Positions 1-46,091 of a stretch of DNA of 46,091 nt are shown here, in pieces. Position numbers and translations under genes: made by a program. The notes beneath the pieces are model-generated. The model did no database searches. It was not told where the DNA came from and saw only the letters and a list, made by a program, of their open reading frames with translations. Each line of letters opens with the position of its first letter. Within the stretch, counting starts at the first letter, position 1. The stretch spans positions 1 to 46,091 of the forward strand of contig CAMNGB010000002.1 of NCBI GenBank assembly GCA_946537835.1, given 5' to 3'. The stretch is from an uncultured Erysipelotrichaceae bacterium. GTDB lineage: Bacteria > Bacillota_I > Bacilli_A > Erysipelotrichales > Erysipelotrichaceae.

Positions 1-146
1 GATACTGCATGCCTGATAAGTAACGTATATATACAAGAACGGCAGGGACTGCCGGAATAGCCTGCTCAATATGAGGAACCATTGGGTATACTCACTTCGC
101 AGGAAGCCCCCGCTTCAAGGCAATGCCTAAGCGGCGGGCAGTTCAC
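1..146 (+). mobile_element. Probable right end of an IS200/IS605-family (TnpB-type) element, only partly in the window
   Basis: GGAAGCCCCCGCTTCAAGGCAATGCCTAAGCGGCGGGCAGTTCAC: subterminal hairpin CCC-CCGCTT / AAGCGG-c-GGG (107-138, inner stem AGGC/GCCT) followed by a ...AGTTCAC terminus, as remembered for IS605/IS1341 right ends. Host homology resumes immediately after 146. Confidence 0.55.
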
Positions 147-479
147 GCAGTATTCAGGGAACAGCTGGCATCGGAAAGATTCACCTGCCTGGTATTTGAG
201 GAAGAGGGAACGGTAAAGGGGCTGCTGAATCTGAGGATCGAAGCACAGCTGCATCACCGTCGCCGCACTGCCCAGATTACCGAACTGATTGTGGCACCGC
301 CGTACCGGGATCACGGCATCGGTACACAGCTTTTCCGCGAAGCAGTCAGAACAGCAGAGGCATATGACTGTGAGAGAATCGAACTGGAAACTTCACTCTG
401 GCGCAAAAAAGCCCATTCCTTCTACGAAAGGATGGGCATGGTTCCCGATCATTATTTCTTTACAATGAACCTGAAATGA
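147..479 (+). pseudogene. GNAT-family acetyltransferase, N-terminus missing and probably disrupted by the IS end
   Basis: AVFREQLASERFTCLVFEEEGTVKGLLNLRIEAQLHH...ITELIVAPPYRDHGIGTQLF...FYERMGM is a typical GNAT core. The first ~25 residues are absent and the ORF start (123) lies inside the IS hairpin. Confidence 0.6.
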
Positions 480-497
480 TCTTCGGATCATTTTTTT
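474..497. terminator. Intrinsic terminator between convergent GNAT and asnA
   Basis: AATGATC-ttcg-GATCATT followed by a T run. Confidence 0.7.
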
Positions 498-498
498 C

Positions 499-1509
499 TT
501 ACAGCAGGCGCATATTGTTGGCGGTGCAGATTTCTTCCATTTCCTTCGGCCAGATGGAAGCCTGTACTTCGCCGATATGTGCCTTGTTCAGCAGCAGCAT
601 GCACAGTCTGGACTGACCGATGCCGCCGCCGATGGTATAGGGGAGTTCCTGATTCTGGATCATCTTATGATACGGAAGGATCAGTCTTCCTTCACAATGT
701 GCAGCCTGACACTGACTGACAATTGATTTTTCATCAACACGGATGCCCATGGATGTGATTTCCAGAGCTCTCTGCAGGGACGGCAGCCAGAACAGCATGT
801 CGCCGTTGAGATCCCAGTCGTCATAGTCCGGGGCCCTGCCGTCATGCGGACGGCCGCTTCTCTTCAGGGGCTTGCCGATCTGGGTGATGAAGACACACTG
901 CTTTTCCTTTGTGATGGCGTCTTCTCTTTCCTTCGGCGTCAGGTCCGGATACATGTCTTCCAGTTCCTGTGAAGTGATAAAGAAGACATCGTCTGCCAGC
1001 CGGCATACAGCCTGGGGATATTTGTACCAGACTTCATGTTCCATATGCTTGATGACCTTGAAGATCTCACGGGCTGTTTCCTCAAGGGTAGCCATGGTTC
1101 TTTCATCCTTGGAAATCACCTTTTCCCAGTCCCACTGATCGACATAGACGGAATGCAGGTTGTCGAGCAGTTCATCGCGGCGGATCGCATTCATGTTGGT
1201 ATACAGTCCTTCATGTACCTGAAAATGGTATTTCTTCAGGGCAACACGCTTCCATTTGGCAAGGGACTGAACGACTTCGATCCGTTCATCCGGCATTTCC
1301 TGGATATCAAATGAAACCGGCCGTTCGATACCGTTGAGGTTGTCATTGAGACCGGAACTGCGGGGTACGAACAGCGGTGCGCTGATACGGGTCAGTCCGA
1401 GCTCCCTGCCGATTTCTTTCTGAAAGGTATCACGGATATATTTGATTGCTTCCTGTGTTTCCCGGACGGAAAGAACAGGATCATAGTTTTCTGGTATCTG
1501 TACTTTCAT
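499..1509 (-). CDS. asnA: Aspartate--ammonia ligase (AsnA)
   Basis: Full-length 336 aa; class-II aaRS-like AsnA signature ([40 protein letters not shown]). Confidence 0.95.
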
Positions 1510-1577
1510 AGGATTCTCTTTTCTTTACAAATATGTAAAATATTCTAGCACAAAACGAAAAAACCGAAGCAACGGAC

Positions 1578-1620
1578 TTGAACAATTAAATATATTGTAT
1601 ACAATATAATCGCATAAACG
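1578..1620 (+). promoter_or_regulatory. Promoter with 18-bp perfect palindrome TATATTGTATACAATATA (1591-1608), probable OhrR-type operator
   Basis: Palindrome overlaps -10 candidates TACAAT (1600-1605) and TATAAT (1605-1610); TTGAAC at 1578. The operon encodes an OhrR-like regulator. Confidence 0.7.
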
Positions 1621-1630
1621 GAGGGCAATC

Positions 1631-2509
1631 ATGGAAAGATATGATATTGCAATTATCGGCACCGGTCCGGCCGGACTGGAAGCAGCCGTAACGGCAACCG
1701 TAAGAAACAAGAAAATTCTTCTGCTCGGTTCCAGACTTCTCAGCAATAAAATGCAGGTAGTCGATCATCCGATCAAGAACTATCTGGGACTGCCGGAAGT
1801 CACCGGTAAGGAAATGGCTGCGGCTTTTCAGAAGCAGCTGGATATTCTCGGCATTGAAGTGACAGAAAAGAAAGTGACAACCGTCTATGCGATGGGTTCC
1901 TACTACAGCCTGCAGCTGTCTGACGGCAGCTATGCCGAGGCTGATACCGTGATTCTGGCAAGCGGCGTTGTGGCCGGCAAGCCGTATCCGGGAGAAGAAT
2001 CCTATCTCGGCCGCGGTGTCAGCTACTGCGCAACATGTGATGCACCGCTGTACAAAGGAAAGACAGTTGCGGTCATCGGCGGCAGTGCCGAGGAAGAGGC
2101 AGAAGCCGACTTCCTGGGAGAAGTATGCGAAAAGGTATACTATCTGCCGCTGTATAAGGAAGAACCGCATTTCACCCATGACAATCTGATTGTTCTCAGG
2201 GAAAAGCCGGCTGAAATCAAGGGCGGAATGAAAGTCAATGAACTGGTAACCGAACAGGGCAGCCATACTGTTGACGGCGTATTCATTCTCAGAGCCGCCC
2301 AGTTCCCGGGCCAGCTGGTGCCGGGCCTGGAAACGGAAGGCAGTGCCGTCAAGGTCGATCTGCAGATGAGAACAAACCTGCCGGGTCTGTTTGCGGCAGG
2401 AGATATCGCCGGACAGCCGTATCAGTATATCAAGGCAGCCGGTCAGGGCAATGTGGCAGCACTGTCTGCCGTCAGCTATATTGACGAAAAGAGAAGAGCC
2501 GCAAAATAA
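1631..2509 (+). CDS. Thioredoxin-reductase-like FAD-dependent oxidoreductase (CATC redox motif)
   Basis: N-terminal FAD motif GTGPAGLEAAV, CATCDAP, C-terminal GLFAAGDIAG. RBS ggaggg. Confidence 0.85.
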   Translation: MERYDIAIIGTGPAGLEAAVTATVRNKKILLLGSRLLSNKMQVVDHPIKNYLGLPEVTGKEMAAAFQKQLDILGIEVTEKKVTTVYAMGSYYSLQLSDGSYAEADTVILASGVVAGKPYPGEESYLGRGVSYCATCDAPLYKGKTVAVIGGSAEEEAEADFLGEVCEKVYYLPLYKEEPHFTHDNLIVLREKPAEIKGGMKVNELVTEQGSHTVDGVFILRAAQFPGQLVPGLETEGSAVKVDLQMRTNLPGLFAAGDIAGQPYQYIKAAGQGNVAALSAVSYIDEKRRAAK

Positions 2510-2528
2510 AACCGGCCCGGGAGGTATT

Positions 2529-2939
2529 ATGACAACAGCGATTCGCTATTATACACAGACAGGCAATACAAAAAAGCTTGCCGATGCCATTGCCGAAGCT
2601 ACAGGCGTCAAGGCCGAAGATGTTTCGGTGCCGCTGAACGGATATACGGATGTTCTGTTCCTCGGCAGTTCGGTATATGCGGCCGGCATCGATCCGAAAG
2701 TCAGGGAATTCATCAGCACCCTGAAGCCGGAGAATGTCGGAAAGGTTGTCTGCTTTTCGACCGCAGCACTGCTGCCGTCGACCTACAGACAGGTTTCCGG
2801 ACTGCTGAAAAAGCAGGGTGTTGCCGTATCGGAAAAGGAATTCCACTGCCGCGGACGGTTCCTGCAGGTTCATAAGGACCGGCCGAATGCACAGGATATC
2901 GAAGCGGTAAAGCAGTTTGCAGAAGAGGTGCTGAAATGA
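2529..2939 (+). CDS. Flavodoxin-family protein
   Basis: MTTAIRYYTQTGNTKKLADAIAE (TxTGNT FMN loop). Start placed at 2529 after the RBS rather than at 2391. Confidence 0.85.
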   Translation: MTTAIRYYTQTGNTKKLADAIAEATGVKAEDVSVPLNGYTDVLFLGSSVYAAGIDPKVREFISTLKPENVGKVVCFSTAALLPSTYRQVSGLLKKQGVAVSEKEFHCRGRFLQVHKDRPNAQDIEAVKQFAEEVLK

Positions 2940-3382
2940 GTGAAAACGAATACGACTGCCTGCGTCTGGACAATCAGCTCTGTTTCCCGCTGTATGCGGC
3001 TGCCCGCAAGGTCACCGGAAAATACACACCGTATTTTAAGGAACTGGGCCTGACCTATACACAGTACATCGTCTTCATGGTTCTGTGGGAAAAGGATAAT
3101 GTGACGGTGAGCGACATCTGCCGCCGTCTGTATCTGGATTCCGGAACCCTGACGCCGCTGCTGAAGAAAATGGAAGAAAAGGGGTGGCTCAGACGGACGC
3201 GTTCACAGGACGATGAACGCATTGTCATGATTACGCTGACAGATGAAGGAAGAGCACTTCGCGGCAGATGCAGAGAGATACCGGCAGCCATCGGCAGATG
3301 CATTCATCTTTCCCAGAAAGATGCGGCCGATCTGTACCGGATCCTCTATCTGATTCTTGAACAGGAGGAGCAGGAACAATGA
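2936..3382 (+). CDS. MarR-family transcriptional regulator, OhrR-like
   Basis: LDNQLCFPLYAAARK...LGLTYTQYIVFMVLWE...RLYLDSGTLTPLLKKMEEKG closely resembles OhrR, including the N-terminal reactive Cys (NQLCF). Confidence 0.85.
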   Translation: MSENEYDCLRLDNQLCFPLYAAARKVTGKYTPYFKELGLTYTQYIVFMVLWEKDNVTVSDICRRLYLDSGTLTPLLKKMEEKGWLRRTRSQDDERIVMITLTDEGRALRGRCREIPAAIGRCIHLSQKDAADLYRILYLILEQEEQEQ

Positions 3383-4485
3383 ACCGCGAACAGAAAATCA
3401 TCCGTGCCAGTATTACCGGCATTCTGGCCAATCTATTCCTGGCAGCCTTCAAGGCTGTTGTCGGTATCCTGTCCAATTCCATTGCCGTCGTGCTCGATGC
3501 GGTCAATAATCTCAGTGATGCCATGAGCAGTGTCATCACCATTATCGGAACCAAGCTGGCCAACCGGCCGGCAGACAAGAAACATCCCTTCGGCTACGGC
3601 CGCATTGAATATCTGAGTGCAACGATCATCTCGGTCATCGTGCTCTATGCCGGCATTACATCCTTTGTGGAATCTGCCAAGAAGATCATTACTCCGGAAG
3701 CACCGGATTATTCGGCTGTGACACTGATTGTCATTGCGGCCGGCGTGCTGGTCAAGATCATTCTCGGAAACTATGTCAAGAAAGTCGGTGAGGAAGTCGG
3801 CTCCGATGCGCTTGTCAACAGCGGTGAGGATGCCAGACTGGACGCTGTCATTTCCGCATCCACGCTGGTTGCGGCAGTCATCTACATGTTCTTTCATGTA
3901 TCACTGGACAGCTGGCTGGGTCTGATCATTTCCTGCGTCATTATCAAGAGCGGCGTGGAAATGCTGAAGGATACGATCAGCCGTATTCTCGGAGAAAGAG
4001 CGGAAGGATCTCTGACCAGGGAAATCAAGGCGACGGTATGTTCGGTAGAAGGAGCCATCGGTGCCTATGACCTGTTCCTGCATGACTACGGTCCGGACCG
4101 TATGCTCGGATCCGTGCATGTTGAGGTGCCGGATTACTTTACCGCGGACAGACTGGACAAGATGACCAGGGAAATCGAAGAAAAAGTCCTGCAGAAGCAC
4201 CATGTGATCATGACGGCTGTCGGTTTCTATTCCCAGAATACGAAGAATGATGAAGCCGCAAAACTGAGAGACACCGTCAGGGATACGGTCATGAGTTTTG
4301 ACCATGTTCTGCAGATGCACGGCTTCTATGCCGACCTGCAGAAGAAAACGATCCAGTTTGATGTGGTGATCGACTTCATGGCCGGTGATATCAGAAAGGC
4401 ATTTAATGAAACTGTCAGAGCCGTGCAGGAGGCTCTGCCGGATTATCAGATCAATGCCCAGATGGATACCGATGTCAGTGACTGA
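3379..4485 (+). CDS. Cation diffusion facilitator family transporter
   Basis: 368 aa; NSIAVVLDAVNNLSDAMSSVITIIG..., HPFGYGRIEYLSA; ATGA overlap with the upstream regulator gene. Confidence 0.9.
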   Translation: MNREQKIIRASITGILANLFLAAFKAVVGILSNSIAVVLDAVNNLSDAMSSVITIIGTKLANRPADKKHPFGYGRIEYLSATIISVIVLYAGITSFVESAKKIITPEAPDYSAVTLIVIAAGVLVKIILGNYVKKVGEEVGSDALVNSGEDARLDAVISASTLVAAVIYMFFHVSLDSWLGLIISCVIIKSGVEMLKDTISRILGERAEGSLTREIKATVCSVEGAIGAYDLFLHDYGPDRMLGSVHVEVPDYFTADRLDKMTREIEEKVLQKHHVIMTAVGFYSQNTKNDEAAKLRDTVRDTVMSFDHVLQMHGFYADLQKKTIQFDVVIDFMAGDIRKAFNETVRAVQEALPDYQINAQMDTDVSD

Positions 4486-4489
4486 ACAG

Positions 4490-4513
4490 GGCAGGTGAAA
4501 AGCCTGCTTTTTC
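4490..4513 (+). terminator. Intrinsic terminator after the CDF gene
   Basis: GCAGG-tgaaaag-CCTGC-TTTTTC. Confidence 0.7.
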
Positions 4514-4576
4514 ATTTTCAATGAATGTTAAGTGCAGTATTGTCTGCTAAAATGATAAGTGGAGGATTTACTTGCA

Positions 4577-6343
4577 ATGAAAAGATTCACACAATTATTT
4601 CTGTCCGGTATGATGGCGCTGTCCATGGCAGCGTGTGCCGGATCGGGAGCTCCTTCTGCCGGGGCGGTTTTTAAGGCCGGAACCTATGAGGCGGAAGCAG
4701 AAGGCTTTGCCGGATCTTCAAAGCCTGTCCATGTTAAAGTAACATTCAGCGAGAATGCGATCGACGCCATCGAATATACGGCGGAAGGTGAAACACCGAC
4801 TGTAGGCGGTGTCGCCCTGCCGAAACTGGTTGACAATGTGCTTGCCGCCCAGTCGACAAAGATCGACGCTGTCAGCGGTGCCACCAAGACATCCAACGGC
4901 TTCTTCACGGCCGTGAACGATGCCATCAGCCAGGCCGGTGCCGATCCGGACAAGCTTGAGCCGAAAACGGCTGAAGCCAAGGCGGAAGATGTCGAAGCAA
5001 CCTATGATGTTGTCGTTGTCGGTGCCGGCGGTGCCGGTATGACGGCAGCCATAACCGCTGCCCAGAACGGCAAGAAAGTCATGATCATCGAAAAGGCTTC
5101 CGTAGCCGGAGGCAATTCCAGCTATGCGACCGGCGGCATGAATGCGGCCGATACCCACTATCAGGCAGAACAGGGCATCGAGGATTCTGCCGATCTGTTC
5201 TACGCAGATACCATGAAGGGCGGCCATGATATCAATAATCCCGATCTGGTCCGCACACTGGCAGAGAATTCCTCGGCAGCCATCGACTGGCTCGATTCCA
5301 TCGGTGCTCCGCTTTCCAATGTCGGTCAGGCCGGCGGCGCTTCCACCAAGCGTCAGCACCGTCCGGTTGACGATGAAGGAAAGATTCTCTCCGTCGGAAC
5401 CTTCCTGGTTTCGCATCTGACAGATACTGTCAATGAAATGGGAATCGATACGATCTTCTCGGCGAAGGTTAATGAAATCATCATGGACGAAGGAAAGGCG
5501 GTCGGCGTCAGGGCTGAAGGTGCTGACGGCAACAAGATCGTTATTCATGCCGATTCCGTTATCATTACGACCGGCGGCTTCGGATCCAATCCGGAGCTGA
5601 TCGAAAAATACCGTCCGGATCTGAAGGGCTATGTTTCAACCAATGCCCCGTCCATTACCGGTGATGCCATTGCATTCCTGGATGCGGTCGGTGCCGACTT
5701 TGTCGATCTCGAACAGATCCAGATCCATCCGACAGTCGTACAGGCTGACGGATCCCTGATTTCCGAATCCCTGCGCGGTGACGGTGCCATTCTGATCAAC
5801 GCCGAAGGCAAGCGCTTCTGCAATGAGATTCTGACCCGTGACGTCGTCTCTGCCCATGTCAATGAACAGACCGGCAGCTATGCATGGCTGATCGTTGACC
5901 AGCAGATGTTCGATGCGTCCAACGTTATTGCCAAGTATCTGGACAGAGGCCTGATGACCAAGTGCGAAACCGTTGATGACCTGGCAAAGCTGATGGAAGT
6001 TGATCCGGCAGTGCTGCAGGAAACGCTGTCAACATGGACAGCAGCCTGTGCTGCAAAAAACGATGCCGAATTCGGACGTGAGGCATTTGATGCCGTGCTT
6101 TCCGATCTCTCGCACGCGCCGTATTATGCAGTCAAAATTGCCCCGGGCATCCATCACTGCATGGGCGGTGTCAGGATCAACACCAATGCCGAAGTCATTG
6201 ATGTCGACGGCAATGTGATCCCCGGTCTGTATGCGGCCGGTGAAGTAACAGGCGGTGTCCACGGCGGCAACCGTCTGGGCGGAAATGCCGTTGCCGACTT
6301 TGTTGTCTTCGGACGCATTGCCGGCGAGAATGCTTCAAAGTAA
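4577..6343 (+). CDS. Extracytoplasmic FMN-binding / FAD-dependent fumarate-reductase-like flavoprotein (lipoprotein)
   Basis: Lipobox-like SMAAC; FMN_bind domain with DAVSGATKTS flavinylation motif; FAD_binding_2 (VVVVGAGGAGMTAAITAAQNGKKVMIIEK); C-terminal HHCMGGVRI...GLYAAGEVTGGVHGGNRLGGNA. Start after ggagg at 4561. Confidence 0.9.
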   Translation: MKRFTQLFLSGMMALSMAACAGSGAPSAGAVFKAGTYEAEAEGFAGSSKPVHVKVTFSENAIDAIEYTAEGETPTVGGVALPKLVDNVLAAQSTKIDAVSGATKTSNGFFTAVNDAISQAGADPDKLEPKTAEAKAEDVEATYDVVVVGAGGAGMTAAITAAQNGKKVMIIEKASVAGGNSSYATGGMNAADTHYQAEQGIEDSADLFYADTMKGGHDINNPDLVRTLAENSSAAIDWLDSIGAPLSNVGQAGGASTKRQHRPVDDEGKILSVGTFLVSHLTDTVNEMGIDTIFSAKVNEIIMDEGKAVGVRAEGADGNKIVIHADSVIITTGGFGSNPELIEKYRPDLKGYVSTNAPSITGDAIAFLDAVGADFVDLEQIQIHPTVVQADGSLISESLRGDGAILINAEGKRFCNEILTRDVVSAHVNEQTGSYAWLIVDQQMFDASNVIAKYLDRGLMTKCETVDDLAKLMEVDPAVLQETLSTWTAACAAKNDAEFGREAFDAVLSDLSHAPYYAVKIAPGIHHCMGGVRINTNAEVIDVDGNVIPGLYAAGEVTGGVHGGNRLGGNAVADFVVFGRIAGENASK

Positions 6344-6356
6344 ACGGAAATGAGAA

Positions 6357-6386
6357 CAGCCGGATCGGCAGATCCGGTTTTCTTTT
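6357..6386 (+). terminator. Intrinsic terminator
   Basis: CCGGATC-ggca-GATCCGG-TTTTCTTTT. Confidence 0.75.
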
Positions 6387-6404
6387 GCCTGTACGTATGG
6401 GAAA

Positions 6405-7187
6405 ATGGAGCTGATGAGGATCCTGATCATGCTGCTGATTGCGCTGCTGATGACTTCTTCCGAACTGCCGGCAGCCACCGCAAACATTCCGCTGCCGCAG
6501 CTGCGGCAGGATTTTGTGTGGACATTGAGGGCAGACGGAACCTATGGTGTTTCCAATGCCTTCCGGACTGCAGAGACTCCGGAAGGAAGGATCCGGACAG
6601 ATACTGCCGGACCGCATGTCAGTATGCCGGAGCTGGAGGAAAACATCTCTTCCGGCGGACTGTACTGCTATACAACACCCTATTATTCACAGAAGGACAG
6701 GCGCTGGTCATACCGGCGCTACGGCAGCTATTATTTCGGCAATACCGGATGTGTGCCTTCGGCTCTGGCCATGATCTTTTCCGGCATTCTGGGAACGGAG
6801 ATCCTGCCGCCGGAAATCGGCGACTATCTGCACTATGACATGGCCATATACAACGGACCTCTTTCCGGCTGGTACGGCGCCGGCATGAAAGGTATTGTGC
6901 AGGCAGCGGGGCATTATCATATCAACTGCCGGCTGCTGGATACATATGATGAATTTGAACAGGCTCTGAAAGAGGGAAAATGTGTCTGTCTGCTGGTGAA
7001 TTATATCGGTTCGGCCACGCATGCCTATGTGTGCATGGGCTGGCATAACGGCTTTGTCTATGTCAAGGACAGTGACAGCCGGGCGCTTTCGCATTACTAC
7101 GATGCCCGGCAGCTGTGGCAGTCCTGTTCATCAAACAGCTATGACCGCATCGGCAATGCGGCAGCGGCAGCTCTCTGGGGAAACTGA
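6405..7187 (+). CDS. Secreted C39-like papain-fold peptidase
   Basis: N-terminal hydrophobic segment; YYSQKDRRWSYRRYGSYYFGNTGCVPSALAMI (Cys) and SATHAYVCMGW (His). Confidence 0.75.
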   Translation: MELMRILIMLLIALLMTSSELPAATANIPLPQLRQDFVWTLRADGTYGVSNAFRTAETPEGRIRTDTAGPHVSMPELEENISSGGLYCYTTPYYSQKDRRWSYRRYGSYYFGNTGCVPSALAMIFSGILGTEILPPEIGDYLHYDMAIYNGPLSGWYGAGMKGIVQAAGHYHINCRLLDTYDEFEQALKEGKCVCLLVNYIGSATHAYVCMGWHNGFVYVKDSDSRALSHYYDARQLWQSCSSNSYDRIGNAAAAALWGN

Positions 7188-7211
7188 AAAACAGCCCGCA
7201 GGCTGTTTCAG
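7184..7211. terminator. Hairpin between convergent genes
   Basis: CTGAAAaACAGCC-cgca-GGCTGTTTCAG. Confidence 0.55.
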
Positions 7212-8425
7212 AGTCCGATCTGGAAGGAACTGTCGTAACGGTGTACGACATCATCAATCATTTTCTGATAGAAGGCATCCTTGTCGGGGAATAATCCTTC
7301 TTCAATATCCTTGTAGAATACAGAGTGAATATTTTCAAATGTTCCTTCATAGGCGGTAAAGATCAGATCGATCTTCACATCCTTGATTGCAATTTCGACG
7401 GTTCCGTTCGGCTGGACCGTCTTTTCTATGACCAGAGAGGAGGCCATGCCGGTATTGACTTCTTCCCAGGAGGTATCTTCCAGAACGTCCTGAGAGTTGA
7501 TGGCATTGCCCATGGCGTAATAGCAGAGTGTCTTTCCGTCATTCAGCCACTGTACCGGCTGGATGTTATGCGGGTGGTTGCCGATGATGATATCGGCACC
7601 GGCATCCGCAAGCTGCTGGGCAAGTGAGAGCTGCTCATTGTCGGGGTCTGCCGTATACTCTACGCCCCAGTGCATGGAGACGATGACGATGTCGGCTTTC
7701 TGATCGGCTTCCCTGACCCAGTTCATCAGTTCCTGTTCATGATCGCGGTAACAGTTGACCATATATTCATGACCGGGTTCGGTTTCGTAGCCGTTCATGC
7801 CGTAGGTCCAGGCAGTGAAGGCATAGGTAATGCCGTTGACTTCGTGAACGGCAATTTCATGCCGCTGTTCTTCGGAAACATTCAGACCCGATGTCACAAC
7901 TTCAGGATGTCCTTTCCAGAAGGTGTCGGAATTGACGATTGCCTCTTCTCCCTTGTCGAGGGAGTGATTGTTTGCCGTAGATACCAGATTGAAGCCCTTG
8001 GATACCATATAGTCACCGAAGGACTGGGGACAGTTGAAGTGCGGGAAAACGGTAATGCCGAGATGGTCACCGCCGAGGATGGTTTCCTGGTTGTAGAAAG
8101 CCAGGTCATAGCTTGCGGCAGGGTTTGCAATGCCGTCCATTTCTCCGTCCCAGAGATAACTGCCGTCTTCCTGCCGGGCCTGATCGATGCATTCGATCTG
8201 AACCAGAGCATCGCCGAGAATATACATCGAGGCGGTTGTGATCTGCGGCTCGCCGCGCCACAGAATGTTTTTTTCAGTATGTTCGAGAGGCCTTTCCTGC
8301 TTGGTATATACCGGTTCTTCGGTAAAAGAGAATTTACTGATCATGAAGACGCCGGCGATGATCAGAGCCAGGGGAAGGATCACCTGGAATTCCTTGCGCA
8401 GATGCCGTGATTTTCTTTTTGCCAT
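7208..8425 (-). CDS. CapA family (poly-gamma-glutamate capsule synthesis-like) metallophosphoesterase
   Basis: LGDALVQIECI..., STANNHSLDKGEEAI, VSMHWGVEYTADPDNEQ, ADIIIGNHPHNIQPVQW. Confidence 0.9.
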   Translation of the reverse strand: MAKRKSRHLRKEFQVILPLALIIAGVFMISKFSFTEEPVYTKQERPLEHTEKNILWRGEPQITTASMYILGDALVQIECIDQARQEDGSYLWDGEMDGIANPAASYDLAFYNQETILGGDHLGITVFPHFNCPQSFGDYMVSKGFNLVSTANNHSLDKGEEAIVNSDTFWKGHPEVVTSGLNVSEEQRHEIAVHEVNGITYAFTAWTYGMNGYETEPGHEYMVNCYRDHEQELMNWVREADQKADIVIVSMHWGVEYTADPDNEQLSLAQQLADAGADIIIGNHPHNIQPVQWLNDGKTLCYYAMGNAINSQDVLEDTSWEEVNTGMASSLVIEKTVQPNGTVEIAIKDVKIDLIFTAYEGTFENIHSVFYKDIEEGLFPDKDAFYQKMIDDVVHRYDSSFQIGL

Positions 8426-8431
8426 ACCAAA

Positions 8432-8440
8432 ATCTTACCA
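8432..8440 (-). promoter_or_regulatory. Extended -10 (TGgTAAGAT) 6 nt upstream of the CapA start codon
   Basis: Reverse complement reads TGG TAAGAT tttggt ATG. Confidence 0.5.
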
Positions 8441-8483
8441 TAAGAATGAGAAAATGTATTTTACAGGGAGATTCTCTTTTTCC

Positions 8484-8492
8484 TGTTATAAT
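8484..8492 (+). promoter_or_regulatory. Extended -10 (TGtTATAAT) 7 nt upstream of the MATE start codon
   Basis: TGT TATAAT tgcggat ATG. Confidence 0.6.
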
Positions 8493-8499
8493 TGCGGAT

Positions 8500-9864
8500 A
8501 TGGACATTTCTTCCTACATCGGAAATAAGGAGTTTTACCGGGAGACCGCAAGGATTGCGGTTCCGCTGGCCCTGCAGAGTGCGCTGATGAGCTGTCAGTC
8601 GATGATCGATACCCTGATGGTGTCGTGGATCGGAAAAGTATCCGCAGTCGGCACGGCCGCCCAGATCGATACCCTGGCAAGCATGATTGCCTACGGCTGT
8701 ATCGGCGGCATCAGTATTTTTGCCTCGCAGTTTTACGGTGCTGACGATACCGCAAATCTGAAACGGTGCACCGGTCTGGGTCTCTGTCTGGTACTGACCA
8801 ATGCACTGCTGTGGATCACGGCTGCCACCTTCTTCGGCAGTTCCATCCTGTCGTTCTATATGGGCGATGCTGCAGTCGTTGCCGACGGTCTGCTGTATCT
8901 CAATATCTCCAGATTCACCTTGCTGGTATCGGGGATTTCATTCATTATTTCCAACATGTACCGTTCCACCGGGCAGCCGGGCATTGCCCTGCGGATCTCG
9001 GTTCTGACTACGGTATGCAATGTGACGCTGAATTATCTGCTCATATTCGGCATCGGTCCGTTTCCGGAACTCGGTATCGAAGGAGCGGCGCTGGCAACAC
9101 TTCTTGCCCAGTGCATTGCCTGCATCACCCTGATCGGATACGCATTAAAATCCAGGCAGAAGTTTATCGGCTCCCTGCCGGAACTGTTCGGCTTTGACAT
9201 GGGCTTTGTCAGACCGGTGCTGGATCGGATCCTGCCGCTGATTCTCAATGAAACAGCCTTCGGGTTCGGCCAGACCCTGTTTATCAAAGCCTTCGGATAT
9301 CTCGGAAAGGACCAGATGGATGCCTACTATGCCGGCAATCAGATCTTCAACCTGATGACATTTGTCATCTACGGATACGGCAATGCCGTGCAGATCCTGC
9401 TCGGTCAGAAACTGGGGAGGGGAGATATCGAGGAAGCAAAAAAAGAATGCAGACAGCATATCGGCCTGGCCTTTGTGCTTTCCTGCATTCTGGTCACATT
9501 CCTGGTGATCTTTGCAAAACCGATGGTTTCCCTGTTTGCCCTGACGGATCCGGCTGTTGAAGCCATGGCTGTCATGATCGTCAGAGTCCTTGCCATCAAG
9601 GCATCGATGCGCCTGTATAATTTCATGATCTTCTGCATTCTCAGATCGGGCGGCGACGCAAAGGTCATTCAGTTCCTGGATTCCGGACTGGAGTGGCTGG
9701 TCGGACTGCCGTGTGCCTTCTTCTGTGTCATTGTTCTGCACATGGACAATATTGCCCTGGTGCTTCTCATCACGCAGCTGGAACAGCTGGTGCGTCTGGT
9801 TCTGGGCATGCGGCGGGTAATGACATACCGCTGGGCAAATGACCTGACGAAGCTTGTGGCATAA
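8500..9864 (+). CDS. MATE family efflux transporter
   Basis: MDISSYIGNKEFYRETARIAVPLALQSALMSCQSMIDTLMVSWIG...; start at 8500 rather than 8407. Confidence 0.9.
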   Translation: MDISSYIGNKEFYRETARIAVPLALQSALMSCQSMIDTLMVSWIGKVSAVGTAAQIDTLASMIAYGCIGGISIFASQFYGADDTANLKRCTGLGLCLVLTNALLWITAATFFGSSILSFYMGDAAVVADGLLYLNISRFTLLVSGISFIISNMYRSTGQPGIALRISVLTTVCNVTLNYLLIFGIGPFPELGIEGAALATLLAQCIACITLIGYALKSRQKFIGSLPELFGFDMGFVRPVLDRILPLILNETAFGFGQTLFIKAFGYLGKDQMDAYYAGNQIFNLMTFVIYGYGNAVQILLGQKLGRGDIEEAKKECRQHIGLAFVLSCILVTFLVIFAKPMVSLFALTDPAVEAMAVMIVRVLAIKASMRLYNFMIFCILRSGGDAKVIQFLDSGLEWLVGLPCAFFCVIVLHMDNIALVLLITQLEQLVRLVLGMRRVMTYRWANDLTKLVA

Positions 9865-9869
9865 GAAAA

Positions 9870-9897
9870 GAGTTCAAAAATTGAACTCCTTTTTTTC
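9870..9897. terminator. Bidirectional terminator between MATE and ABC genes
   Basis: GAGTTCAA-aaa-TTGAACTC followed by T run. Confidence 0.8.
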
Positions 9898-9905
9898 TGT
9901 GGTTT

Positions 9906-11768
9906 TCAGGCTGCAGCACCCTCAAACTGGGAGTTGTACAGCTTCGCATAGAAACCGTTTCTTTCCAGCAGTTCCTCATGCGTTCCGATCTCAACGATGT
10001 CTCCGTGATCCATGACCAGGATCATGTCGGCATTGCGGATGGTGGAAAGACGGTGGGCAATGACAAAGGACGTTCTGCCTTTCATCAGATTTTCCATGCC
10101 TTTCTGGATCAGGATCTCGGTGCGGGTATCGACAGAAGATGTCGCCTCATCCAGGATCAGGATCTTCGGATCGCTGAGGAAGGCACGGGCAATCGTCAGA
10201 AGCTGTTTCTGCCCCTGGGAGATATTGGTGGATTCCTCATTGATCTCGGTCTGATAGCCGTTTTCCAGGGTGCGGATAAAGTGATCGACATAGGCGGCAT
10301 CGGCAGCCTTCATGACTTCTTCGTCAGTGGCATCCATGCGGCCGTAGCGGATATTGTCCATGATCGTGCCGGTATGGAGCCAGGCATCCTGCAGAACCAT
10401 GCCGAAGCAGTCGCGCAGGTCAGATCTTCTCATATCGGTGATGTTCTTTCCGTCGATGTAGATATTGCCGGAATTGAGATCGTAGAAGCGCATCAGCAGC
10501 TTGACGATGGTCGTCTTGCCGGCACCGGTCGGACCGACAATGGCGACCTGGGATCCGTAATGGATATAGGCGCTGAAATCATGGATGACGATCTTGTCCG
10601 GATCATAGCCGAAGACAACGTCTTCAAAGGTAACATTGCCCTTGATGCGGATATTGCCGTTTTCGTCACGGATCGATACCGGATGTCCGGTATCGGGTGC
10701 TTCTTCTTCCTCTTCCAGGAATTCAAAGACACGCTCTGCCGCTGCTGCAGTTGCCTGCAGGATATTCATGATCTGGGCAGTCTGGGTAATCGGCTGGTTG
10801 AAGTTTCTGACATACTGGATGAAGGCCTGAATGTCACCGATGGCAAGGCCGTTGTGGACAGCCAGGTATCCGCCCAGCACACAGCATCCGACGTAGCCGA
10901 CATTGCCGATGAAATTGGTGATCGGCTGCATGGCGCCGGAGATGAACTGGGCCTTCCATGCGGCATTGTACAGACGGTTGTTCAGATCGTTGAAGGTGCT
11001 GATCGAGCGTTCTTCGCCGTTGAATGCCTTCATGACAATATGACCGCCGTACATCTCTTCGATATGGCCGTTGACATTGCCGAGGGTATCCTGCTGGGCC
11101 TTGAAGAATTTCTGCGACTTCGACACGACGAAGGCAGCCGCAAGACCGGACAGGGGCACGACGATCAGAGCCATCAGCGTCAGCTGCCAGGAGATGCTCA
11201 GCATCATGTAGAGAATGCCGATGATGGTGATGACGGAAGTAAAGACCTGCTGCACCGACTGGTTCAGTGACTGGGAAACGGTATCGACGTCATTGGTCAC
11301 CCGTGAGAGCACTTCACCGTGGGTGGTATGGTCAAAGTATTTCAGCGGCAGGCGGTTGATCTTTTCCGAGATTTCCTTCCGCAGATTGTAGGTGATCTTT
11401 TGGGTAACGCCGGACATCATCCAGCCCTGAATGTAATGGAACAGAGCCGAGAGGAGATAGATGCCGAGCAGGGTCAGAAGGATCGATCCGATCTTTTCAA
11501 AATCGATGCCGCCGGTACCGCCGTACTTTGCGGCAAGGCCTTCTGCCAGGGTGGTTGTGGCCGATCCGAGAATACGGGGACCGATGATCGAGAAGATGGT
11601 GGATCCCAGTGTGAAGAGGGCAATGATAATGATCTGTACATAGAACGGCTTCATGTAGCGGATCAGCTTGGCAATCGTGCCGCGGAAGTTTCTGGCCTTG
11701 TCACCGGCTACCATGCCGCGGGGTGAGCGCATGCCGGTCCGGTAGTTTTTCTTCTTGTTTTCACTCAT
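9906..11768 (-). CDS. ABC transporter, fused permease/ATPase (subunit 2 of probable heterodimeric exporter)
   Basis: Type-I exporter TM region plus GPTGAGKTTIVKLL Walker A, NISQGQKQLLTIARA signature, ILILDEATSSVD. Confidence 0.93.
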   Translation of the reverse strand: MSENKKKNYRTGMRSPRGMVAGDKARNFRGTIAKLIRYMKPFYVQIIIIALFTLGSTIFSIIGPRILGSATTTLAEGLAAKYGGTGGIDFEKIGSILLTLLGIYLLSALFHYIQGWMMSGVTQKITYNLRKEISEKINRLPLKYFDHTTHGEVLSRVTNDVDTVSQSLNQSVQQVFTSVITIIGILYMMLSISWQLTLMALIVVPLSGLAAAFVVSKSQKFFKAQQDTLGNVNGHIEEMYGGHIVMKAFNGEERSISTFNDLNNRLYNAAWKAQFISGAMQPITNFIGNVGYVGCCVLGGYLAVHNGLAIGDIQAFIQYVRNFNQPITQTAQIMNILQATAAAAERVFEFLEEEEEAPDTGHPVSIRDENGNIRIKGNVTFEDVVFGYDPDKIVIHDFSAYIHYGSQVAIVGPTGAGKTTIVKLLMRFYDLNSGNIYIDGKNITDMRRSDLRDCFGMVLQDAWLHTGTIMDNIRYGRMDATDEEVMKAADAAYVDHFIRTLENGYQTEINEESTNISQGQKQLLTIARAFLSDPKILILDEATSSVDTRTEILIQKGMENLMKGRTSFVIAHRLSTIRNADMILVMDHGDIVEIGTHEELLERNGFYAKLYNSQFEGAAA

Positions 11769-13921
11769 TTTGCCAGTTCCTCCTCGCTCAGCTGAGAGAG
11801 CGCGATTTCCTGATAGACAGAACAGTTTTTCATCAGTTCGGCATGGGAGCCGATGCCGGCAACGCGGCCTTCGTCAAGAACGACGATGCGGTCTGCCTGC
11901 ATGATGGTGCTGATGCGCTGGGCAACGATGAAGACGGTCGCCTGGGTTCTTTCGATCATCTGATTCAGTGCTTCCCGCAGTTTTGCGTCAGTCTGATAGT
12001 CAAGAGCACTGAAGGTATCGTCGAAGATATAGACCTGGGCATCCTTGGTCAGAGCCCGGGCAATTGAGAGACGCTGTTTCTGACCGCCGGAAACATTCGT
12101 TCCGCCCTGCGAGATCTCTTCCTGCAGGCGGTTCGGCATGCGGTCGACAAATTCCTTTGCCTGGGATACTTCCAGGGCATTTTCGATGGCTTCTTCAGAT
12201 GCATTTTCATCGGCATAGCGGAGATTGGATTCGACTGTGCCGGAGAACAGAATGCCTTTCTGGGGAACATAGCCGATACGCTCACGCAGTTCCTTCTGGG
12301 GAACACTGCGGATATCGGTATCACCGAAACGGATACTTCCTTCGGTGACATCAAAGAATCTCGGAAGCAGATTGATCAGCGTTGATTTGCCGGATCCGGT
12401 TGAACCGATAAAGGCAACGGTCTCGCCCGGCGAGGCGGTAAATGTAATGTCACTGAGCACGTTCTGTTCGGCATTGGGATAGCGGAACGAGACATGATCG
12501 AAGGTGATGGTCTGATTTTCTTCCGGCAGATGCACGGGATTTTCCGGATCGTGAATCGACGTCTCTGTTTCCAGCACTTCAAAGATACGGTTGGCGGAAA
12601 CGGCAGAACGGGGAATCATGATGAAGATCACGGCAACGATCATGAAGGAAATCAGAACATGCGTGGCATACTGCAGGAAGGCAAGCATGTCACCGATCTG
12701 CATGGTGCCGAGATCAATGGCATTGGCACCGATCCAGATGATCAGAATCGATACGCCGCTCATCAGGAAGGTCATGGTCGGGGATATGACCGCCAGGACC
12801 CGGTTCAGGAACATGTTCAGTTTTGTAATGTCGCTGTTTGCCCTGTCAAAGCGTTCTTCTTCATTCTTTTCATTGTTGAAGGCGCGGATCACCAGCATGC
12901 CGGAGAGCTGTTCACGGATGACAAGGTTCAGGCGGTCGACCATTTTCTGCACGATGCGGAACTTCGGCATCGTGAACAGGAAGGTGACGATCATCAGGGC
13001 AATCATCAGCAGGATCGTCCAGCCCAGCACCATTGCCAGGTTTTTAAAGCGCAGTACCTTGAACAGCGATGTCAGCCCCATCATCGGTGCAAACAGAACG
13101 ATTCTCAGCATCATGGTCAATACCTGCTGGACCTGCTGGACATCGTTGGTCGTACGGGTGATCAGGGATGCGGTGGAGAACTTTGACAGCTCTTCGCTGG
13201 CAAAGGATTCAACCTTGGCAAAGACATCGGCGCGCATGTTCCGGGCGGCACCGGTGGCGGTGCGGCTGGCCAGGAAACTGGATGCGATGGCACACAGCGA
13301 AGCCATCAGGGCAATTCCCAGCATCAGCAGGCCTTCGTGCAGAATGTAGTCATTCTGCATCTTTTCGGTATCCATGCCGATTTTTGCATATTCATTCCGC
13401 AGCATCAGGATCTGGGCGGCTTTCAGGTTGTCGGCAGTGAATCCTTCGGTTCTTTCTTTCAGAGCCGAGCGGAAGGAATCGGCCGCAGCCGGATTCGTTT
13501 CCAGCATGGCCCAGACCTGTTCGGGAGAAACATTCATGGCTGAGGAGGCCTGATCGCTGCTCAGGAAGGAAACCAGCAGGAACGGTTCTTCCAGGACGGC
13601 GCGCAGTTCTTCACTGTCGTTTTTCAGAACGTAGACTTCCCCGCCGGCATCCGGATACAGGGTGCTCTCGGCGGGTTCATAGCTGTCTTCCAGGAGTCTG
13701 GCACCGTCTTCATCCATGAAGTATTTCATGTGCTGAAAGGTATCGCTGCTCAGTGCTTCCGGAAGGGTATCGCTGATCCCTCCGTACTGTATTCCGTAGG
13801 TAACAATATCAGACATGTAGTCCGGCAGGGCGAGATCAAACTGCACCTGCAGGAATACCAGGCCAATAATCATGATTACGGAGAGCCAGAAGGGTTTGAG
13901 ATAACGCATTGCTTTGATCAT
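11765..13921 (-). CDS. ABC transporter, fused permease/ATPase (subunit 1 of probable heterodimeric exporter)
   Basis: Walker A GSTGSGKSTLINLL, NVSGGQKQRLSIARAL, Walker B with VYIFDDTFSALD (degenerate catalytic Glu to Asp); overlaps the partner gene. Confidence 0.93.
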   Translation of the reverse strand: MIKAMRYLKPFWLSVIMIIGLVFLQVQFDLALPDYMSDIVTYGIQYGGISDTLPEALSSDTFQHMKYFMDEDGARLLEDSYEPAESTLYPDAGGEVYVLKNDSEELRAVLEEPFLLVSFLSSDQASSAMNVSPEQVWAMLETNPAAADSFRSALKERTEGFTADNLKAAQILMLRNEYAKIGMDTEKMQNDYILHEGLLMLGIALMASLCAIASSFLASRTATGAARNMRADVFAKVESFASEELSKFSTASLITRTTNDVQQVQQVLTMMLRIVLFAPMMGLTSLFKVLRFKNLAMVLGWTILLMIALMIVTFLFTMPKFRIVQKMVDRLNLVIREQLSGMLVIRAFNNEKNEEERFDRANSDITKLNMFLNRVLAVISPTMTFLMSGVSILIIWIGANAIDLGTMQIGDMLAFLQYATHVLISFMIVAVIFIMIPRSAVSANRIFEVLETETSIHDPENPVHLPEENQTITFDHVSFRYPNAEQNVLSDITFTASPGETVAFIGSTGSGKSTLINLLPRFFDVTEGSIRFGDTDIRSVPQKELRERIGYVPQKGILFSGTVESNLRYADENASEEAIENALEVSQAKEFVDRMPNRLQEEISQGGTNVSGGQKQRLSIARALTKDAQVYIFDDTFSALDYQTDAKLREALNQMIERTQATVFIVAQRISTIMQADRIVVLDEGRVAGIGSHAELMKNCSVYQEIALSQLSEEELAK

Positions 13922-14010
13922 AAAGCGGCCTCCATTGTACAGTTTTCATCTTAACAATGATCAATAATCTTGTGAACGCACATACACTGTAATCTGTATA
14001 TAATTCTGTC

Positions 14011-14598
14011 ATGGGACTGTACGACAGTGAGATCCGTGAGCCGCTGTTTGACTGGCTGGAAGAACAGTACGGAATGATCCGGATCCTCGAAGAAAAACAG
14101 ATGGGAAAAGCCAGGGCGGATGCCGTCATGGTGACTGCAGCCGAACTGTACGGCATCGAGATCAAAAGCGATGCCGACAGCTATGCCAGGCTTGCGAACC
14201 AGGTCAGGTACTACAACTGGTATTATGACCGCAACTATATTGTTGTCGGCGTCAGTCATGCGGCGCATATTGCCGAACATGTGCCGGAATGGTGGGGCAT
14301 CATTACAGCTGAAGAAGAGGACGGCGGTGTGGATCTGTATGAAATGCGGAAACCGCAGCTGAACCCGAAGCGGAAGATGCAGCGCAAGATCACCCTGCTG
14401 TGGCGGCCGGAACTGGTGCGGATCCAGAAGCGGAATCACCTGCCGGCATATAAGGAAAAATCAAAGAAGTTCGTGCAGGAAAAGATTCTGGAGAAGATAC
14501 CCGAAGATCAGCTGCACCGGGAAATATCCAGAGAACTGTTTGAAAGGGACTATACCTTGATTGAGGAAGAACTGAAAGAATACAGACGGCAGAGATGA
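14011..14598 (+). CDS. sce7726-like family protein, predicted PDDEXK-type fold
   Basis: YDSEIREPLFDWLEEQYG...EEKQMGKARADAVMVTAAELYGIEIKSDADSYARLANQVRYYNWYYDRNYIVVG (E..D..xEIK-like core). Confidence 0.55.
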   Translation: MGLYDSEIREPLFDWLEEQYGMIRILEEKQMGKARADAVMVTAAELYGIEIKSDADSYARLANQVRYYNWYYDRNYIVVGVSHAAHIAEHVPEWWGIITAEEEDGGVDLYEMRKPQLNPKRKMQRKITLLWRPELVRIQKRNHLPAYKEKSKKFVQEKILEKIPEDQLHREISRELFERDYTLIEEELKEYRRQR

Positions 14599-14610
14599 TC
14601 TGCCGTTTTT
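14586..14610 (+). terminator. Intrinsic terminator
   Basis: ACGGCAGA-gatga-TCTGCCGT-TTTT. Confidence 0.75.
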
Positions 14611-14654
14611 GGTGTTATGATTAGAGTGGAAAGAAAGACAGAGGATAAGACCAG

Positions 14655-15719
14655 ATGGAAAAACAGGCAGCCTATCTCCGGGTATATGAAGCGGTGCGGC
14701 ATGATATTGTGTCCGGTGTTTTTCCCTTTGGTGCCAGGATTCCCTCCAAGCGGGTGATGGCGGATGCCTACAGCGTCAGTGTCATCACGGCTGAACATGC
14801 CCTGCAGCTGCTGGAAGAGGAAGGCTATATAGAGAAAAGAGAGCGCAGCGGCAGTTATGTGTGCTACCGCAGCGAGGATCTGATCAGTGCTTCCCGGCCT
14901 TCACAGCATCTTCATGAGGCGCTGATTCCGGCTGATGATCAGTTTCCCTACAGTGTCTATGCAAAGGCGGTCAGAAAGGTTCTGAATGATTACGGGGAAG
15001 GGGTGCTGCAGAAGACGGATGAAAACGGTTCGGCTATCCTCAGGGAGGCAGTTGCGTCCTATCTGCACCGCTGCCGCGGCATTTCCGTGGATCCGGAAAA
15101 TATCATTATCGGAGCCGGTGCCGAATATCTGTATTCACTCTGCGTGCAGCTGCTTGGCCGCTGGCGCATCTTCGCCATTGAATCACCGTCCTATGAAAAG
15201 ATACGGCTGATCTACCGCAGCAGCGGGGTGCGCCTGGATCCCCTGAAAATGGGAGAGAACGGCATTCTCAGCAGCGAACTGGAGCGGACGCCGGCATCGG
15301 TTCTGCACGTGACGCCGTATGCCAGCTTTCCTTCCGGCCGCAGTGCCGATGCCTCCAAGCGGACGGAGTACCTGCGCTGGGCGGAAGAAAGAAATGCACT
15401 GATTATTGAAGATGACTACGCTTCGGAATTTGCGGCAGGTCTGAAGAATGAAAAAACCCTGTTCGCAGCCGAACCCCGTGAACATGTCATCTATCTGAAT
15501 ACCTTTACGAAAACGATTGCGCCCTCGGCCCGGATCGGCTATCTGATCCTGCCGGAGAAGAAGGCGGAAATGATGCGGCAGAAGATCCGCGGCCGCTCCT
15601 GCACGGTGTCGACACTGACGCAGCTGGTTCTGGCCGAACTGCTGATGAGCGGAGCTTTTGAGAGGCATATCAACCGGGTCCGCCGGAAAATGCGAAAGAC
15701 CCATAATATAAGGAAATAA
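14655..15719 (+). pseudogene. MocR/PdxR-like GntR-aminotransferase regulator, C-terminally truncated
   Basis: GntR wHTH (YEAVRHDIVSGVFPFGARIPSKRVMADAYSVSVITAEHAL) plus PLP fold (YLNTFTKTIAPSARIGYLILP); stops at ...FERHINRVRRKMRKTHNIRK, ~100 aa short of usual family length. Confidence 0.65.
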
Positions 15720-15722
15720 TCG

Positions 15723-15750
15723 TTGCCTTTTTTAGGGTCTCTGTTATGAT
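15723..15750 (+). promoter_or_regulatory. Probable pur operon promoter
   Basis: TTGCCT-N16-TATGAT with TGt extended -10. Confidence 0.6.
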
Positions 15751-15790
15751 GATAGTGTTCTTTTTTGGTTTGCGTTCGGAAAGGAGTTTT

Positions 15791-15910
15791 ATGGCAGAAA
15801 TGTTCAGACTTTTCCAGGAAAAAAAGAATCACGGCGCAGCAGAGTTCATCTGCCGGCCGGCCGGGGTTTTTTCATACGGAAACCGTGAAGGACAGTATCA
15901 GACCCGTTAA
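15791..15910 (+). CDS. Possible 39-aa leader ORF upstream of purE
   Basis: ATG preceded by AAGGAG (15781-15786): MAEMFRLFQEKKNHGAAEFICRPAGVFSYGNREGQYQTR*; stop codon directly abuts the attenuator-like hairpin. Confidence 0.3.
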   Translation: MAEMFRLFQEKKNHGAAEFICRPAGVFSYGNREGQYQTR

Positions 15911-15911
15911 A

Positions 15912-15949
15912 CAGCAGCCTATGGATTTTATCCACAGGCTGTTTTATTT
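15912..15949 (+). terminator. Attenuator-like intrinsic terminator immediately upstream of the purE RBS
   Basis: CAGCCTaTGGAT-ttt-ATCCAcAGGCTG followed by TTTATTT. Confidence 0.6.
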
Positions 15950-15963
15950 GGAAGGAGACAGAC

Positions 15964-16461
15964 ATGAAGAAAGTCGCAATTATCATGGGCTCAGACAGCG
16001 ATCTGCCGGTCATGGCGAAAGCTGTCAAGGTGCTGGCTGACTACGGCATCCCCTATGAGGCTCACATCTATTCCGCCCACCGCACTCCGGAAGAGGTTTC
16101 GGAATTTGCGGAAACAGCACGTGAAAACGGATTCGGCGTCATTATTGCCGGCGCCGGCATGGCAGCGGCTCTGGCCGGAGTGCTGGCCGGACATACGACC
16201 ATCCCGGTCATCGGTGTACCGCTGAAATCGGCTGTTCTGGACGGAGTTGACGCCCTGTATTCCACCGTCATGATGCCGAGCGGCATCCCGGTAGCCACCG
16301 TTGCCATTGACGGATCGAAAAACGCTGCCTATCTGGCGGCAGAGATTCTGGCCCTCAGTGACGATGAGCTTGCCGAAAAGATTGCGGCTGACCGCAGGAA
16401 ACAGAGAGACAATGTTCTGAAAAAGGATGCCGGCCTGGCCGAGCGCCTGAAGGAATTCTGA
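15964..16461 (+). CDS. purE: N5-carboxyaminoimidazole ribonucleotide mutase
   Basis: [10 protein letters not shown]...SAHRTPEEV...[25 protein letters not shown]. Confidence 0.95.
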
Positions 16462-16477
16462 GAAAGGATACAGACAT

Positions 16478-17524
16478 ATGGAAAAAAGTTACAGTGACAG
16501 CTACAAGGAAGCCGGAGTTGACGTAACTGCCGGCTACAAGGCAGTGGAACTGATGAAGCAGCATGTCGCCCGCACTTCCGTTCCCGGTGTCATGGAAGGC
16601 ATCGGCGGATTCGGCGGCCTGTTTGCGCCGCAGCTGGAAGGCTATGAGAAACCGGTGCTGGTTTCCGGCACCGACGGCGTCGGCACCAAGGTCAAGCTGG
16701 CCTTCATGCTGGACAGGCATGATACGGTCGGCATCGACTGTGTTGCCATGTGCGTCAACGATATCGTCTGTACCGGCGGTGCGCCGATGTTCTTCCTGGA
16801 CTATATTGCCTGCGGCAAAAATGTTCCGGAAAAGATTGCGGCAATTGTCAGCGGTGTGGCAGAGGGCTGTGTACAGGCCGGATGTGCTCTGGTCGGCGGT
16901 GAGACTGCCGAGCATCCCGGACTGATGGCAGAAGATGAATATGATCTGGCCGGCTTCTCGGTCGGCATCGTCGATGAGAAGAAGATTCTCGACAAGACAA
17001 ATGTCAGAGCCGGTGACGTGATCATCGGCCTGGCTTCGACCGGTGTGCATTCCAACGGTTTCTCCCTGGTCAGAAAGGTATTCGATATTGAACACAGCAA
17101 TGCGATTCACGAATATGCCGAAGAACTGGGAGCTCCGCTGGGCGAAGTGCTGCTGACACCGACAAAGATCTATGTAAAGCCGATCCTGAAGCTTCTGAAG
17201 GAAGTGAACGTCAAGTCGATCGCCCATATTACCGGCGGCGGTTTCTATGAAAACCTGCCGCGTGCCTATGGTGAGAACCTGAGCGCTGTCGTTCACAAGG
17301 GAACCTGGGAAGTGCTGCCGGTTTTCAGACTGATTTCAAAGGTCGGCAATATTCCCGAACATGATATGTACAACACGTTCAACATGGGTATCGGCATGGC
17401 TGTCATCGTTTCCGCCGAAGATGCCGACAGAACGATTGCCGTTCTGCAGGAAGCCGGCGTAAAGGCGAGCCGCATCGGCGAAATGACGGAAGGTGACCAT
17501 TCGGTCATCATCGAGGAAAACTGA
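16478..17524 (+). CDS. purM: Phosphoribosylformylglycinamidine cyclo-ligase
   Basis: [19 protein letters not shown]..., [24 protein letters not shown]. Confidence 0.96.
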
Positions 17525-17525
17525 G

Positions 17526-18131
17526 ATGACCAGGATCGCAGTCATGGTCAGCGGCGGCGGAACCAACCTGCAGGCACTGCTTGATGCGGCTGCCCGCAAT
17601 GAGATTCCGCACGGCGAGTTTGCCCTGGTCATTGCCAGCACTGCCAAGGCCTATGCGCTGGAAAGAGCCGCAAAGGCCGGCATTGAAAGCACGGTCGTGC
17701 GGCGGAAGGATTACGGCAGCCAGGATGAATTCGATCAGGCCATTGTCGACGTTCTGCACGAGCATGACATTGACATGGTGATTCTGGCCGGATATCTGAG
17801 CATTCTCGGCGAGGTCATGATCAATGCCTACCGCGACCGCATTATCAATATTCATCCGTCCCTGATTCCGAGTTTCTGCGGAAAGGGATTCTACGGCCTT
17901 AAGGTACATGAGGCAGCCCTGGAAAGAGGCGTCAGGGTAACCGGTGCCACCGTGCATCTCGTCAATGAGATTCCCGACGGCGGCCGGATCCTGCTGCAGA
18001 AGGCAGTCGCCGTCGAAGACGGTGATACACCGGAAGTGCTGCAGAGACGCGTCATGGAACAGGCAGAATGGATTTTACTGCCGCAGGCAGCGGAAATGCT
18101 GGCGCGGCAGCTGGAGGAGGATAAAAGATGA
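17526..18131 (+). CDS. purN: Phosphoribosylglycinamide formyltransferase
   Basis: RIAVMVSGGGTNLQALLDA..., INIHPSLIPSFCGKGFYG; start at 17526. Confidence 0.95.
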   Translation: MTRIAVMVSGGGTNLQALLDAAARNEIPHGEFALVIASTAKAYALERAAKAGIESTVVRRKDYGSQDEFDQAIVDVLHEHDIDMVILAGYLSILGEVMINAYRDRIINIHPSLIPSFCGKGFYGLKVHEAALERGVRVTGATVHLVNEIPDGGRILLQKAVAVEDGDTPEVLQRRVMEQAEWILLPQAAEMLARQLEEDKR

Positions 18132-18832
18132 AAGCAGTGAATTTATTTGATTACCTGAAGAACAACGAATATCCCGGCCGCGGCATTGCCGTAGGCCGTA
18201 CACCGTGCGGAAAGAAAATGCGCATTGCCTACTTCATCATGGGCCGCAGCGAAAACAGCCGCAACCGTGTCTTCATTGAAGACGGCGCCGGCATCCGCAC
18301 CGAAGCATTTGATCCTTCAAAGATGGTCGATCCTTCACTGATCATCTACGCACCGGTACGTGTATACGGCGATACGCAGATCGTCACCAACGGCGATCAG
18401 ACCGATACGGTATATGATTTCCTGGCTGCAGGCAAAACGTTTGAAGATGCGCTGCGCACCAGAACATTTGAGCCGGACGGACCGAACTGGACACCGCGCA
18501 TTTCCGCCGCTGTCAAAGGTGCCGGCTATATGATGTCGATCCTCAAGAGTGCCGGCGGCAATGAAAATGCCGTTCACCGTCAGTTCTTTGACTTCACGGA
18601 TGAACTGCCGGGCTGCGGACATATCATTCACACCTATAAGGAAAACGGAAATCCGATTCCTTCCTTCGAAGGCGAACCGGTGCTCTGGGAAATGGTGAAG
18701 GAATCCTTTGATGACTTCAGCGATCATGTCTGGGAAGCTCTGAATGAAGACAACAAGGTTTCCCTGTTTACCCGTCAGATCAGCCTGGAAGACGGAACTG
18801 TCGAAACCAGGATCTATAACAAGAACAAGTAA
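18128..18832 (+). CDS. IMP cyclohydrolase, PurO-like
   Basis: NNEYPGRGIAVGRTP...AYFIMGRSENSRNRVF pattern of the stand-alone IMP cyclohydrolase family; located directly upstream of an AICAR formyltransferase-only protein. Confidence 0.8.
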   Translation: MKAVNLFDYLKNNEYPGRGIAVGRTPCGKKMRIAYFIMGRSENSRNRVFIEDGAGIRTEAFDPSKMVDPSLIIYAPVRVYGDTQIVTNGDQTDTVYDFLAAGKTFEDALRTRTFEPDGPNWTPRISAAVKGAGYMMSILKSAGGNENAVHRQFFDFTDELPGCGHIIHTYKENGNPIPSFEGEPVLWEMVKESFDDFSDHVWEALNEDNKVSLFTRQISLEDGTVETRIYNKNK

Positions 18833-18847
18833 GAAGGAGAAAAGAAC

Positions 18848-20023
18848 ATGGCTAAGGAACTTGAACTGAAATACGGCTGCAACCCCAACCAGAAACCGTC
18901 CCGCATTTTTGTCGAGGAAGGTGAACTGCCTGTCACTGTCCTGAGCGGACGCCCGGGCTACATCAACTTCATGGATGCCCTGAACAGCTGGCAGCTGGTC
19001 AAAGAACTCAAGGAAGCAACAGGTCTTCCTTCTGCCGCAAGCTTCAAGCATGTATCACCGGCCGGCGCTGCTGTCGGTCTGCCGCTGAGCGATGTGGAAA
19101 GACAGATCTATTTCACCGGCACGAAGGAGCTTTCTCCGATTGCCTGTGCCTATGCCAGAGCCAGAGGTGCCGACCGCATGAGCTCCTACGGTGACTGGGC
19201 AGCTCTTTCCGATATCTGCGATGCCGATACAGCCCGTCTGATCCGCCGCGAAGTTTCCGACGGTGTCATTGCCCCGGGCTATACCGATGAAGCACTGGAG
19301 ATCCTGAAGGCAAAGAGAAACGGCAGCTATAACGTCGTACAGATCGATCCGGACTATGTGCCGGCAAAGCTGGAACGCAAGATGGTCTTCGGCATTACCT
19401 TTGAACAGGGACGCAACGACATCAAGATCGATGATTCTCTGTTTACCAATATCGTGACAGCGAACAAGAACCTGCCGGAGAGTGCCGTGCGGGATCTGAA
19501 GATCGCCCTGATCACACTGAAATATACCCAGTCCAACTCTGTCTGTTATGTCAAGAACGGGCAGGCCATCGGTGTCGGTGCCGGCCAGCAGTCCCGCGTA
19601 CACTGCACAAGACTGGCCGGTCAGAAGGCTGACAACTGGTGGATGCGCCAGAATCCGAAGGTTCTGAATCTGCCGTTCCGCAAGGACATCAAGAGACCGG
19701 ACCGCGACAATACGATCGATGTCTATATCGGTGAGGAATACGAAGATGTCCTCAGAGACGGTGTCTGGGAACAGTTCTTTACCGAAAAGCCGGAGCCGCT
19801 GACAGTGCAGGAAAAGAAGGACTGGCTGGCACAGAATACGGATGTAGCACTCGGCTCCGACGCATTCTTCCCGTTCGGCGACAATATCGAGCGTGCTCAC
19901 AAGAGCGGTGTCTGCTATATTGCCGAACCGGGCGGATCCATCCGTGACGACAATGTCATCGAGACCTGTGACCGTTACGGCATCACCATGGTCTTCAACG
20001 GAGTACGTCTGTTCCATCACTGA
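18848..20023 (+). CDS. Stand-alone phosphoribosylaminoimidazolecarboxamide (AICAR) formyltransferase
   Basis: 391 aa: LKYGCNPNQKPSRIF...SFKHVSPAGAAVG...YTQSNSVCYVKNGQAIGVGAGQQSRVHCTRLAGQKAD; lacks the N-terminal IMPCH domain of bifunctional PurH. Confidence 0.92.
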   Translation: MAKELELKYGCNPNQKPSRIFVEEGELPVTVLSGRPGYINFMDALNSWQLVKELKEATGLPSAASFKHVSPAGAAVGLPLSDVERQIYFTGTKELSPIACAYARARGADRMSSYGDWAALSDICDADTARLIRREVSDGVIAPGYTDEALEILKAKRNGSYNVVQIDPDYVPAKLERKMVFGITFEQGRNDIKIDDSLFTNIVTANKNLPESAVRDLKIALITLKYTQSNSVCYVKNGQAIGVGAGQQSRVHCTRLAGQKADNWWMRQNPKVLNLPFRKDIKRPDRDNTIDVYIGEEYEDVLRDGVWEQFFTEKPEPLTVQEKKDWLAQNTDVALGSDAFFPFGDNIERAHKSGVCYIAEPGGSIRDDNVIETCDRYGITMVFNGVRLFHH

Positions 20024-20037
20024 TCGGAGGTATTGAC

Positions 20038-21312
20038 ATGAGAGTTCTCGTAGTCGGATCGGGCGGCCGCGAACATGCGGTCATCCGGAAACTGAAAGAA
20101 AACAAAGATATTGAGCAGATCATCTGCGCTCCCGGCAACGGCGGCATCGCCGCGGATGCCGAGTGCGTGAACATCAAGGCAACGGATGTGATCGGCATGG
20201 CAGACTATGCCACGTCCAATGACATTGATTTTGTTGTCGTGACACCGGATGATCCGCTGGCTCTGGGTATGGTCGATGCCATTGAAGCCAGAGGCATTCC
20301 CTGTTTCGGACCGCTGAAGAATGCGGCAGTCATCGAGGCTTCCAAGGTTTTCTCCAAGAATCTGATGAAGAAATACGGCATTCCGACCGCAGCCTATGAA
20401 GTGTTCGACGATGCCGGAAAGGCACTTGCCTATATTCTGGAAAGAAATCAGTACCCGGCTGTCATCAAGGCGGACGGTCTGGCCCTCGGCAAAGGTGTGC
20501 TGATTGCCCAGAACGAAGAAGAGGCAAGGGAAGCGGTGAAGGAACTGATGGTTGACCATTCCTTCGGCACCGCCGGAAACCGGGTCGTTGTGGAAGACTT
20601 CATGACCGGTCCGGAAGTATCGGTTCTGGCATTTACCGACGGAAAGGTCATCTGCCCGATGGTTTCATCGATGGATCATAAGCGGGCCAATGACAATGAC
20701 GAAGGTCTGAATACCGGCGGCATGGGCACGATTGCGCCTTCGCCGTTCTATACCGAAGCAGTTGCCGGAAGGTGCATGAAGGAAATCTTTGAGCCTACGG
20801 TTGCGGCCATGAATGCCGAAGGCAGAACGTTCCGCGGCTGTCTGTATTTCGGTCTGATGATCACACCGGACGGACCGAAGGTCGTGGAATACAACTGCCG
20901 TTTCGGTGATCCCGAAACCCAGGTGGTTCTGCCGCTGCTGAAAACGGATCTGTTTACGATCATGCAGGCCTGCCATGACGGCACCCTCGGTGATCTGAAT
21001 ATTGAATGGCGTGATCAGGCATGTGCCTGTGTCATTGAAGCTTCCGGCGGCTATCCGCAGAGCTATGCCAAGGGCTATGAAATTCACGGCCTGGATGAAA
21101 ACGGCCAGCATGAAGGTGTTACGGTCTATCATGCCGGCACGAAGCTGGAAGACGGAAAATATCTGACCAACGGCGGCCGTGTGCTCGGCATTACGGCTCT
21201 GGGAAATAACCTGAACGAAGCGCTGGACAAGGCCTATGCGGCAGTGAAGGAAATCGGCTTCAGGGATATGCATTACCGTACCGATATCGGCGGAAAGTTG
21301 AGGAATCTCTGA
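20038..21312 (+). CDS. purD: Phosphoribosylamine--glycine ligase
   Basis: MRVLVVGSGGREHAVIRKLKEN..., ATP-grasp; VKADGLALGKGV-like segment. Confidence 0.96.
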   Translation: MRVLVVGSGGREHAVIRKLKENKDIEQIICAPGNGGIAADAECVNIKATDVIGMADYATSNDIDFVVVTPDDPLALGMVDAIEARGIPCFGPLKNAAVIEASKVFSKNLMKKYGIPTAAYEVFDDAGKALAYILERNQYPAVIKADGLALGKGVLIAQNEEEAREAVKELMVDHSFGTAGNRVVVEDFMTGPEVSVLAFTDGKVICPMVSSMDHKRANDNDEGLNTGGMGTIAPSPFYTEAVAGRCMKEIFEPTVAAMNAEGRTFRGCLYFGLMITPDGPKVVEYNCRFGDPETQVVLPLLKTDLFTIMQACHDGTLGDLNIEWRDQACACVIEASGGYPQSYAKGYEIHGLDENGQHEGVTVYHAGTKLEDGKYLTNGGRVLGITALGNNLNEALDKAYAAVKEIGFRDMHYRTDIGGKLRNL

Positions 21313-24300
21313 TGACTGTATACCGCTGTTTTGTAGAAAAAAAGCAACCGTTTGCGGTTGAGGCAGCCGGTGTCAGAAACGACCTGAAAACTGCCCTGCG
21401 CAACGATCATGTCGAATCCGTCAGAGTGCTGAACCGCTATGATCTGGAAAATATCGAAGAGCAGGACTATCTGAATTCCCGCTATACGATTCTCTCCGAA
21501 CCGCAGGTTGATGATCTGTACGAAGAGGAAGCTCCGGAACCGGAAAAGGACGAATGGGTGCTGGCGGTGGAATACCTGCCCGGCCAGTTCGACCAGCGTG
21601 CCGATTCCTGTGCCCAGTGCATCCAGCTGGCAACGATGCGGCAGCGTCCCGACGTCCGTACAGCCAGGATCTATTACATTGCCGGAAAGCTGAATGACAG
21701 CGACAAGGCAAGGATCAGGGAAACACTGATCAACCCGGTCGAAGCCCGTGAAGCTGCACTGGCAAAGCCGGAAACGATTCTTCAGAAATATCCGAAGCCG
21801 GATCTGCCGAAAGTGCTGGACGGCTTCAGGAAAATGGACGAAGAAGCCAGAAAGAATTTCTGCAGTGAAATGGGCCTGGCCATGGATATGGCAGATCTTG
21901 CCTTCCTGCAGGACTATTTCAGAAATGAGGAAAAGCGTGATCCGACGATCACCGAAGTGCGTGTGATCGATACCTACTGGAGCGATCACTGCCGCCATAC
22001 AACATTCAACACGATTCTTGAAAATATCGAGATCGAACCTGAATATATCAAAAAGACATATGACAGCTATCTTGAACTGAGAAAGAAGATCTATGCCGGA
22101 AAAGACGCAAAGCCGGTATCACTCTGGGATCTGGCTACGATCGGCGCCAAGGCGCTGAAGGCTTCCGGAAAACTGAAGGATCTGGATGAGTCGGAAGAAA
22201 TCAATGCCTGTTCGGTAAAGATCACAGTGGACGTGGACGGCAGGGATGAAGACTGGCTGCTCATGTTCAAGAATGAAACGCATAACCATCCGACCGAAAT
22301 CGAACCGTTCGGCGGAGCAGCAACGTGTCTCGGCGGCGCGATCCGCGATCCGCTGTCCGGCCGCAGCTATGTCTATCAGGCGATGCGTGTCACCGGTGCT
22401 GCCAATCCGCTGACACCGGTGGAAGAGACACTGCACGGCAAACTGCCGCAGCGCAAGATCGTAACAACGGCAGCTGCCGGCTACAGTTCCTACGGCAACC
22501 AGATCGGTCTGGCGACCGGACATGTCCATGAACTCTATCATCCGGGCTATGTTGCCAAGCGTATGGAAGTCGGTGCCGTACTCGGAGCCGCACCGGCGGA
22601 AAATGTTGTCCGCGAAAGACCGCAGCCGGGTGATGTTGTCATCCTGCTGGGCGGCCGCACCGGCCGTGACGGATGCGGCGGCGCAACCGGTTCAAGCAAA
22701 TCCCATACGGTGGAATCGCTGGAAACATGCGGTGCCGAAGTACAGAAGGGCAATGCCCCGGAAGAGCGCAAGCTGCAGAGACTGTTCCGCAATCCGAAAG
22801 CCACACGGCTGATCAAGCGGTGCAATGACTTCGGTGCCGGCGGTGTATCCGTTGCCATCGGTGAACTGGCCGACGGTCTGAAGATCAACCTGAGTCTGGT
22901 GCCGAAGAAGTATGAAGGTCTGGACGGCACTGAGCTGGCAATTTCCGAATCGCAGGAGCGCATGGCGGTCGTGACATCGGCAGCCGACGCAAAACGGTTC
23001 CGTGAACTGGCCGACGAAGAAAATCTGGAGTCGACGGTTGTTGCCGAAGTAACGGAAGAAAAGCGTCTGGTCATGGAACTGGACGGTCATACGATTGTTG
23101 ATATCTCCCGTGCATTCCTGGATACCAACGGAGCCAGACGCTATGCCGACGCAAAGATCACGGTGGATGACAAAAAGGAAGAAGCGGCAGAAAGCCGTGA
23201 CTTCAAGCAGCGCTTTACTGATATGGCTGCCGATCTGAACTGCTGTTCACAGAAGGGTCTGGCTGAACGCTTTGACTCAACGATCGGCTCCAATACGGTA
23301 CTGATGCCGTTTGGCGGCAAATGGCAGCTGACACCGGCACAGGCAATGGCCTGCAAGCTGCCGGTGCTGAACGGTGAAACCGGAACGGCTTCACTGATGG
23401 GCTGGGGCTTTGATCCGTATCAGTCCTCGGAAAATCCGTATCTGGCGGCACAGAGCTCTGTCATTACTTCTGTTGCCAAGGTCATTGCGGCCGGCGGCAG
23501 CACGGAAAAATGCTGGATGAGCTTTCAGGAGTTCTTCGGTCACACTTCCAGTGATCCGAAGCGCTGGGGTTCGCCGATGGCGGCACTGCTCGGCGCCCTG
23601 AAGGCACAGCTGAATCTCGGCATTGCGGCAATCGGCGGCAAAGACTCGATGTCCGGAACCTTCGAAAATATCGATGTTCCTCCGACACTGATTTCCTTTG
23701 CGGTATCGACTGCCAGAACCAATAAGATCGTTTCCACCGAATTCAAGGGACCGGATCATTATGTATATCTGCTGAAACCGGTCTATGACGAAAACGGGGA
23801 GCCGTCCTATCCGTCGGTTCTGCATAATTTCCGCACGCTGGAAAACCTGATCAGAGACGATATGGCACTGTCTGTCTGGACGCTGGAAAGAGGCGGAGCT
23901 GCCGAAGGCCTGCTCAAGATGATGGTCGGCAATCATATCGGCTTTGAACTGGATCACGATGCCGACGAAATGAGTCTGTTCGACAAATGTGCAGGTGCTT
24001 TCCTGGTGGAAACCGAGGTGGAACTCTCCGGCTTCCAGCTGCTTGGCCGCACGGTCGAAGATTATGTTTTCCGTACAGACGATACCACCATGAATATGGA
24101 GTACGTACAGGAGAAGTGGGAAGAAACACTGCAGAGTGTGTTCCCGTATCTGACTCCGACCAGCAGCAGCCATGTCGATACTGTCAGCTATGAAGAGCGG
24201 GCAGTCATGCACGCTTCCTATAAGGTAAAGACACCGCAGGTGCTGATCCCGGTTTTCCCGGGCACCAACTGCGAATGGGATACGGCAAGGGCCTTTGAAA

Positions 24301-25031
24301 AGGCCGGTGCCAAGGCAACGATCTATGTAATCCGCAACCGCAGCAGCGAGGAAATCGAAAAAGCAGCAGACGAATTTGCGGCTCTGATTGCCAAATCACA
24401 GATCATTGCCCTGCCGGGCGGATTCTCGGGTGGTGATGAACCGGACGGATCCGGCAAGTTCATTACGGCGTTCTTCCGCAATCCGAAGGTCAAGGCAGCC
24501 GTCAGCGAACTTCTCGATGAAAGGGAAGGTCTGATGTGCGGTATCTGCAACGGTTTCCAGGCGCTGATCAAGCTCGGTCTGGTGCCGTACGGGAAGATCA
24601 TCGATACCGATGAGCACTGTCCGACCCTGACGTTCAATTCCATCGGCCGTCATCAGTCGATGCTGGTAAGGACAAGGGTTGCGTCCGTGAAGTCACCGTG
24701 GCTGCAGTTTGCCGAAGTGGGTGATATTCACCACGTGGCAATTTCCCACGGCGAAGGCAGATTCGTTGCCGAAGACGAAGTGATTTCGGAACTGCTGAAG
24801 AACGGGCAGATCGCAACGCAGTATGTGGATCTGGACGGCAATCCGACCGGAAATGTCCGCTTCAATCCGAACAATTCCTACTATGCTGTTGAAGGAATCA
24901 CATCAAAAGACGGCAGGATCTTCGGCAAGATGGGACACTCCGAACGTTCCGGCAGTGGACTGTACCGGAATATTCCGGATCTGGAACTGCAGGATACGAT
25001 CTTCAGGGGTGCAGTAGCCTATTTCAAATGA
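21312..25031 (+). CDS. purL: Phosphoribosylformylglycinamidine synthase, single-chain
   Basis: 1239 aa with synthetase domains (SDHCRHTTFNTIL, KNETHNHPTEIEPFGGAATCLGG) and C-terminal glutaminase (PVFPGTNCEWDTARAF..., GICNGFQALIKLGLVP). Confidence 0.96.
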   Translation: MTVYRCFVEKKQPFAVEAAGVRNDLKTALRNDHVESVRVLNRYDLENIEEQDYLNSRYTILSEPQVDDLYEEEAPEPEKDEWVLAVEYLPGQFDQRADSCAQCIQLATMRQRPDVRTARIYYIAGKLNDSDKARIRETLINPVEAREAALAKPETILQKYPKPDLPKVLDGFRKMDEEARKNFCSEMGLAMDMADLAFLQDYFRNEEKRDPTITEVRVIDTYWSDHCRHTTFNTILENIEIEPEYIKKTYDSYLELRKKIYAGKDAKPVSLWDLATIGAKALKASGKLKDLDESEEINACSVKITVDVDGRDEDWLLMFKNETHNHPTEIEPFGGAATCLGGAIRDPLSGRSYVYQAMRVTGAANPLTPVEETLHGKLPQRKIVTTAAAGYSSYGNQIGLATGHVHELYHPGYVAKRMEVGAVLGAAPAENVVRERPQPGDVVILLGGRTGRDGCGGATGSSKSHTVESLETCGAEVQKGNAPEERKLQRLFRNPKATRLIKRCNDFGAGGVSVAIGELADGLKINLSLVPKKYEGLDGTELAISESQERMAVVTSAADAKRFRELADEENLESTVVAEVTEEKRLVMELDGHTIVDISRAFLDTNGARRYADAKITVDDKKEEAAESRDFKQRFTDMAADLNCCSQKGLAERFDSTIGSNTVLMPFGGKWQLTPAQAMACKLPVLNGETGTASLMGWGFDPYQSSENPYLAAQSSVITSVAKVIAAGGSTEKCWMSFQEFFGHTSSDPKRWGSPMAALLGALKAQLNLGIAAIGGKDSMSGTFENIDVPPTLISFAVSTARTNKIVSTEFKGPDHYVYLLKPVYDENGEPSYPSVLHNFRTLENLIRDDMALSVWTLERGGAAEGLLKMMVGNHIGFELDHDADEMSLFDKCAGAFLVETEVELSGFQLLGRTVEDYVFRTDDTTMNMEYVQEKWEETLQSVFPYLTPTSSSHVDTVSYEERAVMHASYKVKTPQVLIPVFPGTNCEWDTARAFEKAGAKATIYVIRNRSSEEIEKAADEFAALIAKSQIIALPGGFSGGDEPDGSGKFITAFFRNPKVKAAVSELLDEREGLMCGICNGFQALIKLGLVPYGKIIDTDEHCPTLTFNSIGRHQSMLVRTRVASVKSPWLQFAEVGDIHHVAISHGEGRFVAEDEVISELLKNGQIATQYVDLDGNPTGNVRFNPNNSYYAVEGITSKDGRIFGKMGHSERSGSGLYRNIPDLELQDTIFRGAVAYFK

Positions 25032-25035
25032 CATG

Positions 25036-25069
25036 AAAAAGTCTGATCGAAAAAGTCAGACTTTTTTTG
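25036..25069 (+). terminator. pur operon terminator
   Basis: AAAAAGTCTGA ... TCAGACTTTTTTT. Confidence 0.85.
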
Positions 25070-25103
25070 TCATGACAGGGGATTCTTTGGTACCATAGAT
25101 GTC
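25067..25103 (+). promoter_or_regulatory. Promoter with GGTACC site, 7 nt before the start codon
   Basis: TTGTCA (25067-25072)-N18-TACCAT (25091-25096), TGg extended; TTTGGTACCATA (25086-25097). Confidence 0.55.
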
Positions 25104-25508
25104 ATGAACGCACAGGAAATGTATGATCTGATGAACCGCCGCCAGTTCAGCCGCGATTTTGCCTCGGAGCTGATAATGAATCATCTGGAAGTCATCAGCA
25201 GATATCTGAAGAATGAAATGCCGCTGGCTGTCTTCTGCGGCTTTGAAGATACCGACAGAGGTTCGGGCCACTCCCTGGCGGCTGTCATTACCGCCGAAAG
25301 ACTGGTGATCGGTGCACATGATGTCCGTGAGGACAGGGTGTGGGAAGTCTGGTTCCGGGAAGTCAGCAGTGTATCGTTTGCGGACCACTGTCTGGTGCTG
25401 GAAGCTTCGAGAGGAACAATGCGGATCCGGGTCAATGACAGCAGCGGCGAACGTCTGGTGCGCATGATACGTCAGCTGATTCCGGCAGAACAGAAAGAAA
25501 CAGAATGA
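25104..25508 (+). CDS. Hypothetical protein, possibly PH-like domain
   Basis: 134 aa, ITAERLVIGAHDVREDRVWEVWFREVSSVSFADHCLVLEASRGTMRIRVND resembles bacterial PH-type beta sandwich proteins. Confidence 0.55.
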   Translation: MNAQEMYDLMNRRQFSRDFASELIMNHLEVISRYLKNEMPLAVFCGFEDTDRGSGHSLAAVITAERLVIGAHDVREDRVWEVWFREVSSVSFADHCLVLEASRGTMRIRVNDSSGERLVRMIRQLIPAEQKETE

Positions 25509-25540
25509 CCTGAAAAGGTCATTTTTAAATAAATATATAA

Positions 25541-25601
25541 TTTGGTACCAAAATATATTGACAGATATGTACAGACAGGATATATTATGTTCGGTACCGA
25601 A
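25541..25601 (+). promoter_or_regulatory. Promoter flanked by two GGTACC-centred 12-bp palindromes
   Basis: TTTGGTACCAAA (25541-25552), TTGACA (25558-25563)-N17-TATATT (25581-25586), TTCGGTACCGAA (25590-25601). Confidence 0.8.
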
Positions 25602-25628
25602 GCAAATGGGTGTATCAAAGGAGGTTTT

Positions 25629-26144
25629 ATGGAGAAGACAATTGAAGAATTACTGTTCGACAAACTCAGACAGACCAGAAGGATGAACCGGAATATGATG
25701 CCGAAAGGCGGCAGAGGGCCGCATATGGACGGACCGCGTCCGATGCCCATGGGCGGACCGTGCCCGCCGCACATGGGAGGCGGAATGCCGCATCCCGGCA
25801 TGCACAGGGGAAGGATGCTGCCGCGGGAAAGAATCCTGCAGGTGATCCTGGAAGGCGGAGAAGACGGAATGCGTCAGAAGGATATCCTGGAAGAAGTTCA
25901 CGTCAATCCTTCCTCTCTTTCCGAACTCATCAACAAGCTTGAGGCAGACCGCTACATTGAGCGCAGACTGGATCCGGAAGACAAGCGGGCAACCCGCATC
26001 TTCCTGAGTGACAAGGGCAGGGCCCGTGCCTATGAGGTCATTGATGCCCACCGCGAATCCTGCGCAAAAATGTTTGCCAATCTGAGCGAGGAAGAAAAAA
26101 ACCAGCTTCTGGTTCTGCTGGACAAAATCCTGGTCACTGAGTGA
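25629..26144 (+). CDS. MarR-family regulator with Gly/Pro/Met/His-rich N-terminal insert
   Basis: MMPKGGRGPHMDGPRPMPMGGPCPPHMGGGMPHPGMHRGRM then wHTH (LPRERILQVILEGGEDGMRQKDILEEVHVNPSSLSELINKLEADRYIERR). Confidence 0.85.
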   Translation: MEKTIEELLFDKLRQTRRMNRNMMPKGGRGPHMDGPRPMPMGGPCPPHMGGGMPHPGMHRGRMLPRERILQVILEGGEDGMRQKDILEEVHVNPSSLSELINKLEADRYIERRLDPEDKRATRIFLSDKGRARAYEVIDAHRESCAKMFANLSEEEKNQLLVLLDKILVTE

Positions 26145-26155
26145 CCGGAAACAAA

Positions 26156-26183
26156 GGCTCCGGATTTATCCGGAGTCTTTTTC
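26156..26183 (+). terminator. Intrinsic terminator
   Basis: CTCCGGAT-tt-ATCCGGAG-tctTTTTC. Confidence 0.8.
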
Positions 26184-26278
26184 TGCCGTGAGCGGAATCG
26201 GAGCGCCTGCGGACACCGGGGATTTCAGACAGGATATAATGATGACGTAGAGGCAGATGATAACTGCAGGAGGAAAAC

Positions 26279-26572
26279 ATGATCAGAGTGGTTGCGGCAT
26301 CAAGACTGTACAGCGACAGAATCGAAGACTATTATGCGGCAGTAAAGGAACTGATTGAAAAGACAAGACAGGAAGAGGGATGTATCTACTACACCCTCAA
26401 CCGGGATGAAAAGGATCCGCAGCTGCATTATTTCTCGGAAGGATGGAAGGACAGGGCAGCTCTGGACAGCCATCTTCAGAGCGGGCATTTCAGACGCATC
26501 GTTCCTTCGCTGAGCGAATTCATCGAAGAAAGACCGATGCCGATGATGGTCATGGAGGAAGTGGAACTGTAA
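26279..26572 (+). CDS. Antibiotic biosynthesis monooxygenase (ABM)-family protein
   Basis: IRVVAASRLYSDRIEDYYAAVKELIEKTRQEEGCIYYTLNRDEKDPQLHYFSEGWKDRAALDSHLQSGHF; RBS aggagg. Confidence 0.85.
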   Translation: MIRVVAASRLYSDRIEDYYAAVKELIEKTRQEEGCIYYTLNRDEKDPQLHYFSEGWKDRAALDSHLQSGHFRRIVPSLSEFIEERPMPMMVMEEVEL

Positions 26573-26576
26573 AACT

Positions 26577-26614
26577 AAAATATCCGGCTGAATTTCAGCC
26601 GGATATTTCTTTTC
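26577..26614. terminator. Bidirectional terminator
   Basis: AAATATCCGGCTGAA-t-TTCAGCCGGATATTT. Confidence 0.85.
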
Positions 26615-26622
26615 CTGCGATC

Positions 26623-27531
26623 TTACTGTTCGCTGACGTTTTCACCGATCCACTGCAGCTGGTATTCACCGGTGCTTTCGAGGATGCCGCCGTCGCTGAG
26701 GTCGATGTGTTCCTCATTTTCGTAGTAGTCCTTGACGCGGCCCTGGGAATCGTGGATATGCAGGCCGGCATCATTGATGGCACGGACCTTGTAGATACCT
26801 GCCCGCAGTGTCTTCGGAATTTCGTAGACACCCGGGGTAATGGTGATATTGTCATCGTTGTTGATATAGATCAGATTGGTATATTTATTGTGCTTCTTGG
26901 CATTGACCTTGGACCAGAAACGCTCTCTCATGAAGAACAGGTCAGCGTGTTCGATCTTATAGGTGAAGGTCTTTGTCGGTGTGACAACTTCCACTCTGTC
27001 GGTCAGTCCCGTATTTCTGGTGACATAGCCGAGACGGTGGCAGTTGACGATCTTATCGGAAAGGAAGTACAGTGCAGCTTCCGTTTCATACAGCATTCCT
27101 GTTACCTTCTGGGCATTGGTCTTGCTGGAGGTATCGGGAATATTGTGGATCGTTCCCTTCTGGATCTTGTCGATGGAACGGACGGCATCTTCTTCCGGAA
27201 TCCGGTCCTTGTCAACAGTCAGAGTGGCCTTGACGGCACTGACACAGTGTTCGCCTCCGTGCATCAGGATGGAAGGATACGGGAAATATTTCGAAATTGC
27301 ATCTTCCGACTTCATATTTTCCAGATGGGCATCCATCATCATGTCACGCATATTTTTCTGGCCGGTGACCAGTTTCTGGAATATATCATATTTTACAGGC
27401 AGTCCGTAACGGTGAATTACACTCTTGCAGTTCTTGCAGATATAATGACCGTCTGACAGACGTTCCGGTTTGTGACTGAACATGCCCTTGCTTTCGGAAA
27501 GGCAGAAATCGCATACTTTTGTTCTGGCCAT
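26623..27531 (-). CDS. Zinc-ribbon (CxxC...CxxC) protein of unknown function
   Basis: MARTKVCDFCLSESKGMFSHKPERLSDGHYICKNCKSVIHRYG (DUF4428-like N-terminus) with ~250-aa uncharacterised C-terminal part; start at 27531 after GGAGGT. Confidence 0.55.
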   Translation of the reverse strand: MARTKVCDFCLSESKGMFSHKPERLSDGHYICKNCKSVIHRYGLPVKYDIFQKLVTGQKNMRDMMMDAHLENMKSEDAISKYFPYPSILMHGGEHCVSAVKATLTVDKDRIPEEDAVRSIDKIQKGTIHNIPDTSSKTNAQKVTGMLYETEAALYFLSDKIVNCHRLGYVTRNTGLTDRVEVVTPTKTFTYKIEHADLFFMRERFWSKVNAKKHNKYTNLIYINNDDNITITPGVYEIPKTLRAGIYKVRAINDAGLHIHDSQGRVKDYYENEEHIDLSDGGILESTGEYQLQWIGENVSEQ

Positions 27532-27660
27532 AAAACGCACCTCCGCTCCCATACATTATAGACATAATGAACCAAAAAGGAAAACGAAAAGATACCTGCC
27601 GGGAATACTGATGACCGGCACCTGATACTGAATCTGTCAGCGGAAGATGATTTTTCGGAA

Positions 27661-27696
27661 TAAAGAAAAACGAGTGTCTGGATGAACACTCGTTTT
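27661..27696 (-). terminator. Terminator of the nrd/trxB operon
   Basis: Minus strand ACGAGTGT-tcatccag-ACACTCGT-TTTTCTTT. Confidence 0.75.
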
Positions 27697-27717
27697 CGTA
27701 TGGGGGTGGCAATCAGG

Positions 27718-28641
27718 TCATTTGTTTTCGTTAATGTAACGGCATGCGGCAAGCGCTGCTGCAGCGCCGTCAGCTGCTGCCGTTGTCAGCTGACGCACAT
27801 TCTTGCGGCGGCAGTCACCGGCCACGAACACACCCGGTGTTCTGGTGGTGCACTGCTCGTCAGAATCGAAATAGCCGTAGGTATCAAGGTCGGTAATATC
27901 CTTGAAGGCATCGTTTTCGGGAATCAGACCGATGGCGACGAAGAGTCCGTCACACATGATCTTTTCGCTTTCGCCGGTGTCTGTATGTTCAATCAGGACA
28001 CCGCGAAGGCTTCCGTCTTCCGTCAGCAGCTGATTCAGTCTTACGGAAGTATAACTGCTGACATTGGGACGGCTGAAGAGAACTTCCTGAAGCTTTGCCT
28101 CGCCGGTGAACACCGGCATATCCTGCAGCATGACGACTTCGCTGCATTTTTCGGAAAGCAGGATGGCTTCCTGCAGAGCTGAGTTGCCGCCGCCGGCAAC
28201 ACAGACTTTCTTTCCGGTATAGAAGTCACCGTCGCATACGGCACAGAAGGAGATGCCTTCGCCGACGAGGTCATCCTCGCCCTCGAGGCCAAGCATTCTG
28301 TGCTTGACGCCGGTGGCGAGAATCACTGTCTTTGCGTCGTATGTGCTTCCTTCTTCGGTCATGACAATGCGGTGGTCTTTGGCATCGACGACCTGGGTGA
28401 CGGTTTCAACTTCGAATTCGGCTCCCTGGGCAATGATCTGATCGAACAGCTTGTCGGCCAGCTCGGTGCCGCTCAGCGACTGGAAGCCGGGGTAGTTTTC
28501 AACTTTCGGTGAATGGGTGATCTGTCCGCCGAAGCCTTCCTTTTCGATGACAAGGGCGGTTTTGCCGTTGCGCAGGGCATAGAGTGCGGCTGTCATGCCG
28601 GCCATGCCGCCGCCGACGATAACTACATCATAGTCAGCCAT
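27718..28641 (-). CDS. trxB: Thioredoxin reductase-like flavoprotein
   Basis: DVVIVGGGMAGMTAALYALRNGKTALVIEKE..., CAVCDGDFYTGKKVCVAGGGNSALQEAI, GVFVAGDCRRKNVRQLTTAAADGAAAA. Confidence 0.93.
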   Translation of the reverse strand: MADYDVVIVGGGMAGMTAALYALRNGKTALVIEKEGFGGQITHSPKVENYPGFQSLSGTELADKLFDQIIAQGAEFEVETVTQVVDAKDHRIVMTEEGSTYDAKTVILATGVKHRMLGLEGEDDLVGEGISFCAVCDGDFYTGKKVCVAGGGNSALQEAILLSEKCSEVVMLQDMPVFTGEAKLQEVLFSRPNVSSYTSVRLNQLLTEDGSLRGVLIEHTDTGESEKIMCDGLFVAIGLIPENDAFKDITDLDTYGYFDSDEQCTTRTPGVFVAGDCRRKNVRQLTTAAADGAAAALAACRYINENK

Positions 28642-28645
28642 CGGC

Positions 28646-31039
28646 TTATTTCCTCATCAGCCAGCCTTTGATGTCGGATACACCGCGGTATTTTTCGAAT
28701 TCAGTGCCGTCGGTGATGACCAGTGTCGGAGCCTGCTTGATGCCGAACTTGGCAACCAGGTCACGTTCTTCATTGGCGTTGAGGGCTGTGTAGGAGATAC
28801 CGGCTTTATCAAGCAGGGCACCTGCTGCCTTGCAGTTCGGGCAGGTCGGTGTCTTGAACAGCAGGATCTGGCTTCCGTCAGCCTTTGCGGCTGCCGGTGC
28901 AGGTTCCGCTGCCGGTGTTTCCGGTGCGAGATCGACCGGTGCCGGAATCGGACCGGTATGTGTCAGTGTGGAATGACCGATGTTGTAAACCTTGCGGTCC
29001 TTGAATTCCTGTGCCTTGCCGTCGTTCCAGTTCTGAACCGGACGGTAGTAGCCGGTGATGCGGCTGTAGACTTCCGTCTTCTGTCCGCAGTGCGGGCAGA
29101 TATACTGTTCTCCTGTCAGGTAACCGTGATCCTTGCATACAGAGTATGTCGGGGACATGGTGTAGTACGGCAGCTTATAGTTTTCGGCAATCTTGCGGAC
29201 AAGATTTGCGGCTGCTTTCCAGTCCGGCAGCTTTTCGCCGAGGAAGGCGTGGAAGACTGTACCGGAAGTATAGAGTGTCTGCAGGTCATCCTGGATATCA
29301 AGAGCGCTGTATACATCCTCTGTGAATCCTACCGGCAGGTGGGAAGAGTTTGTATAGTACGGTGTGCCGTTCATGTTGGCAGTGATGATATCCGGATATG
29401 TTTCCTTGTCATGCTTGGCGAAGCGGTAAGTTGTGGATTCTGCCGGTGTGGCTTCCAGGTTGTACAGATCGCCGTACTGTTCCTGGTAGTCGGACAGACG
29501 TTCACGCATGTGGTTGAGAACATCGCGGGTGAAGCGCTGTGTTCTTTCGTCTGTCAGATCGGCACGCAGCCACTTGGCATTCAGACCGGCTTCGTTCATG
29601 CCGACCAGACCGATCGTGGAGAAGTGGTTGTTGAAGGTTCCGAGGTATCTCTTTGTATACGGATACAGACCCTGTTCAAGCAGCTTCGTAATGACGGTGC
29701 GCTTTGTCTTCAGGGAACGGGCTGCGATATCCATCAGGTCATCCAGGCGCTTGTAGAAGTCAGCCTCATCCGCTGCCAGGTAGGCAATGCGCGGCATGTT
29801 GATGGTGACAACACCGATGGAGCCTGTGGATTCACCGGATCCGAAGAATCCGCCGGACTTCTTGCGCAGTTCACGCAGGTCCAGACGCAGACGGCAGCAC
29901 ATGGAACGTACATCGCTCGGTTCCATATCGGAGTTGATATAGTTGGAGAAGTACGGTGTGCCGTATTTCGCTGTCATTTCGAACAGCAGCTTGTTGTTTT
30001 CGGTTTCACTCCAGTCAAAGTTCTTGGTGATGGAGTATGTCGGAATCGGATACTGGAAGCCTCTGCCGTTGGCATCGCCTTCGATCATGATCTCGATGAA
30101 TGCCTTGTTGATCATGTCCATTTCTTTCTGGCAGTCACCGTAGGTGAAGTCCATTTCCTGGTTTCCGATCAGCGCCGGCAGGTTCTTCAGGTCATTCGGA
30201 ACGACCCAGTCGAGGGTAACGTTGGAGAACGGTGCCTGTGTGCCCCAGCGGCTCGGTGTATTGACACCGTAGACGAAGGACTGGATGCACTGCTTGACTT
30301 CCTTCTGGCTCAGATTGTCAACGCGCACATACGGAGCGAGATATGTATCAAAGGAGGAGAATGCCTGAGCACCGGCCCATTCATTCTGCATGATGCCGAG
30401 AAAGTTGACCATCTGGTTGCAGAGGGTGGACAGATGCTTTGCCGGAGCCGATGTGATCTTGCCCGGAACACCGCCCAGACCTTCCGTGATCAGCTGCTTC
30501 AGGGACCATCCTGCACAGTAGCCTGTCAGCATCGACAGGTCGTGCAGATGAATGGCAGCACTGCGGTGGGCATTGGCGATTTCATCGTCATATACTTCGC
30601 TCAGCCAGTAGTTGGCTGTGATAGCGCCGGAGTTGGACAGGATCAGACCGCCGACAGAATAGGTGACGGTGGAGTTCTCCTTGACACGCCAGTCATTGAT
30701 GCGCAGGTAGTTGTCTACCAGATCCTTATAATTCAGCAGCGTGGAGTTGACGTTACGTACCTTTTCACGCTGTCTTCTGTAAAGAATGTAAGCTTTGGCT
30801 ACATCGGAGTAGCCCGATTCGGACAGTACCTTTTCAACGCTGTCCTGAATATCTTCAACGGTAATCAGACCGTTGCGGATCTTGCTTTCAAAATCCGATG
30901 TTACATGCAGAGCAATGAGATCGATCACGGACGGATGATACTCTTTCTGCAGGGCTTCAAATGCCATTGTGATTGCGGATGAGATCTTGGAGATGTTGAA
31001 ATCTACGATCTTGCCGTCTCTTTTAACTACCTGATACAT
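28646..31039 (-). CDS. nrdD: Anaerobic ribonucleoside-triphosphate reductase fused to a C-terminal glutaredoxin/thioredoxin-like domain
   Basis: ATP-cone N-terminus (VVKRDGKIVDFNISKISSAI), zinc-site CPHC, glycyl-radical region RITGYYRPVQNWNDGKAQEF, Pro/Ala linker, then ILLFKTPTCPNCKAAGALLDKAGISYTALNANEERDLVAKFGIKQAPTLVI. Confidence 0.95.
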   Translation of the reverse strand: MYQVVKRDGKIVDFNISKISSAITMAFEALQKEYHPSVIDLIALHVTSDFESKIRNGLITVEDIQDSVEKVLSESGYSDVAKAYILYRRQREKVRNVNSTLLNYKDLVDNYLRINDWRVKENSTVTYSVGGLILSNSGAITANYWLSEVYDDEIANAHRSAAIHLHDLSMLTGYCAGWSLKQLITEGLGGVPGKITSAPAKHLSTLCNQMVNFLGIMQNEWAGAQAFSSFDTYLAPYVRVDNLSQKEVKQCIQSFVYGVNTPSRWGTQAPFSNVTLDWVVPNDLKNLPALIGNQEMDFTYGDCQKEMDMINKAFIEIMIEGDANGRGFQYPIPTYSITKNFDWSETENNKLLFEMTAKYGTPYFSNYINSDMEPSDVRSMCCRLRLDLRELRKKSGGFFGSGESTGSIGVVTINMPRIAYLAADEADFYKRLDDLMDIAARSLKTKRTVITKLLEQGLYPYTKRYLGTFNNHFSTIGLVGMNEAGLNAKWLRADLTDERTQRFTRDVLNHMRERLSDYQEQYGDLYNLEATPAESTTYRFAKHDKETYPDIITANMNGTPYYTNSSHLPVGFTEDVYSALDIQDDLQTLYTSGTVFHAFLGEKLPDWKAAANLVRKIAENYKLPYYTMSPTYSVCKDHGYLTGEQYICPHCGQKTEVYSRITGYYRPVQNWNDGKAQEFKDRKVYNIGHSTLTHTGPIPAPVDLAPETPAAEPAPAAAKADGSQILLFKTPTCPNCKAAGALLDKAGISYTALNANEERDLVAKFGIKQAPTLVITDGTEFEKYRGVSDIKGWLMRK

Positions 31040-31137
31040 TTCCTCTCCTTTGCCGGATCATATGAAGATTCCCCTTATCCGGCCTCTTTTTTAATCTGTT
31101 ATACGGATGTTCCGACGTGCCGTGTCTTCCGTTTAAA

Positions 31138-31171
31138 ATGTTTCGCGAATTGCGAGCAAGCCACGAAACAT
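31138..31171 (-). promoter_or_regulatory. Hairpin in the nrdD 5' leader
   Basis: ATGTTTCG...CGAAACAT 8-bp inverted repeat with 18-nt interior, inside a ~180-nt leader. Confidence 0.45.
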
Positions 31172-31223
31172 CATTGTTTATCAAACGTTGTACGGCAGGG
31201 GTCTGAAATCATCCTGCAAAGGT

Positions 31224-31286
31224 ACTTTAACACCCCGGAAAAACAGCGTCAACCGAATTGAACCAAAATAATTGGATTTCCAATTA
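31224..31286 (-). promoter_or_regulatory. nrdD promoter with upstream inverted repeat
   Basis: Minus strand TTGACG (31247-31252)-N17-TAAAGT (31224-31229) with TGt; upstream palindrome TAATTGGA-tt-TCCAATTA (31269-31286). Confidence 0.65.
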
Positions 31287-31322
31287 ATATTTTTTGCACA
31301 ATGAAAAAAGTGCTGATTTTTT

Positions 31323-32015
31323 TCAGTCAACGCCGCGGATGCTGGTGTCGCTGACGTACTGCCGGGCGATTTCGGCATAGGCTTCCAGCGCTTCCTTCGA
31401 AGGCGCATGGAGGTTGCCGAACGGTACGGAATCACGGTCGGTGAAGCACTGCAGATAGTAGTGCCGGGCACCCCGGATCAGTTCTCCGATGCCGTGAAAG
31501 TCCTCAGCCTGATGGAATTCTTCGACCACGGTCGTGCGGAATTCATAGTCGATGCCGCTGTTCATCAGCAGGGCAATGCTTTCCCGGACCGTATCCATAT
31601 TCACTTCGCTGACGCCGCAGGTGAGGGCGTACTTTTCCGGACAGTTCTTGATGTCCATTGCCGCATAGTCGATCAGCCCCTCCTCCAGCAGTGCTTGCAG
31701 AAGCCGGGGATGATAGCCGTTGGTATCGAGCTTGACGGCAAATCCGAGTTCCCTGATTCTGCGGATCAGGTCCGGAAGATCCCGGTGCAGGCACGGTTCG
31801 CCGCCGGTGAAGGCGACACCGTCGAGCAGGCCCTGCCGCTTTTTCAGAAAGCTCAGCAGTTCTTCCTCTTCCATGACGGGTTTTGCACTGCCGTCTGCCA
31901 GTTCGAAGTTGTGGCAGAACGGGCAGCGGAAATCACAGCCGCCGAGGAAGACCGTACAGGCAACCCGGCCGGGAAAATCCAGCAGTGTCATTTTCTGTAA
32001 TCCATGTATTTTCAT
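31323..32015 (-). CDS. nrdG: Anaerobic ribonucleotide reductase activating protein (radical SAM)
   Basis: MTLLDFPGRVACTVFLGGCDFRCPFCHNFELA (CxxxCxxC), VAFTGGEPCLHRDLPDLI. Confidence 0.93.
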   Translation of the reverse strand: MKIHGLQKMTLLDFPGRVACTVFLGGCDFRCPFCHNFELADGSAKPVMEEEELLSFLKKRQGLLDGVAFTGGEPCLHRDLPDLIRRIRELGFAVKLDTNGYHPRLLQALLEEGLIDYAAMDIKNCPEKYALTCGVSEVNMDTVRESIALLMNSGIDYEFRTTVVEEFHQAEDFHGIGELIRGARHYYLQCFTDRDSVPFGNLHAPSKEALEAYAEIARQYVSDTSIRGVD

Positions 32016-32030
32016 CTGTATGTTCTCCGT

Positions 32031-32969
32031 TTATACAGCCGCCAGGATATGCATATTGCGCAGCTGTGCATCTTCTATGCCGTCGTTGACGGAATAGGCA
32101 TGTTTCTCAAGATCGCCGCAGTCAGCCTTTGTCAGTCCGAGGGAAATCAGTTCATCGATGACATCGGCCGCAATGCTTTCAATGACCTTATACTTTTCGG
32201 CAGCATTCTCGTCATTGTCGCTGGTCATCAGATATTCCAGCAGTTCAGCCTCAAAGGACAGCAGAGACAGTTGTCTCATCGAGCGGAAGCTCCATTTGTA
32301 ATATGTCTGATAGACACGGTTCAGCAGGAAGATCACCGACATGATGCTGCGGACAAATTCAAAGACAGCCAGCTGGGCGGCAGCGGTTTCGCCGTGGGCG
32401 AGGCAGCGCTGATAGTTATACTGTCCGGACTGTGCTGCCAGAAGCAGATTTCCGGCCAGTTTCTTGCGGCGGATATCCTCGGGATAAAAGGCGAGAGCTT
32501 CGCGGATGCGGCTGACTTCGCCGTATCCGTCACAGAAGATTCTGCCGTTGACTGCTTCCGCCAGGGCGGTTTCGGGAATCTGCAGCCATTGTCCGAGGGT
32601 GAGAATGCCGTCGGGTGTGCCGGCTTTTTCCCGGAAGTATTCAGCGGTGCGGAAGACACCGTGACGGGGGCCTCCGACCGGCTGCATGACGTGCCTTTGA
32701 AAGCCTTCGAATTCCTTCGGCAGCTTTGCATAGGCTCTTTCCAGAAGGAATGCGGTGCGGCGGTCAACGATATCCTCTTCCGGCAGGAAGATGCAGAAGC
32801 CGGGTTCGAAGTCGTGGTCACGGGATATTTCGTCATCGAAGCCGAAACATTCCGACCCGCTGCCCGTCAGTCCGCAGGCGATCAGCGGCAGCAGCTGCGG
32901 AAATTCCTTTTCAAGCATCGGCCGGCCGTATGCTTCAAAGTATCTTTCCGACAGTTCAATCCCGCGCAT
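32031..32969 (-). CDS. DUF4037 domain-containing protein
   Basis: LSERYFEAYGRPMLEKEFPQLLPLIACGLTGSGSECFGFDDEISRDHDFEPGFCIFLPEED, nucleotidyltransferase-like GSGS...D.SrDHD pattern. Confidence 0.75.
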   Translation of the reverse strand: MRGIELSERYFEAYGRPMLEKEFPQLLPLIACGLTGSGSECFGFDDEISRDHDFEPGFCIFLPEEDIVDRRTAFLLERAYAKLPKEFEGFQRHVMQPVGGPRHGVFRTAEYFREKAGTPDGILTLGQWLQIPETALAEAVNGRIFCDGYGEVSRIREALAFYPEDIRRKKLAGNLLLAAQSGQYNYQRCLAHGETAAAQLAVFEFVRSIMSVIFLLNRVYQTYYKWSFRSMRQLSLLSFEAELLEYLMTSDNDENAAEKYKVIESIAADVIDELISLGLTKADCGDLEKHAYSVNDGIEDAQLRNMHILAAV

Positions 32970-33795
32970 AGATCTCCTCCGCCCGTTTTGTCAGTTCGTC
33001 GGCAGCCAGGAAATAGCCGTAGTATGAGAACACAGGCGCGCACTTTTCACATACAAAGGCATAATAGCCGCCACGGACCGTTTCCGGGTCATTGAGGAGG
33101 TCATAAGCCTGATCAAGCAGGCTGAAGATCCGCTCTTCACCGGCTTCCATGCCTTTTTCGGCCTCCACTGCATTAGCTATATTAAGGCATGTGATGGCCT
33201 GCTCCAGTACACCGTCAGGTACAGTGCTCATTTTTTCCATGGCTTTTTCATATAATTCATATGCTTCGGCATAGTTTCCCTCCGCCGCACAGCAGAGGGC
33301 CATGTTGTTGTAGAGCCCGCCGAGCAGTTCCGGTGAGGTACGGGGCGCCGCCTCATATACTTCCCGGGCCTTGCGGAACAGGCGGATGGCCTCCGCGTTT
33401 TCGCCGAAGGCATTCATGGCTGTGGCAACGTTTGTATAGGTCGTGCCGGAAGAGATGGTGCCTTCAAAGCCGAGGACTTCCAGCAGCCGGAGGGCTTCCC
33501 GTCCGTTTTCCAGAGCCTTTTCGCGGTTTCCCGTCTTGCGGTAATGGCCGGTCAGCTCGTTTCTCAGCATCAGCTGTCCGCGCAGATCATGACCGAGTCC
33601 GGCTTCTTCAAGCCAGTAGAGCAGGTGTCTTTCGGCACCGGCATAATCCTTGCGGCTCATATATTCATCCATCTTTTCAATGATTCTTTTCTGGGGAACG
33701 GGGCGGAATTCCGCCGGGCTGCCGTACGGCTGTTCGCAGAGCGGACATTCCGGCTCCAGATAGTCTTCGGGTTTCAGTGTGTTCTGATCGTTCAT
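32956..33795 (-). CDS. Tetratricopeptide repeat protein with N-terminal CxxC
   Basis: CPLCEQPYG then TPR-like helices (EKALENGREALRLLEVLG..., EAIRLFRKAREVYEAAP..., AEAYELYEKAMEKM). Start at 33795 after ggaggt. Confidence 0.75.
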   Translation of the reverse strand: MNDQNTLKPEDYLEPECPLCEQPYGSPAEFRPVPQKRIIEKMDEYMSRKDYAGAERHLLYWLEEAGLGHDLRGQLMLRNELTGHYRKTGNREKALENGREALRLLEVLGFEGTISSGTTYTNVATAMNAFGENAEAIRLFRKAREVYEAAPRTSPELLGGLYNNMALCCAAEGNYAEAYELYEKAMEKMSTVPDGVLEQAITCLNIANAVEAEKGMEAGEERIFSLLDQAYDLLNDPETVRGGYYAFVCEKCAPVFSYYGYFLAADELTKRAEEIYARD

Positions 33796-33948
33796 GAAAT
33801 GCACCTCCGGATCATTTTTCTCTTACATTATATTATATAGGCACTGTTTTTCTGTTTCCTGTGCAGAGCACAGGCTGACTGAGGTATTATATGCGATGCG
33901 GCGGAAAATTCCCACTGCATTCTTTTTGAAAAAGATATGAAACTTTTT

Positions 33949-34083
33949 GTTGACAGGGAAAACAGGGGCGTTTTATTATGTATAGGCTTGGCGAAAATGG
34001 CTTTGTTGTGCACAAAGCCAAAAATTAGGCTGAGAGATGACACACTTGGAAACGTGTGCACAAAAACGAAAGGAGAAAGAACA
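33949..34083 (+). promoter_or_regulatory. rpsL (str operon) promoter and structured leader
   Basis: TTGACA ~17-18 nt upstream of TATTAT; hairpin TGGCTTTGT-tgtgc-ACAAAGCCA (33998-34020) and CACAC...GTGTG (34041-34058). Confidence 0.6.
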
Positions 34084-34497
34084 ATGCCTACAATAAATCA
34101 GTTGGTACGCAAAGGCCGTACTGATAAAGTGACAAAGTCAAAGTCCCCTGCTCTGAACAGAGGCTTTAACTCACTGAGAAAACGTCCGACAAAATTAAGC
34201 AGCCCTCAGAAGAGAGGCGTATGCACCCGTGTCGGCACAATGACACCGAAGAAACCGAACTCTGCTCTTCGTAAGTATGCCCGTGTCCGTCTTTCCAACG
34301 GTATGGAAGTTACAGCTTACATCCCGGGTGTAGGACACAATCTGCAGGAACACTCTGTTGTAATGATCAGAGGCGGCCGTGTCAAGGACCTGCCTGGTGT
34401 TCGTTACCACATCATCAGAGGAACTCTGGACTGCGCCGGTGTAAACGACCGTAACCAGAGCCGTTCCCTGTACGGCACAAAGAAGCCGAAGAAATAA
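34084..34497 (+). CDS. rpsL: 30S ribosomal protein S12
   Basis: [12 protein letters not shown]...[58 protein letters not shown]; start 34084. Confidence 0.98.
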
Positions 34498-34500
34498 TAG

Positions 34501-34986
<486 letters not shown>

Positions 34987-35004
34987 TAAAAGGAAGGAGC
35001 GACT

Positions 35005-37077
35005 ATGCCAAGAGAGTTTCCTCTGAACAAGATCCGTAATATTGGAATCATGGCTCATATCGATGCCGGCAAGACGACAACGACAGAGCGTATCCTTTAT
35101 TACACAGGTAAGATATACAAGATCGGTGAGACTCACGACGGCGCTTCCCAGATGGACTGGATGGCTCAGGAACAGGAACGTGGTATTACGATCACTTCCG
35201 CAGCCACAACCTGCCACTGGAAAGACTGCCAGATCAATATCATCGATACACCAGGTCACGTCGACTTCACAGCTGAAGTAGAACGTTCCCTGCGTGTCCT
35301 TGACGGAGCCGTAACCGTACTTGACTCAAAGGCAGGTGTAGAGCCGCAGACAGAAACAGTCTGGAGACAGGCTACTGAGTACAAAGTTCCGCGTATCGTA
35401 TTCTCCAACAAGATGGACGCAACAGGTGCCGACTTCGACATGTCTGTTGCTTCAATCGGAAACAGACTGGGTGCCAAGGCAGCTGCCATTCAGATGCCGA
35501 TCGGTGCCGAACAGTCCTTCCGCGGTATTATTGACCTCGTCACAATGCGCCAGTTCATGTACAACAATGACCTCGGCACAGACATCATCGAGTCCGATAT
35601 CGATGCCCAGTACATCGACAAGGCGACCGAAATGCATCAGACGATGCTGGAAATGATCGCTGACTATGATGAAGATCTGATGATGAAGGTTCTGGAAGGC
35701 GAAGAGCCGACCGTTGAAGAAATCAAGAAGGCAATCAGAGCCGGTGTTCTGACTTCTGAATTCTTCCCGGTTATGTGCGGATCCGCATATAAGAATAAGG
35801 GTGTTCAGCTGATGCTGGATGCGGTTGTCGACTATCTGCCGGCACCGACAGACATCCCGTCCATCAAGGGTACCCTGGAAGACGGTACAGAGAGCGAACG
35901 TCATCCTTCCGATGATGAACCGTTCAGTGCCCTGGCCTTCAAGGTTGCGACCGACCCGTTCGTCGGAAGACTGACTTACTTCCGCGTATATTCCGGTACA
36001 GCAACAGCCGGAAGCTATGTTCTGAATGCTTCCAAGGCAAAGAGAGAAAGATTCGGCCGTCTCGTCCGCATGCATGCGAACCACCGTGCCGATATCGAAG
36101 AAGTATATGCCGGTGACATTGCCGGTGCCGTCGGTCTGAAGAACACAACGACCGGTGACACACTGTGCGATGAAAAGAGCCCGATCATCCTCGAATCCAT
36201 GGTATTCCCGGAGCCGGTTATCCAGATGTCCGTTGAGCCGAAGACAAAGGCTGACTCACAGAAGATGGACGGCGCCCTGGCCAAGCTGGCTGAGGAAGAC
36301 CCGACATTCCGTACATATACAGACGAAGAAACAGGTCAGACGATCATTGCCGGTGTCGGCGAACTGCAGCTCGACATCATCATGGACCGTATGAGAAGAG
36401 AATTCAAAGTCGAAGCTACTGCCGGTGCTCCTCAGGTTGCTTACCGTGAGACGATCCGCAGGGAAGCCGAAGTTGAAGGCCGCTTCATCCGTCAGTCCGG
36501 CGGTCACGGTCAGTACGGTGACGTCTGGATCAGATTCTCACCGAACCCGGGCAAGGGATTCGAATTCGAAGACGCTACTGTCGGCGGATCCGTTCCGAAA
36601 GAATTCATCAAGCCTACCCAGGCCGGTCTGGAAGAAGCCCTCAACAACGGACTTGTTGCAGGCTACCCGGTCGTTGATATCAAGGCCGTCCTCTTCGACG
36701 GTAGTTACCATGATGTCGACTCCAGTGAACAGGCATATAAGATTGCTGCTTCCCTGGCACTGAAAGAAGCTGCCAAGGTATGCGATCCGGCCATTCTGGA
36801 ACCGATCATGGCTGTCGATATCACCGCACCGTCTGAATACCTCGGTGCTGTCATGGGTGACGTCACAAAGAGACGCGGCACCATCCGTGAACAGGAAGAA
36901 ATGGGCAATGCCATCAAGGTAAAGGCATTCATCCCGCTGGCACAGATGTTCGGTTATGTAACAGACCTGCGTTCCTTCACACAGGGCCGCGGCAACTACA
37001 TGATGCAGATGGACCACTATGAAGAGGTTCCGAAGAACATTGCCAAGGAAATCATCGAGAAAAACAGCACGAAATAA
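35005..37077 (+). CDS. fusA: Elongation factor G
   Basis: [25 protein letters not shown]..., [23 protein letters not shown]. Confidence 0.98.
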
Positions 37078-37091
37078 AACATAAGTAATTA

Positions 37092-37120
37092 TTGCAATTG
37101 GATAGTCGGTCGGCTAAAAT
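37092..37120 (+). promoter_or_regulatory. tuf promoter
   Basis: TTGCAA-N17-TAAAAT. Confidence 0.7.
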
Positions 37121-37161
37121 TATAGCAGACTGAAAATAAAAATAACGGAGGAAAAAACATT

Positions 37162-38355
37162 ATGGCAAAGCAGAAATTTGACCGTAGCCTCGAGCATGTA
37201 AACATCGGAACGATCGGCCATGTCGACCACGGCAAAACAACACTGACTGCAGCGATCACCAAGTATCTTGCTGAACATCCGGAAGACGGCAAGGCTGTCT
37301 TCGAAGCTTATGACAAGATCGACGGTGCTCCTGAAGAAAAGGCTCGTGGTATCACGATCAACACTGCTCACATTGAGTATCAGACAAACACAAGACACTA
37401 TGCACACGTTGACTGCCCAGGCCACGCTGACTATGTCAAGAACATGATCACAGGTGCCGCTCAGATGGACGGTGCTATCCTGGTTGTTGCAGCAACAGAC
37501 GGACCGATGCCGCAGACACGTGAGCACATCCTGCTCTCCCGTCAGGTAGGCGTTCCGAAGATGGTAGTATTCCTGAACAAGTGCGACATGGTTGACGATG
37601 AAGAACTCATTGACCTGGTCGAAATGGAAGTTCGCGAACTGCTTTCTGAATATGGATTCGACGGCGATGAGTGCCCGATTATCCGTGGTTCCGCATACGG
37701 CGCCCTGAACGGCGATCCGAAGTGGACACCGGCTATCAAGGAACTCCTTGATGCTGTTGATTCCTATATCCCGGCTCCGATGCATGAATTCGACAAGCCG
37801 TTCCTGATGGCTGTTGAAGACGTCTTCACAATCACAGGCCGTGGTACTGTTGCTACAGGCCGTGTAGAGCGTGGTAAACTGAACCTCAACGATACTGTTG
37901 AAATCGTCGGTATCCGTGAGACAAAGAGCACAGTCGTTACCGGAATCGAAATGTTCCGTAAGACTCTCGACTTCGCTCAGGCTGGTGACAACATCGGTGC
38001 TCTGCTCCGTGGTGTCAACCGTGACCAGATTGAACGTGGACAGGTTCTCGCTAAGCCGGGAAGCGTTACTCCGCACACAAAGTTCAAGGCTCAGGTTTAC
38101 GTACTGACAAAGGAAGAAGGCGGACGTCATACACCGTTCGTTTCCAACTACCGTCCGCAGTTCTATTTCCGTACAACTGACGTTACCGGTGTTATCAACC
38201 TTCCGGAAGGCACAGAAATGTGCATGCCTGGCGATAACGTCGAAATGAACGTTGAACTGCTGAAGCCGATCGCTATCGAAGAAGGAACACGTTTCTCCAT
38301 TCGTGAAGGCGGCCGTACAGTTGGTTCCGGCAACATCATCCACATTGATGAGTAA
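37162..38355 (+). CDS. tuf: Elongation factor Tu
   Basis: [25 protein letters not shown]..., [39 protein letters not shown]. Confidence 0.98.
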
Positions 38356-38380
38356 TTGCCTGCTTTAAATTAAAAAACAG

Positions 38381-38426
38381 AAACCGAAGCGCAGATGCCC
38401 ATATGCACCGCACTTCGGTTTTTTTA
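38381..38426 (+). terminator. Terminator downstream of tuf
   Basis: AACCGAAG...CTTCGGTT followed by T run. Confidence 0.8.
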
Positions 38427-38440
38427 GTTTCTCTGCATTA

Positions 38441-38449
38441 TGTTAATAT
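38441..38449 (+). promoter_or_regulatory. Extended -10 (TGtTAATAT) 8 nt before the HAD start codon
   Basis: TGT TAATAT gttgttat ATG. Confidence 0.5.
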
Positions 38450-38457
38450 GTTGTTAT

Positions 38458-39126
38458 ATGATCAGAGGAATATTGTTTGATTATGACAGCACCCTGAGCA
38501 GCCGCTATGAATCGGCGTACCGCATGTACAGGCATCTGATGCATCAGATTCTTCCCGACATGGATACTTCATCGCTTGCGTTTGAAGCCATGATCCAGAG
38601 AATGATGTACTGGGATCAGTACGGGACTGTCGACAAATCATATGTCATTGAAAAAATACGGGACAGATATGCGCCCGGCATTGACGTCAGGAAATGGAAG
38701 GATTACTGGTATGCCCACTTCCATGAATTTCAGGTGCCGATGCCGCATGCCGAAGAAATACTGACGGAACTGCAGAAGAAATACCGTCTGGGTCTTGTGA
38801 CCAACGGTGCCGGCGTCAGTCAGCTGGCCAAAGTCCGTGCCCTGGGGTTTGAGAAGTTCTTTTCGGTAATGATCGCTTCCGGAGACTTCGGAAGTGACAA
38901 GCCGGATCCGGCCATTTTCAGAAAGGCGGCAGAAGAGCTCGGTCTTCCCTGTGAAGAGATTGCCTTTATCGGCGATACGTTTCCGACCGATATCGCCGGA
39001 GCGATAGCAGCCGGCATGAAACCTGTATGGCTGTGCTATGAAAAAAGAACCGTATCTGAATACCCGGTCACGAAAATCAGTGACTTCGAGGAAATCAGAA
39101 CCATGTTTCTGGGGGATAAGACATGA
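38458..39126 (+). CDS. HAD-superfamily hydrolase
   Basis: MIRGILFDYDSTLSSRYESAY (DxD), GLVTNGAGVSQLAKVRALGFEKFFSVMIASGDFGSDKPDPAIF, FIGDTFPTDIAGAIAAG. Confidence 0.9.
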   Translation: MIRGILFDYDSTLSSRYESAYRMYRHLMHQILPDMDTSSLAFEAMIQRMMYWDQYGTVDKSYVIEKIRDRYAPGIDVRKWKDYWYAHFHEFQVPMPHAEEILTELQKKYRLGLVTNGAGVSQLAKVRALGFEKFFSVMIASGDFGSDKPDPAIFRKAAEELGLPCEEIAFIGDTFPTDIAGAIAAGMKPVWLCYEKRTVSEYPVTKISDFEEIRTMFLGDKT

Positions 39127-40043
39127 AACAGTTAAAGAAACTCCTGCTGCTGATACCGCTGGTGCTGCTGGGATCATTCATCCTGCTGCGCATGGCAGCT
39201 CAGCCGCAGCCTGCTCCGCAGCCGGATCCGACGCCGGTTGCGGCTCCCGAACCGGTCACGGCTCCGGAACCTGAATCCGGCATCCGCGAGGACGGCATAT
39301 ATGATTCGAAGGATGATGTAGCGCTCTACCTGTATACCTATCATCATCTGCCGTCCAACTACATGACCAAGAAGGAAGCGCGGAAACTCGGCTGGGATGA
39401 AGGTCCGCTGAATCAGTTCGCAGAAGGGAAGTGTCTGGGCGGTGATGTATTTGCCAACCGTGAAGGCAATCTTCCGAAGATATCCGGACGCTACTATGAA
39501 TGCGAGATTGATACCCTGACCGCAGATGAGCGCGGGGAAAAGCGCATTGTATGGTCGGATGACTTTGATATCTATTACACCGACGACTACTACAAGACCT
39601 TTGTAAAGCTGTATGACAGTCCCGGCGGCACGGTTTCATCACAGACGCCGGAACCGGATCCTGTTCCGCCGGTCACTCCCGCTCCGATCTCCGAAGCCGA
39701 AGTGGCAGAGGACGGCATATATGATACTGCCGATGAAGTAGCCCTCTATCTGATTTCCTATCATCATCTTCCTTCCAACTATATGACCAAGAAGGAAGCG
39801 AGAAAACTCGGATGGAGCGGCGGCGCTCTGAACCAGGTTGCGGAAGGAAAGTGCATCGGCGGCGATGTCTACGGCAATTATGAAGGGATTCTGCCGGAAA
39901 TATCCGGAAATTACTACGAATGTGACATTGATACGATCAACAGCAAAAGACGGGGTGAAAAGCGTCTGATCTGGTCAGATGACTGGGATATTTACTATAC
40001 CGAAGACCATTATGAGACGTTTGTTCAGCTCTACGGAGACTGA
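39123..40043 (+). CDS. Exported or membrane-anchored tandem barnase-like ribonuclease (two barnase/N1-type domains)
   Basis: Hydrophobic N-terminus, Pro-rich linkers, and two domains (39288-39617, 39708-40040; DNA period 420 bp) matching barnase: YHxLPxNYxTKxEAxxLGW, GxxxGGDVxxNxEGxLPxxSGxxYECxID, R...R(I/L)xWSDDxDIYYTxDxYxTF. Confidence 0.9.
   Translation: MKQLKKLLLLIPLVLLGSFILLRMAAQPQPAPQPDPTPVAAPEPVTAPEPESGIREDGIYDSKDDVALYLYTYHHLPSNYMTKKEARKLGWDEGPLNQFAEGKCLGGDVFANREGNLPKISGRYYECEIDTLTADERGEKRIVWSDDFDIYYTDDYYKTFVKLYDSPGGTVSSQTPEPDPVPPVTPAPISEAEVAEDGIYDTADEVALYLISYHHLPSNYMTKKEARKLGWSGGALNQVAEGKCIGGDVYGNYEGILPEISGNYYECDIDTINSKRRGEKRLIWSDDWDIYYTEDHYETFVQLYGD
39288..40040 (+). repeat. Intragenic tandem duplication of the barnase domain, ~420-bp period
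   Basis: Exact shared words at 39288/39708 (GAGGACGGCATATATGAT) and ATGACCAAGAAGGAAGCG, with diverged sequence elsewhere. Confidence 0.9.
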
Positions 40044-40044
40044 A

Positions 40045-40320
40045 ATGGCAGGAAAAGAAATCAGAATCGATGCATCACGCATCACCTCCCGCCGGGACAT
40101 GGCGGAATATATGAAGGAATTGTTTTCGTTCCCGGATACGTTCGGCGGCAACCTGGATGCCCTGCATGACAGTCTTTCGGAGGTCAGCGAAGATACGGTG
40201 CTGATCTTCGACGCCCCGACACTCAGGGATATCTGTGATGACAAATATGCATGGAAAGTGCTGCGGGTGCTGCTGGATGAGACGGATGAGAACCCCCATA
40301 TCCGGGTGAAACTTGTCTGA
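40045..40320 (+). CDS. Barstar-family ribonuclease inhibitor
   Basis: KEIRIDASRITSRRDMAEYMKELFSFPDTFGGNLDALHDSLSEV matches barstar (..LPEYYGENLDALWDCL), with the two Asp of NLDALxD kept; 1 nt after the RNase gene. Confidence 0.9.
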   Translation: MAGKEIRIDASRITSRRDMAEYMKELFSFPDTFGGNLDALHDSLSEVSEDTVLIFDAPTLRDICDDKYAWKVLRVLLDETDENPHIRVKLV

Positions 40321-40368
40321 AAAAGCAACGCATTCGGTAAAAAAAGCGCTTACATGAGACCAAAAAAG

Positions 40369-40400
40369 AGGGTGGAAATCAGTTGTATTTCCGCCTTTTT
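40369..40400 (+). terminator. Terminator after barstar
   Basis: GGTGGAAAT-cagttgt-ATTTCCGCC-TTTTT. Confidence 0.75.
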
Positions 40401-40430
40401 AAATTTGTCAAAAAAGCTTTAAAAATGTGC

Positions 40431-40575
40431 TTGCAATGGGCATTTTGGGGTGTTAATATATTGAAGCACTCGCGTGGACGTGGGAGGTTGCCGGCACGCC
40501 GAAATGCGTTGTCACGGTAAGCGTGATAACCGGGGAATTTCCACTGAGCGATCCCGAAGAGGGAGTGAATATAAG
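40431..40575 (+). promoter_or_regulatory. S10 operon promoter and structured leader
   Basis: TTGCAA (40431)-N17-TAATAT (40454) with TGt; leader with multiple complementary segments (GCGTGGACGTGGGAGGTTGCCGGCACGCC..., CACGGTAAGCGTG) before the RBS. Confidence 0.65.
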
Positions 40576-40587
40576 GAGGAAAAATTC

Positions 40588-40899
40588 ATGGCAAAGAACT
40601 CTGTAAGAATTCGTCTGAAGGCTTACGAGAACAGAAGTTTGGATGCAGCCAGCGAGAAGATCGTCTCCACTGCTACAAACCACGGCGCAAAGAAGATCGT
40701 CGGACCTGTTCCGCTGCCGACAGAGCGCGAAGTCATTACTGTGCTTCGTGCGGTACACAAGTACAAGGACTCTCGTGAGCAGTTTGAGATCCGTACACAC
40801 AAGAGACTGATCGAAATCATCGGTCCGAGTGCCGAAACGATCGATGCACTGAGCAGACTGGATCTGCCGTCCGGCGTCGATATCGAAATCAAACTTTAA
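40588..40899 (+). CDS. rpsJ: 30S ribosomal protein S10
   Basis: [40 protein letters not shown]; start 40588. Confidence 0.98.
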
Positions 40900-40920
40900 G
40901 GAAAGGACCGGTGAATACAG

Positions 40921-41613
40921 ATGAAGGGTATTTTAGGACGTAAGCTCGGTATGACACAGGTCTTTACAACTGACGGCGAACTGATTCCGGTTACTGTCGT
41001 TGAAGTAAAACCGAACGTTGTACTGCAGAAGAAAACAAATGAGACAGATGGCTACGAAGCAATTCAGCTCGGCTACGAGGATGTCAAGGAACATCGCTCC
41101 AACAAGCCGGCCATCGGTCACGCAAAGAAAGCCAACACAGCTCCGAAGCATTACATCAGAGAAATCAAGGCTGATGAAATGATGGATCTGGAGGTCGGCG
41201 CAGAAGTCAAGGCTGACCTGTTCAAGGCCGGCGACCTGGTAGATGTCCAGGGCGTCAGCAAGGGACATGGCTACACCGGAACGATTGCGCGCTACAATGC
41301 GCACCGCGGACCGGAATCCCACGGTGGTTCCAAGAACACAAGACACATCGGTTCGCTGGCCACTACCGGACGTAACAACGGCCGTATCGAAAAGAACACA
41401 CCGATGCCGGGCCACGACGGTGTCTATACGACAACCAACCAGAACCTGACAGTTGTCAAGGTTGACACGGAAGACGGATACATCCTGATCAAGGGCAACG
41501 TTCCGGGTCCGAAGAAAGGTCTGGTCATGATCAAGACAACCGTCAAGCCGGTGAAAGAAACAAAGGCTCCGGAGCTGATCAGTTACGCAGCTTCCGAAGA
41601 AGAAGGAAAGTAA
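40921..41613 (+). CDS. rplC: 50S ribosomal protein L3
   Basis: [15 protein letters not shown]...[23 protein letters not shown]. Confidence 0.98.
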
Positions 41614-41626
41614 GAGGAGGTAAACG

Positions 41627-42256
41627 ATGTCAAAGGTTGATGTATACAATCAGAAAGCCGAGGTCGTTAAGTCCGTTGAGCTGTCTGACGCTGTATTCGG
41701 CATTGAACCGAATCAGCAGGCAATGTATGATGCAGTCCTCGTCTACCTCGCCGGTTTAAGACAGGGAACGCATTCCACAAAGACAAGAGCGTTTGTATCC
41801 GGAACAGGCAAGAAGCCGTTCCGCCAGAAGGGTACAGGCCGCGCCCGTCAGGGTTCCACAAGAGCTACACAGTGGAGACACGGTGCGATCGCATTCGGTC
41901 CGCATCCGCGCAAGTACAACCTCAAGATGAACCGCAAGGTCCGTCAGCTGGCTCTCCGCTCCGCTCTGAGCGAAAAGTGCAGAAACAGCGATCTGACTCT
42001 GATCGACAATCTGTCATTCGATGAGATCAAGACGAAGAAGGCTGTCGCACTTCTGGAAGCATTCAACTTCGACAGAAAGACACTGTTCGTAGCTGATGCA
42101 TCCGAAGACTTCGACAACGCATACGTTTCCATGAGAAACATTCCGAATGCAATGCTGGTTACAGTAGCAGGCCTCAATGTTTACGACATTGTCAACGCTG
42201 ACAAGATCGTCTTCACGGAAGCTGCCGCTGCCAAAGCAGGGGAGGTATTCGCATAA
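41627..42256 (+). CDS. rplD: 50S ribosomal protein L4
   Basis: GTHSTKTRAFVSGTGKKPFRQKGTGRARQGSTRATQWRHGAIAFGPHPR. Confidence 0.98.
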   Translation: MSKVDVYNQKAEVVKSVELSDAVFGIEPNQQAMYDAVLVYLAGLRQGTHSTKTRAFVSGTGKKPFRQKGTGRARQGSTRATQWRHGAIAFGPHPRKYNLKMNRKVRQLALRSALSEKCRNSDLTLIDNLSFDEIKTKKAVALLEAFNFDRKTLFVADASEDFDNAYVSMRNIPNAMLVTVAGLNVYDIVNADKIVFTEAAAAKAGEVFA

Positions 42257-42543
42257 TGAGTGCACGTGATATTATTATCCGCCCGGTCGTTACCGAAAAG
42301 TCGATGAAGATGTCCCAGGACAACAAGGTCACCTTCATTGTTGACAAAGGCGCAAACAAGGTTTCCGTTGCCCAGGCAATCAAGGAAATCTACGGCATCA
42401 CTGCTGAAAAGGTAAATATCGTAAACGTTCATCCGAAGACAAGAAGAGTCGGACGTTACGAAGGAAAGACAAACGCCTTCAAGAAGGCTATCGTCAAGCT
42501 GCCGGAAGGCGCTTCGATCGATATCTTCGGTACAGAAGAGTAA
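42256..42543 (+). CDS. rplW: 50S ribosomal protein L23
   Basis: DIIIRPVVTEKSMKMSQDNKVTFIVDKGANKVSVAQAIKEIYG. Confidence 0.97.
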   Translation: MSARDIIIRPVVTEKSMKMSQDNKVTFIVDKGANKVSVAQAIKEIYGITAEKVNIVNVHPKTRRVGRYEGKTNAFKKAIVKLPEGASIDIFGTEE

Positions 42544-42606
42544 TTGAATTAACTATCGGAGGAACATCGCTATCTCCGGATAAAATGCGAAAGGAAAGAA
42601 GAGAAA

Positions 42607-43440
42607 ATGGCAATCATCAAATATAAGCCGACCAGCAACGGCCGCAGAAACATGACCACTCTCGCCAACGATGTCATCACGACATCGAAGCCGGAAAAGA
42701 GTCTGCTTGCGCCGCTGAACAAGAAGGCCGGCAGAAACAACACCGGCAAGATCATGACCCGTCATCAGGGCGGCGGTGTAAAGCAGAAGTACAGAGTCAT
42801 CGATTTCAAGAGAAACAAGGACAACGTTCCGGGCAAGGTTGCAACGATCGAATACGATCCGAACCGCAATGCCAACATCGCGCTGATCAACTACGCTGAC
42901 GGTGAAAAGAGATACATCCTTCATCCGGAAGGACTGAAGGTCGGCGATACAGTCATCTCCGGCGAAGCAGTCGACATCAAGGTCGGCAACGCCATGGAAA
43001 TGAAAAACATGCCGGATGGTACATTCGTGCACAACGTTGAGCTGAAGGCGGGCAAGGGCGGCCAGATGGCAAGATCTGCAGGCTGCTCCGCTCAGATCCT
43101 CGGTTCCGAAGGCGGATTCGTAACACTGCGTCTGTCTTCCGGTGAAGTACGCCGCGTTCACAGCAACTGCCGTGCTACGGTAGGTGTTGTCGGCAACGGC
43201 CAGTACAACCTGATCAACTGGGGTAAGGCAGGACGCAACAGACACAGAGGCATCCGCCCGACAGTCAGAGGTTCCGCGATGAACCCGGTCGACCATCCGC
43301 ATGGCGGTGGTGAAGGCCGCGCTCCGATCGGACGCAAGGCTCCGATGACACCGTGGGGCAAGAAAGCCATGGGTGTCAAGACGCGCAATACCAAGGCTCA
43401 GTCCAATAAGTATATTGTGAGAAGAAGAAACGGGAAATAA
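42607..43440 (+). CDS. rplB: 50S ribosomal protein L2
   Basis: [13 protein letters not shown]...[36 protein letters not shown]. Confidence 0.98.
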
Positions 43441-43460
43441 TTGAAAGGAGAGAATGAATA

Positions 43461-43730
43461 ATGTCAAGAAGTATTAAAAAGGGCCCGTTCTGTGATGCTT
43501 ACCTTCTGAAGAAGGTTGACGCTCTGAACGCTGCCAACAAAAAAGAAGTTATTAAGACATGGTCACGCCGTTCAACGATTTTCCCGAGCTTCGTTGAGCA
43601 TACATTCGCTGTTCATAACGGCAAGGAACACGTTCCGGTTTATGTAACAGAGGATATGGTCGGACATAAGCTCGGTGAGTTTGTTCCGACAAGAAAGTTC
43701 GGCGGTCACGGTGCCGACAAGAAGGGATAA
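43461..43730 (+). CDS. rpsS: 30S ribosomal protein S19
   Basis: [19 protein letters not shown]...[30 protein letters not shown]. Confidence 0.98.
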
Positions 43731-43744
43731 GGAGGTAAGTCACG

Positions 43745-44080
43745 ATGGACGTAAAAGCAACAGCTAAGACAGTTCGCAACACACCTCGCAAAGTCCGCCT
43801 TGTTCTGGACCTGATCAGAGGCAAGAGTGTTGAAGAAGCACTGGCAATTCTCGCCTTCACACCGAATCAGGCTGCCACGGCAGTCGCCAAGGTTGTAAAG
43901 AGCGCCGCTGCCAATGCGACAAACAACCATCAGCTGAATGAATCTGCTCTGTATGTAAAGGCATGCTACGCTGACGAAGGCATCACAATGAAGCGTTATA
44001 TGCCGCGCGCCAAGGGCAGTGCCGGACAGATTTTAAAGAGAACGAGCCACATCACAGTCGTGGTCTCTGATGAGAGATAA
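43745..44080 (+). CDS. rplV: 50S ribosomal protein L22
   Basis: [27 protein letters not shown]...[25 protein letters not shown]. Confidence 0.98.
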
Positions 44081-44097
44081 GGGAGGAAGATCGTAGA

Positions 44098-44904
44098 ATG
44101 GGACAGAAAGTTAGCCCGATCGGCATGCGTGTCGGCGTTATCCGTGACTGGGAATCCAGATGGTACGCAGACAAAGCAGAATTTGGTGATCTTCTGAACG
44201 AAGACATCAAGGTTCGTGAGTTCCTGGAAAAGGAACTGAAAGACGCTTACATCTCCAGAATCGAGATTGAGCGTACAGGAAAGAAAGACTGCAAGGTCAT
44301 TATCCGCTGCGCCCGTCCGGGTGCTGTTGTCGGCAAGGACGGCGACAAGGATAAGATGGAAGTTCTGAAGACAAAGCTCTCCAAGCTGACAGGCGGCAAG
44401 AACATCAAGATCGATGTCATCGCCGTTGCCAATCCGGATCTGGATGCACGCCTGGTTGCACGCAAGATCTGCGAACAGCTGGAAGCACGTCAGTCCTTCC
44501 GTATTGCCCAGAAGAAGACAATTCAGAGCACGATGCGTGCCGGTGCCAAGGGTATCAAGACTCTGGCAAAGGGACGTCTCGGCGGTGCTGAAATTGCCCG
44601 TTCCGAGGGTTATTCAAGAGGTGTCGTACCTCTGCACACACTGAGAAGTGATATTGACTATGCCTGCGAAGAGGCACAGACAACATACGGCAAGCTGGGC
44701 GTCAAGGTCTGGATCTGCCGCGGTGAAGTCCTGCCCGGACAGATGGTCAAGGAACCGGAAGCTCCGGCCCGTGCACCGAGAGGCGACCGCAGAAACGGCA
44801 GAAGGAATCCGAGAGACGGTCAGAGAAGACCTGCCCGCCGTCCGGCAAACGCTGAGGCTAAGCCGGCTGCTCAGACAGCTCCTGCCGAAGGAGGTAACGA
44901 GTAA
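44098..44904 (+). CDS. rpsC: 30S ribosomal protein S3
   Basis: [26 protein letters not shown]..., with a basic Arg/Pro/Ala-rich C-terminal tail. Confidence 0.98.
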
Positions 44905-44906
44905 TT

Positions 44907-45329
44907 ATGTTAATGCCTAACAGAACGAAATACAGAAGACCGCATCGTCTGAGCTATGAAGGACGCGCCAAGGCCGGACGTTCCGTTACATTCGGTGAAT
45001 ACGGACTTGTTGCCGACGAAGGCGGATACATCAGCAGCGCTCAGCTCGAGGCTGCCCGTGTTGCCATGACACGTTATATGAACCGTGGCGGTAAAGTATG
45101 GATCAAGGTATTCCCGCAGCTTGCAAGAACCAAGAAGCCGCTGGAAGTACGTATGGGTTCCGGTAAAGGTGCTCCGGATCACTGGGTAGCAGTTGCTCAG
45201 AAGGGCCGTGTACTCTTCGAGGTTGCCGGTGTTCCTGAAGAAGTCGCAAGAGAAGCGTTCAGACTTGCTGCAAACAAGCTCTGCGTCAAGACCCGCTTCG
45301 TTAAGAAGGGCGAGGAGGAGAAGAAGTAA
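44907..45329 (+). CDS. rplP: 50S ribosomal protein L16
   Basis: [32 protein letters not shown]...WIKVFPQ. Confidence 0.98.
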
Positions 45330-45331
45330 TC

Positions 45332-45532
45332 ATGAATGTGAAAGAAGTCAGAGATCTGAGCAACGAAGAGCTCGAGAAGGAAATCACATCCCTGAAGGAA
45401 GAACTGTACACTCTGCGTTTTGCGCAGGCTACAGGAAGCCTCGAGAATCCTGCTCGCATCAGAGATATCAAGAAAACGATCGCCCGCATCAAGACCGTTA
45501 TTACCGAACGTGCCAATGCGCAGGCTGAATAA
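45332..45532 (+). CDS. rpmC: 50S ribosomal protein L29
   Basis: [56 protein letters not shown]. Confidence 0.97.
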
Positions 45533-45547
45533 AGGAGGGCATAGAAC

Positions 45548-45808
45548 ATGGAAAGAAACAGACGTAAGGTCCTTCGCGGAACAGTAGTTTCCGACAAGAT
45601 GGACAAGACGATCGTCGTAGAGATCACCACAAAGAAGAGCCATCCTTTATATGGAAGACAGGTTAAGTACACAACCCGTTTCAAGGCTCATGATGAGAAC
45701 AATGAAGCCAAGGTCGGTGACATTGTTGAAGTAATGGAAACAAGACCGTTAAGCAAGGATAAGCATTTCCGTCTGGTCAAGATTGTCCAGAAGGCAGTCA
45801 TTCTTTAA
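45548..45808 (+). CDS. rpsQ: 30S ribosomal protein S17
   Basis: [68 protein letters not shown]. Confidence 0.98.
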
Positions 45809-45826
45809 GCACAGGAGGAGAAAGCA

Positions 45827-46091
45827 ATGATTCAGAATGAAAGCAGATTGAACGTCGCTGACAACACCGGTGCCAAGGAAGTTCTGGTTATCAGATGTTT
45901 AGGCGGTTCTAAGCGCAAGAGCGCTACGATCGGTGACATTGTTGTCTGCGCCGTCAAGAAGGCATCCCCGAACGGATCCGTCAAGGAAGGCCAGGTAGTC
46001 AAGTGTGTCATCGCCCGTACAGTCTATGGTGTACGCCGTAACAACGGTTCATACATCAAGTTCGATGAGAACGCAGCAGTTATCATCAAAG
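45827..46091 (+). CDS. rplN: 50S ribosomal protein L14 (3' end beyond window)
   Basis: [71 protein letters not shown]... Confidence 0.97.

What the first reader, a model, noticed from the sequence alone, without database searches (positions are those of the whole stretch)
39123..40043. Tandem (two-domain) barnase in which each domain has lost a different key residue
One ORF encodes an export signal or anchor, a Pro-rich linker, and two barnase-like domains (420-bp period). Using barnase numbering, Lys27, Glu73, Arg83 and Arg87 equivalents appear in both domains. The catalytic His102 equivalent is Tyr in domain 1 (codon 39588-39590, TDDYYKTF) and His in domain 2 (codon 40008-40010, TEDHYETF). 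Conversely the Arg59 equivalent, a main barstar and guanine contact in barnase, is kept in domain 1 (NREG, 39459-39461) and is Tyr in domain 2 (NYEG, 39879-39881). This suggests one domain is catalytic and the other is a catalytically dead docking, RNA-binding or immunity-binding domain. Known barnase and binase are single-domain; I am not aware of this partitioned arrangement, but novelty is unverified.
Basis: partly seen in the sequence, partly recalled or inferred. Interest (0 to 1): 0.86.

Follow-up and report, generated by a model that had tools for sequence, protein, structure and literature searches.

The report
Paired live-and-dead barnase enzyme
Some gut and rumen bacteria make an exported RNA-cutting enzyme with two linked barnase domains, one able to cut and one that has lost its catalytic histidine; the pairing arose more than once and evolution has kept the dead half intact, so it probably binds something, most likely the enzyme's own inhibitor, barstar.

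Summary
Domain 1 (D1) has Arg59 but Tyr at 102; domain 2 (D2) has Tyr59 and His102. A barstar gene follows.

The split is not private to this gene. I found 38 two-domain barnases in Erysipelotrichaceae and a rumen Clostridia family. In all 38, exactly one domain is Tyr59/His102 and the other lacks His102. All 37 dead domains readable at 59 have Arg or Lys there. All 172 single-domain relatives readable at 102 keep His102. Either order occurs, and an AU test rejects one origin for all dead domains (p=0.00017). Dead-domain dN/dS (0.03-0.18) matches the live domain, so it is maintained.

Best reading: a catalytic barnase tethered to a selected pseudoenzyme domain that binds a ligand. Barstar is the leading candidate: its residue 76, the Arg59 partner, is acidic in 37/37 tandem loci but mostly basic in single-domain loci of the window's genus. 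RNA is the main rival.

The parts
39123..40043 (+). Tandem (dead-live) barnase gene, 306 aa, start ATG with GGGGGA just upstream; overlaps the end of the upstream HAD hydrolase gene by 4 bp
39123..39293 (+). N-terminal hydrophobic helix (aa 2-25, export signal or membrane anchor) and Pro-rich linker (to about aa 57)
   Evidence: sequence; AlphaFold helix 2-25, linker partly below pLDDT 50; export inferred, not tested
39294..39617 (+). Domain 1, catalytically dead barnase pseudoenzyme domain (aa 58-165): Arg59, Glu60, Glu73, Arg83, Arg87 and Lys27 kept, His102 replaced by Tyr
   Evidence: PF00545 match; alignment columns; codons
39459..39461 (+). Arg59 equivalent of domain 1 (CGT)
39588..39590 (+). 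Tyr in place of His102 in domain 1 (TAC)
39618..39713 (+). Flexible inter-domain linker, 32 aa
   Evidence: pLDDT below 50 at aa 170-180
39714..40037 (+). Domain 2, live barnase domain (aa 198-305): Tyr59, Glu60, Lys27, Glu73, Arg83, Arg87 and His102
   Evidence: PF00545 match
39879..39881 (+). Tyr59 equivalent of domain 2 (TAT), the commonest residue here in single-domain relatives
40008..40010 (+). Catalytic His102 equivalent of domain 2 (CAT)
40045..40320 (+). Barstar (barnase inhibitor), 91 aa; Asp at barstar position 76, Asp35 and Asp39 kept, Thr at position 29
   Evidence: PF01337 E 1.8e-12; positions
38440..39126 (+). HAD-type hydrolase, upstream gene in the same direction; part of the tuf-HAD-barnase-barstar-rpsJ order seen in this genus, probably not functionally linked

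Best explanation
The gene encodes an exported or membrane-anchored guanyl-type RNase built from one competent barnase domain (D2: Tyr59, His102) and one barnase pseudoenzyme domain (D1: Arg59, no His102) joined by a flexible linker. Domain 2 cuts RNA. Domain 1 cannot, because it lacks the general-acid histidine, but is maintained by selection as a binding domain that keeps the positively charged cleft (Arg59, Arg83, Arg87, usually Lys27). Its most likely ligand is the barstar made from the next gene: Arg59 is a principal barstar contact, and the barstar in tandem loci carries the acidic partner residue at 76. Barstar would thus dock on the dead domain as well as, or in preference to, the live one, holding inhibitor near the active domain before export or setting how much is free. 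Shown here: the architecture, the recurrent residue split, at least two origins, purifying selection, the adjacent barstar. Inferred: loss of catalysis in D1, export, and barstar as the ligand.
For: All 38 tandem barnases have exactly one Tyr59/His102 domain and one domain without His102; 37 of 37 readable dead domains have Arg (34) or Lys (3) at 59. All 172 single-domain relatives readable at 102 keep His102, so loss of His is confined to tandems. One of these tandems and 58 of the singles come from a later sample fetched after the rule was formulated. Dead domains are polyphyletic: 3 clades in a tree built without columns 59 and 102; AU test rejects a single clade, p=0.000165; barstars of tandem loci fall in 4 groups. 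In the window's genus the dead domains nest within Tyr59/His102 domains (98/89 support with their live partners), so Arg59 and loss of His102 look derived there. dN/dS of dead domains is 0.03-0.18, like live ones. Dead domains keep Arg83 and Arg87 in every case and Asn58 and Glu60 nearly always; the cleft rim is more basic than in the live partner in 24 of 36, less in 6, although the whole domain is more acidic, which favours a specific acidic partner over general RNA affinity. Every tandem locus has a barstar gene next to it. Barstar residue 76 contacts Arg59 (PMC4207830, PMC8837141); it is Asp or Glu in 37/37 tandem loci, and in 63/65 loci with any Arg/Lys59 domain versus 33/75 without. In the window's genus, 18 of 25 single-domain loci without Arg59 have Arg/Lys76, whereas 3/3 tandem loci have Asp76. 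Natural replacements (Ala, Asn) are those made by engineers: PDB 2c4b is titled catalytically inactive barnase H102A and 2rbi is binase His101Asn.
Against: H102A costs barstar binding 6.1 kcal/mol and R59A 5.2 (PMC1913526), so a dead domain would be a weaker barstar site than complete barnase. In the clostridial family barstars of single-domain Tyr59 loci are mostly Asp76 too (11 of 14 read), so Asp76 is informative only in the window's genus. The tree-corrected test of 59 against 76 goes the same way but is not significant for lack of independent pairs. Distance correlation shows barstar tracking the live domain at least as well as the dead one (partial r 0.40 and 0.33). Dead domains also keep the guanine-recognition and phosphate-binding residues, as an RNA-binding domain would. 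No complex could be modelled here and no activity has been measured.
Confidence: 0.45

Rival explanations
1. The dead domain is an accessory RNA-binding module, like a carbohydrate-binding module on a glycoside hydrolase: it holds guanine-containing RNA so the tethered live domain cuts more efficiently.
For: Dead domains keep Asn58, Glu60, Arg83 and Arg87, the guanine and phosphate contacts of the family, and have a more basic cleft rim with Lys104 in 26 of 36 against Glu/Asn/Ser in most live ones. Linkers are flexible, 16-54 aa. Single-domain relatives in the same clostridial family carry other N-terminal accessory regions instead.
Against: Dead domains are on average more acidic than live ones (-5.5 against -2.9). 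Lys27 is lost in 9 of 29 and Tyr103 changed in 21 of 29 in the clostridial set. It does not explain the Asp76 shift in the barstars of the window's genus or why Arg59 replaces Tyr59, a guanine contact in RNase T1.
Confidence: 0.3
2. The dead domain is a decoy that soaks up barstars of competitors when the protein reaches another cell, leaving the live domain free to act.
For: The dead domain keeps most barstar contacts without activity, and the live domain lacks the Arg59 hot spot (R59A costs 5.2 kcal/mol, PMC1913526). Barnase-barstar pairs are discussed as incipient toxin-immunity pairs (PMC3482391).
Against: No delivery apparatus or toxin-delivery domain is present; the tandem loci of this genus sit in a conserved housekeeping position between tuf and rpsJ; the cognate barstar itself keeps Asp76, so the producer would be hit by the decoy first.
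Confidence: 0.1
3. A tandem duplication in which one copy decays neutrally, kept only because the protein tolerates it.
For: Loss of His102 is a simple inactivating change, and replacements are diverse (Tyr, Lys, Asn, Ala, Gly, Gln, Arg, Glu). One relative has an in-frame stop before domain 1.
Against: dN/dS of dead domains is 0.03-0.18, like live ones. Arg83, Arg87 and Asn58 are invariant and Arg/Lys59 is fixed in dead domains of three separate clades, where the live partner has Tyr. Decay would not repeatedly keep Arg59.
Confidence: 0.05
4. The dead domain binds some other surface, for example the cell wall or another secreted protein, and its cleft is incidental.
For: Other barnases in the same clostridial family carry N-terminal regions that look like peptidoglycan-binding repeats (sequence resemblance by eye). 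Dead domains of the clostridial clade have their own conserved loop (Lys38, Lys39, Asp40).
Against: What is most conserved in dead domains is the old active-site cleft, not a new surface.
Confidence: 0.1

Closest known systems
Barnase / binase (Bacillus guanyl-specific RNases, Pfam PF00545)
   Same: Fold (TM 0.92 to barnase structures), catalytic set Lys27, Glu73, Arg83, Arg87, His102 in domain 2, adjacent barstar gene, predicted export.
   Different: Two domains in one chain; one lacks His102; the live domain has Tyr rather than Arg at 59.
Engineered inactive barnase H102A and binase H101N (PDB 2c4b, 2rbi)
   Same: The dead domains carry the same kind of change at the same position, naturally.
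   Different: Natural, selected, and tethered to a live copy; Arg59 present while the live partner has Tyr.
RNase T1 (fungal guanyl RNase)
   Same: Tyr45 of the T1 guanine loop contacts guanine (PMC9266746); the Tyr59 of live domains is at the equivalent loop position (equivalence from own knowledge of the fold).
   Different: T1 is single-domain and is not paired with barstar.
Barnase-barstar pairs and Tox-Barnase cassettes of polymorphic toxin systems (PMC3482391)
   Same: Toxin-then-immunity gene order, barstar inhibitor.
   Different: No delivery domains, fixed housekeeping locus, two barnase domains per chain.

Membership tests
Barnase family (PF00545), domain 2 | Fold and catalytic residues Lys27, Glu73, Arg83, Arg87, His102 | tested here: met
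Barnase family (PF00545), domain 2 | RNase activity | not testable with these tools
   needs a biochemical assay
Barnase family (PF00545), domain 1 as an active enzyme | Catalytic histidine at 102 or a structural substitute | tested here: not met
   Tyr at 102; the only other His are at barnase positions about 18-19
Barnase family (PF00545), domain 1 by fold | Barnase fold and family profile match | tested here: met
   PF00545 54.8 bits against a 24-bit cut-off; pLDDT mostly above 90
Barnase-barstar pair | Adjacent barstar gene with Asp35 and Asp39 | tested here: met
   PF01337 at 40045-40320; Asp35 and Asp39 present
Barnase-barstar pair | Barstar binds and inhibits this protein | not testable with these tools
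Pseudoenzyme domain under selection | Catalytic residue lost, fold kept, purifying selection | tested here: met
Polymorphic toxin system | N-terminal delivery domain with exchangeable C-terminal toxin cassettes | tested here: not met
   Pfam finds only PF00545; fixed tuf-HAD-barnase-barstar-rpsJ context in the tandem loci of this genus

The most novel reading that the evidence does not exclude
Bacteria have repeatedly evolved a barnase whose second copy is a dedicated, catalytically dead docking site for its own inhibitor: catalysis (His102) and the Arg59 inhibitor contact are split between two tethered domains, with the barstar re-tuned to the dead one. This would be a natural, convergent dissection of the textbook barnase-barstar interface.
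Probability: 0.35. Interest if true: 0.8.

Novelty: new variant of a known kind. Interest (0 to 1): 0.6.

Why it matters
Barnase-barstar is the reference system for protein-protein recognition, and His102 and Arg59 are two of its largest binding hot spots. Here nature separates them onto two domains of one chain, more than once and in either order. That gives a ready-made set of 38 natural sequences for asking whether catalysis and inhibitor binding can be uncoupled, and why a dead RNase domain is worth keeping. It also warns annotators that a PF00545 hit need not mean an active RNase domain.

Tried and rejected
1. R59Y as a loss in domain 2: rejected, since Tyr59 is commonest in single-domain relatives. 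2. Sequencing or assembly error: rejected, since the split recurs in 38 loci from many genomes. 3. One ancient duplication explaining all: rejected for the dead domains as a whole (AU p=0.000165), though the two clostridial dead groups may share an origin (87/67 support) and holding the clostridial live domains together is not rejected (p=0.14). 4. A hidden degenerate barnase in the long N-terminal extensions of other clostridial barnases: among the long frames with a single Pfam match that I fetched, three proved to be tandems (L141, L146, L210); the rest carry other sequences. 5. Pairing of barstar 76 with barnase 59 as formal proof of barstar docking: same direction, but too few independent pairs for significance. 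6. Mirror-tree comparison of barstar with each domain: not discriminating. 7. Barstar Tyr29 (a His102 partner) changed to Thr in 3/3 tandems of this genus: suggestive, but 29 also varies in its single-domain loci. 8. Literature searches for tandem or pseudoenzyme barnases found none in the held library, which excludes most subscription journals. 9. A scan of 396 genomes across the phylum found no tandem beyond the window's own. 10. Plasmid records gave relatives of at most about 49% identity, none covering 80% of the query in one place.

Full report
WHAT IS THERE. The ORF at 39123-40043 encodes 306 aa: an N-terminal hydrophobic helix (aa 2-25 in the AlphaFold model), a Pro-rich linker, a barnase domain (aa 58-165), a 32-aa linker and a second barnase domain (aa 198-305). 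Both domains match Pfam PF00545 above its cut-off (whole protein E 1.2e-31) and barnase itself in the PDB. The next gene, 40045-40320, one base after the stop codon, is a barstar (PF01337), the only one found in this genome. The host is an Erysipelotrichaceae-type bacterium: its nearest named relatives are rumen and gut Erysipelotrichaceae/Solobacterium MAGs.

THE RULE. I collected relatives from the genus, family, the family of a clostridial tandem, its class, the phylum and GTDB contigs, and mapped each barnase domain to barnase numbering. Thirty-seven distinct two-domain ORFs emerged, plus one more (L210) in a later sample taken after the rule was stated. In every one exactly one domain has Tyr59 and His102 and the other lacks His102. 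Of the dead domains, 37 are readable at position 59 and all have Arg (34) or Lys (3); the remaining one, in L013, is cut off by a contig end. The 172 single-domain relatives readable at 102 all keep His102 (114, 58). At 59 these singles have Tyr 109, Arg 37, Phe 11 and others. Hence the Tyr59 of the window's domain 2 is ordinary and domain 1 is the unusual one. I note from own knowledge that RNase T1 has Tyr45 at the equivalent guanine-loop position; T1 Tyr45 contacts guanine (PMC9266746).

ORDER AND ORIGIN. The dead domain comes first in the window, in two congeneric genomes (L035/L064 and L036/L065), in L013, and in five clostridial genes (L119, L129, L141, L146, L210); it comes second in 29 clostridial genes. 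A domain tree built with columns 59 and 102 removed puts dead domains in three clades. In a smaller careful tree the two clostridial dead groups join with weak support (87/67), but a single clade of all dead domains is rejected by the AU test (p=0.000165). Barstars of the tandem loci fall in four groups, all forced by well-supported branches. I therefore count two origins as firm and three or four as likely. In the window's genus the dead and live domains form one clade (98/89) inside a group whose single-domain members nearly all have Tyr, Phe or other non-Arg residues at 59 and His at 102, so both Arg59 and the loss of His102 look derived there.

THE DEAD DOMAIN IS MAINTAINED. Nei-Gojobori dN/dS between related tandem genes is 0.03-0.18 for dead domains and 0.02-0.16 for live ones; some pairs have saturated dS. 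In the clostridial set the dead domains keep Arg83, Arg87 and Asn58 in all 29, Glu60 in 28 and Glu73 in 24, relax Lys27 and Tyr103, and have their own conserved Lys38, Lys39 and Asp40. Lys104 is frequent in dead domains of all three clades (26 of 36), where live partners mostly have Glu, Asn or Ser. Lys27 loss (Leu/Met) goes with Lys at 102 in most of the affected genes, as if one positive charge were kept in the cleft. Overall the dead domains are more acidic than their live partners, yet the cleft rim is more basic (the rim positions were chosen by me after seeing the alignment). AlphaFold gives two well-predicted barnase folds with an undefined relative orientation (mean pLDDT 84.7, pTM 0.48); Foldseek returns barnase structures with TM 0.92 by target length.

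WHAT IT BINDS. Published energetics give H102A 6.1, R59A 5.2, K27A 5.4, R87A 5.5, D35A (barstar) 4.5 and E76A (barstar) 1.3 kcal/mol (PMC1913526), and Arg59 contacts barstar Asp35 and Glu76 (PMC4207830; PMC8837141). Each domain of the tandem thus keeps one of two major barstar hot spots. Every tandem locus among the 37 examined has an adjacent barstar. Barstar 76 is acidic in 37 of 37 tandem loci, in 63 of 65 loci with any Arg/Lys59 domain and in 33 of 75 without one. In the window's genus, 18 of 25 single-domain loci without Arg59 have Arg or Lys at 76, and the three tandem loci have Asp. In the clostridial family single-domain loci are mostly Asp76 as well, so the pattern is uninformative there. 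With phylogeny taken into account the association points the same way but cannot reach significance. I therefore rate barstar docking as the leading hypothesis, not as shown; an RNA-binding accessory role is the main rival.

CONTEXT. In this genus the tandem gene lies in a conserved housekeeping position, tuf-(HAD)-barnase-barstar-rpsJ, in all three tandem genomes and partly in single-domain ones. This argues against a mobile polymorphic-toxin cassette. One congeneric tandem (L035/L064, the same assembly) has an in-frame TAG between the export region and domain 1; the window's copy is intact.

LIMITS. No activity, binding or export was measured. Complexes could not be predicted. Most genomes are MAGs. 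The paper library lacks most subscription journals, so an earlier report of tandem barnases cannot be excluded. The tandem count in the clostridial family is a lower bound, because the Pfam model reported only one match in L141, L146 and L210.

Noticed in passing
L035 about 1642-1644 (same site in L064, assembly RUG13885): In-frame TAG between the export/linker region and domain 1 of the congeneric tandem barnase; either an assembly error or a broken gene. Intact homologues exist.
   Followed up: partly
L119, L141, L146 (barstar ORFs of 233-243 aa): The barstar next to three dead-first clostridial tandems has a C-terminal extension that looks like a hexapeptide-repeat (left-handed beta-helix) acyltransferase region, judged by eye only.
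   Followed up: no
L137, L138, L140, L142-L145, L147, L153: Single-domain live barnases of the same clostridial family carry an N-terminal region resembling a peptidoglycan-binding repeat; L170 and L171 have a different N-terminal region resembling an FMN-binding domain; L093 and L150 have an alpha/beta-hydrolase-like one (all by eye).
   Followed up: no
window 35005-43730: The barnase-barstar pair sits between tuf and the rpsJ ribosomal operon, an unusual housekeeping location for a toxin-inhibitor pair, and a similar location is seen in several congeners.
   Followed up: partly
L123, L124, L074, L122, L125, L126, L130, L167, L168 (dead domains): Loss of Lys27 (to Leu/Met) goes with Lys at position 102 in all but one of these (L124 has Gln), as if one positive charge had moved across the cleft.
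   Followed up: partly
L055 (single-domain, same genus): The one congeneric single-domain barnase with Arg59 among those tabulated also has an Asp76 barstar, consistent with the 59/76 pairing.
   Followed up: partly
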